Source: Alphaproteobacteria bacterium (lineage in GTDB: Bacteria; Pseudomonadota; Alphaproteobacteria; UBA8366). From it: 64,000 nt of DNA. Positions 1 to 64,000 of the stretch are shown piece by piece. Position 1 is the first letter of the stretch; each line of letters starts with the position of its first letter. The notes beneath the pieces are model-generated. The model was given only the letters and a program-made list of their open reading frames with translations. It was not told the DNA's origin and did not search any database. Made by a program: the position numbers and the translations under genes. The stretch covers positions 140,872 to 204,871 of the forward strand of contig JANQKC010000014.1 of assembly GCA_028281325.1 (NCBI GenBank). The letters run 5' to 3'.

Positions 1-32
1 TAACAAGCCGGTCGGTTTCGACCGCAAACGCG

Positions 33-64
33 AAAGCGCCCGTCCTATGGTCGGGCGCTTTTTT
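33..64 (+). terminator. Rho-independent terminator
   Basis: A 10-bp GC-rich stem (AAAGCGCCCG at 33-42 paired with CGGGCGCTTT at 52-61) with a 9-nt loop runs into a T tract (59-64). On the plus strand it would end a transcript entering from the left. The window opens with TAA, which could be that gene's stop codon, but its frame cannot be checked. On the minus strand the T tract is weak, so it is a poor terminator for ettA. Confidence 0.75.
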
Positions 65-93
65 GCGTCTGATCGCAGCCTTGGGCCGGCCAA

Positions 94-1773
<1,680 letters not shown>

Positions 1774-1862
1774 CGTCCTGTTCCTCCTCCGCCTTGCCGG
1801 GAATGCCGCCGCGCCGCATGGGCCAGCAAGCGCCGTTTACATAGACCGAGAGGCCCGCACAA

Positions 1863-3239
1863 TCAACGGGACTGACCGGTCCACCAGCCGGATTTTTCCT
1901 GTTGGCGCAGGATGTCCTTGCGGCGGCGCGACAGCGCAACCGCGTCTCCCAATGTCGTGACGCCGCTATCCGCCAACCGTGGAATAAGCCGCGCGAAGAC
2001 TTCCGCCGTGACCAGGGCGTCGCCAAGAGCGGTATGCCGGCCCCGAACCCGGACCCCAAGGGATTCCGCCACGCTGTCGAGTTGCAGCGACGGAAGCCCC
2101 AGGTCCAAAGCGGCCGTCAGGAGATAGGTGCAGAGAAAAGGCGGCGGCGACCAATCGATCCCCGCCGCCCGGGTCGCATTCTGCAAATGAGCGATATCGA
2201 AACCGACATTATGGCCGACCAGCACGGCGCCATCGCTCATCATCCGGAAGTCGGACCAAACCTCGGCGAAATCCGGAGCGCCTTCCACCATATCGTTGGT
2301 AATCCCGTGAATCGCCGTCGACCGCGGCGGAATGGGACGTCCAGGATGCACGAGACAGTCTATGGTCACCGCGCGATAGATCGTACTTCCCTGCAACCGC
2401 ACGCCGCCGAGAGAGACGATGGTGTCCACCGCCACGTCCAGGCCGGTGGTTTCAAGGTCGAATACGACAATGGGCAGCGCCTCGAGCCGGGTGTCGTCGG
2501 CCACCGAAGCGATCGGCGGCGGCATTTCAAGCAGATGCAGGTCGTGGTCGAGCGTCCGCGCCGCCTCACCGTGCGGCGGGTCAAAGGTCAATACCGCCCC
2601 CCGCCCACCGTCGACGGCGGCAACCCGGACCGTGAGCGACCGGCCATCGACGGTGTCGACGTCGGTGTGAACCGGCACGACCCGCCCTTCCGCAAGGGCG
2701 AGCGCCCGTTCGACGCCCGCCGCATCCAACGCGTCGTAGATGCTCGTGCCGGGCTTCGCGACGTCCGGCCCCAACAACGTCTTCGCCGCCGCATTGATCA
2801 GGCTGACGAGGCCGGCGTGATTGATGACGACGATGGCGTCGGGCAGCGCCGACAAGACGGTTTCCAACTGCCGCGCCGGAATCGACTGTTGCGCCAACCG
2901 CCCCCCGATCAAGGAGTCGACCGCGTCGAGCAGGCCCTGCACTTCCGTCGGGAAATCGCCCGGCAACGGCTGCGGCATGGCGTCCGCCGTATCGGTTTGC
3001 ATCAGGACGATGAAGCCCCGCAAGCGTTCAAGCGCCCTGCCGACACGGTCCGCGTGGGAAACGCCGTAAATCAACAGCGGTACGGCAAGCGCCAGCACGA
3101 GGACGGCAAGACTGTCGATCACGACCCGCGGGATCAATCCGTGCCAACCGGCGCGGCCGTCCGCGATGACCAGGGCGGCGAAGAGGATCGCCAACGCGAT
3201 CGCCCCGCAAAGCGCCAAATGCCGCCCCCGCCGCTCCAT
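1863..3239 (-). CDS. Membrane-anchored PAS-DEDDh exonuclease (DnaQ/epsilon-like)
   Basis: A 458-residue protein with two N-terminal hydrophobic segments (roughly residues 7-30 and 40-60), a HAMP/PAS-like middle (about 120-240) and a C-terminal RNase T/DnaQ 3'-5' exonuclease domain. The DEDDh motifs are visible: FDLETTGLD (Exo I), GHNVGFDIAHL (Exo II) and RHTALGDALVT (Exo III, His and Asp). The substrate is unknown; a role in signalling-linked nucleic acid or nucleotide turnover is inference. It is the last gene of the minus-strand operon that contains the CrbS-like kinase and the CBS/DUF294 protein. I chose the ATG at 3239, which has GGAAGGAGG about 10 nt upstream; a GTG nine codons earlier is possible. 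Confidence 0.85.
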   Translation of the reverse strand: MERRGRHLALCGAIALAILFAALVIADGRAGWHGLIPRVVIDSLAVLVLALAVPLLIYGVSHADRVGRALERLRGFIVLMQTDTADAMPQPLPGDFPTEVQGLLDAVDSLIGGRLAQQSIPARQLETVLSALPDAIVVINHAGLVSLINAAAKTLLGPDVAKPGTSIYDALDAAGVERALALAEGRVVPVHTDVDTVDGRSLTVRVAAVDGGRGAVLTFDPPHGEAARTLDHDLHLLEMPPPIASVADDTRLEALPIVVFDLETTGLDVAVDTIVSLGGVRLQGSTIYRAVTIDCLVHPGRPIPPRSTAIHGITNDMVEGAPDFAEVWSDFRMMSDGAVLVGHNVGFDIAHLQNATRAAGIDWSPPPFLCTYLLTAALDLGLPSLQLDSVAESLGVRVRGRHTALGDALVTAEVFARLIPRLADSGVTTLGDAVALSRRRKDILRQQEKSGWWTGQSR

Positions 3240-3272
3240 CGGACCTAATCCTCCTTCCGGAAACACATACCC

Positions 3273-4733
3273 CTAGAAGACATCGCCGGTGACCTCCCCC
3301 CGCACGCGGTCCAGCAATCGCCGGATCGCTTTGAAGGCGTCGACCACCTCGTCGCGCTCACGCTCGTTCAGCGTATCGGGATGGACGTAATTCCCGACCT
3401 TCCGGCCCTTGTTGAAATCGTCGATCTGCTGGCGCAACAAGACGAAGGTGATCTCCTGAAAGGCGTTGGTCAGGTAATCGAACTCCCCCGCGTCCAGGAC
3501 GCCGGCGTCGTGCAGGCTTTGCAACCGGTCGCATGTCGACGTGGCGGCAATGCCCTCACGCAAGGCCAGCAGCCGGATCGATTGCACCAGCGGCAGGGTG
3601 CCGCTGTGCTTCATATTGATCGTGCCTTCGTGCTCCGGATCGTCTTTTACCGTGATGAACCGTCCGAACCACCCGAGCGGGACGCCATAGTCTTCGTCGT
3701 CGCGATACATATCCTTCAGAAAGGACAGGTTTCCCGCCACGGCGCCGGTGACGAAGGACCGCAGCTCTGCCGCCAGATCCGGCGCCCCGTAACAGGACCG
3801 GAAATCGAAGAATATGTCCGACAGGCGCAGCGCCACCGTGTTGCGCCGCCGCAGCCAGCCGGCGACCTGCGCCTTCCATTGCGAGATCGTCTTGCGCCAG
3901 ACCGGGTTCGTCGCCATGACGTATCCGTTGCAATACGGGAACCCGACCGCGTCCAAGTCGCGGGTCACCCGCTCGGCCAGGTCGATGAACCATGTATCGA
4001 TCCGCGAATGATCTTCGTCCGGATAGTCATCCAGGATGAATCCGTTGTCCTGATCGGGATAGAGGAAATTCTCCCCACGGCCGCCGGACCCCATAACGAT
4101 GAAGGCGAAAGGCACCGGCGGCGCACCCTTTCCTTCCTCTTCCATGGCGCGCAGGTTCATCTCGACGACACGGCGATGGATATCCCGGTTGATGTGGGTG
4201 AGCAGCGACTGGATCGTCGGCACCGGCACCGCGTCGTCGAACAACTGTTGCGCCAGGTCGACCTGGGCCGACTTGATTTCGCGCATGCCGTCGACCGTCC
4301 CTTCCTGGGTCAAACGATCGATCTGCGTGACCATGCGCGACGACACAGCCGCCAGGGCGGTGTCGAGATGAAGCATTCCCACCGGCTTGCCGGCCGCGTC
4401 GACAACCGGCATATGACGCAGCTTGAACCGCCGCATGCGCGCGATCGCGTGATAGAGATAGTCGTCCTCGGCGATCGTCATCACCGGCGCGGTCATGACA
4501 TCCTGGACCGGGGTGTCCGAAACCGCTCGGAACGCCAGCCGGTGCACCACGTCCCGTTCGGTCAGGATGCCGCAAAGCCGCGCGTCCGGGCCCGTCACCA
4601 GGGCGGCGGTTACGCCCTTGTCGATAATGTCCGCCACCACCGCGGCACTGGGTTTGTCGCCGGCGACAACGACCGGCGCGGCGGCCATATGGTCTCCGAC
4701 GATCTGGCAGAACACGGCGGTCTGCGACCGCAT
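3273..4733 (-). CDS. CBS-domain DUF294 nucleotidyltransferase-like protein
   Basis: A 486-residue cytosolic protein. Two CBS repeats occupy about residues 15-130. They are followed by a helical linker and a DUF294-type nucleotidyltransferase domain with the GlnD/GlnE-like motif MGSGGRGE at 214-221 and DQDN at 227-230, then the DUF294 C-terminal helical domain. Many relatives have an additional cNMP-binding domain in front; it is absent here. CBS pairs normally bind adenosine nucleotides, so the protein could modify or report on a partner according to energy state (inference). It starts 7 bases after the CrbS-like kinase stop, so translation is probably coupled. Proteins of this kind often lie beside CrbS and a DnaQ-like exonuclease, as here. 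Confidence 0.85.
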   Translation of the reverse strand: MRSQTAVFCQIVGDHMAAAPVVVAGDKPSAAVVADIIDKGVTAALVTGPDARLCGILTERDVVHRLAFRAVSDTPVQDVMTAPVMTIAEDDYLYHAIARMRRFKLRHMPVVDAAGKPVGMLHLDTALAAVSSRMVTQIDRLTQEGTVDGMREIKSAQVDLAQQLFDDAVPVPTIQSLLTHINRDIHRRVVEMNLRAMEEEGKGAPPVPFAFIVMGSGGRGENFLYPDQDNGFILDDYPDEDHSRIDTWFIDLAERVTRDLDAVGFPYCNGYVMATNPVWRKTISQWKAQVAGWLRRRNTVALRLSDIFFDFRSCYGAPDLAAELRSFVTGAVAGNLSFLKDMYRDDEDYGVPLGWFGRFITVKDDPEHEGTINMKHSGTLPLVQSIRLLALREGIAATSTCDRLQSLHDAGVLDAGEFDYLTNAFQEITFVLLRQQIDDFNKGRKVGNYVHPDTLNERERDEVVDAFKAIRRLLDRVRGEVTGDVF

Positions 4734-4740
4734 GAGGGTA

Positions 4741-7494
4741 TTATTCACCGGGCACCATGAAGGACGTTCGCGCATAAGGGACGGTAAAGACGAATTTCGC
4801 GCCGACGGATTGGTTGCGTTCAACCCAGATGCGCCCGCCGAAATACTCGACAATCTGCCGGCAAATCGGCAGCCCCAGCCCGGTGCTGACCGGCTTGCTG
4901 GTCGCGGTCACATCGGCCTGCTCGAATTTTTCGAAGATTCGCTGTTCCGCCCCGGCGGGAATACCGGGACCGTTGTCCTCGACCGCGACCAGCAGGGCCT
5001 GCGACGTTTCCCGCACCGCGATCTGTATGCTCGGGTTGCTGCGGTTGCAGAACTTGACCGCGTTCGACAACAGATTGACGATGACCTGGATGAAGCGGTC
5101 CCGGTCGGCGCGCACCCGCCGGAGCTGGGAGGGCAGATTGACGTCGAGCTGCATCCGGTTCTCCTGGAGCAGACTGCTGGTCGCCGCGATGGCTTCCTCG
5201 ATCACCTCTTTCGGATCGATGTCCGATATCTGCCATTCGCCCCGGCCCGCCTCCAGCTTCGCCAGATCGAGCAACTGATTGATCAGCCGCGTGAGGCGCT
5301 CGCTCTCCTTGATGATGATCGTCAGGAACTCCCGGCGTTCCTCGATCGGCAAATCCGACTCGTCGAACAGGATTTCGCTGAACGACCGGATCGAGGTCAG
5401 CGGCGTCCGTAACTCATGGCTGACGGTCGACAGGAAATCGTCCTTGAGACGATCGACCTCCTTCAGGCGTTCATTGGCGGCCTGCAGTTCCGCGGAGGCG
5501 ATCTGCAACTCGCGCGATTTCTGTTCGAGCCGATGGCTGTACTCGATAACCTGCGACGTCTCGTCCAGGATCTCCATCACTTCGTCGATACTGGCGACTT
5601 CTCCTTTGACGACCGACCCGATCATCACGCGCGCCGACGCGGCGCCGATCGCGCCCGCCAGGAGCTTTTCCGTGAAATTCAGCAAGGCAGGATCGGCCTC
5701 GGTGACTTTCTTCAGGCTTTCGCCGGTTTCTGCCGCGTAACCGTCGAAGGCGCGATCGGCCTGATCGCGCCCCACGAAACGCACGACCAGGGCATACAGG
5801 TCGGAGAATGTGGCGGTGCCGCGCCATAGCCCGGAGCCCCGGTCGTCATCGGATCGCCGATAGACATCGACAAACAGGGCCGCTTGAATCCTCTCCAACG
5901 CCGTCTGCCGGGTCGCCAAGGACACCCCGACATAACCGCCGATGTTGACCAGCATGCTCCAGAACAGCGCATGCGACAGGTTGTCAAACTCCGAGAGGCC
6001 GAACAGCGCATACGGCTTCAGCAATTCGGCACCGAAGGGACCGGCATCGATGAAGCTGTGGGGGATCCAGCCGGATAGCGCGAGCGAGGGCATCAACAGT
6101 GTGTAAATCCACATGGTGAAGCCCAAGCATAGACCGACCAGCGCCCCGGCCCGCGTGCCCCCCTTCCAGAGCAGGCCGCCGACGATCGCCGGCGCGAACT
6201 GCGCCGCCGCCGCGAAAGACAGCAGGCCGACGGTCGCCAGCGCATAGGATTCGCCGATGAAACGGAAGTAACCGTAACTGAACAACAGGATGAACAGGAT
6301 GCTGCCGCGCCGGATCGCCTGCAGCAGGCCGCCAAGGTCGCCCTTCTCGTTGAGCCGCAACCACGTCAGCCGCAACAGGACCGGCATGACCAAGTCGTTA
6401 CACACCATCGTGCTGAGCGCGATGGTCGCCACGATCACCATCCCCGTCGCGGCCGAGAGTCCCCCGATGAACGCGAACAGCGTCAGCAGTTCCTGCTGCT
6501 CATACATCGGCACGGTGAGGACGAAAGTGTCGGCGTCGACCGTATCGCCCGAAAACATCAGCAAGCCGCCAAGCGCAATCGGCAGCACGAAGATATTGAT
6601 GATCAGCAGGTATAACGGAAACAACCAGACCGCCTTGTTGAGGTGGCGCTCGTCGAGGCTCTCGATCGCGGTGACCTGGAACTGCCGCGGCAGGCATATG
6701 ATCGCGGCCATGGACAGCAAGGTCATCGTGATCCACTGACCATAGGTGCTCGCCGTGCCGAGCGTGATCAGCGAGCCGTACTCGGGCAAGGCCTTGGCCT
6801 CCGTGAACAGGTCGCCGAAGCCGTCATACAATCCGAAGGTCACGAACAAGCCGACCGACAGAAAGGCGACGAGTTTCACGACGGACTCGAACGCAATGGC
6901 CACGACCATTCCTTCGTGATGTTCGCTGGCGTCGATATGGCGCGTCCCGAACAGGATCGTGAAGATCGCCATTAAGAGCGCCACGTAGAACGCCGTATCG
7001 TGCGGAATCGGAACCTCACCCAGGCCGGACGGCATGGCGATTTCCGGATAGCCGAGCAGCAGATTGAAACTCGTCGACACCGCCTTCAGCTGCAGCGAGA
7101 TATACGGCATGATCCCGACCACCGCGATGATCGTCACCAGCCCGCCCAGCAGCGTGCTCTTGCCATAGCGCGACGCGATGAAGTCGGCGATCGACGTGAT
7201 CCGGTTCTTCTTCGTGATCCGGATGATCTTGCCCAACACAAACCACCACAGCACGAAGACCAGCGTCGGCCCCAGATAGATCGGCAGGAAATCCAGCCCG
7301 CTGGACGCCGCCCGCCCGACGCTGCCGTAATACGTCCAGGACGTGCAGTAGACCGCGATGGAAAGTGCGTAGATATAGGGGTTGTTGGCGAGGCTGCGGC
7401 CTTCGTCGGCCCGCTTGTCGCCGTAATAGGCGATCGCGAACAGCAGACACAGATACCCGAAGGAGACGAGAAGAACGACCCAGCCCTGAAGCAT
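4741..7494 (-). CDS. CrbS-like sodium:solute symporter-histidine kinase
   Basis: A 917-residue fusion. Residues 1 to about 530 form a sodium:solute symporter domain with about 13 membrane helices. A STAC-like linker (about 560-590) follows, then a coiled-coil connector (645-690). The kinase has a HisKA motif VSHELRTPL with His693, an N box NLLSNAVKF, G1 DNGPGIP and G2 STGLGLPI. CrbS-type sensors in Vibrio and Pseudomonas (MxtR) control acetyl-CoA synthetase and acetate use, so sensing of a short-chain carboxylate is likely but inferred. The gene sits 3 bases after a small membrane-protein gene and next to a response regulator. Unlike CrbR, that regulator has no DNA-binding domain. Confidence 0.92.
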   Translation of the reverse strand: MLQGWVVLLVSFGYLCLLFAIAYYGDKRADEGRSLANNPYIYALSIAVYCTSWTYYGSVGRAASSGLDFLPIYLGPTLVFVLWWFVLGKIIRITKKNRITSIADFIASRYGKSTLLGGLVTIIAVVGIMPYISLQLKAVSTSFNLLLGYPEIAMPSGLGEVPIPHDTAFYVALLMAIFTILFGTRHIDASEHHEGMVVAIAFESVVKLVAFLSVGLFVTFGLYDGFGDLFTEAKALPEYGSLITLGTASTYGQWITMTLLSMAAIICLPRQFQVTAIESLDERHLNKAVWLFPLYLLIINIFVLPIALGGLLMFSGDTVDADTFVLTVPMYEQQELLTLFAFIGGLSAATGMVIVATIALSTMVCNDLVMPVLLRLTWLRLNEKGDLGGLLQAIRRGSILFILLFSYGYFRFIGESYALATVGLLSFAAAAQFAPAIVGGLLWKGGTRAGALVGLCLGFTMWIYTLLMPSLALSGWIPHSFIDAGPFGAELLKPYALFGLSEFDNLSHALFWSMLVNIGGYVGVSLATRQTALERIQAALFVDVYRRSDDDRGSGLWRGTATFSDLYALVVRFVGRDQADRAFDGYAAETGESLKKVTEADPALLNFTEKLLAGAIGAASARVMIGSVVKGEVASIDEVMEILDETSQVIEYSHRLEQKSRELQIASAELQAANERLKEVDRLKDDFLSTVSHELRTPLTSIRSFSEILFDESDLPIEERREFLTIIIKESERLTRLINQLLDLAKLEAGRGEWQISDIDPKEVIEEAIAATSSLLQENRMQLDVNLPSQLRRVRADRDRFIQVIVNLLSNAVKFCNRSNPSIQIAVRETSQALLVAVEDNGPGIPAGAEQRIFEKFEQADVTATSKPVSTGLGLPICRQIVEYFGGRIWVERNQSVGAKFVFTVPYARTSFMVPGE

Positions 7495-7496
7495 CG

Positions 7497-7739
7497 TCAG
7501 CCGTCCCTTGTGCGGCCGATACGGGGGCGCATGCCCGGCGACCGTCCGCGGCGATTCACGATCATCGCAACGAGCGCGATAAGCAACGCCCAGCTTGCGA
7601 AGATGTAGAGATAGAGAGCGGGAAACCCGAAAAGCGTGGCGTCAACGCCGAACAGCAGCAGCATCGGCGGGTTGAACAACAGCACGCCCAGGGCGAAAAG
7701 CGCCAAAAGGCTTTCGCTGACCGGCCGTCGTTGATTCAT
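7497..7739 (-). CDS. Small two-TM membrane protein of the CrbS operon
   Basis: An 80-residue protein with two hydrophobic helices (about residues 9-30 and 38-62) and a basic C-terminal tail ending in repeated Arg-Gly. No catalytic motif is visible. It ends 3 bases before the CrbS-like kinase start, so the two are almost certainly co-translated. Short hydrophobic proteins of this type often accompany sodium:solute symporters; a subunit or assembly role is inference. I do not recognise a named family with certainty. Confidence 0.75.
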   Translation of the reverse strand: MNQRRPVSESLLALFALGVLLFNPPMLLLFGVDATLFGFPALYLYIFASWALLIALVAMIVNRRGRSPGMRPRIGRTRDG

Positions 7740-7816
7740 CCCGGGTTCCTCCCTTGCGCAATCCCGGTCGGCGGACCCGTTTCCCGGGTTCTGTCGCCGC
7801 CTATCGTCGCATCACG

Positions 7817-8212
7817 TCATCTAGCCTGCCCTGCCGCCGGCTGGGCGAGGTTGAGAATTCTCCCCACGCGGAACCGCACATCGCGGGTCGAGAACGGCTT
7901 GACGATGTAATCGTCCGCCCCGGCGGACAAACCCCGCGCGCGTTCTTCGTCCCGGCTTTTCGCCGTCAACATGATGATCTTGACGTCATCCCAGGCCGCG
8001 TTGGCGCGAATCGCGCGGCAGACGCTGAAGCCGTCCCGTTTGGGCATCATGACGTCAAGCAGCACCAAGTCCGGCGCCTGGCGTCCGATCTCCTGCAACG
8101 CAGCATCGCCATCCTCCGCGATGCGAACATCCAGGTCCATCTGCTTCATCAAGAACTCGAGCGATAGAACGATGTTCGGTTCATCGTCCACCACCAGTAC
8201 CGATTGCGTCAT
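7817..8212 (-). CDS. Single-domain response regulator (receiver only)
   Basis: A 131-residue CheY-like receiver without an output domain. The acidic pair is at D9/D10, the phospho-acceptor at D53 (LLDVMMP), the conserved Thr at T83 (MLTAKS) and the conserved Lys at K105 (YIVKPF). The ATG at 8212 follows a strong GGGAGGAG 6 nt upstream; an upstream in-frame ATG would add 22 residues without homology. It is the first gene of the CrbS operon and is presumably phosphorylated by that kinase. Because it lacks a LuxR-type HTH, the output must pass through a partner. The nearby XRE regulator with its kinase-like dimerisation segment is a candidate (inference). Confidence 0.93.
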   Translation of the reverse strand: MTQSVLVVDDEPNIVLSLEFLMKQMDLDVRIAEDGDAALQEIGRQAPDLVLLDVMMPKRDGFSVCRAIRANAAWDDVKIIMLTAKSRDEERARGLSAGADDYIVKPFSTRDVRFRVGRILNLAQPAAGQAR

Positions 8213-8244
8213 CAGCGGCTCCTCCCGAGGGCCAAACTGATATC

Positions 8245-8277
8245 TGCCATGCCGCCGTTCCGAACGGCAGCGTGGCA
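8245..8277 (-). other. Hairpin in the response-regulator leader
   Basis: An interrupted inverted repeat: outer arms TGCCA/TGGCA (8245-8249 and 8273-8277) and inner arms GCCGTT/AACGGC (8254-8259 and 8263-8268). On the minus strand it lies about 35-65 nt upstream of the response-regulator start codon and is not followed by a T run, so it is not a terminator. It may be a leader-RNA structure or an operator; the function is unknown. Confidence 0.3.
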
Positions 8278-8397
8278 AAAACTGCGTTCTTTATCTTCTT
8301 GTTCCCTGAATTCTTACAGGAACGAAACGGTTTGCATAGCCTGGTGCGGTTTCCGATCGCCACGATCCTGCGTTGCCGCACGATGTCGTCCTAACGC

Positions 8398-8424
8398 AAA
8401 AGGGCTCCCCACGCGGGGAAGCCC
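8398..8424 (-). terminator. Terminator behind the 28-codon microprotein gene
   Basis: GGGCT and CCCC (8402-8410) pair with GGGG and AGCCC (8415-8424) with one bulged A and an ACGC loop. On the minus strand the hairpin is followed by TTTT. It lies about 30 bases past the stop of the small ORF at 8453-8539, which gives that ORF a self-contained transcription unit. Confidence 0.65.
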
Positions 8425-8452
8425 ATCCGAACTCGTCCGAATCCGACCGGCA

Positions 8453-8539
8453 TCAGCTCGTCATGATGCCGACGATCATCAACACGACAAACGCGCCAAT
8501 CAGGGCAAGCAATGCTTTGTTCTTCAATACGGCGGCCAT
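8453..8539 (-). CDS. 28-residue single-TM microprotein
   Basis: An ORF of 28 codons with a short N-terminal stretch containing two Lys, then one continuous hydrophobic helix (about residues 9-26) ending in Thr-Ser. The support is not length but signals: the ATG is preceded on the minus strand by GAGGAG at ideal spacing (6 nt), and the stop is followed by a good terminator hairpin. It lies between the response regulator and the XRE regulator and is transcribed in the same direction as both. Function is unknown; single-TM microproteins commonly tune a membrane transporter or sensor, and the neighbouring symporters are possible partners (inference). A longer in-frame ORF start at 8650 has no ribosome binding site. 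Confidence 0.6.
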   Translation of the reverse strand: MAAVLKNKALLALIGAFVVLMIVGIMTS

Positions 8540-8735
8540 GAAAATCTCCTCGACTGATACACCTTGCATCGGATGGCGTTGGAACCATGGGACGCAAGTT
8601 AAGTTTTCACTGCCAATCAAGATGCAGACCAACCCCTTCTCTGGAAACACAGAATTTGTTCATTCTTCAAGTCGTCGAAATCGACGACTGTGAATTTTGT
8701 GAAAACTGCGCCGCAACCAACCTGCGTTGGCAGCG

Positions 8736-10340
8736 TTACACGGCCGCCGCCGTCGCCGCGCCCTCTTCGGCCGGCGCCGACCGCAGAACCGGCGGATGGG
8801 CGCGCTGGCCGCAATCGTCGCGATCGCAAACACGGCAGGTAACGCCGACCGGAACGATGGCGGCGTCCGACGCCAGGTCCATACCGTCGCTGTAGGCAAA
8901 CCTGTCGGCATGCGCCACATCGCAACCGATCGCGACGGCGAAATGCCGCAATGACGATGGCCCGCCGATGGCCGGCTTCGACACCGTTCGCGCAACGGTA
9001 AAGAAGGTCGACCCGTCGGGCATGCGTTCGACCTGCCGGCTGATCTGACCGGGCGACATGAAGGCCGCATGAAGGATAGCGCGAGGACACACACCGCCGT
9101 AGCGCGGAATCCGAAGACCCGAGATCGAGAACCGCTTGCAGATGTTGCCGGCGATATCGACTTTGACGAAATGCAACGGCACGCCGGTCGCGCCCGGACG
9201 CTGCAAGGTCGTCAGGCGGTGACACACTTGTTCGACGCTGGCCTGAAACCGATCCTGAAGCCGCTTGACGTCATAGCGTCCTTCCTCCGCCGCGGACAGG
9301 AACCCATCGTAAGGCATGAGAACGGCGCCCGCGAAATACGCGGCCAACGCCCTGCGGCATAGCTGAATCGCCGCGTCGCCGTCGAGCGCGCCTTCGGACG
9401 CGCAGGCGTCAATCGCATCGCCGAATGCCGACAGGCCGACCTGTTTCGCGAGTTGGAACAACCGGCTTGCCGGCGACAGCGATTCAACCAGATACAGAGT
9501 GCCCGTCTCGGCATCGAACCGCGCCAGCGACGATTGCCCCGTCTCGGCCGGCATTGTTCGCACGGTAACGCCATAATGGTCGGACAATCGTTCGACCATG
9601 CCCGCTTGCGAGTCGTAATCGCTCAATCCGGCGGCTTGACGGGCATCCTCCGCCGCCGCTTCCAGGGACGCGAAGTGGTTCAGTCGATCTTGAACGAAGT
9701 CGGTGACCTGTTCCTCCGGCGACCGCGAACCGCCCATGCCCGCGTGATCGCCGCCGGAACTCAACGACAGCATCCGGCCGATGATTTCGGCCAGCCGTTC
9801 GCTTTCGCGCACGACAATGCCGGCAAAACGCTGCTGATCTTCCGGCTCCAGGTCCACGTGGTCATGCAGGATTTCGGCGAAGGATCGGATCGGCGTCAGC
9901 GCGCTTCGCAATTCATAGGCCGATGTCGACAGGAAATCGTCATCTGTCATACGCTCGCGCAACCATTCCACATCCTCGCGCGTGCGCCGGAACACGCGGT
10001 AGAAATCCAGCAACGCCCGCCCGGCCGACGGCGTGACATTGACGATGTCCCGCAAGTCGCCGCGCGTGACGCCGCATTCGCGGAATACCGGATCGCCGAA
10101 CATTTCCATCAGATCGACAAGCAATCGCGCGTCGTCATCCTGCGTCAGCATGTCCGGACTGATGTCGAAGGCGTCCGCGGTCCGTTCCAACAACCGCAGC
10201 GTCATCGGCCGTTGGTTCCTTTCGATCATGTTGAGGTAACTGGGCGAAATGCCGAGGTCTTTCGCCAGCGCAACCTGGGTTACGCCGGTCTCGCGCCGGA
10301 TCCGGCGCAGCTTGTTTCCCAACCAGATGCTGTTCGCCAT
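8736..10340 (-). CDS. XRE/ScfR-family regulator with inserted pseudo-HisKA segment
   Basis: A 534-residue regulator. Residues about 6-62 are an XRE helix-turn-helix (GVTQVALAKDLGISPSYL). The C-terminal half is the ImmA/IrrE-like plus ScfR domain of short-chain fatty acyl-CoA-responsive regulators, with the Cys-rich VTCRVCDRDDC motif near the end. Between them, about residues 128-190, lies a segment closely resembling the HisKA dimerisation helices of the CrbS-like kinase in this window: FLSTSAYELR against FLSTVSHELR, then SIRSF/PIRSF and ESERL. The phospho-acceptor His is Tyr142 and the following Pro is Ala; no ATPase domain follows. It is divergent from a sodium:solute symporter gene, which it probably controls. 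The ATG at 10340 fits the HTH; a start 7 codons earlier is possible. Confidence 0.88.
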   Translation of the reverse strand: MANSIWLGNKLRRIRRETGVTQVALAKDLGISPSYLNMIERNQRPMTLRLLERTADAFDISPDMLTQDDDARLLVDLMEMFGDPVFRECGVTRGDLRDIVNVTPSAGRALLDFYRVFRRTREDVEWLRERMTDDDFLSTSAYELRSALTPIRSFAEILHDHVDLEPEDQQRFAGIVVRESERLAEIIGRMLSLSSGGDHAGMGGSRSPEEQVTDFVQDRLNHFASLEAAAEDARQAAGLSDYDSQAGMVERLSDHYGVTVRTMPAETGQSSLARFDAETGTLYLVESLSPASRLFQLAKQVGLSAFGDAIDACASEGALDGDAAIQLCRRALAAYFAGAVLMPYDGFLSAAEEGRYDVKRLQDRFQASVEQVCHRLTTLQRPGATGVPLHFVKVDIAGNICKRFSISGLRIPRYGGVCPRAILHAAFMSPGQISRQVERMPDGSTFFTVARTVSKPAIGGPSSLRHFAVAIGCDVAHADRFAYSDGMDLASDAAIVPVGVTCRVCDRDDCGQRAHPPVLRSAPAEEGAATAAAV

Positions 10341-10363
10341 GATGCCCCGACCATAACCCAAAC

Positions 10364-10409
10364 TTCACAATGTTCACAACCTAACAGTGTTTCCCGTTAG
10401 GTGTTCACA
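10364..10409. promoter_or_regulatory. Candidate operator between XRE regulator and symporter
   Basis: The 198-base divergent region holds three direct TTCACA hexamers (10364-10369, 10373-10378, 10404-10409) and an inverted repeat CCTAAC/GTTAGG (10380-10385 and 10396-10401) lying between the second and third. The block is closest to the regulator start (10340) and about 130 bases from the symporter start. It is a plausible binding site for the XRE regulator, giving autoregulation and symporter control; this is inference from position and symmetry only. Confidence 0.45.
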
Positions 10410-10538
10410 TATTTGCCCTTGTAGGCCCACGCGGACATCCGGCTACGATATTGCCGCGCAAGTGTATGAGATTCGGCCGTCGCCAAGACAAAAACCAAAC
10501 TGCGGCCGGACCTGAGTTTCCACGGGAGGGAACCAACC

Positions 10539-12542
10539 ATGTCTGCAAAGATTATCTGGCTGGCCGTGTTCGTCATATTGTACTGGACGTACTGCATTTA
10601 CTGGGGCGTCCGCGGTGCGATGACGGCTAAGACGGCATCGGACTACTTCATCGCCGGGCGGCGCTTGTCACTCTGGGTCTTCATTTTGGCGGCGACCGCG
10701 ACGTCCTTCTCCGGCTGGACGTTCATGGGCCATCCGGGCCTCGTCTACCGGGACGGGTTCCAATATGCCTATGCGTCCTTCTACTCGATCACCATTCCTT
10801 TCACCGGCGTCATCTTACTGAAGCGCCAGTGGATGCTGGGTAAACGCTTCGGCTATGTGACGCCGGGCGAGATGTTTTCGGACTATTTCCGGGGTGACGC
10901 AATCCGGATCCTGACGGTCCTTGTGGCTTTGCTGTTTTCGATTCCGTATCTCGGACTGCAGCTCCGGGCCTCCGGTTTCCTGTTCAACGTATTGACCGAT
11001 GACGGCCTGTCGATCGAGGTCGGCATGTGGGTCCTGTCGGCGGTGGTGCTGATCTACGTGGCGTCGGGCGGACTCCGCGCGGTGGCCTATGTGGACACCT
11101 TGCAGTGCATCCTGCTGGGCCTCGGCATCATCATCACCGGCATGATCGCGTTGAATCTGGCCGGCGGTTGGGAAGCCCTGAACGCCGGCTTCGCCAAACT
11201 CGGCGCATCCGATATCGGCAAATGGGGAACGACAAAGGGAGTTGCGATGGCAGGCGGTGACTATAACGCCTACTTCGCGGTGCCGGGCGTGATCCAGTGG
11301 ACCGCGGGACTCGGCAAGGAAACACCCGTCGGCGGGCTGTGGACCGGGATCATGATCCTGACCTACATGTTCGCCTTGATGGGCATCCAGTCGGCCCCAG
11401 CCTTCTCGATGTGGTCTTTCGCGAATGCCGATCCGAAGCCCTTCGCACCGCAACAGGTATGGGCCTCCTCCTTCTCGATCGGGTTGATCCTGTTCTTCTT
11501 CACCGCTTTCCAAGGCATGGGCGCGCATCTGCTCGGCGCCAACGCCGCGGTGACCGAGGCGGGAATCGGGATCTCGACCGTGATACCCGACCTGACCGCG
11601 AACAAACAGGGCGGCCTCGTTCCCCATTATTTCAATCAGATTGGGGATACGGCGCCGTGGCTCGTCGGATTATTGTCGGTCTGCGCGCTTGCCGCGATGC
11701 AGTCGACCGGTGCGGCCTACATGTCGACGGCGGGCGCCATGCTCACCCGCGACCTGTATAAGCGCTACCTGAACCCGACCGCCAGCCATACCACGCAGAA
11801 GCTGTTCGGACGCTTGGGCGTCGCCTTCATCGTCGGCGCCGCATTGGTGGTCGCCACGGTCTCGAGCGATGCCCTGGTGCTGCTCGGCGGCCTTGCGGTG
11901 GCCTTCGGCTTCCAGATGTGGCCGGCGCTGCTGTCCGTCACCTACTTTCCGTGGCTGACGCGGCAGGGCGTGACGCTGGGTCTGGCCTGCGGACTACTCG
12001 CCGTAATCTTTACCGAAAGTTTCGGCGCGCAGATCGCCAATTTCTTCGGCTTCGAACTGCCGTGGGGCCGCTGGCCGTGGACCATTCACAGCGCGGGCTG
12101 GGGCATGATCGTCAACCTCGCCGTCGCCTTGCCCATTTCGGCGATGACGCAGAATGCCGACGATACGGCCCATCGCATGAAGTTCCATGACTTCCTGCGG
12201 GAGCATGTCGCCCTGCCCGAAGAGAAGAAGAAGCTCGTCCCGGTCGCGTGGGGAATCACGCTCGCCTGGTTCTTCTTCGGGATCGGCCCGGGCGCCGTTA
12301 TCGGCAACGATATCTTCGGCGCACCGGATGCCGGCGTAGAAGGATGGGTCTTCGGAATCCCGTCCATCTGGGCCTGGCAGATCCTGTTCTGGATCCTCGG
12401 CGTGGGAATGATGTGGTTCCTCGCCTACAAGATGGAGATGTCAACGGTACCCGACCGCGAGATCGAAGCGCTGGTCGAAGATATCGGCGACATCGCCCAA
12501 ACCCCTGCGCAGCAGGCCGGTAGCGGGGGCGCCGCCAACTAG
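10539..12542 (+). CDS. Sodium:solute symporter (SSS family)
   Basis: A 667-residue polytopic protein with about 13-14 hydrophobic helices. The N-terminal TASDYFIAGRR motif and the G-W-T-F-M-G segment are typical of the SSS (SLC5) family. It is a pure transporter with no kinase extension, unlike the CrbS-like protein nearby. The substrate is not readable from sequence. The divergent ScfR-type regulator and the CrbS locus suggest a short-chain carboxylate. GGAGGG precedes the ATG. A strong terminator follows the stop, so it is transcribed alone. The C-terminal tail is acidic, then Gln/Gly/Ala-rich. Confidence 0.9.
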   Translation: MSAKIIWLAVFVILYWTYCIYWGVRGAMTAKTASDYFIAGRRLSLWVFILAATATSFSGWTFMGHPGLVYRDGFQYAYASFYSITIPFTGVILLKRQWMLGKRFGYVTPGEMFSDYFRGDAIRILTVLVALLFSIPYLGLQLRASGFLFNVLTDDGLSIEVGMWVLSAVVLIYVASGGLRAVAYVDTLQCILLGLGIIITGMIALNLAGGWEALNAGFAKLGASDIGKWGTTKGVAMAGGDYNAYFAVPGVIQWTAGLGKETPVGGLWTGIMILTYMFALMGIQSAPAFSMWSFANADPKPFAPQQVWASSFSIGLILFFFTAFQGMGAHLLGANAAVTEAGIGISTVIPDLTANKQGGLVPHYFNQIGDTAPWLVGLLSVCALAAMQSTGAAYMSTAGAMLTRDLYKRYLNPTASHTTQKLFGRLGVAFIVGAALVVATVSSDALVLLGGLAVAFGFQMWPALLSVTYFPWLTRQGVTLGLACGLLAVIFTESFGAQIANFFGFELPWGRWPWTIHSAGWGMIVNLAVALPISAMTQNADDTAHRMKFHDFLREHVALPEEKKKLVPVAWGITLAWFFFGIGPGAVIGNDIFGAPDAGVEGWVFGIPSIWAWQILFWILGVGMMWFLAYKMEMSTVPDREIEALVEDIGDIAQTPAQQAGSGGAAN

Positions 12543-12565
12543 GCGGTCGCTACCGGCGCTTACTA

Positions 12566-12604
12566 CTGGAGGGGGAAAGAGCGATCTTTCTCCCTCCGGT
12601 TTTT
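12566..12604 (+). terminator. Rho-independent terminator after symporter gene
   Basis: A 15-bp stem: 12566-12580, containing GGAGGGGGAAAGA, pairs with 12585-12599, containing TCTTTCTCCCTCC, around the tetraloop GCGA. It is followed by TTTTT at 12600-12604 and lies 24 bases past the symporter stop on the same strand. Confidence 0.9.
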
Positions 12605-12701
12605 ATCCAACGCCCGCCGGCCGTATTGCGGCCCGCCTGCCCAGCCCCGACCAACGCTGTTTTCGCTTTGCCGCCTTAGCCGAACCGGGACACCGCCGCA
12701 G

Positions 12702-12947
12702 ATGGCAGAATTTTTCTCCTCGAAGTATCAGTATCTTTGGATGGTCTTGTTGGCGGCGCTGCTGTTCCTACCGGTGCGGCAGCTCATCTGGGTGCTGATG
12801 GTCCGCCGCGCCCAACGCAAGTTGAACCAGGATGTCGACACCGCCGAACAAGCGCGCTTGAAAAACAGGGCGGCGGTCACCGCGGGGCTCTTGTGTTTCG
12901 TTTTTTCCGCCTTCTACGTGCTGAACCTTTTCCAGGGGCAGCCATGA
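12702..12947 (+). CDS. Small two-TM membrane protein
   Basis: An 81-residue protein with two hydrophobic segments (about residues 11-33 and 57-77) separated by a charged, Gln/Arg-rich loop. No known motif is recognised. The stop overlaps the start of the following TPR gene (ATGA at 12944-12947), so the two are translationally coupled and probably act together at the membrane. Function unknown. Confidence 0.7.
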   Translation: MAEFFSSKYQYLWMVLLAALLFLPVRQLIWVLMVRRAQRKLNQDVDTAEQARLKNRAAVTAGLLCFVFSAFYVLNLFQGQP

Positions 12948-13555
12948 ACGCCCGCACGATCCGCCGTTTCGTCATCCTGATGGTCGCCCTGATTGCGGTG
13001 ACCATGATCGGCAGCCACTTTTACAAATCCATGTTCCAGCGGCCGCCCGGCGACTTCGAGGTCCAGATGGGCGACAACCGGCTGTCGGAAGGAAAATACA
13101 AGGAAGCGCTGGAACAGTTCGACGCGGCGCTGCGGGCGTCGCCCGATCATCGCGGCGCGCTGATGGGGCGATCCATCGTTTTCATCCAGACCGAGCGCTA
13201 TCCCGAGGCGGTCGCGGAACTCACGTATCTGATCAACTTTTTGAAGGGCTCGTTGGAAAGCGACGACCGCACCGGCTGGGCGACCCTGGCCGGCGCCTAC
13301 GCCAACCGGGGCATCGTTCATGATCTTAAGGGCCGCCATCAAAAGGCGCTGGGCGACTACATCCTCGCGCTGAATACGGATGCCGAAGCGGTCGACGAAC
13401 CTGGCGTCATCCACAAGATTCTCTACGCCGATCCGAATCCGTCATCGGTCCGCAAGCGGGCGCAGTATATCTACGAGCAGCTTCAGAAACCGGAAAGCGA
13501 GCGGCTGATGCGGGTGCCGGAAATCGACGCGAAACAACGGATGCGCAAACCGTAA
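12944..13555 (+). CDS. Membrane-anchored TPR protein
   Basis: A 203-residue protein with an N-terminal membrane anchor (residues about 7-26) followed by tetratricopeptide-like repeats (about 45-160): G-x-Y-x-x-A-L-x-x-F-x-x-A-L patterns and a final repeat around KALGDYILAL. It probably faces the periplasm as a protein-protein interaction scaffold. The ATG chosen overlaps the stop of the upstream small membrane gene; the reading frame is open further upstream, but that part overlaps the 81-codon gene and has no TPR similarity. Confidence 0.75.
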   Translation: MNARTIRRFVILMVALIAVTMIGSHFYKSMFQRPPGDFEVQMGDNRLSEGKYKEALEQFDAALRASPDHRGALMGRSIVFIQTERYPEAVAELTYLINFLKGSLESDDRTGWATLAGAYANRGIVHDLKGRHQKALGDYILALNTDAEAVDEPGVIHKILYADPNPSSVRKRAQYIYEQLQKPESERLMRVPEIDAKQRMRKP

Positions 13556-13601
13556 CCGATTCCGTCTATCATGCTGCAAGGGCAGAGACCGGTGTCACAT
13601 G

Positions 13602-13701
13602 CTTCGAGACGGGCCGGTCGGCCCTCCTCAGCATGAGGTCACACTTTGATAAGATAACAATAACCTCATCCTGAGGAGCCGCCGCAGGTGGCGTCTCGAA
13701 G
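13602..13701. repeat. Dispersed palindromic element, copy 1
   Basis: Nested inverted repeat: CTTCGAGACG at 13602-13611 pairs perfectly with CGTCTCGAAG at 13692-13701, and CTCCTCAGCATGAGGT at 13624-13639 pairs with 13663-13678 at 15 of 16 positions. The central 23 bases are AT-rich. A diverged copy lies at 35952-36037. Such hairpin elements with TTCGAGACG ends and CCTCCTCA inner arms are common intergenic repeats in alphaproteobacteria. It lies between the TPR gene and a convergent small membrane-protein gene, where the folded RNA may also help end transcription. Confidence 0.8.
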
Positions 13702-13736
13702 GATGGACCAAAGGTCGCGTGTCATGCGGATCGGAT

Positions 13737-13940
13737 TTAACCGAACTGCACGAGTCCAAGCACGTCCTGGAACAGCACCAGGAAAAAGAATACGGCGGCA
13801 ATACAACCGAATAACAAACGCACGAAATCGCTCTTGCCTTCCTCATCGCGGTAGCGAATGCCGTGAATCGCGATAAACCCGGTGACGCCCAGGAAAATCC
13901 AATTGATGAGGGTCTCGAACTCTCCGGCGGCTTCAAACAT
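13737..13940 (-). CDS. Small membrane protein
   Basis: A 67-residue protein with two hydrophobic segments (about residues 12-27 and 41-62) separated by a charged RYRDEEGKSDF loop. It lies 42 bases after the stop of a larger membrane-anchored protein on the same strand. The family is not recognised and the function is unknown; length, composition and operon position support a real gene. Confidence 0.6.
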   Translation of the reverse strand: MFEAAGEFETLINWIFLGVTGFIAIHGIRYRDEEGKSDFVRLLFGCIAAVFFFLVLFQDVLGLVQFG

Positions 13941-13982
13941 CGCGACTCCGCGGTTCCCTATGCCTGCCCCAACGCCCGGCCG

Positions 13983-14501
13983 TCAGGGGTTGGTCTGAAA
14001 CTTCTGCGTCGTGTCCCCCGGCGTCCTTTCCGCCGGCGCCTCTACCGTGGCGTCACTGGTATAGGGCGGGAACTGGAACGGTACATTCTTGGCCGCCGCC
14101 ATCTGCCCGATCCATACCGCGCCGCCGACCACCAGAATAAGGAACACCGCGGCCTTGGTGAAGCGTTTCACGCCTTCGGGCACGTGGGTGACATATTCCG
14201 CGTCATATCGGTGATAGGCCGGATCGTGCGGATCGATGAAACCCCGCGCATCTTTCTCCAGGATCAGCCGGGCGTAATGGCGCGCCCAATGCGGCACATG
14301 GTTCTTGAGCATATATGCGGCGAACAGCTTGTCGACGAGTTCGACCGGCAAATCGTCGCCATGCCATTCGTAATACGCAAGCTGCAGAAACTGGAATTCG
14401 CCGACCATCAAAACATCGGCGGCGCGCGCCACTTCGTCGCGTTCCTTGCTATTGGGATCCTCACGGTCGGGCCGGAGCAGCGTTTGGAAAAAATCATTCA
14501 T
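13983..14501 (-). CDS. Conserved-looking protein with C-terminal TM segment
   Basis: A 172-residue protein. The first 110 residues are soluble and rich in aromatic and charged residues (for example YYEWHG and HVPHWARHYARL). One hydrophobic helix follows at about 116-135, then a Pro/Thr-rich tail. No catalytic motif is recognised. It is first in a two-gene minus-strand unit with the small membrane protein and is divergent from the DUF6460 gene 220 bases away. Function unknown. Confidence 0.7.
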   Translation of the reverse strand: MNDFFQTLLRPDREDPNSKERDEVARAADVLMVGEFQFLQLAYYEWHGDDLPVELVDKLFAAYMLKNHVPHWARHYARLILEKDARGFIDPHDPAYHRYDAEYVTHVPEGVKRFTKAAVFLILVVGGAVWIGQMAAAKNVPFQFPPYTSDATVEAPAERTPGDTTQKFQTNP

Positions 14502-14722
14502 GGGGCAATACCCTTATCGGCCGCACTGTAGCCCTATACCGTGACATTGCAAGCATGTGCGGCTGCGCCACCGTCACATTCCCGTGCGGCCCGCCGGCCC
14601 CGGTCGGGGTTTGTCCGGCAGACCGATAGACGCCGATGGAAAATAACCCGAATCTGCGCTAGTAAGGCAGGGGGATCGGCGCATTTCAGGGGCCGCCCGG
14701 CGAAACTGGAACGAGAAATTTC

Positions 14723-14974
14723 ATGCCGAAGATTACGGGCTCCACCATCGTCAAGCTTCTTATCCTGTCCTTGCTGGTCGGCTTTGCCTTGGCGGCGACC
14801 GGCACCAATCCGCAGGACCTGCTGGTCGATACGTGGACTCTGGCCAAGGACATCTTCGAATGGGGCATCTCGCAATTCGGATCGGTCATCACCTATGTGA
14901 TGCTCGGCGCGACGATTGTGATTCCGATCTGGTTGATCTTGTATCTAATCCGCGCCGCCCGCGGCAAAAGCTAA
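14723..14974 (+). CDS. DUF6460 small integral membrane protein
   Basis: An 83-residue protein with an N-terminal helix (about 8-26), a short amphipathic TWTLAKDIFEWG segment and a C-terminal helix (about 52-76) ending in basic residues. This layout matches the DUF6460 family, which has no assigned function. The ATG is used as the start. It is convergent with the penicillin-binding protein gene, whose stop lies 32 bases away. Confidence 0.75.
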   Translation: MPKITGSTIVKLLILSLLVGFALAATGTNPQDLLVDTWTLAKDIFEWGISQFGSVITYVMLGATIVIPIWLILYLIRAARGKS

Positions 14975-15006
14975 CAACGCGGGAAAAAAGCAGGGACGCC
15001 CGCCCG

Positions 15007-17010
15007 CTACTCCACCTCTTCAGGGGTCGAGAATGGATTCGAGCCCGATGGCTCGCGGATGACCTTCGCGTTGTCGCGCAGCCACTGCTCCACGCCACGA
15101 ACGACCCGTTGGGCTTTCTCCTGCGCGTCCTGCGTCCCAGGTTCCGGCGTATCCGTCAGGTCTCGCATCCAGCCGACCACCCGTGCGAATACGTCGCCCA
15201 GCGCAATCGCGTCGCCGGCACCGCCGTCGGGCAAATCCCGGGCCGGTTTCCCGCGCGAGGCGTCGGTCATGTATTGACGCCAGATGTGCGCCGGGATCTG
15301 GCCGCCGGTCACGCGTTGCATCGGCCGGTCATCGTCGTTGCCGAGCCAGACGCCAGTCACATAGTCCGCCGTATACCCGACGAACCAGCCATCCCGATAA
15401 CTCTGCGTCGTGCCCGTCTTGCCGGCCGCCGGACGCCCATTCAGCCGGGCCGCCTTGCCGGTGCCGCTGCGCAAGACTTCGGCCATCATCTCGTTCATCG
15501 CCGCGACCTTCTGGACATCGACGACGCGGTCGCCGGCCCAATCGGCCCGGCGATAGATAACGCCGCCGTCGCGCGCCCGTATTTCGACCACCGCATAGGG
15601 CGGCGCGCCGTATCCGGCGTTCGCAAAGGGAATGAAGGCCGCGGTCAGTTCGAACAACGACAGCTCGGATGTTCCCAGCGCCATCGACGGATGCCCCGCC
15701 AGCTTCGACGTGACGCCAAGACGCCGCACCGTTTCCGTCACCTTGTCGCGCCCGACCTGCTCGGACAGTTTGACCGCCACCGTATTGATCGACTCCGCCA
15801 AGGCGCGTTTCAACGTGACCTCGCCCCGATACTCGCCGCCATGATTCCGCGGCTTCCATCCGTTGATCGATATCGGCGAATCCGATATCCGGGTCGCCGG
15901 CGTCATGCCGTTTTCCATCGCCGTCAGATAGACGAAGGGTTTGAAGGCCGATCCCGGCTGCCGCCTCGCCTGTACAGCGCGATTGAACTGGCTCTGCGCA
16001 TAGGACCGTCCGCCCACCATGGCCTTGACCGCACCGTCGGCGTCGAAGGAAACGAGCGCGGCCTGCTCCACTTTTCGGCCTTTGCCGTAGCGCTGCAGCG
16101 CCTGCGTCACCGACGCTTCGGCCAAACGCTGCAGTTTCGGGTCGAGCGTCGTGAAGACGATGAGGTCGTCTTTCGCGTGGCTGGCCCAGTCGGGCAAGCG
16201 GTCGAGGACCCAATCGACGAAGTACCGCGCCCGGTTCGGTCCTTTGCGCGTCTTGACGGTCGTCGCCGGCTGCCGCCGGGCGCTAAGCGCCGCCTGTTGC
16301 GTCAGGTAACCCGCCTCGACCATGTTCTGCAGCACCTGCGCGGCGCGCGCGCGGGATCGTTTCAAATCCTTCGTCGGCGCATAGCGACTTGGCGCTTTCA
16401 GCAACCCGGCCAGGATCGCCGCCTCCTGCAAAGAAACATTGCGGGCCGATTTGCCGAAATACTTTCGCGCCGCCGCTTCGACGCCGTAGGTACCGCTGCC
16501 GAGATAGACCCGGTTCAGATAGGACGCCAGGATTTGATCCTTGGTAAGCCGAGACTCCAACCAAATCGCCAACATCAGTTCGCGAAGCTTTCGGACGATC
16601 GTCCGCTCCGGCGTAAGATACAGGTTCTTGGCAAGCTGCTGGGTGATCGTGCTGCCGCCCTGCACGATGCGGCCGGCCCGGATGTTGACCCAGAGCGCGC
16701 GCCCGAACCCAATGACGTCCATCCCGAAATGCTTATAGAAGCGGCGGTCCTCCGTCGCGAGGACGGCTTGCGACAAATGCGGCGGCAGTTCGGACAAGGG
16801 GACGAACACACCGTTGAACGCGCCCCGCCGCAGCAAAATCGTCCCGTCCGCCGCCACCACGGTGATGCCGGGAGTCTTGCGCATCTCGCGCAAGTCCTTG
16901 GCGTCCGGCAAGGCCGGCGCCAGGAACAGAAACAATCCGGCCCAAATTATGCCAAGCGCCAGCACGCCATAGACCAACCACCGCCGCAGCGAGCGGAACA
17001 AACCCATCAT
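15007..17010 (-). CDS. Class A penicillin-binding protein (GT51 transglycosylase/transpeptidase)
   Basis: A 667-residue bifunctional peptidoglycan synthase. One N-terminal membrane anchor (about 11-31) leads to the glycosyltransferase domain with ATEDRRFYKH (catalytic Glu87) and GGSTITQQLAKN. The transpeptidase domain has the three penicillin-binding motifs S354-A-F-K, S407-I-N and K531-T-G-T. It is shorter than PBP1A (about 800-850) and lacks the OB-like insertion, resembling the PBP1b/PbpC-size enzymes of alphaproteobacteria. It polymerises lipid II and cross-links stem peptides at the periplasmic face. The next gene on the same strand is a WHy lipoprotein 52 bases upstream. Confidence 0.92.
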   Translation of the reverse strand: MMGLFRSLRRWLVYGVLALGIIWAGLFLFLAPALPDAKDLREMRKTPGITVVAADGTILLRRGAFNGVFVPLSELPPHLSQAVLATEDRRFYKHFGMDVIGFGRALWVNIRAGRIVQGGSTITQQLAKNLYLTPERTIVRKLRELMLAIWLESRLTKDQILASYLNRVYLGSGTYGVEAAARKYFGKSARNVSLQEAAILAGLLKAPSRYAPTKDLKRSRARAAQVLQNMVEAGYLTQQAALSARRQPATTVKTRKGPNRARYFVDWVLDRLPDWASHAKDDLIVFTTLDPKLQRLAEASVTQALQRYGKGRKVEQAALVSFDADGAVKAMVGGRSYAQSQFNRAVQARRQPGSAFKPFVYLTAMENGMTPATRISDSPISINGWKPRNHGGEYRGEVTLKRALAESINTVAVKLSEQVGRDKVTETVRRLGVTSKLAGHPSMALGTSELSLFELTAAFIPFANAGYGAPPYAVVEIRARDGGVIYRRADWAGDRVVDVQKVAAMNEMMAEVLRSGTGKAARLNGRPAAGKTGTTQSYRDGWFVGYTADYVTGVWLGNDDDRPMQRVTGGQIPAHIWRQYMTDASRGKPARDLPDGGAGDAIALGDVFARVVGWMRDLTDTPEPGTQDAQEKAQRVVRGVEQWLRDNAKVIREPSGSNPFSTPEEVE

Positions 17011-17062
17011 CTTGATTCTGTCATCGTGCTACGCACCGAAAGCGCGGGGAACCTGCCCCGCG

Positions 17063-17569
17063 TCAAAACGTGCCGCTGGTGCTTTCCGGCGCCAGCCGGT
17101 CGGGGCCGGTCGGACTCGGAATGAGATTGAGTTTGCCGTCCCGCTCGAACGGGACCGTTCTTGTGCCGAGGCCGTAGATCAGAGCGCTGCCCTTGATCCG
17201 ATATTCGACCGCGCCGGTCTGAACGACCTTGAGAATATGGCGGACCAGATCGATCGAACTGGCGGTCGCCTCCGCCGACACGACAGCGCTGTCGAGCCGC
17301 GGGATCATCACCTCCTGGTTGGACAGGCCCGTGGCGAAGTAATCGTCGTTCACATCGATATCGAACGACAGCCCGCTGAGCGGAATATCGAAGTCGTTCG
17401 GATTGCTGACGCGCAGGTCGACTCGGAACCGCTGTTCGAAGGGGCCCGCGCCGATCGGCACGATGTTGACCAAATTGACTTTCGGCGGCACGACGTCATC
17501 GACACTCGCACAGCCTAAAATGAGCAACGATAAAGCGATCGTAACGAACCAGTTCTTCAACACTGTCAC
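17063..17569 (-). CDS. LEA type 2/WHy-domain lipoprotein
   Basis: A 168-residue protein with a lipoprotein signal (hydrophobic 8-18, lipobox LILGCAS with Cys20) and a single WHy (LEA-2) beta-sandwich domain: VNLVNIVPI, then VDLRVSNPNDFDIPLSGL, the hallmark N-P-N dipeptide region. WHy proteins are linked to desiccation or stress tolerance and envelope stability; the molecular activity is unclear. GTG start with AGGA upstream. It directly precedes the PBP gene in the same direction. Confidence 0.8.
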   Translation of the reverse strand: MTVLKNWFVTIALSLLILGCASVDDVVPPKVNLVNIVPIGAGPFEQRFRVDLRVSNPNDFDIPLSGLSFDIDVNDDYFATGLSNQEVMIPRLDSAVVSAEATASSIDLVRHILKVVQTGAVEYRIKGSALIYGLGTRTVPFERDGKLNLIPSPTGPDRLAPESTSGTF

Positions 17570-17829
17570 GACAGGATCCTTTCAATCGGCAACGGCGTTA
17601 CCATCGACTGCCGTTCCCAAGCGTCGCCCGACCGTTCCAGGGCGATACGGCATAACCGGACGTGCCCCATCCGCCGCAACGTTAATGCGCATCGCCCGAT
17701 GCCGCAACCGCGACCCGGCCGACGCCCGCGCGCCTGTAACCGCATTGACATTGCTTTATTCTAGCCCGGATGCTAGCGACGCTGCGGTGCCCCATGGATA
17801 TAGGCATCTTTGGCTGATTTGAAACCACT

Positions 17830-19401
17830 GTGATCCCTGCGACCGCCGTGCGCCCATCCTCCGCATCCCAACCGCCGACGTTGCCGGACCCTTGGAGCTT
17901 CGGGCGGTTCGCAGCGTTGCTGGGCGTATACTGCGCGGTTCACTTCATCTTGCGGTTGTCGCTGTCCGACACGATCGGCGTGGACGACGCGATCGAGGGG
18001 GTCTTCACGCAATCCCTGGCGCCCGGTTACGACCCGCGCCAACCGCCGCTCTACACATGGCTGTTATGGCTTGTTCAGCGGGTTACCGGCCCATCGCTGA
18101 TCGGCTTCCTGATTCTCAAATACGGACTGCTCTCCGCAACCTTCCTGCTGTACTACAAAATCGCGGACCGTCTTTTCGCCGATGCCCGCTACGCGTCGTT
18201 GACCGCATGGTCGCTGCTTCTGCTCTATCAGATCGGTTGGAATCTGCACGAAGGCGTCACGCAGACCCAAGTCCTGATGCTCGCCTGCACCGCAACGCTC
18301 TACGCCTTTCTGAAGGCGAACGACCGCGGAACGGCGGCGACCTATATCCTTCTCGGTTTCGCCATCGGCGCAGGCCTGCTGGCCAAACTGAGTTTCAGCG
18401 CTTTTCTCGGATGCTTGGCGATGGGCGCCGCGCTGGTCCCGCGCTTCCGGCGGACGCTTCTGTCACCCCGGCTGTTGATCAGCCTAGCCGTCGCCGCGCT
18501 CGTTGTTTCGCCCTATGCGTGGTGGCTGTTGGCGGGCGCGACGGACCTCGACACCGTATTCCGCAGCGCCGTCGGCACCGGCAATGACGCCGACTATCTT
18601 CCGAGGGTCGGCAAAGGGTTGCTGAGCGTATTGCTGACGACGCTTGGATTCCTGTCACCCTTGCTACCGATCCTGCTGCTGCTGTTCCCTCGCGCGCTTC
18701 GCCGCAACGCGACACCGCCCGAGGTCGATGCCGACGCCCAACGGCTGGTCGGCCTCATGACGGTCACGGGACTCATGGTGTTGATCCTCGGCGTGCTGGT
18801 GGCCGGCGTCGGCGAATACAAGGAACGCTGGCTGCACCCCTTCCTGCTGGTCGCGCCGCTGTACTTTTTCTGTCGGATCCGCGGGGCGAACCCGACGCTC
18901 GGCCGGTTGCGCGTTCATGTGATGATCCTCGTCGGCGTCGGCGTCTTCGTGGTCGGACTGCGCACGGCGCATCTCGTTGTCGGCGAGCCGCTGTGCAACA
19001 AATGCCGACCGCTGGTTCCCTATGCGAAGCTGGGCGACGCGCTTGCCGACACGGGCTTCACGGACGGCACCATCGTGGTCCGCAACGGCAATACGGCGGG
19101 GAACCTCCGGGCGGCCTTTCCCGAGGCGCGCATCTACGTGTTGAACAATCCGACCTACCATCCGCCGGCGGCAACGCCCGACCCCCGACGCCGCTGTCTC
19201 GTCGTTTGGCCCGCCAATCGGGAACAGGACGGCTTCCCCGCCGATGCCGCTGCATACCTCTCGCTATCGCCGCCGGACCTACAGGGTCTCGCGGTCAACC
19301 GCGTCGAAATCCCCTGGGGCCACTTATGGCGACCGGCCGACTATCGCGTCTCGACCTGGGGTTATGTCCTGTTCGACGGCCCGCGCGGACGCTGTCGCTG
19401 A
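17830..19401 (+). CDS. GT39-like (GT-C) glycosyltransferase
   Basis: A 523-residue polytopic membrane protein with about 10-11 helices and a soluble C-terminal domain from about residue 385. The first extracytoplasmic loop carries acidic residues (GVDDAIEGVF) and the motif DPRQPPLYTWLLWL, typical of the PMT_2/ArnT-like GT-C fold, which uses polyprenyl-phosphate sugars to modify lipids or glycans in the periplasm. The acceptor is unknown. GTG start; no clear partner genes. It is convergent with the amidase gene, four bases away. Confidence 0.82.
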   Translation: MIPATAVRPSSASQPPTLPDPWSFGRFAALLGVYCAVHFILRLSLSDTIGVDDAIEGVFTQSLAPGYDPRQPPLYTWLLWLVQRVTGPSLIGFLILKYGLLSATFLLYYKIADRLFADARYASLTAWSLLLLYQIGWNLHEGVTQTQVLMLACTATLYAFLKANDRGTAATYILLGFAIGAGLLAKLSFSAFLGCLAMGAALVPRFRRTLLSPRLLISLAVAALVVSPYAWWLLAGATDLDTVFRSAVGTGNDADYLPRVGKGLLSVLLTTLGFLSPLLPILLLLFPRALRRNATPPEVDADAQRLVGLMTVTGLMVLILGVLVAGVGEYKERWLHPFLLVAPLYFFCRIRGANPTLGRLRVHVMILVGVGVFVVGLRTAHLVVGEPLCNKCRPLVPYAKLGDALADTGFTDGTIVVRNGNTAGNLRAAFPEARIYVLNNPTYHPPAATPDPRRRCLVVWPANREQDGFPADAAAYLSLSPPDLQGLAVNRVEIPWGHLWRPADYRVSTWGYVLFDGPRGRCR

Positions 19402-19405
19402 ACGC

Positions 19406-20839
19406 CTAAGCCCGCAACGCGGCAAGGTCCGGCACCGGCCGCGCGAAATCGGAAGTCCCCGAAAACGCCTCCTCCAGCGCCCGCGCCGCGCCGAGCACCA
19501 AGCGGTCAGCATAGGCCCGGCCGACCACTTGTATCCCGAACGGCGTCCCTTGCGGATCGAGCCCGCAGGGCAAGGCCAAGGCCGGGTTGCCCGTGACCGT
19601 CAATGCCGACGTCAACCCCACCCAGTGGACATAGTTTTCCATCGGCTCGCCGTCGATCTCGGTCGGATAAAGCTGGTCGAACGGAAAGGGCGGGACCGCC
19701 ACGCCGGGGCAGATCAACAGATCGAACTCGTCGAAGAATGTATCGAAAGCGGCGTAGAGTTCCATTTGACGCCGCGTCGCCCACGCGACCCGCTCGATGG
19801 GCACTTGGAGCGCCGCTTCGTAATTGCTGCGGACATTGGGGTTCAACTCGGGTCCGTACCGCTCGAACTTGTGGCCGTGCTTGGCGAGCATGTAGACCGC
19901 GCGGAGCCCCCAGAACACATCGAGGATATCCGTGAAATCGGGATCGCGCCGTTCGCACACCGCGAAGGCGGACTCCACCGCAGCCACGCGGTCCCGAAAC
20001 GCTGCGCGGACCACTTTCGACGTCGGCGCACAGCCGAGATCTTCCGACACGGCGACCCGCAGCCGCGACAGATCGACATCCGGCACGACGGCATAGGCCG
20101 ATGCATCGCGGGGAAACGCCATCGGGTCCGCCGAATTGTTCGCCGCCAAGGCGGACAACAGCAACGCCGTATCCTCGACCGTCCGCGCCATCGGCCCTTG
20201 AGTCTGAAACGTGGTGAAGGCGAGGTTGCGGTAGCCGGTCGGGACCACGCCGGGGCTGGGACGGTGCGCGACAATCCCGTTGAAGGTCGCGGGAAGCCGC
20301 AGGCTGCCGCCGGTATCCGACCCTTGGCAAAGCGGCATCATGTTCGTCGCCAGCGCCACCGCCGAGCCGCCGGACGAGCCGCCGCAGGTCAGCGTCGGAT
20401 CGAAGGGATTCCGCGTCGGCCCGTGCAACGCATTGTTGGTGTTGCCGCCGGCCCCGAACTCGGGCGTGTTGGTCTTGCCGAGGACGATGGCGCCCGCCGC
20501 CCGGGCGGCGGCGACGACATGCTCGTCCGTGTCCGGCACGTGATCCTTATACAGCATCGACCCATAGGTCGTGCGGATACCGGCCGTGTCGTCGAGATCC
20601 TTGATGCCGATGGGCAGCCCGTGCAAGGGCGGCAAGGCATCGCCGCGTTTCACCGCCGCGTCGGCCGCCGCCGCCTCGTCTCGCGCCCGGTCGTAGGCTT
20701 TGGTAACGACGGCGTTTACGCTGGGGTTCACCGCCTCGATCCGGGCGATGCAGGAGTCGACCAGTTCGGCGGAGGATAGCTGCCGTGCGCCAATAAGACG
20801 CCGCGCCTCCACGGCGGAAAGATCACAAGGATCGGTCAT
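19406..20839 (-). CDS. Amidase (amidase-signature family), copy 1
   Basis: A 477-residue amidase-signature hydrolase with the Ser-cisSer-Lys triad: Lys in GIKDLDD, the Gly/Ser-rich CGGSSGGSAVALA, and nucleophile Ser in GSDTGGSLR. It hydrolyses an amide bond to acid and ammonia; the substrate is not predictable. GatB/GatC are absent, so it is not the tRNA amidotransferase. A GGAAGGAAC ribosome site precedes the ATG. Its N-terminus (MTDPCDL...) clearly resembles the amidase at 23919-25400, so the two are paralogs flanking the lipid genes. Confidence 0.9.
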   Translation of the reverse strand: MTDPCDLSAVEARRLIGARQLSSAELVDSCIARIEAVNPSVNAVVTKAYDRARDEAAAADAAVKRGDALPPLHGLPIGIKDLDDTAGIRTTYGSMLYKDHVPDTDEHVVAAARAAGAIVLGKTNTPEFGAGGNTNNALHGPTRNPFDPTLTCGGSSGGSAVALATNMMPLCQGSDTGGSLRLPATFNGIVAHRPSPGVVPTGYRNLAFTTFQTQGPMARTVEDTALLLSALAANNSADPMAFPRDASAYAVVPDVDLSRLRVAVSEDLGCAPTSKVVRAAFRDRVAAVESAFAVCERRDPDFTDILDVFWGLRAVYMLAKHGHKFERYGPELNPNVRSNYEAALQVPIERVAWATRRQMELYAAFDTFFDEFDLLICPGVAVPPFPFDQLYPTEIDGEPMENYVHWVGLTSALTVTGNPALALPCGLDPQGTPFGIQVVGRAYADRLVLGAARALEEAFSGTSDFARPVPDLAALRA

Positions 20840-20886
20840 CGGGTTCCTTCCTGCGGCAATTCGGTACCGTTACAGCCCGCCGCGCG

Positions 20887-21762
20887 CTACCGGACGATGA
20901 CCTCGAAACCGCCAGATTCAATGGAGATGGTTGCCGGGAGCCGCGCGACGATATCCCCGTCACCTTGCACCGGCTCGTCCGCAGAATCCAGAACCGTTAC
21001 GGTCGTAGCCGCGACAACCGTCACATCCTTCAACCGGTTCAGCCGACCCATCATAAGCGCGCTGCCGTAGCGCGCCACCTGTAACCGACCGGTTCGGCGG
21101 AAAAGACAAACATAGAGCCGGGGATCGTCGAGCCGCGCGTCCGGCGCGCAGACGAAACGACCGCCATAGAAATGACCGTTGGCGATCACCGCCGACGCGG
21201 CATGCCAATCCATGTTGTCGATGCGGATATGGTAGAGGGCCGGCTTGTAGCGCAGCAGCTCGACGACGCTCTGCCATACATAGGCGCCCTTGCCGATCCA
21301 TCGCTTCAACCGCGAACTCACCTTCGCGACCACATGCGCGTCGAATCCGACCCCCGCCATCATCGCAAAGCGCCGCCCCGAGGCATTGCCGAGATAGATA
21401 CGGCGGCGCTTTCCCTGCACGAGTACGTCCGCCACCGCCCTTGCCGAGATCGGCAGCCCCAGTTCCGCCGCCAGCACGTTGGCCGTCCCCATGGGAATGA
21501 TTCCCAGCGGCAAGGACGACGATCCGAGGCCGTTGATCGTCTCGTTGATCGTGCCGTCGCCACCCGCGACGACGATCCCGTCAAACGCGTCATCGTCCAC
21601 GTCACGGGCCCGCCGCTCGGCGTCGCCCGCCGCCGTGGTGTGATACAGCTCGACCGCGCATCCCGCCGCCGACATCTCGGAGAGAACATCGGACAGGAAA
21701 GCGCCACGCCGCCGCCCCGACACCGGATTGTGAATCACCAGATAGCGCGGACCTTCAGTCAC
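20887..21762 (-). CDS. Diacylglycerol/lipid kinase family protein (DAGK catalytic domain)
   Basis: A 291-residue protein with the DAGK_cat motif VAGGDGTINETING at about 66-79, NPVSGRRRG near the N-terminus and the two-domain YegS/DgkB layout. It would phosphorylate diacylglycerol or a related lipid at the inner membrane. The divergent neighbour encodes a PlcP-type phospholipase C, which releases diacylglycerol, so return of diacylglycerol to phosphatidate is a sensible role (inference). GTG start, with the stop of a 14-codon upstream ORF overlapping it; translation is probably coupled. Confidence 0.87.
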   Translation of the reverse strand: MTEGPRYLVIHNPVSGRRRGAFLSDVLSEMSAAGCAVELYHTTAAGDAERRARDVDDDAFDGIVVAGGDGTINETINGLGSSSLPLGIIPMGTANVLAAELGLPISARAVADVLVQGKRRRIYLGNASGRRFAMMAGVGFDAHVVAKVSSRLKRWIGKGAYVWQSVVELLRYKPALYHIRIDNMDWHAASAVIANGHFYGGRFVCAPDARLDDPRLYVCLFRRTGRLQVARYGSALMMGRLNRLKDVTVVAATTVTVLDSADEPVQGDGDIVARLPATISIESGGFEVIVR

Positions 21763-21799
21763 CGAAAACCACGCCCTTTGTCTTGCGGTACTGCACCAT
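21755..21799 (-). CDS. 14-codon upstream ORF overlapping the lipid-kinase start
   Basis: ATG at 21799 behind a near-perfect GGAGGAG (spacing 4) opens a 14-residue ORF (MVQYRKTKGVVFGD). Its TGA (21755-21757) overlaps the first codons of the lipid-kinase gene, whose own GTG has no clear ribosome site. This arrangement suggests a translated leader that couples translation of the kinase. The peptide is basic and not recognised. Confidence 0.45.
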   Translation of the reverse strand: MVQYRKTKGVVFGD

Positions 21800-21976
21800 T
21801 GGACTCCTCCGCCATCATAGAACTGTAAAACTTCTAGATAAAAACAGATCGTTTGTTTCTGTTTCTTTATAGATTGATGAATATTGCGATTTTCGCAGTG
21901 TTACTATGTTGTTTATTAAATAAAGACCTTGTATAGCGCGATCATTGTATTTCCAATATTGGCACAGGATTGAGCC

Positions 21977-22798
21977 ATGCACGGAATTCGGGGTGAGAGC
22001 AGCTACCGCACGATTTGGATTTCCGACATCCATTTGGGGACGCGCGGCTGCAAGGCGGAGTTCCTTCTCGACTTTCTCAAACATACGAAGGCGGAACAGA
22101 TCTATCTCGTCGGCGACATCGTCGACGGCTGGCGCCTGAAACGCTCGTGGTACTGGCCGCAAAGCCACAACGACGTGGTGCAGAAACTCTTGCGCAAGGC
22201 GCGCAAGGGGACAAGGGTCGTTTTCATCCCCGGCAACCATGACGAGGCAGCCCGGCAATTCGCCGGGCTTCAATTTGGCGGCATCGATATGCGGCGCGAG
22301 TGCATCCACGAAACCGCGGACGGCAAGCGGCTTCTCGTGATCCACGGCGACGAGTTCGACGTGATCGTGCGCTACGCGAAATGGATCGCGTTGCTGGGCG
22401 ACTGGACTTACAACTTCCTGCTCATCGCGAACAATTATTTCAACGCCGCGCGCAAGCAGTTCGGCTTTCCGTATTGGTCGCTGTCCGCCTACCTGAAGCA
22501 CAAGGTCAAGAACGCGGTCGAATACATCAGCCAGTTCGAAGACGCGGTGGCCAACGTTGCCCGGCAGCGCGGCCTCGACGGCGTGGTCTGCGGACATATC
22601 CATCATGCGGAAATGCGCGATATCGACGGCGTGCTCTACTGCAACGATGGCGATTGGGTCGAAAGCTGCACCGCCTTAGTCGAACATTTCGACGGCCGTC
22701 TCGAATTGCTCTATTGGGCGGAGCTATGCCCGGACCTGTCGACCCCGCGCAAGAAACGTCGGAAGAACAAGCGCCCCGACCTTCAACCGGCGGCCTGA
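21977..22798 (+). CDS. plcP: PlcP-like phospholipase C (metallophosphoesterase)
   Basis: A 273-residue calcineurin-fold phosphoesterase of the LpxH-like branch. Metal ligands are visible: D17-x-H19 (ISDIHL), GD47, GNHDE at 86-90, H123 and GHIHH at 206-210. The segment LGTRGCKAEFLLDFL and the adjacent glycosyltransferase match PlcP of Sinorhizobium, which cuts phosphatidylcholine or phosphatidylglycerol to diacylglycerol under phosphate limitation. The downstream glycosyltransferase starts 28 bases later. The 177 bases upstream are strikingly AT-rich; I looked for a PhoB box and saw no convincing one. UDP-2,3-diacylglucosamine hydrolase is the alternative reading. Confidence 0.83.
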   Translation: MHGIRGESSYRTIWISDIHLGTRGCKAEFLLDFLKHTKAEQIYLVGDIVDGWRLKRSWYWPQSHNDVVQKLLRKARKGTRVVFIPGNHDEAARQFAGLQFGGIDMRRECIHETADGKRLLVIHGDEFDVIVRYAKWIALLGDWTYNFLLIANNYFNAARKQFGFPYWSLSAYLKHKVKNAVEYISQFEDAVANVARQRGLDGVVCGHIHHAEMRDIDGVLYCNDGDWVESCTALVEHFDGRLELLYWAELCPDLSTPRKKRRKNKRPDLQPAA

Positions 22799-22826
22799 CG
22801 GCTGTTTCCGGCGACGGTCCCCCGCG

Positions 22827-23825
22827 ATGCGCATCCTTATCATTTCCGATGCCTGGTTCCCCCAGGTCAACGGCGTCGTCCGGACGCTCAGCACGATCGG
22901 CAAAGAACTCCGCGCGCTCGGGCACGACGTCTCGGTGATCGGGCCCATGCGGTTCAAGACGATTCCCTGCCCGACCTATCCGGAGATCCGGCTGGCGACC
23001 GACGCCTGGCGTAGATTGCCGGAGCTGATCGAACGCTACGAGCCGGACGCCGTGCATATCTCGACCGAAGGTCCGCTCGGCATCGCCGCGCGCCGGTACT
23101 GCCGCAAATCCAACCTGCGGTTCACCACGGCCTATCACACCAAATTTCCCGAATATGTCCATGCCCGGTCGCGCATACCGGTCGCTTGGACCTCCGCGAT
23201 CCTACGCAGGTTTCACGGCGCCGCCGACCGGGTCATGGTCGCAACCCAGTCGATCGAAACCGAATTGCGGAACCGTGGATTCCGAAACATCGTCCGTTGG
23301 TCGCGCGGCGTCGATACCGATCTCTTCCATCCACGGGACAAGGCCTTCCTGACGGATCCGCGCCCCATCGCCCTGTATGTCGGGCGCGTGGCCGTGGAGA
23401 AGAACATCGGGGAGTTCCTGCGCCTGCCCTTCGACGGCACGAAATACGTGGTCGGCGACGGCCCGCAACTTCGCCTGCTCCGCAAACGCCATCCGGAGGT
23501 TCGGTTCGTCGGCGTGAAAAAAGGCGAAGAGCTTGCCCAATATTACGCGGCGAGCGACGTCTTCGTGTTTCCAAGCCGGACCGACACCTTCGGCCTGGTC
23601 CTGCTGGAAGCCTTGGCGTCCGGCGTCCCGGTCGCGGCCTACCCTGTCGCGGGGCCGCTGGACGTGATCAACGGCGCGGCCGTCGGCTGCCTGAACGACG
23701 AGTTGGCGATCGCGGTCGACAGCGCCTTGGATATGGCGCCAACCGAATGCCGGGACTATGCGATGCGGTTTTCCTGGCGCAACTCCGCCCAGCAGTTCCT
23801 CGATAATCTGGTGCCGGTGACCTGA
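22827..23825 (+). CDS. Agt-like glycolipid glycosyltransferase (GT4)
   Basis: A 332-residue GT-B glycosyltransferase. The N-terminal domain begins MRILIISDAWFPQVNGVV; the C-terminal domain has ALYVGRVAVEKN and the donor-binding TFGLVLLEALASGVPV. Together with plcP it matches the phosphate-starvation pair of Agrobacterium and marine alphaproteobacteria, in which Agt adds glucose or glucuronate to the diacylglycerol released by PlcP, replacing phospholipids with glycolipids. It acts at the cytoplasmic face of the inner membrane. At about 330 residues it is slightly short for the family but has both domains. The same-strand spacing of 28 bases to plcP supports an operon. Confidence 0.82.
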   Translation: MRILIISDAWFPQVNGVVRTLSTIGKELRALGHDVSVIGPMRFKTIPCPTYPEIRLATDAWRRLPELIERYEPDAVHISTEGPLGIAARRYCRKSNLRFTTAYHTKFPEYVHARSRIPVAWTSAILRRFHGAADRVMVATQSIETELRNRGFRNIVRWSRGVDTDLFHPRDKAFLTDPRPIALYVGRVAVEKNIGEFLRLPFDGTKYVVGDGPQLRLLRKRHPEVRFVGVKKGEELAQYYAASDVFVFPSRTDTFGLVLLEALASGVPVAAYPVAGPLDVINGAAVGCLNDELAIAVDSALDMAPTECRDYAMRFSWRNSAQQFLDNLVPVT

Positions 23826-23918
23826 TTTTCCCCGGCGCGCCGCACGGCGCTTTGTAGAATGGCAGTCGCCTCGTATGATGGATATCGGCTTCCGACGCCC
23901 CCTGGAAGGAGATATCCC

Positions 23919-25400
23919 ATGACCGAACTCTGCGATCTGCCGGCAACCACCTTGCGCCGCATGATCGGCGACAAACGCATTTCGCCCATCGATCTGCTGG
24001 ACAGCTGCGTCGCCCGGATCGACGCCGTGAACCCGGCGCTCAACGCCTTCGTCGTCATGTGCCTGGAAGAGGCGCGCCGCGACGCCGCCGCGAAAGCCGA
24101 CCAGGTCGCGAAGGGCGATGCCCTGCCGCCGCTACACGGTCTGCCGGTCGGCATGAAGGAATCCTATCATCTGAAAGGCATGGCGACGACGCAGGGGTTC
24201 CCGCCATGGAAGGACCGCATCGCCGAACAGGACGACTGCACGACCGCCGCGATCCGCGCGGCCGGTGCCGTCATCGTCGGCAAAACCAACATCCCTGAAC
24301 TGTTGCAAGGCATGACCAGCAAGAACCGGCTGTTCGGTCTGACCCGGAACGCCTATGACACGAACGTGTCCTGTCTCGGCTCCTCCGGCGGGTCGGCCGT
24401 CGCCGTCTCGGCGTCGATGGTGCCGCTGGCCAGCGGCTCCGACACCGGGGGCAGCATCCGCGGCCCGGCCGCCGCGAACGGCATCTGCGGCATGCGCCCG
24501 TCGCCGGGCGTGGTCCCGCATGACGACCACATCCATGCCTTCAACCCGACCAGCATCCGCGGCCCGATGGCGCGGACGGTGGCGGACACGCAACTCTTCC
24601 TCGCCGGGATGGTCGGCGGCGGCCCTGACCCCTACGACCATAGCGTCACGCCGGAGGAGGTGCTGAAGGTCCGCGCCGGCGACCTGAGCAGCCTGCGGGT
24701 CGCGGTCTCGACCGACCTGGGCTTCGTCAACGTCAACGACGATATCCGCGCGGCCTTCGAGGCCAAGATCGAGCGGATCGAGGGTCTGTTCAAATCAGTG
24801 ACACGCTGCGATCCGCCGCTCGGCGAGATCAACCGGGCCTATTGGACGCTGCGGCCGATGAAATTCATTCCCGGACTGGCGGAAATGTACAAACAGGATC
24901 CGCCCAGCGTGACCGAGTACAAGCGCCTGGACCTGCGCCGCGCCTACGCCCAAAGCGTCGAGGACGTCGCGTGGGCGCAGGCGGAGCAGACCCGCACCTT
25001 CCGGCGGCTGCAGGATTTCTACAAAGACTACGACCTGATGATCGTCCCGGGTCACCAGAGCCCGCTGCCGACCCTCGCCGAGATCGACGCCAGGGAGAAG
25101 GCGATGGCCGAGGAGAACGACCGCTTCGGGATCGACGAGTACGACTTCGCGGTCGACGAAGGCCGGGGCACGATCAACGGCGCCTTCACCTTGACCGGCG
25201 CCCCCGTCGTGACGATGACAGCCGGACGAGGGCCGACCGGGATGCCGTTCGGCCTGAACCTGATCGGCGCCTACAAGAGCGACCTGGACCTGTTGTCCTT
25301 CGGCCTGGCACTCGAACAGATGACGGCCGACGACGCAGCGTTCGGCCGGATCCTGCCGGACCTCGCCGCGTTGGAAAGCCAGTCGGCGGCGGCGGACTAA
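23919..25400 (+). CDS. Amidase (amidase-signature family), copy 2
   Basis: A 493-residue amidase-signature enzyme with Lys in VGMKESYHLKG, the SSGGSAVAVS loop and nucleophile Ser in SDTGGSIRGPAA. The start at 23919 is fixed by GGAAGGAGAT six bases upstream; the open frame extends 20 codons earlier but lacks a ribosome site. The N-terminal 40 residues closely parallel the amidase at 19406-20839 (the first begins MTDPCDL, this one MTELCDL; both have SCVARIDAVNP-like motifs), so they derive from one duplication. The substrate is unknown. Confidence 0.9.
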   Translation: MTELCDLPATTLRRMIGDKRISPIDLLDSCVARIDAVNPALNAFVVMCLEEARRDAAAKADQVAKGDALPPLHGLPVGMKESYHLKGMATTQGFPPWKDRIAEQDDCTTAAIRAAGAVIVGKTNIPELLQGMTSKNRLFGLTRNAYDTNVSCLGSSGGSAVAVSASMVPLASGSDTGGSIRGPAAANGICGMRPSPGVVPHDDHIHAFNPTSIRGPMARTVADTQLFLAGMVGGGPDPYDHSVTPEEVLKVRAGDLSSLRVAVSTDLGFVNVNDDIRAAFEAKIERIEGLFKSVTRCDPPLGEINRAYWTLRPMKFIPGLAEMYKQDPPSVTEYKRLDLRRAYAQSVEDVAWAQAEQTRTFRRLQDFYKDYDLMIVPGHQSPLPTLAEIDAREKAMAEENDRFGIDEYDFAVDEGRGTINGAFTLTGAPVVTMTAGRGPTGMPFGLNLIGAYKSDLDLLSFGLALEQMTADDAAFGRILPDLAALESQSAAAD

Positions 25401-25412
25401 GGCCCTCGACGC

Positions 25413-27566
25413 CTAAGAGACGAACTCGATACCGTCGTCGACCATGGGCAAGGTCGTCACCCATTTGCCCGTCGCGGCATGGATCGCGTTGGCCAGCGCC
25501 GGCCCGATCGGCGGCAGGCCCGGCTCGCCGACGCCGGTAGGCGCCTCGGCCGACGGGACGATATGGACCTCGACCTTCGGCATGTCGGCGATACGCAACG
25601 GTTCGTAATCCCAGAAGTTTGTCTGATCCACCGCGCCGTCGGTCAACGTGATCTTGTTGCGCATGACGGCGCCGAGACCGTAACCGATGCCGCCCTCCAT
25701 CTGCGCCCGGATCACATCCGGGTTCACCGCGAGACCGCAATCGACCGCGCAGACCACGCGGTCGACCTTCACCACGCCGTCGCTATCGGTGGACACGTCG
25801 ACAACCTGCGCGACGTAGGACCGGAACGACTCGTGCACCGCGACGCCACGCCCCTTCCCCTCGGCGACGGGTTCGCCCCAGCCGGCCTTTTCGGCCGCCA
25901 GCTTTAGCACGCCCGCATGGCGCGGGTGCTCCTTCAAAAGGTCCATGCGAAACGCCACCGGATCGGCTCCCGCCGCCTCGGCCAACATGTCGATAACGAT
26001 CTCGGTCGAATAGGCCGTGTGGGTGTGCCCGACCGCCCGCCACCAGAGGACCGGCACCGGCGTCTTCATGTTGCGAATGTCGACCTTGATGTTGGGAATC
26101 GCATAGGGCAGCGTCGACGCTCCTTCGACCGAGGTGGCGTCGATACCGTCTTTCACCAGTACCGACTCGAAAGGCGTGTCGACAAGGATCGACTTGCCGG
26201 CGAGTTTGTGGCTCCAAGCGACCGGCTTGCCGTCCTCGTCCAAACCGGCGGTGATCCGTTGGGCATAGATCGGGCGGTAGTATCCGCCCTGAATATCGTC
26301 CTCGCGGGTCCAAACCAGCATGACGGGGCGGCCATCGCCCAACGCCTTGGCCGCCATCGCCGCTTCCGCATTGTAATCGGCGGTCGGATTCGCGCGCCGC
26401 CCGAAGGACCCGCCCGCATAGACCGTGTGCACGTCCACATTCTCCGGCGGTATCCCCAATGTCCCGGCGACGACCGGTCGCGTGATCGATGGAAATTGAC
26501 AGCCATCCCAGACGGTGGCGCGGTCGCCGTCCACAGCGATGATGCAATTCTCCGGCTCCATCGGCGCATGCGCGAGGAAGGGGAACTTGAATTCGGCTTC
26601 CACCGTCTTGGCGGCCCCGGCGAGCGTCGCATCCGCATCGCCATCGGCGCGGGCAATCGTGCCCGGCTTTTCCAAGGCGGCGACATGCTCCGCCATGATC
26701 GCGTCAGTCGACCGATTCTCCGCCTGGGAAAAATCCCACTCGACGGAAAGCGCTTGCCGGCCCTTGATCGCGGCCCACGTATTGCGCGCGAAAACCACCA
26801 CACCGCGCGGGATCTGCTTAACGTCCAGCACGCCCTTGACGGCAAGCGCGCCGGCAGGATCGAAGGAGGCGACGGCGCCGCCGAACCGAGGCGGACGCGC
26901 GATCACAGCGTAGACCATATTGTCGACTCTTAAGTCGATCGCGAACTTGGCGGACCCGTCCGTCTTGGCCTTGCTGTCGTAGCGCGGCAAACGATCCTTG
27001 CCAATGAGACGGAAGTCGGAGGGATTCTTCAGGACTGGTTCGGCCGGTGCGCTCAACGATGACGCCGCGTCGATGAACGCGCCAAACCCGGCGGTGCGGC
27101 CGTCTGGGCCGCGCATCACGCCAGTCTCGATTGTGATGCTGGCCGGCGCGACGCCCCATTGCTTGGCGGCGGCCTCGATCAACACAGCGCGCGCCGCGGC
27201 GCCCGCCTTGCGGTACTGTTCGAAGGAATTGGCGATCGCGCTCGACCCGCCGGTGCCCTGCGACCCGAAGAGCAGATTGGCGTAACGGGATTCATCGGCG
27301 GGCGCCCATTCGACGCGTATCTGCGACCAGTCGGCATCCAACTCTTCGGCGACCAGGGTGGCGAGCCCCGTCGTCGTGCCCTGCCCCATTTCGAAATGCT
27401 TGGCGACGACAGTGACGGTTCCATCAGCGCCGATGAGAACGAACGGGTTGACTGACAACGACTGGAGCTTTTGCGCCGCCAACGCGCCCCGCGCGTCATA
27501 CCCGATAACCAGGGCCGTGGCCGCGGCCGACGCCAGAAATCCTCGTCGTGAAACCTGGATGTTCAT
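25413..27566 (-). CDS. iorB: Molybdenum hydroxylase large subunit (IorB-like, Tat-exported)
   Basis: A 717-residue xanthine dehydrogenase-family molybdopterin-binding subunit. The N-terminus has a twin-arginine signal ([17 protein letters not shown]), placing the enzyme in the periplasm, as for isoquinoline 1-oxidoreductase-type enzymes. The motif [16 protein letters not shown] and the active-site Glu in [10 protein letters not shown] near the C-terminus are visible. It would hydroxylate an aldehyde or N-heterocycle using water. Its [2Fe-2S] partner gene ends 3 bases upstream. No dedicated XdhC-type maturation factor or cytochrome partner is in the window. Confidence 0.9.
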
Positions 27567-27569
27567 GGC

Positions 27570-28031
27570 CTATGCTCCCATCTTCGACGCGGCGGTGTGA
27601 ATCGCGGCGCGTATCCGGTGATAGGTCACGCAACGGCAGGCATTGCCGTTCATATAGGCATCGATGTCCTCGTCCGTCGGCTTCGGCGTTTCGGTCAACA
27701 ATCCAACGGCCTGCATGATTTGCCCCGACTGGCAATAGCCGCATTGCACCACATCATGCTCGCGCCAAGCATCGCGCACGGCTTCCGCCGCACGGCCCTT
27801 GATGCCTTCGATGGTGATAATGTCGCGTCCGACGGCGTCCTCGACCGTCAACACACAGGCGCGTTCGGGACTGCCATCGACATGAACCGTACAGGCGCCG
27901 CACGCGGCAACGCCACAGCCAAACTTCGTTCCCGTCAGATTCAATTCATCGCGCAGCGCCCAAAGGACCGGGGTGTCCGCATCCACATCCAGCTCACGGG
28001 CAACGCCGTTTATGGTCAACGAAAAGGTCAT
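27570..28031 (-). CDS. iorA: Molybdenum hydroxylase [2Fe-2S] subunit (IorA-like)
   Basis: A 153-residue protein with the plant-type ferredoxin cluster (GCGVAACGACTVH) and the second alpha-helical cluster (QCGYCQSGQ and NACRCVTY), the two [2Fe-2S] sites of the family. The ATG at 28031 has AGGAGAT six bases upstream; an open frame 31 codons longer has no ribosome site. It passes electrons from the molybdenum centre of the adjacent IorB-like subunit. It lacks a signal peptide, as expected for a subunit exported piggy-back with its Tat-bearing partner. Confidence 0.9.
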   Translation of the reverse strand: MTFSLTINGVARELDVDADTPVLWALRDELNLTGTKFGCGVAACGACTVHVDGSPERACVLTVEDAVGRDIITIEGIKGRAAEAVRDAWREHDVVQCGYCQSGQIMQAVGLLTETPKPTDEDIDAYMNGNACRCVTYHRIRAAIHTAASKMGA

Positions 28032-28229
28032 CGCGATCTCCTCTGTTCGACACCGAGTCGGAGATAGACCGCGCACCGCGAAAGTCCATGATCGTTTTGT
28101 TAAAGCCATTGCCCCAATCGGCATGCGACGCCGTATCGTCGCATACGCGCCGCACGCATTGCCAAAAGACAGCGACTAGCGTCATCCATTGGGAGTCCGA
28201 GAGCCAGGCCCGCCAGCTCAACACCGCCG

Positions 28230-30596
28230 TTACGGCAGTGATCCGATGATTCCGTCGGGGAGATCGACTTCGCCCGCAAAGACCGCAAGGACCTTACCGA
28301 ATGCCGCCTCCCCCTCCGCGCTCAGGACACGCGACATCGGCCATTTTTCGAGAATGCTTGGCCAGAACTCTTGGTATGACCAAGGGAAAGGCTTCGGTAC
28401 CTGGGTTATGTAAAGATCAGCGAACACCCAGGCCAAGTCGATCTCGTTCTGCGCCAACGCGGTCGCATCCGGATATTGGAAGGCGTCTTGGATCATGCCG
28501 AAGTACGCGTCCAGCGAGGTTGCTTCGCGCGTGAAACCATAGCCGCCGAAATGCGGACGCGCCGGGGTCACGGACTGGATACCCAACATGGTCATCTCCA
28601 AACCCAATGTGCCGGTGTAGTAGAGGCCGAGCTGCGTGGCATCCAACAACCGGTAGCTGGACAAAGGATCACGCGACTCGACGAGGCGGATATTGTCCGG
28701 CAGGGTCGGCCACCGCGTCCTTAACAACTCACCTACATATTCTTCGGAAAACACCTGCTCCACCGGATGGATGCGGATCACGAGCTGCCATTCCGGATGA
28801 TCGGCGAAGTACTCAGAAGTCCGGAGTGCCCAATCCTGAACCGAGTCGAAGACCACCTCGCGGTCCAACGTGGCGGTGTCCCAGGTTATGTTCGGAAACA
28901 AGGCGGCAATCGGCCTATCCGGATCGAGCCCGAGACCGGTAATCAACTCACGGGCCGGCGCTTTCGGGCTGAACCGTCCCCGTGGCCGCCGCGATACATC
29001 CGCCGCCTCGTCCTTGCTGGACAGCCACGCTGCAACCCGTTGCAGACGTGCTTCCGTCAGGGGGTGCGGCGCGGCGTCGGCCCATATCCGGCTGGTATCC
29101 AGGTCGCCGTTGCATCGGTTGATCGCCAGCATATAGTCGCCGAGGCGGTGGGGACTCTGTTCCCATTCCACCACGGTAACATCGGCCGCGCGCGCCGCAT
29201 GAAAGGCAGCGCCGTATTCCATGATGCCGCCATTGAACAGGACGAGCCGATCGACCGGATTCTCCGCCAGATAGGTCGCCATGCGCCGCATCGCGTCGAG
29301 ATTCTTCAGCAGCCGGTTCCGTTTGCGCGACTTGTTCGGCTCTTCGCTGACGTCTATCGACGTGTCGCGATACTGGTTCCGCAAATCGATATAGGCCAGC
29401 CGATCCGCCGCCGCCTTGAAATCCGGAGAGGACGGCGCTAAGGCGATCTCGCGCAGATCGATCAACCGCAAACCATCCGGCAATTCGCTACCGGCTAATC
29501 GCTCCATCTCCGACGCCAGCAAGACCTCGCCCCAACTGTCATAGACCGGTTCGGGATCGCACTCGCGCTGAAACTCCAGACACGGCATCCAGATCAGGTC
29601 CACCCGATGGCCGCGCGCAACCAAGACGCAGGCCAAGGCGAAGAACAGTTGGATATGATGCGCATTGAACGCCGGAATCGCGACATACCGCTGCGCCGAT
29701 GGGTCCCGGGCACTTTCGCTTTGTTCGACATCCGCCAACCAGCGCCGCGCGTAGCGCAGGAAATCCCACCGCGTGATCGGCACCGCGGCGGGCGGTAGCG
29801 GCGCGGCGCGGACTTCCGCTACAGCATCACAGATTCCCGCGATATCCGGTGCGCACCGGGCGGCTACCTCGCCCAGCCGCGCACGCTCGTCTAGGTTTGG
29901 TGTCCTGCGGGCACGCCAGGCTTCCTCTAGATGATAGACCGCGCCAGCAAGATCGCCTTGCCGTTCCCGCAGTCCGGCCATGTCGGCATGACATTGCCCG
30001 AAGGCTTGTGCCACCGTCTCGAAGGTCCGGCGCAACCCATCGACCGCGTTGGCCTGTTCCGACCAATCCGCAAGAACACGCAGCGCATCTTTATAGAACC
30101 GCTCGGCGGCCTCGACCTCACCGGCGGCGACGTGATACCCGGCCACCTGGGAAACGGCATGGGTGTAGATCAAAACCGCTTGCGACCAGGCAAGCCGGTG
30201 TTGGTCGCGCTCGTAGAGAGGGCTGTCCCGTGCCTCATCCGCGATCCGGGCGTAGGCGTCCGCCGCATCCTGGAGCGCCAACGGAATGAGGTCCCGCCGC
30301 GCCGCCGCGGCCGCATCGGGCCGCGACACGATATCGTAAAGCTCCGCCAGCCGGTTGCGCGCCGGCAGCGCCGCCTGGTCCAAGGCGACGGCCGCCTCGA
30401 AACTGCGGATGGCGTCGTCCGGATACCCTTCGGCATCGCAAATCTCGGCCGCCGCCAAGAGGGGCGCCGCCGCGTCCGGCGCTTCCGCAATCAAATCCCG
30501 GCAAACCGCCAGCGCTTCGGTCGCCGCGCCGGCGCGCCGTAACTTCTCGACCAGAACCATTTGGTCGTCCACAGACCCCAGGACCCGACCCCCCAT
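28230..30596 (-). CDS. TPR plus capsule-type (KpsC/LpsZ-like) glycosyltransferase fusion
   Basis: A 788-residue cytosolic protein. Residues 1 to about 270 are TPR-like helical repeats (AGAATEALAVCRDL, then A-E-R-F-Y-K-D-A-L and similar). A GT-B-like region follows from about 300, beginning YVAIPAFNAHHIQLFFAL. The C-terminal part has LFPNITWDTA, VIRIHPVEQVFSEEYV and YYTGTLGLEMTMLG, the pattern of capsule polysaccharide transferases of the KpsC/KpsS type (HP and TGT motifs). It may add sugars to a surface polysaccharide or glycosylate proteins held by the TPRs (inference). No capsule gene cluster surrounds it. A later start at residue 13 is possible. Confidence 0.65.
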   Translation of the reverse strand: MGGRVLGSVDDQMVLVEKLRRAGAATEALAVCRDLIAEAPDAAAPLLAAAEICDAEGYPDDAIRSFEAAVALDQAALPARNRLAELYDIVSRPDAAAAARRDLIPLALQDAADAYARIADEARDSPLYERDQHRLAWSQAVLIYTHAVSQVAGYHVAAGEVEAAERFYKDALRVLADWSEQANAVDGLRRTFETVAQAFGQCHADMAGLRERQGDLAGAVYHLEEAWRARRTPNLDERARLGEVAARCAPDIAGICDAVAEVRAAPLPPAAVPITRWDFLRYARRWLADVEQSESARDPSAQRYVAIPAFNAHHIQLFFALACVLVARGHRVDLIWMPCLEFQRECDPEPVYDSWGEVLLASEMERLAGSELPDGLRLIDLREIALAPSSPDFKAAADRLAYIDLRNQYRDTSIDVSEEPNKSRKRNRLLKNLDAMRRMATYLAENPVDRLVLFNGGIMEYGAAFHAARAADVTVVEWEQSPHRLGDYMLAINRCNGDLDTSRIWADAAPHPLTEARLQRVAAWLSSKDEAADVSRRPRGRFSPKAPARELITGLGLDPDRPIAALFPNITWDTATLDREVVFDSVQDWALRTSEYFADHPEWQLVIRIHPVEQVFSEEYVGELLRTRWPTLPDNIRLVESRDPLSSYRLLDATQLGLYYTGTLGLEMTMLGIQSVTPARPHFGGYGFTREATSLDAYFGMIQDAFQYPDATALAQNEIDLAWVFADLYITQVPKPFPWSYQEFWPSILEKWPMSRVLSAEGEAAFGKVLAVFAGEVDLPDGIIGSLP

Positions 30597-30709
30597 CCCG
30601 TCTTCGCCGCAAAATGCCCAAGCGGCCCGTCTTTAGTAGTATGGATGAAGACGCATCTCAACCGTCGGCGGTCTCGACCGTATCCATCAGCAACAAGAAA
30701 TCGGGAATA

Positions 30710-31576
30710 ATGCGAAACGAACTCGAAGACGCGCTCGAAAACGCCCTCGGCAAACAGGAAGTCACCCACGACGAGGTATCCGCTCCGTTGGCCAGGCGGC
30801 TCGCCGCGACGCTCGATCAAACCGGCAAGGGGCTGGAGAACGGCGCGCCGTTGCCGGATGGCTGGTACGTCATCCTGTTCACCCCGACCGCGCCGACCGG
30901 CACGCTCGAAAAGGACGGCCATGCCCGCGCCAGCGATTTCCTGCCGAAGCTGCCCCTGCCCCGGCGCATGTTCGCCGGCCGCAAGGTGTATTTCGAACAG
31001 CCGCTGGAAATCGGGGCACAGGTCGAACGCGTCTCGACGATATCCAAAGGCGAGATAAAGGAAGGCCGGTCCGGGTTGCTCGCTTTCCTGACGATCACCC
31101 ATGACATGAACACAACGGCGGGCCTCTGCGTCCGCGAGGAACAGACGTTGGTCTACCGCGCCGAGGCGACCGCCACGGCAAAACCCGCGAGCCCGCCGAA
31201 GCAGGCGCCGCAGGCCCCGGCGGATTGCCCCTGGACCGGCAGCGCCACGCCGACGCCGGCCACGCTGCTGCGCTATTCGGCGGTGACCTTCAACGCCCAC
31301 CGCATTCACTATGACGAAACCTATGCGCGGGAAGAGGAAGGCTATCCCGAGCGTATCGTGAACGGCGGCCTGACCGCGATCCTGCTGATCGAGATGGCCC
31401 GGCGGAACCGGCCGGGACCGCTCAAGGAGTTCGGCGTCACCAACCGGCGCGCCCTCTACGTGAACCGGCCGATCTCCTTGATGGGCATGCCGGAGGGAGA
31501 CGCGGCCGCGCGCTTGTGGGCCGCGGACGACAGCGGCGCCGTCGCGTCGGAAGCCACCTTGACCTGGAAGGCCTGA
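30710..31576 (+). CDS. MaoC/FAS1-like hot-dog dehydratase
   Basis: A 288-residue protein with two hot-dog halves: an N-terminal FAS1-like dehydratase domain and a C-terminal MaoC domain with the hydratase signature YSAVTFNAHRIHYDETYA. This is the architecture of mesaconyl-C4-CoA hydratase and HTD2-type 3-hydroxyacyl-thioester dehydratases. It lies 3 bases from a CaiB/BaiF CoA-transferase, a pairing that recalls mesaconyl-CoA metabolism (hydratase plus intramolecular CoA-transferase), but the substrate is not proven. The open frame starts earlier at 30614; the ATG at 30710 fits the domain start although its ribosome site is weak. Confidence 0.82.
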   Translation: MRNELEDALENALGKQEVTHDEVSAPLARRLAATLDQTGKGLENGAPLPDGWYVILFTPTAPTGTLEKDGHARASDFLPKLPLPRRMFAGRKVYFEQPLEIGAQVERVSTISKGEIKEGRSGLLAFLTITHDMNTTAGLCVREEQTLVYRAEATATAKPASPPKQAPQAPADCPWTGSATPTPATLLRYSAVTFNAHRIHYDETYAREEEGYPERIVNGGLTAILLIEMARRNRPGPLKEFGVTNRRALYVNRPISLMGMPEGDAAARLWAADDSGAVASEATLTWKA

Positions 31577-31579
31577 CCG

Positions 31580-32788
31580 ATGGCAAATCTCCCTCTCGAC
31601 GGCGTCCGCGTCCTCGACCTGTCCTCGGTCGTCGTTGGCCCCTATGCAACGCAGTTTTTGGCCGACTACGGCGCGGACGTCACCAAGATCGAAGCGCCCG
31701 GCGGCGATATCCTGCGCAAACTCGGCGGCAAGTCGAAAAGCGGCGAGCTATCGCCGAAGTTCATGATGCTGAACCGGAACAAGAAGTCGCTGGCGATCGA
31801 CTTGAAGAACCCGGCGGCGAAACCGCTGATCGCGAAATTGCTGGCGGCGCATGACGTGGTGCTGTCGAACATCCGGCCCCGCGCGCTGGCGCGGCTCGGG
31901 CTCGACTACGAGTCGGCAAGGGCGGCACGCCCCGACGTGATCTACTGCAGCATCGTCGGGTTCGGGCAAGAAGGTCCGTACAAGGACAAACCCGCCTACG
32001 ACAACGTCATCCAGGGCGTCGGCGGAATCGCCGCCTGCCACGAGCGGCAAAGCGGCACGCCGCGATTCCTGCCGATGGTCGTGGCGGACCGGCTCGGCGG
32101 CTTGATGGCGACCCAGGCGATCCTGCTGGCGGTGATCAACCGAAGCCGGAACGGCGAAGGCCAGCATATCGAAATCCCGATGTTCGAGAACACCGCCGCC
32201 TTCGTGCTGACCGAACATTTCGGCCAACTCATCTATCCCGGGTCCGACGGCCCGAGCGGCGACCTCCGGGTCCTCGACAAAAACGCGCGGCCGATCCAGA
32301 CGAAAGACGGTTATATCTGTCTCTCCGCGAACAGCGACAAGCAGGCCTTCGCCCTGTTCGACGCCATCGGCCATCCGGAATTCAAGGACGATCCCCGATT
32401 CGAGTCGGTGGCCGCGCGGTATCACAACATCGATGCCTATAACGGGCTGCGCGAAGAGCATCTGCGGAAGAAGACCACCGAAGAGTGGATCGAGATCTTC
32501 GACCGTCTGGACGTGCCGGCGATGCCGTACAAGACCTTCGAGGACCTGGTGGCCGATCCGCACCTGAACGAGGTCGGCCTGTATCAGGAACGCGAGCATC
32601 CCTCCGAAGGAACGGTCTACAACCTGCGCCCGGTGGCAACGTTTTCGTCGATTGGCACCAAGGACGAAAACCTCGCCCCCCGGCTGGGCGAGCATTCAGC
32701 CGACGTGCTGGCCTCGATCGGCGTCGGGCGGGACGAGATCGAAACGCTCGTTTCGGACGGCGTCATTCTCGATCGTCCGCTCGACTGA
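31580..32788 (+). CDS. CaiB/BaiF family (class III) CoA-transferase
   Basis: A 402-residue formyl-CoA transferase-type enzyme. N-terminal GVRVLDLSSVVVGPYATQFL and GADVTKIEAPGGDILR are family signatures, and the catalytic Asp lies in the YDNVIQGVGGIAA region. It moves CoA between carboxylic acids through an aspartyl-thioester intermediate. It is co-transcribed with the upstream hot-dog dehydratase (3-base gap), pointing to one pathway for activating and hydrating or dehydrating an acyl-CoA. The acceptor is unknown. Confidence 0.92.
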   Translation: MANLPLDGVRVLDLSSVVVGPYATQFLADYGADVTKIEAPGGDILRKLGGKSKSGELSPKFMMLNRNKKSLAIDLKNPAAKPLIAKLLAAHDVVLSNIRPRALARLGLDYESARAARPDVIYCSIVGFGQEGPYKDKPAYDNVIQGVGGIAACHERQSGTPRFLPMVVADRLGGLMATQAILLAVINRSRNGEGQHIEIPMFENTAAFVLTEHFGQLIYPGSDGPSGDLRVLDKNARPIQTKDGYICLSANSDKQAFALFDAIGHPEFKDDPRFESVAARYHNIDAYNGLREEHLRKKTTEEWIEIFDRLDVPAMPYKTFEDLVADPHLNEVGLYQEREHPSEGTVYNLRPVATFSSIGTKDENLAPRLGEHSADVLASIGVGRDEIETLVSDGVILDRPLD

Positions 32789-32877
32789 CCGGCCCGCTAT
32801 CCTTTGACGGCACGGGTTCCGGCCCCTATCGTTACGATAAGATCGTTCAATCCCGAACATCGAAGGGATATCGCCTT

Positions 32878-33570
32878 ATGACAAAATACCATCTCGTAAG
32901 CTCCGTTACGTGACCGTGGGTCCAGCGCGCCGTGATTGCTATGCGTGCAAAGGCCGTCGAGTTCGAAGTCACCTATATCAATCTGCGTGAAAAGCCGGAT
33001 TGGTTCCTGAAAATCTCGCCGCACGGCAAGGTGCCCGTGCTGGACGTGGATGGCGTTCCGTTGTTCGAGTCCAATGCGATCGCGGAATTCCTGGATGAGA
33101 CCGTGTCGCCACGGCTGCACCCGGAAGACCCGATCGAACGGGCGCGCAACCGGGCGTGGACGGATTTCGTGCCGACTTTCTCGGCCGCCTTCCGCACCAT
33201 TTACTACAACAAGGACAAGGCCAAGGTCGACGAAGGCCTCAAGGCTGCGCCGGCAACCGTGGAGAAGCTTGAGAAGGCCCTCGCGGAGCGTGGCAACGAC
33301 GGACCCTATTTCAACGGTCCCGACCTGAGCCTCGTGGACGCGGCCTACGCGCCGTTCCTGCAGCGTTTCCTCATCGCCGACGAAAAGCTGCAAACGGGGC
33401 TCCTGGACGGCTTCCCGCTGGTCAAGGCGTGGGCCGAGACGCTGTTGGCCGACGACCGGGTCACCGGATCGGTCGCGCCGGAATTCAGGCAGGCGTTCAT
33501 CGCCAATCTGAAACGGCAGGGGTTCTACGTCGGAACGCTGTTCCCGGACGAGGCGGCAGCGGCCGACTAA
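32878..33570 (+). CDS. Glutathione S-transferase, candidate selenoprotein (UGA at the catalytic Cys position)
   Basis: The frame runs from ATG at 32878 to the stop at 33570 (230 residues) but holds TGA at 32911-32913, codon 12. Translation on both sides is one continuous GST: MTKYHLVSSVT, then the UGA, then PWVQRAVIAMRAK and the thioredoxin-fold motif HGKVPVLDVDG followed by FESNAIAEFLDE, then a helical C-terminal domain. In omega/lambda-type relatives the position before PWVQR is the catalytic Cys (TCPW). A UGA exactly there, with a SECIS-like hairpin immediately downstream, points to selenocysteine rather than a random nonsense mutation. The ATG has AAGGGA nine bases upstream. Internal starts (32932, 32941) would lose the active site and lack ribosome sites. 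A pseudogene is the alternative. Confidence 0.8.
32919..32955 (+). promoter_or_regulatory. Candidate bacterial SECIS hairpin
   Basis: Immediately after the in-frame UGA (32911-32913), GCGCGC at 32925-32930 pairs with GCGTGC at 32943-32948 (one G-U). CC at 32922-32923 pairs with GG at 32952-32953 across a small A/AAA internal loop, and GG at 32919-32920 pairs with CC at 32954-32955 around a bulged T. The apical loop is 12 nt (CGTGATTGCTAT) and begins 17 nt after the UGA, with G as its second base. As I recall the bacterial SECIS consensus, it asks for 16-37 nt from UGA to loop, a loop of 3-14 nt and a G in the first two loop positions; all are met. Confidence 0.65.
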
Positions 33571-33586
33571 TCAGCGCCGGGACCGC

Positions 33587-34579
33587 TTAGCCGGTCCCGA
33601 CGAAGCAGACATTCTGCAAGGGTTCGCCCCGGGCAAGGCGGTTGAGATTCGCACACACGGATCGCAGCCGCCTTGCACGCATCGGGGCGGTGCGCGCGCT
33701 GAAATGCGGCGTCATGATCACGTTATCCAAATCCTTGAACGGGAAGCGCGAGGGCGCGCAGGACGGGTCGTCCGGCGTCGGGTAGGTGTACCAAACATCG
33801 ATCACCGCGCCGCCGATCCGTTTCTCCGAAAGCGCCGTGTAGAGGGCTTCCTCGTCGATCACCCGGCCGCGCCCCACGTTGACGATCACGCTCTCCGGCT
33901 TCATGCGGGCGAAACCTCCAGCATCGATCAGACCCTTGGTTTCCTCCGTCAACGGCAGCGCGATAATCACATAGTCGCTCTCCTGCAGCATCCGGTCGAG
34001 GGTATCGACGGTCCCGTACCACTCCAGTTCCGGCGGCGTTTCGCGCGGACTCTGCGACACCGCGACCGCGCGGAGGCCGAAGGCACGCGCTCGGGCGGCG
34101 ACTTCACGGCCGATCCGGCCATAGCCGACGATGCCGATCGTCTTGCCGTGCATTTCCCCGTGGTTCGGGCCGATCCCCGCCGTCCGCCCGTCCCAGCCGT
34201 GCGTCCGCATGCGGGCGTCGGCGATACGGAAACCGATCTCCCACTCCAGCAGCGCGCCGTAGATGTATTCGGCGATCGCGATCTCATGTTCGTAGGTGTT
34301 GCAGACCGAGCACCCGGCGGGCACGTCCGACGGGCGGAGCCAGTCGACCCCGGCAAAGGGAACCTGGTACAGTTTGAGGCGGGGCACGGGCGGCCAGTCG
34401 CCGGGAATCCGGCCCCCGAGCAAGGCATCCGCCTGTGGCGCGAGGTCGACGAACCGTTCGAACGGCTCCTCCTCGGTCCAACTGATGATGTTCCAGTCGT
34501 CGGTGAGTTGTTCACGGATTTTCGCTTCGCGCGGCTTCGACATACGCCCCGCCAGAAACAGCGTCAACGGCTCGGTCAT
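33587..34579 (-). CDS. D-isomer-specific 2-hydroxyacid dehydrogenase
   Basis: A 330-residue NAD(P)-dependent oxidoreductase. The Rossmann motif TIGIVGYGRIGREVAARA, a phosphate-dehydrogenase-type NVGRGRVIDEEALYTAL signature and a C-terminal His (MTPHFSART) are visible. It interconverts a D-2-hydroxy acid and the 2-oxo acid; substrate unknown. It is convergent with the GST gene, with 16 bases between the stops. Confidence 0.88.
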   Translation of the reverse strand: MTEPLTLFLAGRMSKPREAKIREQLTDDWNIISWTEEEPFERFVDLAPQADALLGGRIPGDWPPVPRLKLYQVPFAGVDWLRPSDVPAGCSVCNTYEHEIAIAEYIYGALLEWEIGFRIADARMRTHGWDGRTAGIGPNHGEMHGKTIGIVGYGRIGREVAARARAFGLRAVAVSQSPRETPPELEWYGTVDTLDRMLQESDYVIIALPLTEETKGLIDAGGFARMKPESVIVNVGRGRVIDEEALYTALSEKRIGGAVIDVWYTYPTPDDPSCAPSRFPFKDLDNVIMTPHFSARTAPMRARRLRSVCANLNRLARGEPLQNVCFVGTG

Positions 34580-34703
34580 AATGGCAACGGTTCCAAGGGT
34601 ATCGGTCAGACCACGGATTGTGGCCGGAGAAACCGCAGTCTACGGAATTGCCGAAAAGCGATCTAGCGGTAACGGACGCCGGTAATCAGAAAGACGCTTG
34701 GGA

Positions 34704-35537
34704 TCAGAAAAAGGCGAGCGTCCGCGTCTCGATGCTTTCGCGCGGCGGCGCGTTGGGCGGCGACGTCGGGTCCTCGAAGGCGCTATGCGCCGAAAAGCGC
34801 GCGCGGCCGTCGGTCATCGAGTCGTAGCATTTGAAGACCAACGCCTCGTTCCGGTCCATTTCGGGGAAATAGAACCAGCGATGATCCGGATTATGCGCGA
34901 TCTGCAACACCTCGCCGATGCGGTCCTGATAGACCAGATCGGTCGGCACGAAATCGTCGGCGGCGATGCTCTGCGCATCGCATATGGCAAGCGGCAGGTC
35001 CTGCACCGGCTTGCGGATCGGGCGCCAGATCTGCACCACCGCGAACCGGCGTTGCAGCAGGTCGTCGGCCTCGTCCGGCAACAGGTCGCGCACCCGTTGC
35101 GGCCCGGATTTGTCGGTGTAGTCGTTGTGCACCACGCGGACGGGTTCCCGGAGTTTCTTCTCGGCCCGCGTCTCGTCGGACGCGACCCGCAGCGTGTGAT
35201 CGAAGACGTGGACGCGGGACGCGCCGCTGAACCGTTTCACCAATTCCGCCGCTTCGGCGTCATACACCGCCTTGATCTCGTCCGGATCAAAAAAGCTCTC
35301 GACCTTGGTCTCGTGCGGCGTGAAGACGAATCCCTCGCGGTCCAGCGTGCGCTCGCCGCCATCGAGCCGCCCATTGCGGATCGTCATCACATGTTCCTTG
35401 AACTCGGCCTCGCGTTCGGTCGAGGCCTGCCCCGCCTGCGCGATATACGTTCGCGGTTTCTGGCCGGTTTTCACGAGATACCGAAGCGCTGCGTCGACGG
35501 ATTCACGGGGCAATTGCTGCCGGGCCGGGTCTGCCAT
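34704..35537 (-). CDS. CmcJ/NvfI-type 2-oxoglutarate-dependent oxidoreductase
   Basis: A 277-residue protein with the non-haem iron His-x-Asp in VRVVHNDYT, the VQIWRPI segment and a distal His-containing ALVFKCYDS...FSAHSAFEDP region, the pattern of the CmcJ/NvfI (AsaB-like) family. These enzymes hydroxylate or otherwise oxidise small molecules using Fe(II) and 2-oxoglutarate. The ATG at 35537 has AAAGGATAT upstream; a start 14 codons earlier lacks one. No biosynthetic cluster is evident around it. Confidence 0.8.
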   Translation of the reverse strand: MADPARQQLPRESVDAALRYLVKTGQKPRTYIAQAGQASTEREAEFKEHVMTIRNGRLDGGERTLDREGFVFTPHETKVESFFDPDEIKAVYDAEAAELVKRFSGASRVHVFDHTLRVASDETRAEKKLREPVRVVHNDYTDKSGPQRVRDLLPDEADDLLQRRFAVVQIWRPIRKPVQDLPLAICDAQSIAADDFVPTDLVYQDRIGEVLQIAHNPDHRWFYFPEMDRNEALVFKCYDSMTDGRARFSAHSAFEDPTSPPNAPPRESIETRTLAFF

Positions 35538-35684
35538 GACGGTATATCCTTTCGATGCCTCCGGGCATGATAGCCGCACAAAATTGGTGCGGGGCCTAAA
35601 AAGGTATTCAATCGGAATATGCGGTCAAGATAACCCCGCCGGCAAAGACTTAGGACGCAACGGAACAAATCACGGACCCTTTCC

Positions 35685-35884
35685 ATGACGGCGCTTTTCT
35701 CCCCTTTCCGCCTGCGCGGCCTCGAATTTCCGAACCGGATCACCGTGTCGCCCATGTGCCAGTGCAGCGCGGTCGACGGGTCGGCGTCCGATTGGGCGCT
35801 CAAATTTCTTTCCCCCCGCAATACATCCGGGCCTACAAGTCCGGCTGGTTGCGGGCGCAGGCCGCCGGCGAAGCCGACGAATAG
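35685..35884 (+). pseudogene. Remnant of an Old Yellow Enzyme-type NADH:flavin oxidoreductase
   Basis: From 35685 the frame reads LFSPFRLRGLEFPNRITVSP followed by MCQCSAVDG, a textbook N-terminus of the OYE/YqjM family, for about 39 residues. Similarity then stops. From about 35814 a different frame reads PPQYIRAYKSGWLRAQAAG and ends at TAG 35882, which resembles an OYE C-terminal tail. The roughly 300-residue TIM-barrel core between is missing. This looks like a large internal deletion with a frame change. The N-terminal match is firm, the C-terminal one tentative. Confidence 0.65.
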
Positions 35885-35951
35885 GCGTCCCTCATGTCGG
35901 CCGATCCGGGATCATGCGCGCCAGCATGCTGCTGAAAACGTCATTCGTCTC

Positions 35952-36037
35952 CTTCGAGACGGGCCTATCGGACCTCCTCAAGGTAAGGAAAACAAACAAA
36001 AGCCTCATGGTGAGGAGGCGCGAGAGCGCCGTCTCGA
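35952..36037. repeat. Dispersed palindromic element, copy 2
   Basis: Same design as the element at 13602-13701: outer arms TCGAGACG (35954-35961) and CGTCTCGA (36030-36037), inner arms CCTCCTCA (35973-35980) and TGAGGAGG (36011-36018), AT-rich centre with AAACAAACAAA. The ends are conserved and the middle is diverged. It follows the decayed oxidoreductase fragment and precedes the SDR gene. Confidence 0.75.
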
Positions 36038-36153
36038 CCCATGGAGACCGAACACCATGACCTTTTCAGCAACCTGTCAGGGCAATTTGACGGATTGTCC
36101 ATCGCCCGTAGGATGACCCGAACATCACAACCATCCAACACAAGGACGGAATC

Positions 36154-36951
36154 ATGCGGCTGAAGGACAAGGTGGCGATCATCGTGGGCGGCGGGCAGAC
36201 GCCGGGAGAAACCATCGGCAACGGCCGGGCGACCGCGATGCTGTTCGCGCGCGAGGGCGCCAAAGTGCTGGTGGTCGACCGCGATATCGCGTCCGCCGAA
36301 GAAACCGTGTCGATCATCGCGGACGAGGGTGGCGCCGCAGCAGCCGCGGCCGCCGATGTGACCGACGAGGCGTCGCTCGAAAAGATGATCGCCGGCTGCC
36401 AGGATAAATGGGGCCGGATCGACATCCTGCACAACAACGTGGGCTTCAGCCTCGCCGGCGGCGACTCGGTGATCGAGGACATCACTGTCGACGCCTTCGA
36501 CCGGGTGATGGCGGTCAACCTGCGCGGCATGGTGATGACCTGTAAGCATGTGCTGCCGGTCATGCGCGCGCAGAAAAGCGGCGTGATCCTCAGCATTTCG
36601 TCGATGGCGGTGCTCGATTCCTATCCTTACGTGACCTACAAGACATCGAAGGCGGGCGTCGTCGCGATGACCGAGCAACTCGCCTATATGAACGCGGATT
36701 ACGGCATCCGCGCCAACGTGATCCTGCCCGGCCTGATGAACACGCCGATGGCGGTCGAGTCCCGCATCACCGACGAGATGAGCCGCGAGGACGTGATCGC
36801 CGCCCGCGACGCCAAGGTGCCGTTGGGCAACAAGATGGGCACCGCCTGGGACGTGGCCTATGCGGCGTTGTTCCTCGCCTCGGACGAGGCCAAGTTCATC
36901 TCCGGCGTGACCCTTCCCGTGGACGGGGGCGCGGCGGTGCGGCGGGGGTAA
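36154..36951 (+). CDS. Short-chain dehydrogenase/reductase
   Basis: A 265-residue SDR. The cofactor loop is the longer variant GGGQTPGETIGNGRA in place of the usual TGxxxGIG. The D-V-T, NNVG, catalytic Ser (SISSMAV) and YxxxK (YKTSK) motifs are in order, and the C-terminal ITLPVDGG-type ending (GVTLPVDGGAAV) is typical. It oxidises an alcohol or reduces a ketone with NAD(P); substrate unknown. AAGGACGGAATC precedes the ATG. Confidence 0.9.
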   Translation: MRLKDKVAIIVGGGQTPGETIGNGRATAMLFAREGAKVLVVDRDIASAEETVSIIADEGGAAAAAAADVTDEASLEKMIAGCQDKWGRIDILHNNVGFSLAGGDSVIEDITVDAFDRVMAVNLRGMVMTCKHVLPVMRAQKSGVILSISSMAVLDSYPYVTYKTSKAGVVAMTEQLAYMNADYGIRANVILPGLMNTPMAVESRITDEMSREDVIAARDAKVPLGNKMGTAWDVAYAALFLASDEAKFISGVTLPVDGGAAVRRG

Positions 36952-37018
36952 AGGCTGGTCGAGCGCCGCCGGAACGGGCACACTCCCCGATGCCGCGCGT
37001 TGAAGGGATCCTTGGACG

Positions 37019-37567
37019 ATGACCGCCGACGCTGCCACCGCAGAACACCTCGAAAGGCTCGACCGAACCTACGGCCTGCGTCACTTCGGCCTGATCCCGG
37101 ACGACCCTGGTGAAACCACGGTTGCACGTGTAGTTGACAGCGCGATCGAAATCCTGACGCGCCTTGCCGAAAACCGCATCGAACGCGGCCTTTACCGGCG
37201 GCATGTGCGGAAACCCGAAGACCTCAGTTTCGGCCCACCCGACCAATCCGGCGGCTGGCTCGCACGCTTCGTCCGCCAGGACCCGTATGTCCGCTGCCAC
37301 TACGACTGCATGCAGGCGGATTTCGACGACAACGGGATCGTGCTGTGGACCTTGTATGCGGCCTACGCTAGGGGCTTCGAGAACACCGACCTGTCCACGC
37401 GCGTACAGCGGTGTTGCCGTACGCTCGCCGGCGACATGCCGTTGACGCCCGAACACGTACGGGTCGGTCTTTCCTTATTCCACAATAGGGTGCAGGAATC
37501 GTCCCGCCCCATTCATGGGTTATGCCGGCTCATCCTCGATCATCGGTGCGCGCCGGAAATGGTCTGA
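37019..37567 (+). CDS. Orphan McrC-like fragment or hypothetical protein
   Basis: A 182-residue ORF with codon use like its neighbours. The middle (RIERGLYRRHVRKPEDL, then VRCHYDCMQADFDDNG and LWTLYAAYA) resembles the core of McrC-type restriction subunits, in which a run of Leu/Arg is followed by a C-x-Y-D...N-x-x-L pattern. The RGRI motif is absent, the protein lacks the C-terminal nuclease domain and no mcrB gene is nearby. It may be a truncated relic or an unrelated protein. The similarity is from memory and tentative. Confidence 0.5.
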   Translation: MTADAATAEHLERLDRTYGLRHFGLIPDDPGETTVARVVDSAIEILTRLAENRIERGLYRRHVRKPEDLSFGPPDQSGGWLARFVRQDPYVRCHYDCMQADFDDNGIVLWTLYAAYARGFENTDLSTRVQRCCRTLAGDMPLTPEHVRVGLSLFHNRVQESSRPIHGLCRLILDHRCAPEMV

Positions 37568-37722
37568 CCGCCCTCTGAATTTTGGCTCTTTCGACAGAAC
37601 CATGCGGCCGCTACCCATGAATCCGGGTGGATGCCACGGATCGATTGTCGGACCGCCCCCGTTCGAATGCGGTTGCGTCCCTCACCCTGCGCAGGCCGCA
37701 AACCGCCCTACAGTGAGGCGCC

Positions 37723-38463
37723 ATGGGACTGAACGAGCTGCTTATCCTGGCCGGCGCGCTGGCGGGCGGGTTCGTCTCCGGCCTGGCGGGCTTCGGCACG
37801 GGGCTGACGGCGCTCCCGTTCTGGCTGTCCGCCGTTCCGCCGGTCGTGGCCGCGCCGATCGTGGTGATCTGCTCGATCGTCGCCCAAATCCAGACGATCC
37901 CGGCTATTTGGCACGCCATCGTCTGGCGCGATGTCCTGCCTTTTATTCTCGGCGGATTGATCGGCGTGCCGATTGGGACGCTCCTACTCGCGCATATTTC
38001 CTTGCAGGGTTTCAAGCTGGTGATCGGCTGCTTTCTCATCCTGTTCAGCAGCTTCATGCTGTTAAGCCGGTCCGCGCTGAAGATCAGGTGGGGCGGCAAC
38101 GCCGCGAACGGCATGGTCGGGTTCGGCGGCGGCGTACTGGGCGGGCTCGCGGGATTGTCCGGCCCGATCCCGACGGTCTGGGCGAGCCTGAAGGATTGGA
38201 GCAAGGATCAAAAGCGAAGCGTCTTCCAAGCCTTCAACCTGTCGATCCTGACCCTCGCGGCGGCGACCCAAGCCTATGGCGGCTTCATGACGCTCGAAGT
38301 CGGCCGACTCGTCCTAATCGCCTTACCCGGCACGCTGCTGGGCGCATGGCTCGGGCGGAAAGCCTACGAGAAGATCGGCACCGACCGGTTCAATCAAGTC
38401 ATCTTGATCCTGTTGCTCCTGTCGGGCCTCTCGACCATCGTCTCGACGGTCATATTCGATTGA
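37723..38463 (+). CDS. TauE/SafE (TSUP) family sulfite/anion exporter
   Basis: A 246-residue membrane protein with about 8 helices in two repeats, each starting with a Gly-rich signature: ALAGGFVSGLAGFGTGL near the N-terminus and VGFGGGVLGGLAGLSGP in the second half. This is the TSUP family, which moves sulfite, sulfoacetate or related C1/C2 anions. Its stop codon lies inside an 18-bp tandem duplication. Confidence 0.88.
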   Translation: MGLNELLILAGALAGGFVSGLAGFGTGLTALPFWLSAVPPVVAAPIVVICSIVAQIQTIPAIWHAIVWRDVLPFILGGLIGVPIGTLLLAHISLQGFKLVIGCFLILFSSFMLLSRSALKIRWGGNAANGMVGFGGGVLGGLAGLSGPIPTVWASLKDWSKDQKRSVFQAFNLSILTLAAATQAYGGFMTLEVGRLVLIALPGTLLGAWLGRKAYEKIGTDRFNQVILILLLLSGLSTIVSTVIFD

Positions 38464-38490
38464 TGTGAAAGCTTCGATTGATGTGAAAGC
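38455..38490. repeat. 18-bp perfect tandem duplication over the TSUP stop codon
   Basis: TTCGATTGATGTGAAAGC occurs twice back to back (38455-38472 and 38473-38490). The first copy contains the exporter's last codons and stop (TTC GAT TGA); the second lies downstream. A slip-strand event leaves the protein unaltered. Confidence 0.95.
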
Positions 38491-38784
38491 GCTGTTGAAC
38501 ATCTCCGGCGCCATTGCCATATTCCGGGCGACCGCAACAAGAAGACGAAAGGGCATTTTATGATTGTCGTTATTCTCCACCCGGCTGGCGGAGAATCCTT
38601 GGCCGCGTAACGGTACGTCCCGGCGACGCTTGAGTCGCCTATACCGTTGACGCCGTTTTCCGGCGCATTCTCTCGACCCAGCCGTTCGCCACTCCCCTCC
38701 GCGCCAAGCGCAAAGGGTGGCTGTGACTACGACCTGTATTGCCGTGCGGACCACCGCGACGGCGCCCAAGCTGGTGCGAGACCA
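38491..38784. other. Intergenic region before rsgA, no gene seen
   Basis: With the repeat this makes about 320 bases without a supported gene. It holds two small hairpins, ATTCTCC/GGAGAAT (38572-38578, 38590-38596) and GGCGAC/GTCGCC (38622-38627, 38634-38639), neither with a T run. The rsgA frame is open back to 38647, but the upstream part lacks similarity and a ribosome site. The rsgA promoter presumably lies here. Confidence 0.5.
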
Positions 38785-39846
38785 ATGACATTCGATACAT
38801 CCGATCTGGCCGATTTCGGCTGGAATGCCTTTTTCCAATCCCAACTCGACATCGACGACCTGCAAACCGCCATCCCCGCCCGGGTCATGGCCGTGCATCG
38901 GGGCCGCCTGGACGTTGCCGCGCCCGATCTCGACAGACGAATACCGTCAACGGCATTGCCCGCCGACAGCGAAACGGCCACCGCCACCGTCGGCGATTGG
39001 CTGTTGCTCGATCGCGAGAGTTATCGGCCGTTGCGGCTGCTCGACCGCAAGAGCCTGTTCAAACGCCGCGCCCCGGGGACCGGCCGGAAACTGCAACTCA
39101 TCGCCGCCAATGTGGACACGGTGTTCATCGTGTCCTCCTGCAACGCCGACTTCAACACGGCGCGGCTGGAACGCTATTTGGCCGTGGCCCGCGACGCCGA
39201 CGTCACGCCGGTGATCGTTCTCACCAAGGCCGACCAAGCCGAAAAGCCGGACGAGTTCGTCCGCGCCGCGTCCAAATTACTGCCGGGCGTTCTGGTCGAG
39301 GCGATAGATGCCCGCGACGCAAAGGACGTTGCGTGCCTGGCCGTCTGGTGCGAAAGCGGCCAGACCGTAGCGTTGCTCGGCTCGTCGGGCGTCGGCAAAT
39401 CCACACTGACCAACACCCTCACCGGCGACGATCGAATCGCAACGCAGGGTATCCGGGAAGACGACGCCAAAGGACGACATACGACGACCGCCCGGGCGCT
39501 CCACCGGCTGCCGGGCAACGGGTGGCTGTTGGACACGCCGGGCATGCGCGAGCTGCAGTTGACTGACGCCAAGGCGGGTCTCGACGACGTGTTCGCCGAT
39601 ATCGCCGCGCTGGCGGAGGCCTGCCGGTTTTCCAACTGCCGGCACGAGACCGAGCCGGGCTGCGCCGTTCTGGCGGCGGCCGAGGGAGGATCGCTCGCAC
39701 CGGACCGTCTGAAGCGCTGGCGGAAACTGGTCGCCGAGGAGGCCCGCAACACCGAGAGCCTCGCCGACCGCCGCGCCCGCGAGCGCGGATTCGGCAAGAT
39801 GGTCAAAGGCATCATGAAATCCAAACGGGAACAGGGAAAGGAGTGA
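38785..39846 (+). CDS. rsgA: Ribosome small-subunit GTPase RsgA
   Basis: A 353-residue circularly permuted GTPase. An N-terminal OB-fold (RVMAVHRGRLDV) is followed by G4 (LTKAD) before G1 (GSSGVGKST) and G3 (DTPGMRELQL), the diagnostic order, then the Cys-His zinc motif CRFSNCRHETEPGC and a basic C-terminal tail. RsgA acts late in 30S subunit maturation. The start at 38785 is chosen on homology; the ribosome site is weak. Confidence 0.92.
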   Translation: MTFDTSDLADFGWNAFFQSQLDIDDLQTAIPARVMAVHRGRLDVAAPDLDRRIPSTALPADSETATATVGDWLLLDRESYRPLRLLDRKSLFKRRAPGTGRKLQLIAANVDTVFIVSSCNADFNTARLERYLAVARDADVTPVIVLTKADQAEKPDEFVRAASKLLPGVLVEAIDARDAKDVACLAVWCESGQTVALLGSSGVGKSTLTNTLTGDDRIATQGIREDDAKGRHTTTARALHRLPGNGWLLDTPGMRELQLTDAKAGLDDVFADIAALAEACRFSNCRHETEPGCAVLAAAEGGSLAPDRLKRWRKLVAEEARNTESLADRRARERGFGKMVKGIMKSKREQGKE

Positions 39847-39865
39847 AACCCCGCCTAGCGATCCG

Positions 39866-40264
39866 TCAACCCGCCAACGGCTTGTAGGCGATCGCCTCCA
39901 ACTCCAGGCGCGCGCCGGGTAGGAGCAGATCGCAGCGAACGGCCGACCGGGCCGGCATGGGCCCGGTGAAGAAGCTTGCGTAGGTTTCGTTGAAAGCGGC
40001 GAAGTCTTCCCGGTCCGTCAGCCAGGCGGTGACCTTGACCACATCGTCGAGGGAACAGCCGGCCTCCGCCAACATGGCGGTCAGGCGTTGCATGACGTTC
40101 GCCGTCTGCGCCGCGATCGGCCCGGCGACAATCTGCCCGTCGGCCGATTTCGGCATGAGACCCGACACGAAAACGAAGTCACCCGCTCGCACGGCATGGG
40201 TCAGCGGATTGCGGTTTCCGTCGGGCAGCGTTGCCGTGGGGCCGAAATGTTGAATCGGGTTCAT
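39866..40264 (-). CDS. RidA family protein
   Basis: A 132-residue protein of the YjgF/YER057c/UK114 family: HAVRAGDFVFVSGLMP, QTANVMQRLTAMLAEAG and the signature ARSAVRCDLLLPGARLELEAIA with the ligand-binding Arg. Archetypal RidA hydrolyses reactive enamine/imine intermediates; the C-terminal Glu is present. The ATG at 40264 fits the family length; an open frame 61 codons longer is not coding. It is convergent with rsgA. Confidence 0.88.
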   Translation of the reverse strand: MNPIQHFGPTATLPDGNRNPLTHAVRAGDFVFVSGLMPKSADGQIVAGPIAAQTANVMQRLTAMLAEAGCSLDDVVKVTAWLTDREDFAAFNETYASFFTGPMPARSAVRCDLLLPGARLELEAIAYKPLAG

Positions 40265-40496
40265 TGGCTGGGTCCTCTTCACTACGGGTCGATACGGGCG
40301 ATGGCATCGCCAACAGGTCGGATCGTTCCGCCGCGCATCGGATCGTCGCAATCCCAGAATACGGCCGTCCTCGCAGCCCGCAAATCGCTGGCTGGATCCC
40401 GCCCCGTCTCGCCGGCGCATAAATTTTGACTCGCCCCGACCGCGCATGCACTCTTTGAGCCCTCACGCAAGTCCCATGACCCTGAACGGAGGCGGC

Positions 40497-41630
40497 ATGA
40501 CCCTCAGCATCGCGGTAATCGGAAATTCAATGCGGAACATCGGCGCGCCGATGGCGGCCGATCTGGCGCTTGGCGGGCACGACGTACGGCTTTCGCTGTG
40601 GTCCGATCAAAGCGATCTTTTAGAAGCCGTTCGGTCGACCGGCGGCATTTCGATGACGGGCCCCGCGACTCCAACGCTTTCCGGCCGCGAGGGGCTGGGA
40701 GAGCTTCGGGTTTTGACCGACGATCCCGCCGAGGCCGTCACGGGCGCCGATCTGGTGATTCTTGATGTCGAGCCGATGGCGCTCGAAGAACGGGCGGCGG
40801 ATGTCATCCCGCATCTCGAAAACGGCCAGGTGCTGTATGTCAACAACCATGGGTACTGGGCGGCATTGCGGCTGGCGCCGGCGCTGCGGGAAGCCGACAA
40901 GGCGGGCGTGACCGTGATCGAGGGAAACGCCCCCAGCATCGGCGCCAAGCGGAACGGCGCCGACGTCATGTCGTATTATGTGCGGCGCGAAGTGCCGGTC
41001 GCCGCGTTTCCCGCCAATCGCACGGCCGACGCGGAACGGTTCCTGCCTGTCATCATGCAGGCGCCAGACCTTCGCCGCGATGTCATCGAGACCAATTTCG
41101 AGAACCTGAACATGCTGGTGCATCCGGGCATGGCGATTCTGAATGTCGGGTATTTCGACCGGGCGGAGGCCGCCGGCGACCCGATCAGTTTTTACGGCAC
41201 CGGAAACACCGTCCATACGGGCCGGCTCACCGAAGCGCTCGATGCGGAACGGACCGCGGCCTGCGACGCATTCGGCGTCCGGTACCGATCCTTGCTTGAC
41301 CATATCCGCGGCATATACGGCGGCGGCGGGGACTCCGTGCACGATGCCGTGAAGCAGTCGCCGGTTTACAATCGAGCGGGCGACATGCGAGCCACGATTT
41401 GGCAAACGTGGATGGAGGGCGATCTCGCGCTTTCCCACGTCCCCTTCGTGGAACTGGCCGAGAGCGCGGGGGTGAGCGCACCGCTGCGGCGCGGATTGGT
41501 CGACATTATCGACGCATTGCTGGGCAACAATTCATGGCGGGACGGCCTCAATCTCGAGCGGCTCGGTCTCGCCGGCCTGTCCGTCGAGGAAATCCGCGCC
41601 TATGTTGAAACGGGAATCCCGAAGGCATAG
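40497..41630 (+). CDS. NAD/NADP octopine/nopaline (opine) dehydrogenase family
   Basis: A 377-residue protein with an N-terminal Rossmann motif (IAVIGNSMRNIGAPMAADLA) and the opine dehydrogenase C-terminal domain with conserved His (NLNMLVHPGMAILNVGYF). Opine dehydrogenases join an amino acid to a 2-oxo acid by reductive condensation; many bacterial homologs make or degrade metallophores or unknown opines. The ATG at 40497 has GGAGG just upstream; two earlier in-frame ATGs do not. Confidence 0.82.
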   Translation: MTLSIAVIGNSMRNIGAPMAADLALGGHDVRLSLWSDQSDLLEAVRSTGGISMTGPATPTLSGREGLGELRVLTDDPAEAVTGADLVILDVEPMALEERAADVIPHLENGQVLYVNNHGYWAALRLAPALREADKAGVTVIEGNAPSIGAKRNGADVMSYYVRREVPVAAFPANRTADAERFLPVIMQAPDLRRDVIETNFENLNMLVHPGMAILNVGYFDRAEAAGDPISFYGTGNTVHTGRLTEALDAERTAACDAFGVRYRSLLDHIRGIYGGGGDSVHDAVKQSPVYNRAGDMRATIWQTWMEGDLALSHVPFVELAESAGVSAPLRRGLVDIIDALLGNNSWRDGLNLERLGLAGLSVEEIRAYVETGIPKA

Positions 41631-41861
41631 CGCCGCGGTATTGCGACACGCCGGCACGCCGGCCTGCGACGCAGGTGTTCGCGACCGCGGGGGACGCGCG
41701 CCGCGTCGTGTAGCACGCGTTATGGCGTGACGAGACCGCCTTGACGGTTCATCGCGAGCGACCGTCCTGTAACGCCAAATCCCCATGTTGCGCATGGTCC
41801 GCCGAGAGATTTGTTGCTACTCTCGGTATCCGATCCAATCCTTTACGATCCGGTCGAAATC

Positions 41862-42503
41862 ATGACGAAACACGACTCCGACACCATCGCCGACATCCAC
41901 GAAGAACTGCACAGCCACCTGCCGTCCGAACCCGCGCTTCGGGTCAAGGCGCTGGAAAGCCTGCTTGTCGAGAAAGGCATGGTCGATTCCGCCGCCGTGG
42001 ACGCCTGGATCGAGGTCTATACGGAGGACATCGGTCCAAAACGCGGCGCCGAAGTCGTCGCGCGGGCCTGGACCGACCCCGATTTCAAGGCGCGGCTTCT
42101 CGAAAACGGCAGCGAGGCGATCCAGGAGTTCGGGCTCAAGCAGAACCATCTGGAGGTGGTGGAGAACACGCCGGAGATTCACAACATCGTCGTCTGCACC
42201 CTCTGCTCCTGCTATCCGGTCTCGGTGCTGGGCGTTCCGCCCACCTGGTACAAGATGGCGGCCTACCGGTCCCGCGCCGTCCGCGACCCGCGCGGGGTGC
42301 TGTCGGAATTCGGCGTTGAACTGACGGACGACACGGAGGTTCGCGTCTGGGACAGCACGGCGGAACTGCGCTATCTGGTCGTGCCGCAACGGCCGGCGGG
42401 AACCGAGGGCTGGGACGAGGCGAAACTCGCCAAACTCGTCTCGCGCAACTCCATGATCGGCACGGAGCGCGACCTTTCCAGCCGGATCGCGGAGGTCGAC
42501 TGA
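41862..42503 (+). CDS. nthA: Nitrile hydratase subunit alpha (cobalt type)
   Basis: A 213-residue subunit with the metal-binding claw VCTLCSCYP near residue 110; Thr in CTLC marks the non-corrin cobalt type, while iron enzymes have CSLC. The middle Cys and Ser/Cys supply oxidised sulfur ligands after modification. Nitrile hydratase converts nitriles to amides in the cytosol. The stop overlaps the beta-subunit start (TGATG). The usual Trp after CYP is Val here. Confidence 0.92.
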   Translation: MTKHDSDTIADIHEELHSHLPSEPALRVKALESLLVEKGMVDSAAVDAWIEVYTEDIGPKRGAEVVARAWTDPDFKARLLENGSEAIQEFGLKQNHLEVVENTPEIHNIVVCTLCSCYPVSVLGVPPTWYKMAAYRSRAVRDPRGVLSEFGVELTDDTEVRVWDSTAELRYLVVPQRPAGTEGWDEAKLAKLVSRNSMIGTERDLSSRIAEVD

Positions 42504-43159
42504 TGGACGGGATCCACGATCTGGGCGGCCGCCAGGGCTTCGGCAAGGTCGAGGTCGACGAGCCCGAAGAAGCCTTCCACCATACCTGGGAGGCGCGGGT
42601 CTTCGGCATCGTGCGGGGCATGAGCCGGCCCGCCGACTGGAACATCGATTGGTTCCGCCACTGCCGCGAACTGATCGACCCCGCGGATTACCTGACGCGG
42701 CCTTACTATGACCAATGGATGCAAGCCTATGCGGCGATGATGGTCAATTCCGGCGTCGCGACCGTCGAGGAATTGGCGAGCGGCCATGCCAAGACAACGG
42801 TCAGCGGCCTGCCGGCGCCCATGAGCGCGGCCGAGGTCAAGAAACGGAGATCGGTGAGCCAGAATTTCGAGGCCGAGGCGGCGGCGCCGCCGGTCTTTTC
42901 CGTGGGCGATAAGATCCGGGTGAAGGATCTCAGCGTCGTCGGGCATACCCGGCTTCCGGCCTATGTCCGCAACCGCCACGGGATCATCGAGAAATACCAC
43001 GGCGCACACATCTTCGCCGACGCCAGCGCGCTCGGCGACGAACGGGCCGTGCCGATCTATACCGTGGCTTTCGACGCGGCCGAACTGTGGCCCAAAGCCG
43101 CGGGACGCCGCGAGCGGGTCTTCCTCAATATGTGGGAGGGTTACCTTGAGCACGCCTGA
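42503..43159 (+). CDS. nthB: Nitrile hydratase subunit beta
   Basis: A 218-residue subunit: N-terminal MDGIHDLGGRQGFG is the family hallmark, and the C-terminal SH3-like domain has VKDLSVVGHTRLPAYVRNRHG. It forms the active heterotetramer with the alpha subunit. One base of the start overlaps the alpha stop, so translation is coupled, keeping a 1:1 ratio. Confidence 0.95.
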   Translation: MDGIHDLGGRQGFGKVEVDEPEEAFHHTWEARVFGIVRGMSRPADWNIDWFRHCRELIDPADYLTRPYYDQWMQAYAAMMVNSGVATVEELASGHAKTTVSGLPAPMSAAEVKKRRSVSQNFEAEAAAPPVFSVGDKIRVKDLSVVGHTRLPAYVRNRHGIIEKYHGAHIFADASALGDERAVPIYTVAFDAAELWPKAAGRRERVFLNMWEGYLEHA

Positions 43160-43505
43160 GGAATTGCAACTCGGCCCCCTGGCGGCGCACGACGGCGAAC
43201 CGACCTTCGACGAGCCCTGGCACGCCCAGGTCCTGGCCTTGGCCTTTGCACTGGCGAAGGTCGAGGTATTCACCCCGGCGGAATGGTCCGACGCCCTCGG
43301 CGCGGAACTACGGCGGGCGACGGCGGAAGGCGAACCCGACGACCAGAACACCTACTACGCCGCCGCCCTCACCGCACTGGAAGGCCTGATCGCCGCAGAC
43401 GGCAGGGTCACCTCGGAGGGTCTTTCCGCGCGCGCCGAGCAGTGGCGCCGCGCCTATCTGAACACGCCGCACGGGCAACCGGTCGAACTCTCCGCCGGAT
43501 CGTAA
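43146..43505 (+). CDS. Nitrile hydratase accessory/activator protein
   Basis: A 119-residue protein of the P14K/NhlE-type cobalt activator family, which exchanges with the apo alpha subunit during cobalt insertion: FDEPWHAQVLALAFAL, then FTPAEWSDALGAEL and a C-terminal RAEQWRRAYLNTPHGQPVEL. TTG start at 43146 with GGGAGGG upstream; it overlaps the end of the beta gene by 14 bases, completing an alpha-beta-activator operon. Confidence 0.85.
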   Translation: MSTPEELQLGPLAAHDGEPTFDEPWHAQVLALAFALAKVEVFTPAEWSDALGAELRRATAEGEPDDQNTYYAAALTALEGLIAADGRVTSEGLSARAEQWRRAYLNTPHGQPVELSAGS

Positions 43506-43518
43506 AACCAACAGCGCG

Positions 43519-44469
43519 CTAAACCCGCCACTGCGCCATGGTTTCCGAGGTCGCCAGAATCTCGCCGCTCCATAGCCTGCCGAGAAAATCATCGAACTCG
43601 GGCGGGTCGAATCCATTGGTGCCGACATTCGGCGTGAAGGTGAGTTCGCCAAAAAAGATGCCATCCGGAACGCTGAAAAGATCGGTGCGGACATATTCGA
43701 ACCCGCTTGCAAGGCGTTCGACGACGGACCGCATTTCTTCCAGATTCTCCGGCTCGGGAATATCCCAATCGTTCGGGTCCGTGTAACGAACCGCCAGCCG
43801 GTTCCATTCGGCATCGTAGAGAAGGCGTTGTTTGTAGGGTTCCCGGATGACGACATGGATGAATCCGATTTTCCCGTGGAAACAATGAAATTTGAAATCC
43901 ACGAGCCGCTTCTCGCCGCTCCAGGAAAGCGCCTTCTGAAAAATCAGACGCGGCGGGATGTACCGGTACTGACGTTCGCGCCGCACATGGTAAAAATTCT
44001 CGGCCAGCCAGCCATCTCCGAGAGCCACTAACGCGTCGAAATCTTCCGCAGCCTTGTCCCGGACGATGCGATGCCACCCGCTGCCGTGATTGGGTTTCAT
44101 CACAAACGACGCCGGAAGCCGATCCCAGATATCCCGGGTCAGCCGGTCCGACGTTTCATAGTTGGGGACCAGGTATTTCTCACCGATCCGCTGCGCCACC
44201 ACATCGCGGACGGCAATCTTGTCGCAATAGACTTGGTACCGCTCCATATCCGGGGACCCCATGCGCGCGGCGAGACGCTCGGTAAAGCGGAGCGGCGGTG
44301 TCCGGGGCCAACGTCCGTGATGCCGGCGATAGACCAGATTGGCGAAGAGCCGATCCGGAACGACCAAAGAAGCCAACTTCCGAAGTGTATAGTTCGGCAT
44401 CGAGACGGTCGGCTCCCGTGAGGATGGTACGGCCCGCCGAAGCAGCAGGTCCGCGAAGATCGGAAACAT
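43519..44469 (-). CDS. TupA-like ATP-grasp protein
   Basis: A 316-residue protein of the ATPgrasp_TupA family, often found with glycosyltransferases in surface polysaccharide or teichuronopeptide synthesis: FTERLAARMGSPDMERYQVYCDK, then the ATP-grasp core ASFVMKPNHGSGW, VDFKFHCFHGKIGFIHVV and the metal-binding FFGELTFTPNVG. It would ligate an amino acid to a sugar or lipid carrier, but substrates are unknown and no polysaccharide cluster is adjacent. A later start at residue 24 is possible. Confidence 0.82.
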   Translation of the reverse strand: MFPIFADLLLRRAVPSSREPTVSMPNYTLRKLASLVVPDRLFANLVYRRHHGRWPRTPPLRFTERLAARMGSPDMERYQVYCDKIAVRDVVAQRIGEKYLVPNYETSDRLTRDIWDRLPASFVMKPNHGSGWHRIVRDKAAEDFDALVALGDGWLAENFYHVRRERQYRYIPPRLIFQKALSWSGEKRLVDFKFHCFHGKIGFIHVVIREPYKQRLLYDAEWNRLAVRYTDPNDWDIPEPENLEEMRSVVERLASGFEYVRTDLFSVPDGIFFGELTFTPNVGTNGFDPPEFDDFLGRLWSGEILATSETMAQWRV

Positions 44470-44689
44470 GATCCCTATCTGCCGGACAGCTTACTGGGGT
44501 AGCGATTGACCGGCCAGTCCGGCGATGTCTCTCTGTAGAGGTATCACCCCGCGAACGCGGAACAAGGCGCCCGCGGCAAGATTTGACGGCGCGGATAGCG
44601 GCGGCCTGTAATGGTTACCGAACAACCAACCGTCTCGTGCATCCGCCCCGCCGTGCAGGGTTGCCCGTGACCCAGGGATTTGACACGCC

Positions 44690-44992
44690 ATGAAGCTCAC
44701 CGACGCCGCAACCGTCATCCGCAGCAAGAACGCGAGGCCGCTGCAGATCACCATCGACCTGATGTTCGAGGACCAAGCCCGGTTCGATCTGGCGCGGCAG
44801 TCGCCAAGCCTGTCGCCCGCCAACCTCGCCGGACTCTATGGGCTACAGCAGGGGTCGGTCCAGGTGTTGCCCTTCCCGCAAGCGCTCGCCATTAAGTTGG
44901 TGTTCGACCGGCGAACGGTCGCGGGCGACCCAGGGGACCGCGACGTCTATGGCACGCAGCAACACGGCCCGCTGCTGGGGGTCGAGCTATGA
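44690..44992 (+). CDS. DUF4387 protein
   Basis: A 100-residue protein (LTDAATVIRSKNARPLQITID and FDLARQSPSLSP motifs) of the DUF4387 family, which regularly sits beside AtuA/DUF1446 proteins as a small partner. Its TGA overlaps the AtuA-like start (ATGA at 44989). Function unknown; a structural subunit of the AtuA complex is inference. Confidence 0.85.
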   Translation: MKLTDAATVIRSKNARPLQITIDLMFEDQARFDLARQSPSLSPANLAGLYGLQQGSVQVLPFPQALAIKLVFDRRTVAGDPGDRDVYGTQQHGPLLGVEL

Positions 44993-46389
44993 GCGCCGTG
45001 GGAAAGCTGCGCGACCGTTTCCCGCGCGGACCGGAGACCCGGCCGTTGCCGGCGCTCGCCGCCTCGGGACAGCTCGGCTACGGCATTCCGGAACCCGCCC
45101 TGAAAGCCGGCCTGGAACGCGAGCCCGATTTCATCGGCTGCGATATGGGGTCCATCGACCCGGGCCCGCACTATCTCGGATCCGGTCAGATCGCGACATC
45201 GGATATCATGACCCGGCGGGATCTGGGGCTCGTGCTGCGCGGGGCCCGCGCGCTGGACGTGCCCCTGTTGTTGGGCACCGCAGGCTGCGCCGGCGCGCGG
45301 CCGCATCTCGACACCACGCTGGACATGATCCGCGCGATCGCGACGGAAGAGGGTCTTCATTTCCGGCTCGCGGCGATCGGCGCGGACATTCCCGCCGACA
45401 CCGTAAAGGCGGCGCGACGGGAGAATCGCCTGCGGCCCCTCGGCCAGATGGCAATGCCGAGCGACGAGGAGATCGACGGCTCGACGAATCTCGTCGCCCA
45501 GATGGGCACGGAGGCCTTTCGCCGGGCGCTGGACACCGAGGCCGACGTGATCATCGCGGGCCGCGCTTGCGATACCGCGATCTTCACTGCCGTGCCCGAG
45601 ATGCTCGGCTTTCCGCTCGGCCCGGCGACGCATATGGCGAAGATCATCGAATGCACGTCGATCTGCTGCACCCCCGGCGGGCGGGACGCCATGCTCGGCA
45701 CCCTGGAAGGCGATTCCTTCCTGATCGAGAGCATGAACCCGGCGCGACACGCCACGCCGATGTCGGTTGCCGCCCATGCCCTGTACGAACAAGCCGACCC
45801 GTACAAGGTGCACGAGCCGGAGGGGACATTGCATCTGGACGATGTCGTGTATGACGCCGTGGACGAACACCGGGTCCGGGTGCATGGCGCACGCTGGGAA
45901 CAGGCGGCGCAATTGTCGGTCAAGCTGGAAGGCGCGATCCCTGTCGGCGAACGCGGCATGGTCCTTGCCGGCGCGGCCGACCCGCGCTTCATCGCCGCGG
46001 TCGACGAGATCACGGAAGCGGTAGAAAAGACCGGCCGCGAGCTTCTGGGCGAAACGCTGGGCGGCGATTTCCAACTCTTCTTCCGAGTCTACGGCCGCGA
46101 CGGCGTCGTGCCCTGGCCCGACCCGCCAGCCGAGCCGCCGCGCGAGGTATTCGTCATGGTGGAGTGCATCGCGCCGACTGCCGACCAGGTGAAAACCGTG
46201 CTGGCTTGCTGCAAGCAATATCTGCTGCATCATGGATTCCCGGGGCGGCTATCGACGGCGGGCAATATCGCGTTTCCCTTCACCCCGCCCGAGGTTCTGG
46301 CGGGACCGGCTTACCGCTTCAGCCTCTATCACGTGATGCAGGTCGACGCGCTCGCGCCGTTATTCCCGATTCAGGTGGAGGAATTGTAG
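44989..46389 (+). CDS. AtuA (DUF1446) family acyclic terpene utilisation-like protein
   Basis: A 466-residue protein with the AtuA signature: GYGIPEPALKAGLEREPDFIGCD, then DPGPHYLGSGQ and IAGRACDTAIFTAVPEMLG. AtuA is needed for citronellol/geraniol breakdown in Pseudomonas, but most members occur in other carboxylate pathways and lack a defined reaction. No other atu genes are nearby, so the substrate here is open. Coupled to the DUF4387 gene by an overlapping stop/start. Confidence 0.87.
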   Translation: MSAVGKLRDRFPRGPETRPLPALAASGQLGYGIPEPALKAGLEREPDFIGCDMGSIDPGPHYLGSGQIATSDIMTRRDLGLVLRGARALDVPLLLGTAGCAGARPHLDTTLDMIRAIATEEGLHFRLAAIGADIPADTVKAARRENRLRPLGQMAMPSDEEIDGSTNLVAQMGTEAFRRALDTEADVIIAGRACDTAIFTAVPEMLGFPLGPATHMAKIIECTSICCTPGGRDAMLGTLEGDSFLIESMNPARHATPMSVAAHALYEQADPYKVHEPEGTLHLDDVVYDAVDEHRVRVHGARWEQAAQLSVKLEGAIPVGERGMVLAGAADPRFIAAVDEITEAVEKTGRELLGETLGGDFQLFFRVYGRDGVVPWPDPPAEPPREVFVMVECIAPTADQVKTVLACCKQYLLHHGFPGRLSTAGNIAFPFTPPEVLAGPAYRFSLYHVMQVDALAPLFPIQVEEL

Positions 46390-46436
46390 CCGTCACGGGC
46401 CAACGATGCCCTGTTCCGGACGCCGAGCGGTCGAGT

Positions 46437-47156
46437 CTAAGGTGTCTTGCAGCCGGTGTTTTCTTCGCCCCACGGCAACTTGGTCTTGCAGAAGATGGCG
46501 CCCTTGATTTTGGCGTTGTTCAGATTTGCGCCGCTCAGGTCGGCGCTCGCGAGATTCGCCCCCGATAGATCCACCTCGCTCAGGTTGGCGTTGGTGAGGA
46601 CCGCATCCGTCAGATTCGTCCCGACGAGATTCGCCTTACTAAGATTTGTGTCCTTGAGTTTTGCCCCGGTCAGGTTTGCATCGACCAGACTCGCCCCCCT
46701 TAGATTGGCCTCGCTCAGATTTGCGCCGACGAGCACTGCCTTCCGCAGATAGGCGTTTCGCAAGTCCGCCCCGGTCAAATCCGCCCCACTCAAATCCGTC
46801 GCCGCCGCCTGCATCTTAAGCACGCTCAACGACGCCCACCGAAGGTTTGCGTCCCTCAGGTTGGCGCCGCTCAAGTTGGCCCCGCCCAGCTTCGCCTTAT
46901 ACAGGTTGGCCCCCGTCAGCGTCGCGGCGGTCAGGATGGTGCCCCTTAGGGTCGAACCCCGCAGGTTTGCCTTGGTGAGGTCCGCCCCCGTCAGGTTCAT
47001 CCCGCTCAGGATTCTCCCACGCAGATTGGCGCCGCTCAGATCGCATTTCTCGCATGCCCGGAGCGCCTCGAGCCGGGCCAAATGGGTCTTATCGAATGCA
47101 GCCGCTTGCGTTGCCGCAACCGCGAACAGCGTTATCCCAACCAAAGTTTTTTTCAT
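46437..47156 (-). CDS. Secreted pentapeptide-repeat protein
   Basis: A 239-residue protein with an N-terminal signal peptide (residues 1-20, ending AAAFD) followed by about 35 consecutive A(D/N)Lxx repeats from residue 38 to 226 (SGANLRG, TGADLTK and so on), predicting a right-handed beta-helix. CEKC at about residues 35-38 and CKT near both ends may form a disulfide in the periplasm. The function of exported members is unknown. It lies alone and is convergent with the AtuA-like gene. Confidence 0.88.
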
Positions 47157-47398
47157 CTCAGATCAATCGATTATTGCGGTGGATGCCTGCCAAGACGCCG
47201 CTGCCAGAGGCCGAATCGTAGCGAAACAGCTTACCTAATATGAGGTTGACGTACTACATGCCAAGGGGGCGGCATGACGCAAGGGACCGTTAAGGGTTGG
47301 TTCCTGCCCATAGGGTGCTGGCAGGTCGTTTCCTGGCGCGGGAGAAAACGGCATGATATTCAGAGGCTCGACCCTTGCGTACCGGCCCCGGAGTCACG

Positions 47399-47635
47399 AT
47401 GAAACTCATTGTTCTCAATCTGCCACGCGACCTTAGCGAGGACGATCTTGCTAAGTTGTTCAAAAAGCATGGTAATGTCGAAGCTTGCGACTTGGTTCTC
47501 GATGCAAAAACCGGCACATCGAAAGGTTTTGGCTTCGTGGAAATGGCGTTGGAACACGAAGCTGAAACCGCCATCAAGGATCTGCACGGCAGCAAGCTGA
47601 AAAGGAATAAAATCCGCGTGAAACCAGCGAATTAG
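47399..47635 (+). CDS. RRM-domain RNA-binding protein
   Basis: A 78-residue protein consisting of a single RNA-recognition motif. RNP2 (LIVLNLP) and RNP1 (KGFGFVEM) are intact, including the aromatic residues that stack on RNA. It resembles the small cold-inducible Rbp proteins of cyanobacteria and proteobacteria. It would bind single-stranded RNA in the cytosol. ATG at 47399 follows CCGGAGTCACG. The 240-base leader contains a CCTGCC/GGCAGG hairpin (47303-47308, 47320-47325). Confidence 0.9.
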   Translation: MKLIVLNLPRDLSEDDLAKLFKKHGNVEACDLVLDAKTGTSKGFGFVEMALEHEAETAIKDLHGSKLKRNKIRVKPAN

Positions 47636-47867
47636 CCGACCGCAAATCCGGCAACAAGCACATATAGGATAAGCGCCAGGGCCGGCCGAGGACCGACAAT
47701 AAACCGGAGTCCCGGTCAATCGGCATACGCTCAACACCGGCCGCTTCCCGCCGGTCGACACGGGACCTCGCGGCGGTGGACACGCAAAATGATGCGTCGG
47801 GCCAATCGCCACGCCGTCGGTTCGCCGGAGATTCGGCACCGGGTGCCCTTGCAACGTCGCGAAAGCG

Positions 47868-48266
47868 TTATCCGCCCACCGCGACGATCTGCCAGAGTAT
47901 GCAAGCCATCGCCAACCATCCGGCGGCGAAGGTCAGGGTTCGGCCGAACGGTACGCCGGCAACAAACAAGCCGTAATGCGCCAGTCGCGCCCAGAAGTAG
48001 ACAACCGCTGCGGCCGCGGTCGCCTCATTGGCGGCACCCGCGAGATGAGCGACGACAACGAGCGCGGCGAACGGCGCCAAGTTCTCGATCGCGTTGTAAT
48101 GCGCCTTCTTTGCGCGCGCCGCCCACGCGGGAAGCGGCTCATCATCCGCTTTGTACGTAAGCGCCGCCGCCAAACCGACATTCACGATGTGAGCAAGGAT
48201 ATACGGCAGCCACATTACGATGGTGATACCGGCCGTCAACGCAAGCATGGTCAGATCGGTCGTCAT
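47868..48266 (-). CDS. MAPEG family membrane protein
   Basis: A 132-residue protein with four hydrophobic helices and the MAPEG signature (A-H-Y-N-A-I-E-N-L-A-P-F-A, ARLAHYGLFVAGVP). MAPEG proteins conjugate glutathione to lipophilic substrates or reduce lipid peroxides. A strong GAGGAGATTCC precedes the ATG. Monocistronic as far as visible. Confidence 0.87.
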   Translation of the reverse strand: MTTDLTMLALTAGITIVMWLPYILAHIVNVGLAAALTYKADDEPLPAWAARAKKAHYNAIENLAPFAALVVVAHLAGAANEATAAAAVVYFWARLAHYGLFVAGVPFGRTLTFAAGWLAMACILWQIVAVGG

Positions 48267-48364
48267 GGAATCTCCTCGGGTCGGAACGATGAATGGTCAT
48301 CATCGCATATGATCGCGACCTGCAGCGCGTATCCGAATACGGGCGAGCCGCGTGCGCTATCCTC

Positions 48365-48478
48365 TCAAGAGGCGACGAACAGCAAAACAGCCAGAAGGAT
48401 CGCCGCCAGCGCAAGCGGCCACAACGATACCCAGGTCTGGAGCCCGCCCTTCCCGTTTTTTCGACGCTTTGAACGCAC
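48365..48478 (-). CDS. Possible small single-TM protein
   Basis: A 37-codon ORF from GTG at 48478: a basic N-terminus (RSKRRKNGKGG), then a hydrophobic helix (about residues 17-36). AAGGGTGAG lies four bases upstream of the GTG. No family is recognised and the signals are only moderate. Confidence 0.35.
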   Translation of the reverse strand: MRSKRRKNGKGGLQTWVSLWPLALAAILLAVLLFVAS

Positions 48479-48879
48479 GTGTCTCACCCTTGCACCGTGA
48501 GAGCCAAACACCCGGCAGTGGGAGTCGTTTTCCGCCCGTATTCTAGACCGTTCAAAGACGATTGTGCAGACCGGTCGGCGCAGGATGGTCGACCGGACCG
48601 GCTTCCGGCAAGGCCTCGATGCCGCTTGCCGCTGAAGCGGGCGCTTGCCGCGTAAGGGCCCATCGGGTCCGTCGCCAAGATCCATTGTTCGGTCTCGGGC
48701 GCGGCCGGCCCGCAACGCAACGAGGCGTCGGCCAGCGGAAGCGCCCGCCTGACGAAGCGGGAAACGGTCGATACCGTTCTCCTGATCCCGATAGGGCCGA
48801 AATACCCGTGCGGCGATCTTCGAGAGCGATAGCCCGATGTAAGCCGGTCGACCAGGCAAAAAGAAACCCGAATCCCAGG
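48479..48879. other. 401-base region without a supported gene
   Basis: The long minus-strand open frame across it is an extension of the antisense frame of the tartrate dehydrogenase gene and has no recognisable domain. I see no tRNA, repeat or terminator with a clear T tract. It may contain the remains of a gene lost downstream of tartrate dehydrogenase, but nothing can be named. Confidence 0.4.
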
Positions 48880-49956
48880 TCAGTCGTTGGCCCCGCGAAT
48901 CGCCTCTATGACCGCCGCGGTCGTCTTGTCGGTGGTGGCGTTGCCGCCGAGGTCCGGCGTGTGGAAATCGGGATCGGCGGTCACCCGCTCGATCGCCCCC
49001 ATAAGGCGGCTCGCCGCGGCGTTTTCCTCCAAATGCTCCAGCAGCATGACGGACGACCAGAACGTGCCGATCGGATTGGCGACCCCTTTGCCCATGATAT
49101 CGAACGCCGAGCCATGAATCGGCTCGAACATCGACGGATACGTGTGCTCGGGATTGAGGTTCGCGGTCGGCGCGATGCCGAGGGAGCCGGCCAGCGCCGC
49201 CGCCAGGTCGGACAGGATGTCGGCATGCAGGTTCGTCGCGACGACCGTATCGATCGACTTCGGCTTCGTGACCATGCGCATGGTCATCGCATCGACCAGC
49301 ATCCTGTCCCAGGTCACGTCCGGAAATTCGCGCGCGATTTCGGCCGCGATCTCGTCCCACATGACCATGGCGTGCCGCTGGGCATTGGACTTGGTGACCA
49401 CGGTCAACAGCTTGCGCGGCCGCGATTGGGCGACGCGGAAGGCGAAGCGCATGATCCGCTCGACGCCGGGCCGCGTGAACATGGCGACGTCCGTCGCCGA
49501 CTCCAGCGGCAGTCCCTGGTGGACGCGACCGCCCACGCCGGCATATTCGCCCTCCGAGTTTTCGCGGATGATCACCCAATCCAGCTCGTCGCCATCGACA
49601 TGCCGCAGCGGCGACGTGATGCCCGGCAACACGCGCGTCGGCCGCACGTTGGCGTATTGATCGAACGGTTGGCAGATGGCGAGCCGCAGCCCCCATAAGG
49701 TTATGTGATCCGGGATGTCCGGATGCCCCGCCGAACCGAACAGGATTGCATCGTGATCGCGGATCTGGTCGCGGCCGTCCTCGGGCATCATGCGACCGTG
49801 TTTCTTATAATACTCACCGCCCCAGTCGAAATGGTCGACCTGCAACTCAAAGCCGCCCTCCCGACCGGCCAGGGCGTTCAACACCTCGATGCCGGCGGCG
49901 ACGACCTCCGTTCCGATGCCGTCACCGGGAATAGCGGCGATCCTATACGTCTTCAT
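48880..49956 (-). CDS. ttuC: Tartrate dehydrogenase/decarboxylase (isocitrate/isopropylmalate dehydrogenase family)
   Basis: A 358-residue beta-decarboxylating dehydrogenase. N-terminal IAAIPGDGIGTEV, the ILFGSAGHPDIPDHITLWG loop typical of tartrate enzymes (in place of the LeuB loop), the metal-binding Asp cluster (VDAMTMRMV, TNLHADILSDL) and the NAD segment EPIHGSAFDIMGKG are visible. It oxidises tartrate or D-malate with NAD and Mn. ATG at 49956 has GGGAG upstream. No tartrate transporter adjoins it. Confidence 0.87.
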   Translation of the reverse strand: MKTYRIAAIPGDGIGTEVVAAGIEVLNALAGREGGFELQVDHFDWGGEYYKKHGRMMPEDGRDQIRDHDAILFGSAGHPDIPDHITLWGLRLAICQPFDQYANVRPTRVLPGITSPLRHVDGDELDWVIIRENSEGEYAGVGGRVHQGLPLESATDVAMFTRPGVERIMRFAFRVAQSRPRKLLTVVTKSNAQRHAMVMWDEIAAEIAREFPDVTWDRMLVDAMTMRMVTKPKSIDTVVATNLHADILSDLAAALAGSLGIAPTANLNPEHTYPSMFEPIHGSAFDIMGKGVANPIGTFWSSVMLLEHLEENAAASRLMGAIERVTADPDFHTPDLGGNATTDKTTAAVIEAIRGAND

Positions 49957-50460
49957 TGTAACTCCCATGCATGGTAGAGCGTTGCGGGACGATGGCGAGT
50001 CCGGCAGGACAATCGAAAGTATTACAATCCAATGAACTGCATAAGAGTTCGAGAACCGGAACCCCACAGCACGGCAAGAAAACGCACAGGATGTTCCCAA
50101 GTCAATGCCCTGCGGCTGACGGTTGATCCCGGCTTCCTTGCATATCGGCCTTTTGGTCCGGCCCGGTGACGCATTTGAGTACGATCGAATGTCCGCCGCC
50201 AGCCAATCGCGATGGCGTCCCAATTGACCAAATCGCCGCACCGAAACAAACTTGCGGACCGAAGGCGTCCGGTCCCCGCAGGGAAGCGGGTTGGCGGCCT
50301 GATTCCGCATCGTCGATCCTCAGAAATTACCATTTTATTACAAATGCTTATTATTCGTCACGGTCTAATTGAGTAACCCGAAATCGAATTTGCCGAAGTG
50401 CGTTGCGGCAACTAAGTTTGAATCACTGAATTCTGTATTCAAAAGCCATAAATCGGAACC
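49957..50460. other. 504-base divergent intergenic region with a composition change
   Basis: No gene is seen. The left 350 bases have the window's usual GC-rich composition, but from about 50320 the sequence becomes AT-rich (TTACCATTTTATTACAAATG and on), continuing into the FAD-SLDH/GMC genes. Promoters for tartrate dehydrogenase (left) and for the dehydrogenase pair (right) should lie here; I cannot assign boxes with confidence. Confidence 0.45.
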
Positions 50461-50871
50461 ATGAGCATATTGAGAAGAAAGTTTATGGTGATTATTGCCG
50501 CATTCGCCGGCAGTTTTATTCCAGTCAGCACCCAGGCCGGTCTCTCAAACACGCCTCGTCGGAAAGATGATCTCGATCGGCTTTTGAGATTGCTGCCGAG
50601 TATTCAAGCACGTAGAGAATTGGGCGCGGCGTATTTGACCGCCTATGCGGGAAAAATCGATCTTATCGCCGATGCCAACGCGTTAGCTTCCAAGATCTCT
50701 TTTCCACTGGATGCGCCGCATTCCGGTGGCAGCATTCATTCCACTTTTCAAAAAATCTGCGCGGACGATTTCTTGCGAGGCGATATTGTCGATTTGGATG
50801 GTTGGCAGCTTTCCCGTTCGGAACTTACCGTTTGCGCTCTATTAGCCTCCCGGAACTCAGATGATCATTGA
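50461..50871 (+). CDS. FAD-SLDH-type small dehydrogenase subunit
   Basis: A 136-residue protein with a double-Arg signal peptide (LRRKFMVIIAAFAG, cleavage near TQA) and a helical body ending DIVDLDGWQLSRSELTVCALL, the pattern of the small gamma-type subunits (FAD-SLDH/gluconate 2-dehydrogenase subunit 3) that pair with GMC flavoproteins and may carry them out through the Tat pathway. It overlaps the GMC gene by 11 bases. Lower GC than its surroundings. Confidence 0.7.
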   Translation: MSILRRKFMVIIAAFAGSFIPVSTQAGLSNTPRRKDDLDRLLRLLPSIQARRELGAAYLTAYAGKIDLIADANALASKISFPLDAPHSGGSIHSTFQKICADDFLRGDIVDLDGWQLSRSELTVCALLASRNSDDH

Positions 50872-52444
50872 TTCTCACAAGGTTTCTGACGCGCCCGGCA
50901 AAACGTATGATGTTTGCATCATCGGCGCCGGCGCCGCTGGCATCGTTCTGGGCTTGGAACTCGCTGCGAGCGGCAAATCGGTATCAATCCTCGAAAGCGG
51001 AGGCCTCGATTTCGACGCCGATATCAATGACCTCTCAATCGGGGAAATCGGGCCGCGCCATTACGATGATCTGAATGTTTGTCGCTTGCGGTATCTGGGC
51101 GGCACGACGAACCATTGGGGAGGATGGTGCCGGCCTTTTTCCGATATCGAACTGCAGCATCGCGATTGGATTCCCTTGAGCGGTTGGCCTTTCGATAACG
51201 AGCATTTGGCAAAATACTATCCAAAAGCCTCGAAATATTGCCAGTTAAAGACCGACAGCTTTGACCCGAGTAGCGCGGCAAAGTCTTTGAATGACCCGGC
51301 AACTGTTGAACTGCCTCTTTCCGAAACGAGCTTTGATACGACAATCTATCGGTTCTCGCCGCCGACACGGTTTGGCGAGGAGTATTTGGAGGGCATAAAA
51401 CAAGCCACGAATATCGATCTCTATCTGAATGCGAACGTCCTAAATCTTGAGCTCTCCCACGACGCCAACAGCGTTAAGAACGTCAACGTCGGCACGCTGT
51501 CCGATGTCCGGTTTGGCATTACGGCAAAAAGGTTTGTGTTGGCGACGGGAGGTCTCGAAAACGCGCGGCTGCTTCTGCTGTCCAATAACGTCGCCACCCG
51601 TGGCATCGGCAACCAACACGACCTTGTTGGACGATACTTCATGGAGCATGCGGTCGTCGATATCGGCGTGCTTGCACCGTCGAGCGATTTCTCCCTCAAT
51701 TTCTACAATTCCCGAATCGGATATCACGAACTCGGCTTCGTTGGGTCTTTCCAGTTGAATGACGAAGCCCAGATCAAGGAACGCATCAACTCCGCACGCG
51801 TCGACTTGACGGGCTTCTCCGAAGGCGAATCATCGGATGGCGCAAAATCCCTGAAAAAGTTGATGTATGAGGTCCGGCAAGGTCGGTGGCCCGACGACCT
51901 CGGCAAACACCTGCGCAACATCGCTGTCGATATCGATGATGTCGCCAAAGCGGTGTATGGGCACCTGACAAGCGAAGCGCGTGACGCCCAGTTCTATTCC
52001 GCGCAGCTTTCTTTGGAGCAAGAACCGAACCCGTCCAGCCGCGTGGAATTAAGCACGCAAAAGGATGCGCTGGGGCTGAATCAAATCAAACTCGATTGGC
52101 GCCTGACGAAAAACGATTACCGGACGGTGGAGAAAACGGCGGAACTGTTCGCTCAGTCAATGGGCGCGGCCAACATCGGACGGGTGCGTTTGGATATCGA
52201 CAAGTCGGGACTGAACGGGTGGCCGGAAGACCTTGCATGGGGTTGGCATCACATGGGAACGACACGGATGAGCGACGATCCCACGACCGGCGTTGTCGAC
52301 CGGCAGTGCCGCGTCCACGGCGTGGAGAACCTGTATGTCGCCGGCAGCTCGGTTTTCCCCACATCGGGTGCGGGCGTGCCGACCCTAACCATCGTCGCGC
52401 TGGCGATCCGCCTTGCTGACCATCTGAACGAAAAATCCATTTGA
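50861..52444 (+). CDS. GMC-family oxidoreductase (FAD-dependent sugar/alcohol dehydrogenase)
   Basis: A 527-residue flavoprotein. FAD-binding VCIIGAGAAGIVLGLELA near the N-terminus, GGTTNHWGGWCRPF, and the C-terminal GMC domain with WHHMGTTRMSDDP (catalytic His) followed by NLYVAGSSVFPTSGAGVPT. It should oxidise a sugar or alcohol in the periplasm with its small subunit. No c-type cytochrome subunit is present in the window, so its electron acceptor is unknown. The pair is noticeably less GC-rich than neighbours, suggesting acquisition from elsewhere. Confidence 0.88.
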   Translation: MIIDSHKVSDAPGKTYDVCIIGAGAAGIVLGLELAASGKSVSILESGGLDFDADINDLSIGEIGPRHYDDLNVCRLRYLGGTTNHWGGWCRPFSDIELQHRDWIPLSGWPFDNEHLAKYYPKASKYCQLKTDSFDPSSAAKSLNDPATVELPLSETSFDTTIYRFSPPTRFGEEYLEGIKQATNIDLYLNANVLNLELSHDANSVKNVNVGTLSDVRFGITAKRFVLATGGLENARLLLLSNNVATRGIGNQHDLVGRYFMEHAVVDIGVLAPSSDFSLNFYNSRIGYHELGFVGSFQLNDEAQIKERINSARVDLTGFSEGESSDGAKSLKKLMYEVRQGRWPDDLGKHLRNIAVDIDDVAKAVYGHLTSEARDAQFYSAQLSLEQEPNPSSRVELSTQKDALGLNQIKLDWRLTKNDYRTVEKTAELFAQSMGAANIGRVRLDIDKSGLNGWPEDLAWGWHHMGTTRMSDDPTTGVVDRQCRVHGVENLYVAGSSVFPTSGAGVPTLTIVALAIRLADHLNEKSI

Positions 52445-52770
52445 ACGGACGATTTGAGTCTGGGCGTCGCTGACCGGATTGGCATTCACCGTCCGTTGTC
52501 CGCTTTGGGTTGTTGGCGGCCTTTCGACGATCTCATTCTCAATGTCCGGCGCCGAAGGTAGGGCGGACAAAGATTCGTCCCACCGCCAACGTCTGCGCGA
52601 CACACCGTAACTTCCGTTCACCCCGCCGCGGCAAACCATTTCGCCGTGGTTTGGGAAACGACCGGCAAACACGTGCCGGTAAAAATCACCGCCCGCCATT
52701 GACTCACGTCAACGTCCCGCCGCTCCCCATCCCGCAAAGTCGCGTCAACACCTCAATCGGGAGCGCGGTC
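52445..52770. other. 326-base intergenic region, no gene seen
   Basis: Composition returns to GC-rich. No ORF with a recognisable product, no tRNA and no convincing terminator. It should contain the promoter of the downstream six-gene 2-oxoacid dehydrogenase operon. Confidence 0.45.
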
Positions 52771-53121
52771 ATGAAAAACTTTTCGACTATCGCAAAAGAG
52801 TACCACGCCGGCATGGGCCAACTGGCCGATGCCATTCCGGAGACCGTCAGCGTCTTCCGCAACCTCGTCGGAACGGCCACGCAGGACGGCGCCCTTTCCA
52901 CCAAGACGAAGGAACTCATCGCGTTCGGGATCGCGATCAGCGTGCGCTGCGACGGCTGCATCGCCCACCACGCGCGCGCCGTTCTGGACGCGGGCGCAAG
53001 CCGCGAGGAAGTCGCCGAAATGATCGGCGTTGCGGTGCTCATGGGCGGCGGACCGTCCTCCGTCTACGGCGTCGAGGCGATGCAGGCCTACGACGAGTTC
53101 GCCACCGCAAAGGCCACCTGA
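52771..53121 (+). CDS. AhpD-like carboxymuconolactone decarboxylase family protein
   Basis: A 116-residue protein with the AhpD-type redox motif RCDGCIAHHARAVLDAG (CxxC followed by His). Such proteins reduce peroxides or act as disulfide reductases coupled to lipoylated E2 proteins, as mycobacterial AhpD does with DlaT. Its position as first gene of a 2-oxoacid dehydrogenase operon fits reduction through the lipoyl domain (inference). GGGAG upstream of ATG. Both Cys are encoded by Cys codons. Confidence 0.88.
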   Translation: MKNFSTIAKEYHAGMGQLADAIPETVSVFRNLVGTATQDGALSTKTKELIAFGIAISVRCDGCIAHHARAVLDAGASREEVAEMIGVAVLMGGGPSSVYGVEAMQAYDEFATAKAT

Positions 53122-53176
53122 TCATCGGCCGGTTTGGCCAGCCCCCATTCACGGTATCACTGAAGGAACCTTGGAT

Positions 53177-54145
53177 ATGAAGATCGACAGGGAAAAACTG
53201 CTCGACGGATATCGCGCCATGCGAACGATCCGCGATTTCGAAGAGCGTGTGCATAAGGAATTCATGACCGGCCAAATCCCCGGCTTCGTCCACCTTTACG
53301 CCGGCGAAGAAGCCGCCGCGGTCGCCGTTTGCCAACAGTTGGACGGGAACGACACGGTCGCCAGCACGCATCGCGGCCATGGTCATTCCATCGCCAAGGG
53401 ATGCGACGTAAAGGCGATGATGAAGGAAATTTATGGCCGCGCCGACGGGCTGTGCGGCGGCAAGGGCGGCTCCATGCATATCGCCGATCTCGATGTCGGC
53501 ATGCTCGGCGCGAACGGCATCGTCGGCGGCGGGCCGCCCCTCGCCTGCGGTGCCGCGATTACGGCGAAGACACTCAAAACCGGGGGTTTGTCCGTCGCGT
53601 TCTTCGGCGACGGCGCGTTCAACCAGGGCATGACGCTGGAGGCGATGAACTTCGCCCGGGTCTATGACCTGCCCGTGCTTTTCGTGTTGGAGGACAACGG
53701 ATATGCCGAATCGACGTCGAGTTCCTGGTCGATCGGCGGGCATGATCCGGTTCGCCGTGCCGAAGGCTTCGGCATCCGGGGAACCCGGGTCGACGGGCAC
53801 GACTATTTCGCCGTTTGGCGAGCCGCCGAGGAAGCCGTCAAAGCAATTCGCGACGGGGAAGGCCCGCGTTTCATCCATATCGAGTTCACCCGCTACTACG
53901 GCCATTTCGAAGGCGATGCCTCATCATACAAGCCCTTGAACGAAGTCAAGGACGAGCGCCGCTATCTCGACGCTCTCAAATTTTTCCGGGCCCGGACGAC
54001 GGGCGGGAAAATGCTGAAGCTCGAAGAGCTTGACGCAATCGACGAGGAGGTCGCGACCTTGATCGACGAGGCCGTCACGGAAGCGAAGGCGGCGCCGCCG
54101 CCCGATCTCTCGACCCTCACCACAGACGTCTACCTCTCCTACTGA
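53177..54145 (+). CDS. 2-oxoacid (acetoin/pyruvate) dehydrogenase E1 alpha
   Basis: A 322-residue thiamine-diphosphate subunit with FVHLYAGEEAAAVAVC, GGKGGSMHIADL and the ThDP-binding motif GDGAFNQGMTLEAMNFA through VLEDN. This is the short E1 alpha type of pyruvate and acetoin dehydrogenase complexes (AcoA-like). The gene starts 55 bases after the AhpD-like gene and precedes E1 beta by 22 bases. The acetoin or pyruvate substrate cannot be separated by eye. Confidence 0.9.
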   Translation: MKIDREKLLDGYRAMRTIRDFEERVHKEFMTGQIPGFVHLYAGEEAAAVAVCQQLDGNDTVASTHRGHGHSIAKGCDVKAMMKEIYGRADGLCGGKGGSMHIADLDVGMLGANGIVGGGPPLACGAAITAKTLKTGGLSVAFFGDGAFNQGMTLEAMNFARVYDLPVLFVLEDNGYAESTSSSWSIGGHDPVRRAEGFGIRGTRVDGHDYFAVWRAAEEAVKAIRDGEGPRFIHIEFTRYYGHFEGDASSYKPLNEVKDERRYLDALKFFRARTTGGKMLKLEELDAIDEEVATLIDEAVTEAKAAPPPDLSTLTTDVYLSY

Positions 54146-54167
54146 CCCGTAAACCCGGAGTACCGAA

Positions 54168-55178
54168 ATGTCCGTAAAATCCTTCCGTGAAGCTCTCAAC
54201 GAGGCGATGCGCGACGAGATGCGCCGCGATCCTACCGTCATCCTCCTGGGCGAAGACATTGCCGGCGGCATGGGTTCCGGCGGCGAACAGGATGCCTGGG
54301 GCGGTGTCCTGGGCGCGACCAAGGGGTTGATGCCCGAATTCGGCCGCGAGCGCGTACTCGATACACCGATCAGCGAAAGCGCCTTTATCGGCGCGGCCGC
54401 GGGCGCGGCTGCAACCGGTTTGCGTCCTGTCGCCCAGTTGATGTTCGTCGACTTCTTCGGCGTCTGCGGCGACCAGATCATCAATCAGATGGCCAAGTTT
54501 CGCTACATGTTCGGCGGCAAGGCCACGACACCGTGCGTGGTGCGCACGCTCTTCGGCGCCGGCACCCGCGCCGCCAGTCAGCACAGCCAGTGCCTCTATC
54601 CCGTTTTCACGCATATTCCGGGATTGAAGGTGGTCGTGCCGGCCTCGCCCTACGAGGCCAAAGGGTTAATGACCCAGGCGATCCGCGACGACAACCCGGT
54701 GGTCTTCCTCGAACACAAAGCCATGTTTGACGACAAGGAAGAAGTGCCGGACGAACCTTATGCGATCCCGTTCGGCGAGGCGCGCACCACGCGGGACGGT
54801 CAGGACGCCACCATCGTCGCCATCGGTCGGATGGTCGGCTTCGCCAACACGGCGGCGGACAATCTCGCCGATGAGGGCATCGAGTGCACGGTCATAGATC
54901 CGCGCACCACCTCCCCGCTCGATTCCGACGCCATCCTCGACTCGGTCGAGAAGACCGGCCGATTGGTGGTCGTCGACGAAGCATCGCCGCGCTGCGGCAT
55001 GGCATCGGATATATCCGCGATCGTCGCCGAGAACGCGTTCGGCGCGTTGAAAGCACCGATCAAACGCGTCATGCCGCCGCACGCCCCCGTTCCCTTCGCG
55101 CCGAACCTCGAAGACGCCTACATCCCCGGCGTCGACGATATCCACGCCGCCGTTCGCGCGGTCGTCGGGGCCAACTGA
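54168..55178 (+). CDS. 2-oxoacid (acetoin/pyruvate) dehydrogenase E1 beta
   Basis: A 336-residue transketolase-like subunit: LGEDIAGGMGSGGEQDAWGG, RVLDTPISESAFIGAAAGAA, then the C-terminal transketolase domain with TVIDPRTTSPLD. It forms the E1 heterotetramer with the preceding gene product. Its stop overlaps the start of the lipoyl-domain gene (TGATG), tying E1 beta and lipoyl carrier synthesis together. Confidence 0.92.
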   Translation: MSVKSFREALNEAMRDEMRRDPTVILLGEDIAGGMGSGGEQDAWGGVLGATKGLMPEFGRERVLDTPISESAFIGAAAGAAATGLRPVAQLMFVDFFGVCGDQIINQMAKFRYMFGGKATTPCVVRTLFGAGTRAASQHSQCLYPVFTHIPGLKVVVPASPYEAKGLMTQAIRDDNPVVFLEHKAMFDDKEEVPDEPYAIPFGEARTTRDGQDATIVAIGRMVGFANTAADNLADEGIECTVIDPRTTSPLDSDAILDSVEKTGRLVVVDEASPRCGMASDISAIVAENAFGALKAPIKRVMPPHAPVPFAPNLEDAYIPGVDDIHAAVRAVVGAN

Positions 55179-55489
55179 TGGCGGCAGGAACCATCACCGC
55201 CATCGTCCTGCCGAAACTCGGCATGACGATGACCGAGGGCAAGGTTGGGCCCTGGCGGATCGAAATCGGGGACGAGGTGGAGCAAGGCGAGGAAATCGTC
55301 GACATCGAAACCGAGAAGATCACCAACGCTTGCGAGGCCCCGGCCGATGGCGTGTTTCGCCGCCGCGTCGCGGACCAGGGCGTCACCCTTCCCGTTGGAT
55401 CGTTGATCGGCGTGATCGCCGCCGAGGACACGCCCGAGGCGAACATCGACGATTTCATCGCCACTTTCAAACCAGAAAAGGAGGCGTGA
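55178..55489 (+). CDS. Stand-alone lipoyl (biotinyl/lipoyl attachment) domain protein
   Basis: A 103-residue protein that is almost only a lipoyl domain: IVLPKLGMTMTEGKVGPW with the lipoylated Lys in the hairpin DIETEKITNACEAP. A short acidic tail follows. In standard complexes this domain is the N-terminus of E2; here it is a separate polypeptide, with the E2 catalytic domain encoded two genes downstream. It must therefore shuttle as a free carrier or bind E2 non-covalently. Confidence 0.9.
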   Translation: MAAGTITAIVLPKLGMTMTEGKVGPWRIEIGDEVEQGEEIVDIETEKITNACEAPADGVFRRRVADQGVTLPVGSLIGVIAAEDTPEANIDDFIATFKPEKEA

Positions 55490-55524
55490 TCGCCAACGGC
55501 GGTTGCGCTTCCCCGAGCGAGACA

Positions 55525-55866
55525 ATGAGCTTGAACGCAGCATTCATCTTCCTAGCCGACGGTGCGAATTCGGACACCGACCGGCAGCGGGTTTCGACGC
55601 CGACGGTGAACCTCACGGTGATCGGCGCGGCGGACTATGACGATGCCGAAACGGTCGCGCGACAACTCGTCGCCGACGGGATCGACGCCATCGAACTTTG
55701 CGGCGGCTTCGGCTTCGCGGGGACCGAGAGGATCGCCGCGGCGGTCGACGGACGCGCGGCGGTCGGCGCGGTTCGGTTCGACGGTCATCCCGGTCTCAAC
55801 GGCAAGAGCGGCGATACCGTTTTCGGTAAACCCCGACGTGACACCTCTCAACAGATGCGAGGATAG
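55525..55866 (+). CDS. DUF6506 protein
   Basis: A 113-residue protein matching my recollection of DUF6506: N-terminal FIFLADGANSDTDRQRV, the central LVADGIDAIELCGGFG and VGAVRFDG. Function unknown; the Cys in ELCGGFG is invariant-looking. It lies between the lipoyl-domain gene and the E2 catalytic gene, four bases before the latter, so a link to the complex is likely. The frame is open further upstream, but ATG at 55525 gives the family length. Confidence 0.75.
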   Translation: MSLNAAFIFLADGANSDTDRQRVSTPTVNLTVIGAADYDDAETVARQLVADGIDAIELCGGFGFAGTERIAAAVDGRAAVGAVRFDGHPGLNGKSGDTVFGKPRRDTSQQMRG

Positions 55867-55870
55867 AGGC

Positions 55871-56629
55871 ATGCCGACCGCCGATCCGAAATCCGCACCG
55901 CAACTATCCGTCCCGGCATACGACTACGCCCTGTTCGGCGAGGTCGAAGAACGCCCCCTCGACTCGATTCAACAGATCATCGGCCGGCAAACGACCGCGA
56001 GTTGGCGGACCGTGCCGCATGTTACCCACCATGACGAGGCCGACGTGACCGACCTCGACGAGCTGCGTCAGCAACGCGCCACCACCGCCGGATCAGACGC
56101 CCCGCCGCCGACCGTCCTGGCCTTCGTCATAAAGGCATGCATCGCGGCCTTGAAGGAGTTCCCGGACGTCAATTCGTCGCTCGACAGTTCCGGCCAAAAC
56201 CTGTTCGTGAAGCGCTACTACAATATCGGCGTGGCGGTCGACACGCCGGCGGGGCTCATCGTGCCGGTGTTGAAGAACGCCGACACGCTGAGCCTTCCGG
56301 AGATCGCCGCGGCGACAGCCGGTCTCGCCGAGAAAGCGCACAGCGGCAAGCTGAGCCTCGCCGACGTGGAGGGTGGGACATTTACCGTCACGAGCCTGGG
56401 AAAGATCGGCGGCACGGCCTTCACGCCGATTATCAACGCCCCCGAGGTCGCGATCATGGGCGTCTCGCGCGCCCGGCGGAAACCGGTCGACCACAACGGC
56501 GACATCGCCCTGCGCCGCATTTTGCCGTTGTCCCTGTCCTACGACCACCGGGTGATCGACGGCGCGAAGGCGGCCCGATTCATGGGTTTCATCCGGGACC
56601 GGCTGCAGGACCCTGCAACACTCGTGTGA
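55871..56629 (+). CDS. E2 acyltransferase catalytic domain without lipoyl domain
   Basis: A 252-residue 2-oxoacid dehydrogenase acyltransferase: an N-terminal linker of about 25 residues, then the CAT-like catalytic domain with FVKRYYNIGVAVDTPAGLIVPV and the active-site SYDHRVIDGA (His and Asp). The lipoyl domain and a clear peripheral-subunit-binding domain are missing, unlike typical E2 (about 400 residues). The lipoyl domain is encoded separately upstream. No E3 gene lies in the window, so a housekeeping dihydrolipoamide dehydrogenase would be shared. Confidence 0.88.
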   Translation: MPTADPKSAPQLSVPAYDYALFGEVEERPLDSIQQIIGRQTTASWRTVPHVTHHDEADVTDLDELRQQRATTAGSDAPPPTVLAFVIKACIAALKEFPDVNSSLDSSGQNLFVKRYYNIGVAVDTPAGLIVPVLKNADTLSLPEIAAATAGLAEKAHSGKLSLADVEGGTFTVTSLGKIGGTAFTPIINAPEVAIMGVSRARRKPVDHNGDIALRRILPLSLSYDHRVIDGAKAARFMGFIRDRLQDPATLV

Positions 56630-56658
56630 ACGGTCCATTCCAACCGACTGACCTACGG
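56628..56658 (-). repeat. Degenerate tRNA 5'-half fragment
   Basis: Thirty-one bases that match 63201-63231 at 26 positions in the same orientation. The matching stretch is nucleotides 5-35 of the intact tRNA(CAU) (end of the acceptor arm, D arm, 5' anticodon stem and into the anticodon). The rest of a tRNA cannot be built around it. It starts at the stop codon of the E2 gene. Together with the intact tRNA it brackets 6.5 kb containing a recombinase remnant. Confidence 0.6.
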
Positions 56659-56767
56659 TTCCAGCGGAGCCGGCATAACGTCACGTCGTATACCTGCGGG
56701 AACGGCGCGCGGAATGCCTTGGACAGAGAACTTGCGCGGTTCATTTTGCATCGGCTCAACGGGACGC

Positions 56768-58423
56768 TTACTTAAGGTTCGCTGATTCGCCGGGTGGCTG
56801 CGCGGGCGCTTCGGTGGCGTCCGGGGCCAGAAAATGCGTCACGACCGGCACGCCATCGCCGATATGAAAGGCGAGGATCTTCTCCTGGATTGCGCGGTCG
56901 GCCTCGGTGACGCGCTCATGATGACGCAGGTGGGCAAGCCAGGACTCCTCGGTAAAATACTCAAGGTACCGACCGGGCTGGGCGACATCCTCGAACAGGC
57001 CCCAAGCATAGGCGCCCTCGCGCCGCCGCGCGGCCTTGAGATCTTCCATGGCGGCGAGGAAGGCGGCAGCCGTCTCGGGATCGATCCGATAGTCGACGGT
57101 GACCATGACCGGGCCGCGGTCCGGCTCCACCTCGCCGGCGACGACGGGTTCCGGCCAATGCGAGGACGGCGAGAGGTCGAGTTCGGCGCCTTGCTGCAAT
57201 TTGGCGGGCCACGAAACCAGCGCCCCGACGACGGCGCCGCTCGCGGCAAGGAGCAGCGTCGTCGGGATTCCGAGCATCGTCGCCGCCTGCCCCCAAAGAA
57301 TACTGCCGAACGTCATCGCGCCGAAAAACACCGTGATGAAGATCGACAGGCCGCGGGCGCGCACCCAGTCCGGCAGCGCGACTTGCGCCGAAACGTTTAA
57401 ACTGGACAACACGGTGATCCAGGACGCGCCGGCGACGAGGCAGGCAACCACCGCGACCTCCGGATGCTTGGTAAGCGCGAAGGCAACGAGAACCAGCGCG
57501 GTGCCCGCCGTACCCGCGGCCACCAGCGCGTCCGCGCCAAGCCGTTTCTTGAGCATCGGCAGAAACAGCGCGCCGCCGACCGCACCGACGCCGACGGTGC
57601 CCAGCATGACGCCATACAGTTCGGGGCCGCCGCCAAGTTCCTGCCGGGCGATCAGCGGCAACAAAGCCCAATAGGCGCTGGCGAACAGGAAAAAGGCCAG
57701 CGCCCGGGCGAGCGTCGACCGCAGCGGCCCGCTCGCCCGGGCATAGCGCACCCCGGCGCAGACGGCGCTCCAAAAGCGTTCGGCGGGAAGATGACTCTCC
57801 TTCTTCGGCGGCGGCCGCCACCAAAGCAGCGCGGCGATCACGATGAGGAAGCTCAGCGCGTTCAAAAGATAAGGCCAGGCAATGCCGACGCTGGCGATAA
57901 CCAGCCCGGCAAGCGCGGGGCCGATCGCGCGGCTGATATTGATCCCGACGCTGTTCAGCGCAACGGCCGGCTGCAACTCGGAACGCGGCACGAGCTGCGG
58001 GACGATGGCTTGCCACGCCGGCGCGACGAAGGCGGCCCCGGCGCCGGATAGAAAGGTGAAGGCCAGCAGGATCCAAGCGCTGACGAGGCCGAACAACACC
58101 AGCAAGCCGAGCGATAGCGTGGAGACCGCGAGGATCGCCATTACCGCGATGAGCAAACGGCGGCGATCGACCAGGTCGGCAAAAGCCCCCGCCGGCAATG
58201 CGAACAGAAAGACGGGCAAGGTCGTCGCGGCCTGCACCAGCGCCACCATCAAAGGCGACGGCGACAAAGACGTCATGAGCCAACCGGAGGCGACATCATG
58301 CATCCATGTCCCGACATTCGAGATAACCGTCGCCGTCCAAAGGACCGCAAACGCGATGCGGCCGAAGGGCGCCCATGCCGAGGCTTGGTCTTTCGATGCT
58401 GCTTGATCGGTCACCTCGGACAT
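56768..58423 (-). CDS. MFS exporter (EntS-like MFS_3) with C-terminal ABM-like domain
   Basis: A 551-residue protein with 12 membrane helices in the N-terminal 420 residues and the MFS motif in the cytoplasmic loop (GAFADLVDRRRLL). A soluble ferredoxin-like domain follows (VMVTVDYRIDPE, FLAAMEDLKAARR, HLRHHERVT), as is usual for this MFS_3 subgroup. It probably exports a small molecule. AGGAGGT precedes the ATG at 58423. Confidence 0.88.
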   Translation of the reverse strand: MSEVTDQAASKDQASAWAPFGRIAFAVLWTATVISNVGTWMHDVASGWLMTSLSPSPLMVALVQAATTLPVFLFALPAGAFADLVDRRRLLIAVMAILAVSTLSLGLLVLFGLVSAWILLAFTFLSGAGAAFVAPAWQAIVPQLVPRSELQPAVALNSVGINISRAIGPALAGLVIASVGIAWPYLLNALSFLIVIAALLWWRPPPKKESHLPAERFWSAVCAGVRYARASGPLRSTLARALAFFLFASAYWALLPLIARQELGGGPELYGVMLGTVGVGAVGGALFLPMLKKRLGADALVAAGTAGTALVLVAFALTKHPEVAVVACLVAGASWITVLSSLNVSAQVALPDWVRARGLSIFITVFFGAMTFGSILWGQAATMLGIPTTLLLAASGAVVGALVSWPAKLQQGAELDLSPSSHWPEPVVAGEVEPDRGPVMVTVDYRIDPETAAAFLAAMEDLKAARRREGAYAWGLFEDVAQPGRYLEYFTEESWLAHLRHHERVTEADRAIQEKILAFHIGDGVPVVTHFLAPDATEAPAQPPGESANLK

Positions 58424-58600
58424 CCGGTACCTCCTGATCAACCGGTGCGGCGATTAAGCGGACGGCTCATGCGTCAGCCGCCGCGCCATCACACCGCAAA
58501 GCACGAACACCCTAAGGCGCCCTAGAACGACTTCAGGTCCCGCACGGGAATTGGATTATTCCACGCAATGCTATGATTGTGGCCATGAATACCCCATGTG

Positions 58601-58822
58601 TTAGCGCAACCGTCGTGACAACTCTGCGCGAATTGCGATGCCGCCGCGCCGGCGACCGCCCGGTTGGCCGGGCTCGCCATAGAGCGTCAACCCGCCGAGC
58701 GTATTGCCGGTGGTCAACCAGTACAAGCCAACCCACGGATCGCAGGAGGCCACCCACGTCGCATCCGTCCCGCCCCCGACCGGTACGTCCATCGCCAGCA
58801 TCTTGGCGATCGGCGGCGTCGC
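58601..58822 (-). pseudogene. Remnant of a YtcJ-like amidohydrolase
   Basis: Directly after, and in frame with, the isochorismatase-type gene's TAG, translation reads ATPPIAKMLAMDVPVGGGTD followed by ATWVASCDPWVGLYWLTTGN, about 50 residues closely resembling the late active-site region of YtcJ-type metal-dependent amidohydrolases (PVGxGTDATRVASYxPW). The preceding roughly 400 residues and the C-terminus are absent. It is a deletion scar of a full gene that once adjoined the hydrolase. The 58424-58600 segment beyond it holds nothing recognisable. Confidence 0.6.
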
Positions 58823-59500
58823 CTAGCCCGCCGCGACGGGATCGAGGCGCGGTCCGTGCTGCACGCGTTCCTCCGCCTTGTGCACCATGGTGTAGGCGTA
58901 ATCGACGCCCATGCCGTAGGCGCCGGAATGCTCCTTCACGATGCCGATGACCGCGTCGTAGGTGTCCCGGCGCGCCCAATCGCGCTGCCATTCGAGGAGA
59001 ACCTGTTGCCAGGTCACCGGCACGACGCCCGCTTGGATCATGCGTTGCATCGAATACTCGTGGGCGTCCTTGGTCGTGCCGCCCGACGCATCGGCCACCA
59101 TGAAAATCCTGTAGCCGCCTTCGGCCATCGCCGAAAAGGCGAAGGAGTTGTTGCAGACTTCCGTCCATAGACCGGAAACCACGACATTCTTCTGGCCGTT
59201 CTCGGCAAGCACGTCGCGAACCTTCTGGTCATCCCAGGAGTTCATCGAGGTGCGCTCCAACAGGGGATGCTCCGGGAAAACAGCCAGGAGTTCCGGATAG
59301 GTGTGGCCCGAGAAGCTATCCGTTTCCACGGTGGTGATCGTCGTCGGGATGTCGAAGACCTTGGCGGATTTCGCGAGCGCGACAACATTGTTCTTCAGGG
59401 TTTGACGGTCCATCGACTGCACGCCGAACGCCATCTGCGGCTGGTGGTCGATGAAAATAAGCTGACAGTTGGTCGGGGTCAGCAGCTCGGGCTCGATCAT
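58823..59500 (-). CDS. Isochorismatase-family (YcaC-like) cysteine hydrolase
   Basis: A 225-residue hydrolase. The triad is visible as Asp in IFIDHQPQM, Lys/His region and Cys in VVSGLWTEVCNNSFAFSAM. YcaC-type members act on amides or similar small substrates; substrate unknown. ATG at 59500 has GGAGGAG six bases upstream, while the in-frame ATG two codons earlier touches that site directly. It is divergent from an AraC regulator that probably controls it. Confidence 0.87.
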   Translation of the reverse strand: MIEPELLTPTNCQLIFIDHQPQMAFGVQSMDRQTLKNNVVALAKSAKVFDIPTTITTVETDSFSGHTYPELLAVFPEHPLLERTSMNSWDDQKVRDVLAENGQKNVVVSGLWTEVCNNSFAFSAMAEGGYRIFMVADASGGTTKDAHEYSMQRMIQAGVVPVTWQQVLLEWQRDWARRDTYDAVIGIVKEHSGAYGMGVDYAYTMVHKAEERVQHGPRLDPVAAG

Positions 59501-59719
59501 CAACATCTCCTCCGTTTTCCTCTCTATACGGCCAGCGTTTCGTGGCCATCGATATCGTGCCGGTGTTTTGCGACGCGACAGTAGGTAGGAAGCGGACACC
59601 CCGCCGTCTTGCATTGTTTTGCTGTGCCCTATTGCACGATCTTGCTGTCGGGAAAGGATGGGATATCTAATCCGGTGGCCCTAAGATCGGTGGTGGCGCA
59701 ATTCGGGAGATGATGGGGA

Positions 59720-60610
59720 ATGGGCGTACATGCCTTCGACACCGAGCCAGACCATTGCGACGTGTATCGGTCGCTGGTCGGCCCCGCGGTTCCGCCCTTG
59801 CTCGGGCTGGACGACCGATGGAACATGCCGGTCGCCCTTCACAAGCGCGACCTGGGCGGCGGCATGGAATTCAGAGGGGTGAACCATTATGTGATGACCT
59901 ATCACATCGGCGGGTCCCGGGCGCAGCGGGACGAAATGCGCGGCGCTCCAACGGCCGTACAGGGCGCGTTATCGCTGCAACAGCCAGAGAGCGGCGGTCG
60001 GTTTTCTTCTTCGGGCGTCGTCGAATACGGGCATTTCTATTTCAAGCAAAGCCTGATCTGCGAAGTCGCCGACGAACTGGACTTGGCGCATGTCGCGGAA
60101 CCGGAGGATTTCTTCGCCGTCACCGATCCCGTATGGAGCCGGGACGCCGAATCCTATCTGTTCCGCGCCGCAAACCGCGACGACCCGCCGACGGCGATCG
60201 AGATGGACCAACGGTCCTATCTGTTGGTGCTGAGTTTGCTCCGCAACATTCAGAAGCGGGACCGGCTGATCGCATCCGAGTTGCGCGAAACCGGCCGAGC
60301 CGACCTGCGGCGGGTGTTGACCGAAATCGAGGAGCGATTGGGCGAGACGCTCAGACTGAGCGACCTGGCCCGGTTCCTGGACATGAGCCCGTTTCACTTC
60401 GCCCGCGTCTTCAAGGACCAAATCGGCGAACCGCCGGCCGCCTATCTGCGCCGCCGACGGACGGAGCGGGCCGTCGAAATGATCCGAACGAGCAACCTCC
60501 CCTTCGCCGAAATCGCCTTCCGTGTCGGCTTCTCCAGCCAGTCGCACATGAACCGAAGCATCAAGGCGATCACGGGAAAGACGCCGTCCGAGCTTAGGGA
60601 TGAGCGATGA
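59720..60610 (+). CDS. AraC-family transcriptional regulator
   Basis: A 296-residue regulator: an N-terminal effector-binding domain of about 180 residues and a C-terminal pair of helix-turn-helix motifs (LRLSDLARFLDMSPFHFARVFK and FAEIAFRVGFSSQSHMNRSIK). The gene is divergent from the isochorismatase-type hydrolase with about 220 bases between, the classic layout for local control. The effector is unknown. Confidence 0.9.
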   Translation: MGVHAFDTEPDHCDVYRSLVGPAVPPLLGLDDRWNMPVALHKRDLGGGMEFRGVNHYVMTYHIGGSRAQRDEMRGAPTAVQGALSLQQPESGGRFSSSGVVEYGHFYFKQSLICEVADELDLAHVAEPEDFFAVTDPVWSRDAESYLFRAANRDDPPTAIEMDQRSYLLVLSLLRNIQKRDRLIASELRETGRADLRRVLTEIEERLGETLRLSDLARFLDMSPFHFARVFKDQIGEPPAAYLRRRRTERAVEMIRTSNLPFAEIAFRVGFSSQSHMNRSIKAITGKTPSELRDER

Positions 60611-60680
60611 TCCGTTGAACAGCTGATCCGACAGAAAGACCTTCGACCAGACCTCGTTCGGCGCCGATGGTAGACGGTGA

Positions 60681-60800
60681 ACCCTGCTGACCCGCTTCGC
60701 ACGCTGTTGCGCCCAAGCAGGTGACGGCCTCCGAGACATCCAACGAATCGCGGGCTCCGCCGGTCTCGGCACGACCGAACGTTACATGGAGCGAGCCTAA
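60681..60800 (+). pseudogene. C-terminal remnant of a tyrosine recombinase (integrase)
   Basis: A 39-residue stretch ending at TAA 60798-60800 reads RFARCCAQAGDGLRDIQRIA followed by GSAGLGTTERYMERA. This matches the last motif of phage-type integrases: Leu-Arg-Asp-Ile-Gln, a G-H-x-x-x-x-T-T-x-x-Y block with the nucleophile Tyr. The conserved LGH is AGS here, and the frame is closed by a TGA just upstream, so it is a relic. It supports a past integration event in this region. Confidence 0.6.
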
Positions 60801-60888
60801 AAGCGCACACGCAACTTGTTGTGCCCGTCTGACGCCTATCTATGGCAGTTCGCGATTTAGCTCGAAGGCTGATGCAAATTGTATTTCA

Positions 60889-62718
60889 CTAGCGTTTCGC
60901 GACCGCACCACTGGGCATTATTTTTAGGGCCTCATCAATTGCGACTGCAAAATTTATGTTTTCTGCATCGCGCAGCTTGAACGTTGTAATCCCAATAAGC
61001 CGCCCTTGTTCATCAATCAATGCACCGCCGGACGACCCTGATGAAATTGGTGCAGTCGTCTGAATGTAGGCTACACCGTCGCGTTCGCGGAGACCCGAAA
61101 TTCTTCCATCACTAAAACTGTTTTGCAATCCGCTTGGAGACCCGATGGCGAAAACCTTTTCTCCAACCTTTAGATCACTGAACGAACGCGTCTCTGGTAT
61201 TGGACGCAATTTGTTGCTTGTTGAGAGAAAGCAGACATCCTTCTTCGCATCCCCGATGGAGCGAGAAAAGTAGACAATTTTTTCACCCACTTTGGTTGCA
61301 ATAACCGCGCTTTTCGAAATGACATGACAATTTGTCACCAAAACCGATTCGGTTAAGGCAACTGCAGAGCCTTGGCTAACCGCGTCTTTGTTTTCGGCGG
61401 CGATAATGCGGAATATTGACGGAGAGAGGTTCGCGAATAGTTCGACAGCAGACGGCGTTTTGGCGGGCACTGACTTCACAGGTTCCGAGGCCTTGGCCCG
61501 CTTGGGTATCGTGACCTTACCGGCCTTTTTGGCCTGTTTATTGTCGCCGTCGTTATAAACATAAGAAAAATGTTCGAAAAGTCGTGTCCGCGCAGCCGTT
61601 AATCCCAGTCTTGCTGCTGCGATATAATAAGTTTTCGCGCGCCCGCGATCCTTTTGAACGCCAACGCCTTTCCTGTATAGATCCCCCAAATTCGCCAATG
61701 CCGGCGCACTATTGCGTTCCGCCGCTTTTTTAAAATGATACACTGCTTTGAGGGGATTTTTCTCGCGCCCCTTATCCACCGGATACAACATCAAAATCCC
61801 GAGTTGATTGTAGGCTTCGGCCGATCCCTGAGTGGCGGCTTTTGTAAGCCATCTCTCTGCGTCGGCATCACTACCTGGTACAATTTTGCCGTTGAGGTAT
61901 AGGCGGCCCAACTCTAATTGGGCTCGTGGGTCGCCATTACGCGCTGCTTCGTATGTCCAAGCGGCGTATCGGCGGCTATCTGTGGCAACGCCAATTCCAT
62001 CCTTATACATCGAAGCAACGTTAGCCTGCGCCTCGGCATTTCCTCTCCGCGCATGCCAATTAAAAATACGGAAGGCACCATTAGCGTCACCGCTCTTAAA
62101 GAGGTCATAGCCGCGCTCCATGCCGGCCGGAGCCTCCGCGTTTGATGCAAGTGTGAACTCTTCGCGGTGCTGATGAATAAAGATATTCGGCTGACGATTG
62201 AGCTTCTCAATGTAAGGATTTGCCGCTTCGTAGCCGTCCGATGCTGCGGCGTTATACCACTTCCATGCCTCAAATTGGTCCGACGCTATGACCCCGCTCA
62301 CCCCCATCGCATAGATGCGACCAAGTTCAAGTTGGGCAAAGTTACGCCACGATTTAGCTTCACCCGCAGCAACGACTTTATATAGCTTTATCGCTTCGCT
62401 TGGATTCTCGTTCGTTCCTATGCCCTTCATGTACATCTGGGCAAGCCTATAGCGAGCTGCCATTTTTTCCTTTTCAGGATAAAGCGAATCACTGACCACT
62501 GATTGATAGCGGTTGAATGCTTCGTGATATCTTCCGGCTTCGTCGAGATCGCTTGCAGCGACGTAATTTACGTCGCCAATCGTACGACAACTGGAGAGAG
62601 CGACAACGAAGACAAGAACGAGCAAGACGGAGAAACGTGGTGTGGAGATTTTCTTATCAGCAATCCATGTCGGTCGCCGAGCCAAGTTCCTTCGAGAAAA
62701 ATACGTAAAAGCGATCAA
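60889..62718 (-). CDS. Sel1-repeat/trypsin-like serine protease lipoprotein
   Basis: A 609-residue protein with a lipoprotein signal (hydrophobic 30-40, lipobox LSSC with Cys44), Sel1-like repeats (about 85-400: RYRLAQMYMKGIG, AQLELGRLYLNG, ALANLGDLYRKGVG) and a C-terminal trypsin-like protease domain with His in TNCHVI, Asp in DVCFLS and Ser in SSGSSGGAL. It would act at the outer or inner membrane facing the periplasm. TTG start at 62718 behind GGTGGAGGGGAG. Codon use is markedly AT-richer than elsewhere in the window, indicating transfer. No partner genes are adjacent. Confidence 0.82.
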   Translation of the reverse strand: MIAFTYFSRRNLARRPTWIADKKISTPRFSVLLVLVFVVALSSCRTIGDVNYVAASDLDEAGRYHEAFNRYQSVVSDSLYPEKEKMAARYRLAQMYMKGIGTNENPSEAIKLYKVVAAGEAKSWRNFAQLELGRIYAMGVSGVIASDQFEAWKWYNAAASDGYEAANPYIEKLNRQPNIFIHQHREEFTLASNAEAPAGMERGYDLFKSGDANGAFRIFNWHARRGNAEAQANVASMYKDGIGVATDSRRYAAWTYEAARNGDPRAQLELGRLYLNGKIVPGSDADAERWLTKAATQGSAEAYNQLGILMLYPVDKGREKNPLKAVYHFKKAAERNSAPALANLGDLYRKGVGVQKDRGRAKTYYIAAARLGLTAARTRLFEHFSYVYNDGDNKQAKKAGKVTIPKRAKASEPVKSVPAKTPSAVELFANLSPSIFRIIAAENKDAVSQGSAVALTESVLVTNCHVISKSAVIATKVGEKIVYFSRSIGDAKKDVCFLSTSNKLRPIPETRSFSDLKVGEKVFAIGSPSGLQNSFSDGRISGLRERDGVAYIQTTAPISSGSSGGALIDEQGRLIGITTFKLRDAENINFAVAIDEALKIMPSGAVAKR

Positions 62719-62758
62719 CGCTCCCCTCCACCCTGACGCTCACTTCTTAGTGGCATTG

Positions 62759-62775
62759 GTGAACTATAAGTTCAC
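62759..62775. promoter_or_regulatory. Perfect 17-bp palindrome upstream of the protease gene
   Basis: GTGAACT-ATA-AGTTCAC is an exact 7+3+7 inverted repeat, 41 bases upstream of the protease start codon. Size and symmetry fit a dimeric repressor site at or near the promoter. No regulator gene is adjacent. Confidence 0.5.
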
Positions 62776-63158
62776 GGAATCCATAAAGCTTTAGTTTAAA
62801 ACGGATAACCAAGTCTCCACTGATCTGCAGCGCATTGATATTATCTGGTCAACGTTGATCATAAACGATTGGAGCGTGAACATCGCAAAGTTTCACCATC
62901 CAATATCAGTCTTTCGCCCCCGCGATTAGCAACAGGGGGATCAGAAATGCATGCTAACTTTTGGTAGAAAAAAGGAGCGCATCACCAGACAGGCCCTCTT
63001 TCCCGCGGCTGCACATGCTGAGCAAAAACGCAACCGAGGCGAAGACATCAAGGCCTTGCCGCGCTTACACAGACTTCGACGAGAAGGCCGCTCCGGTTGG
63101 CGGACTCGCAACGGGGCCGTCATTTAGGTCTGTAGATTTGCCCCGTTTTGTAAAGGTC
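62776..63158. other. AT-rich gap between protease gene and tRNA, no gene seen
   Basis: With the palindrome region this makes about 440 bases without a supported gene. The left part is AT-rich like the protease gene; GC content rises again towards the tRNA. No direct repeat of the tRNA 3' end is visible here. Confidence 0.45.
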
Positions 63159-63235
63159 TGGTGGGCCCGGCAGGACTCGAACCTGCGACATGACCGTTAT
63201 GAGCGGTCCGTTCTAACCAACTGAACTACGGGCCC
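63159..63235 (-). tRNA. tRNA with CAU anticodon (Ile2 or elongator Met)
   Basis: Read on the minus strand: acceptor GGGCCCG paired with CGGGCCC, D arm GTTCAGTTGGTTAGAAC, anticodon stem GACCG/CGGTC with loop CTCATAA (anticodon CAT), T arm GCAGGTTCGAGTCCTGC, discriminator A and an encoded CCA (63159-63161). It is not the initiator, because the anticodon stem lacks three G-C pairs. The choice between lysidine-modified Ile2 and elongator Met needs tRNA models. It lies on the same strand as and downstream of rpoD. Confidence 0.92.
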
Positions 63236-63297
63236 ATCCGGGCCGGCCTGTCTGTCACGCGATCAGCGGGCCGGCGGGACGTGCGGTTGCTGTCTGC

Positions 63298-63335
63298 AAA
63301 AAAGCACGGGGCCCGTTGTAGCGCAACGGGCCCCG
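63298..63335 (-). terminator. Rho-independent terminator of rpoD
   Basis: On the minus strand a 12-bp, nearly all G-C stem (CGGGGCCCGTTG at 63307-63318 against CAACGGGCCCCG at 63324-63335, 5-nt loop) is followed closely by a run of six T (complement of 63298-63303). It lies about 48 bases past the rpoD stop. Confidence 0.92.
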
Positions 63336-63382
63336 GTTCAGAAACCGTAATCTCGGGTGTCCCCGATTAAATGTACCGGCTT

Positions 63383-64000
<618 letters not shown>

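Follow-up and report, generated by a model that had tools for sequence, protein, structure and literature searches.

The locus and its in-frame UGA

The window (the whole stretch of DNA that was analysed, 64,000 nucleotides of an alphaproteobacterial assembly) contains a gene for a glutathione transferase (GST)-like protein with a UGA inside its reading frame. The frame opens with the ATG at 32878 and closes with a TAA (33568-33570). The following features were assigned.

32862..32868, forward strand: GAAGGGA, a possible ribosome-binding site 9 nt 5' of the ATG, found by eye
32878..33570, forward strand: GST-like coding sequence with a predicted selenocysteine (Sec), 230 codons plus TAA, the UGA being read through
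32911..32913, forward strand: codon 12, a UGA within the frame that is predicted to encode selenocysteine at the catalytic site
32925..32948, forward strand: predicted bacterial SECIS hairpin (RNAalifold) with a 6-bp stem, 32925-32930/32943-32948
32926..32934, forward strand: codons 17-19 (CGC GCC GTG), whose synonymous sites do not vary among the 64 UGA genes but do so among the 17 Cys genes

The TGA of codon 12 is the sole stop inside the 230 codons, so the GST frame described earlier as broken at this one position indeed contains no other. When the TGA was passed as Cys, the Pfam families GST_N_2, GST_N_3, GST_N, GST_C_2 and GST_C were matched. One of these matches (PF13409, GST_N_2, 65.4 bits) covers residues 11-75 and spans codon 12. 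The similarity is found in the same register 5' and 3' of the TGA, both in the GST_N/GST_C matches and in the alignments, which bears out what had been noticed by eye. With its N- and C-terminal GST domains and its predicted fold, the protein can be placed in the GST superfamily.

Codon 12 in related genes

The protein was used to search a set of 59 related genomes (the source genome included). A homologue with exactly one stop, the TGA at codon 12, is found in 16 of them, at 63-100% identity. The nearest stop-free homologues of this set (49-50% identity) carry TGC at that codon. A scan of the GTDB species genomes gave 444 related loci, of which the best 80 were kept. An alignment at codon 12, as the preliminary description had suggested, gave TGA in 63 of these, TGC in 11 and TGT in 6. 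The ratio of 63 to 17 is not a population frequency, since the scan patterns favour the motif and the best 80 of the 444 loci were retained. The two counts also overlap, as 13 of the 16 TGA relatives are among the 63 TGA loci. Nearly all of the 80 loci come from metagenome-assembled genomes, labelled as alphaproteobacteria, gammaproteobacteria or plain Proteobacteria. A relative of the same genus has the TGA as well (92% identity). As in other bacterial selenoproteins, the in-frame UGA is aligned with Cys or UGA in the homologues, and both of its flanks are conserved.

A quick tree (88 rows) requires six or more changes between Sec and Cys, which is fewer than in any of 500 shuffles. The starred branches force only one of these changes, and two long-branch joins were flagged. 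The outgroup and the deepest ingroup rows have Cys. Sec was presumably gained early in the clade and returned to Cys several times, on a rooting that is not firm; repeated loss of Sec is likely.

A distant GST with 28% identity to the query was also seen in one of the relatives (G002:C18:80399-80974, reverse strand). It has one TGA inside the match.

Selenium machinery and its co-occurrence with the UGA gene

The source assembly measures 5.1 Mb in 41 contigs and is 98.9% complete. A check for the four selenium genes had been proposed, and all four were found. The genes selA (600.6 bits), selB (451.6 bits) and selC are clustered on one strand of a contig other than that of the window. The tRNA-Sec encoded by selC scores 76.7 bits and is called by ARAGORN as tRNA-SeC with anticodon tca (UCA). 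The fourth gene, selD (411.7 bits), is located apart from these three. It has an in-frame TGA of its own, in the motif HGGG-U-GCK (L061 1501-2430, forward strand; G000:C17:10982-11911), followed on its 3' side by a foldable hairpin. The product of this gene is predicted to be a Sec-containing SelD, so that the genome has at least one further predicted selenoprotein. A glutathione synthetase is encoded in the genome too. The single tRNA gene of the window is a tRNA-Met.

A second SelD-like domain was observed on another contig (L062 1501-2418, forward strand; G000:C33). It lacks a TGA and lies inside an open frame of 819 codons, which brings the SelD-type frames of the genome to two.

The machinery was also searched for in the genomes of 50 of the 80 loci, namely all 17 Cys loci and 33 of the 63 UGA loci. 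The latter were picked by hand before the results were seen; overlap with the 59 relatives was left out and gammaproteobacteria were included. After removal of L098 and L140, 31 UGA and 17 Cys genomes remained (48 in total). SelB scored above the cut-off in 28 of the 31 UGA genomes versus 4 of the 17 Cys genomes, and a tRNA-Sec was found in 26 versus 5. Either of the two is present in 28/31 versus 5/17 genomes (Fisher p 2.6e-5, a value that ignores kinship). The 59 relatives give a similar picture: SelB or tRNA-Sec is present in 14 of the 16 with the UGA gene and in 8 of the 43 without it (p 2e-6, likewise ignoring kinship). For the tRNA-Sec, the cut was set at E <= 1e-11 in the 48-genome search and at >65 bits in the 59 relatives, the latter chosen after a gap between 67.8 and 53.9 bits had been noticed. 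The Rfam gathering score is too loose for tRNA-Sec here, as 38 of the 59 genomes pass it.

Five UGA genomes (G039, G053, G099, G100 and G103) fall below the cuts for SelB and for tRNA-Sec alike. Two of these, G039 and G053, are 88% and 77% complete, respectively. In G039 there is a tRNA-Sec match of 50.5 bits, which is above the Rfam gathering score and below the 65-bit cut. Conversely, 5 of the 17 Cys genomes nonetheless carry the Sec machinery, and the relatives G004 and G008 have the machinery together with a Cys form of the gene. Overall, the genomes with TGC or TGT at codon 12 are mostly those without Sec machinery, which indicates that Sec and Cys replace each other at this single site within the family.

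On G004:C27 and G008:C4 (L025, L026, L041 and L053), a Cys-type homologue and selB share the contig at a distance of about 27 kb, in genomes where both tRNA-Sec and SelB are present.

Read-through and the predicted SECIS hairpin

The 63 UGA loci and the window together provide 64 UGA genes. In all of these, codon 13 encodes Pro and codon 15 encodes Val. The Val15 codons in the 63 loci are GTC (18), GTG (16), GTA (15) and GTT (14), and those of Pro13 are CCC (40), CCG (14) and CCA (9). No start codon common to the UGA genes occurs between the UGA and Val15. The two amino acids are kept while their codons vary, 3' of the UGA and ahead of any start codon shared by the genes; such selection at the protein level shows that translation crosses the UGA.

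A different kind of conservation is seen a few codons further on. Among the 27 columns of codons 3-57 that have an invariant residue with degenerate codons, only codons 17, 18 and 19 use a single codon in 64/64 UGA genes. At these three positions, 4, 5 and 4 different codons occur in the 17 Cys genes. The fixed CGC-GCC-GTG bases account for the larger part of the 5' arm and for the beginning of the loop in the predicted hairpin, in which nucleotides 15-20 pair with 33-38 (counted from the UGA). The loop comprises 12 nt (32931-32942) and begins with CGUGAU. The gap between the UGA and the stem is 11 nt, that between the UGA and the loop 17 nt.

All six pairs are intact in 61 of the 63 UGA loci versus 5 of the 17 Cys loci, and a hairpin of this geometry with at least 4 bp can be formed in 63 of 64 UGA genes versus 5 of 17 Cys genes. 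Of 56 distinct rows, 53 have a G-C at pair 15-38, and the remaining three (L117, L141 and L149, which sit at two places of the tree) have an A-U instead. The covariation score and the cells paired both exceed all 500 shuffles, which ignore relatedness. The number of pairs changed on both sides lies within the range of the shuffles (82/500).

Folding of single sequences was considered as a proof of the SECIS and was rejected. A 60-nt segment of the window RNA that starts at the UGA is no more stable than its shuffled versions (z 0.29; 118 of 200 shuffles fold as well), and the mean energy of nucleotides 15-38 hardly separates the UGA genes (-8.1 kcal/mol) from the Cys genes (-7.8 kcal/mol). The six pairs of the window itself have predicted probabilities of 0.74-1.0. 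In a 51-nt context, the probability of the central pair 18-35 exceeds 0.5 in only 43 of 64 UGA genes, falling as low as 0, versus 1 of 17 Cys genes. It is the codon fixation and the pair pattern that carry the SECIS assignment.

For bacterial SECIS elements (bSECIS), a 2026 review gives a model with a stem of 4-16 bp, a loop of 3-9 nt, a spacing of 16-37 nt and a G in the first two loop positions, and adds that some elements fall outside these limits (PMC13188914). The stem of 6 bp, the loop start CGU and the spacing of 17 nt are within the published limits; the apical loop of 12 nt is longer than the 3-9 nt of the model. On this comparative evidence, the hairpin 11 nt 3' of the UGA, with its fixed CGC-GCC-GUG core, is presumably a SECIS that would be bound by SelB.

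Alternative readings of the UGA

It could be argued that the UGA is a true stop and that the working protein is a shortened GST, translated from the GTG of codon 19 (32932) as in the output of public gene callers. This GTG is present in 64/64 UGA genes, and in a pattern test 82 of the 120 best-listed database proteins start after the site. The database starts, however, are themselves gene-caller output, and just 3 of the 17 Cys orthologues possess the GTG. A protein starting there would lose the first strand and the catalytic residue. Moreover, at codons 3-9, 11, 13 and 15 the amino acid is mostly or always the same despite variable third positions, Val15 being the clearest case. The shortened GST is accordingly given very little chance. 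The 82 database proteins that start past the catalytic residue are probably UGA genes as well, and the three fixed codons (64/64 UGA genes) could be used to mark members that were shortened by gene callers. Alternatively, the UGA might be decoded as a residue other than Sec, such as Trp, through a variant code or near-cognate suppression. A metagenome database protein of the clade (P0097) does have Trp at the site, perhaps because UGA was translated as Trp in gene calling. Against this, each of the 17 loci (of 80) that lack the UGA has a Cys codon, and the genome possesses a full Sec system with a UCA tRNA-Sec. The neighbouring CoA-transferase gene terminates with a TGA (32786-32788), so UGA also serves as a stop in this genome. 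Such a reading has next to no probability.

The gene could also be a pseudogene, or its TGA an error of sequencing or assembly. A young pseudogene can show a single nonsense change, and this is the one point of support that was found. The protein is well conserved, however, with a mean column identity of 77% in an alignment of 17 rows, of which 15 are UGA genes. Both sequencing error and further frame damage in related strains had been named in the preliminary description as dangers to its reading. The 16 TGA homologues in the relatives are free of any additional stop. As the TGA recurs in the same-genus relative and in 63 of the best 80 loci, which stem from many assemblies, a sequencing error is very unlikely. 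Decay and error together are about as improbable as the reading as Trp. The selenocysteine GST that had been proposed is supported by the machinery, by the conservation of the TGA and by the intact TGA homologues. As a prediction from sequence, it is nearly certain that the gene product is a selenoprotein.

Active site and proposed mechanism

The AlphaFold2 model, with Cys placed at position 12, has a mean pLDDT of 91.4. Its best Foldseek match is the tau GST 1gwc (TM 0.82), and omega GSTs and DHARs are matched too. Thiol-dependent reductase 1 (TDR1), omega GSTs and plant DHARs are among the nearest relatives of solved structure. In the sequence alignment, the counterpart of residue 12 is Cys in the omega GSTs, in both TDR1 domains and in pyrimidodiazepine synthase, and Ser in the wheat tau GST. 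These aligned residues are taken to be the catalytic residues of the respective enzymes. In addition, K51, V52, P53, E64 and S65 are identical in 81 of 81 rows; they presumably belong to the glutathione-binding region of GSTs. Decoding of the UGA as Sec in a glutathione-dependent active site is highly probable.

The window protein has no Cys residue at all. Among the 64 UGA proteins, 17 have none, 38 have one, eight have two and one has three. The commonest Cys column is residue 151, with Cys in 38 of the 64 proteins and Ser in 23, including the window. Since the window protein is free of Cys and no column has Cys throughout, a protein thiol is not available as general resolving partner, and it is most likely glutathione that would resolve a Sec-SG intermediate.

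From these residues and from the Cys-type GSTs, a one-site (monothiol-type) scheme can be drawn up, which is slightly favoured. The UGA of codon 12 would be decoded as Sec by the SelA, SelB, tRNA-Sec and SelD of the genome, with SelB binding the hairpin 11 nt beyond it. The resulting selenolate would then attack a peroxide, a mixed disulphide or a similar substrate. Finally, glutathione would resolve the Sec-SG intermediate.

The most likely function of the enzyme is that of a glutathione-dependent selenol reductase. Peroxides are put forward as the likeliest class of substrates, a guess for which the balance is about even. A variant of this explanation holds that the main role of the selenoprotein is dehydroascorbate reduction, deglutathionylation or the conjugation of electrophiles rather than peroxide reduction, with Sec serving rate or resistance to over-oxidation. 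The presence of TDR1, omega GSTs and plant DHARs among the nearest solved relatives favours such a role. The data do not separate it from a peroxidase, and the two are not mutually exclusive; its chances are rated slightly below even. A more specific reading joins all parts together: a natural selenium glutathione peroxidase on a GST scaffold, in an alpha- and gammaproteobacterial clade where Sec is the common state of the catalytic site and acts with glutathione in the absence of a resolving Cys, and with the CGC-GCC-GUG core and the unusually long 12-nt loop forming a separate class of bSECIS. In this full form the proposal is tentative and, on balance, rather unlikely.

Relation to known GSTs and selenoproteins

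Omega GSTO1, TDR1, pyrimidodiazepine synthase and DHAR share with the window protein the two-domain fold (predicted here), a catalytic chalcogen followed by Pro, and the glutathione-site residues. These Cys-type GSTs differ from it by a Cys codon in place of the UGA, and their identity is about 22-31% in the Foldseek matches listed. The tau plant GST is the closest in fold, but the wheat enzyme has a Ser at the site.

Omega-class GSTs have thioltransferase and dehydroascorbate reductase activity, and they carry an N-terminal extension of about 20 residues. The window protein resembles them in the catalytic Cys/Sec that precedes a Pro at the N-domain site. The extension is absent, as residue 8 of the window protein aligns with residues 27-34 of the GSTO1 chains, and for this reason the protein is not filed as omega class. 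The preliminary description had located the UGA at the catalytic Cys of omega/lambda-type GSTs. As regards the omega Cys this position agrees with the alignment, while the omega/lambda class itself is left unsettled by nearest solved relatives that comprise both Cys-type omega-like enzymes and tau GSTs.

GST-like selenoproteins have been predicted since 2005, a point that is absent from the preliminary description. A survey of the Sargasso Sea counted GST, with four sequences, among its 15 new selenoprotein families (COG0625, PMC1088965), and 12 GST selenoprotein sequences were reported from GOS in 2008 (PMC2398784). They are also tabulated, under PF13409, in reviews from 2022 and 2026 (PMC9312934, PMC13188914), the latter of which describes the functions of these families as largely uncharacterised. 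An algal Sec-GST family has been reported as well (PMC7539508). Among the matches listed in the literature searched, no natural Sec-GST with an experimental test was found; one further paper (PMC12013277) makes no mention of GST or glutathione. The published family resembles the present one in that Sec is likewise predicted in a GST protein, with Cys homologues elsewhere; it was first recognised in marine sequence. With its representatives (PPR62222.1 and MEK9676863.1) the clade is compared here at the level of domain family (COG0625/PF13409) and UGA. The evidence supports well that the clade belongs to this already known kind. The codon-fixed, long-loop SECIS across the clade and the tie between the Sec/Cys state and the machinery may be new.

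Semisynthetic and engineered seleno-GSTs, with Sec in the active site of a GST, display glutathione peroxidase activity (PMC10812501, PMC9944854). In one of these, a tau GST obtained by shuffling and given an active-site Sec, the kcat/Km for cumene hydroperoxide was 2746-fold that of the wild type (PMC10812501). Whereas the seleno-GSTs in this literature are made in the laboratory, the one described here is encoded by the genome. The clade appears to make in nature the very change that was engineered in these enzymes, with the Cys orthologues as built-in controls. Such pairs of Sec and Cys orthologues make the question of 'why selenium' testable within one family.

Genomic neighbourhood

The neighbours of the gene in the window encode a CoA-transferase, a MaoC-like protein, a hydroxyacid dehydrogenase and a CmcJ-type protein. 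The operon context was considered as a clue to the substrate and rejected, as the neighbours recur in the same arrangement only at the same-genus locus L094. Fifteen of the other 79 loci have one weak match each to a window neighbour (27-39% identity), located elsewhere in the flank. No recurrent gene cluster was found in more than 9 of 81 loci in flanks of up to 4 kb, many of which are cut by contig ends, and no partner in an operon emerged.

Three further observations concern the window itself. The CmcJ-type neighbour is an oxidoreductase of the CmcJ/NvfI family (34704-35579, reverse strand, 326 bits), about 1.1 kb from the GST gene. At 35685-36116 on the forward strand, an N-terminus resembling Old Yellow Enzyme was recognised by eye; the likeness then fades, no Pfam family is matched, and the frame is possibly a gene remnant. 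On the other side of the GST gene, a molybdenum hydroxylase pair occupies 25413-28124 on the reverse strand and consists of a large MoCoBD subunit and a small 2Fe-2S subunit.
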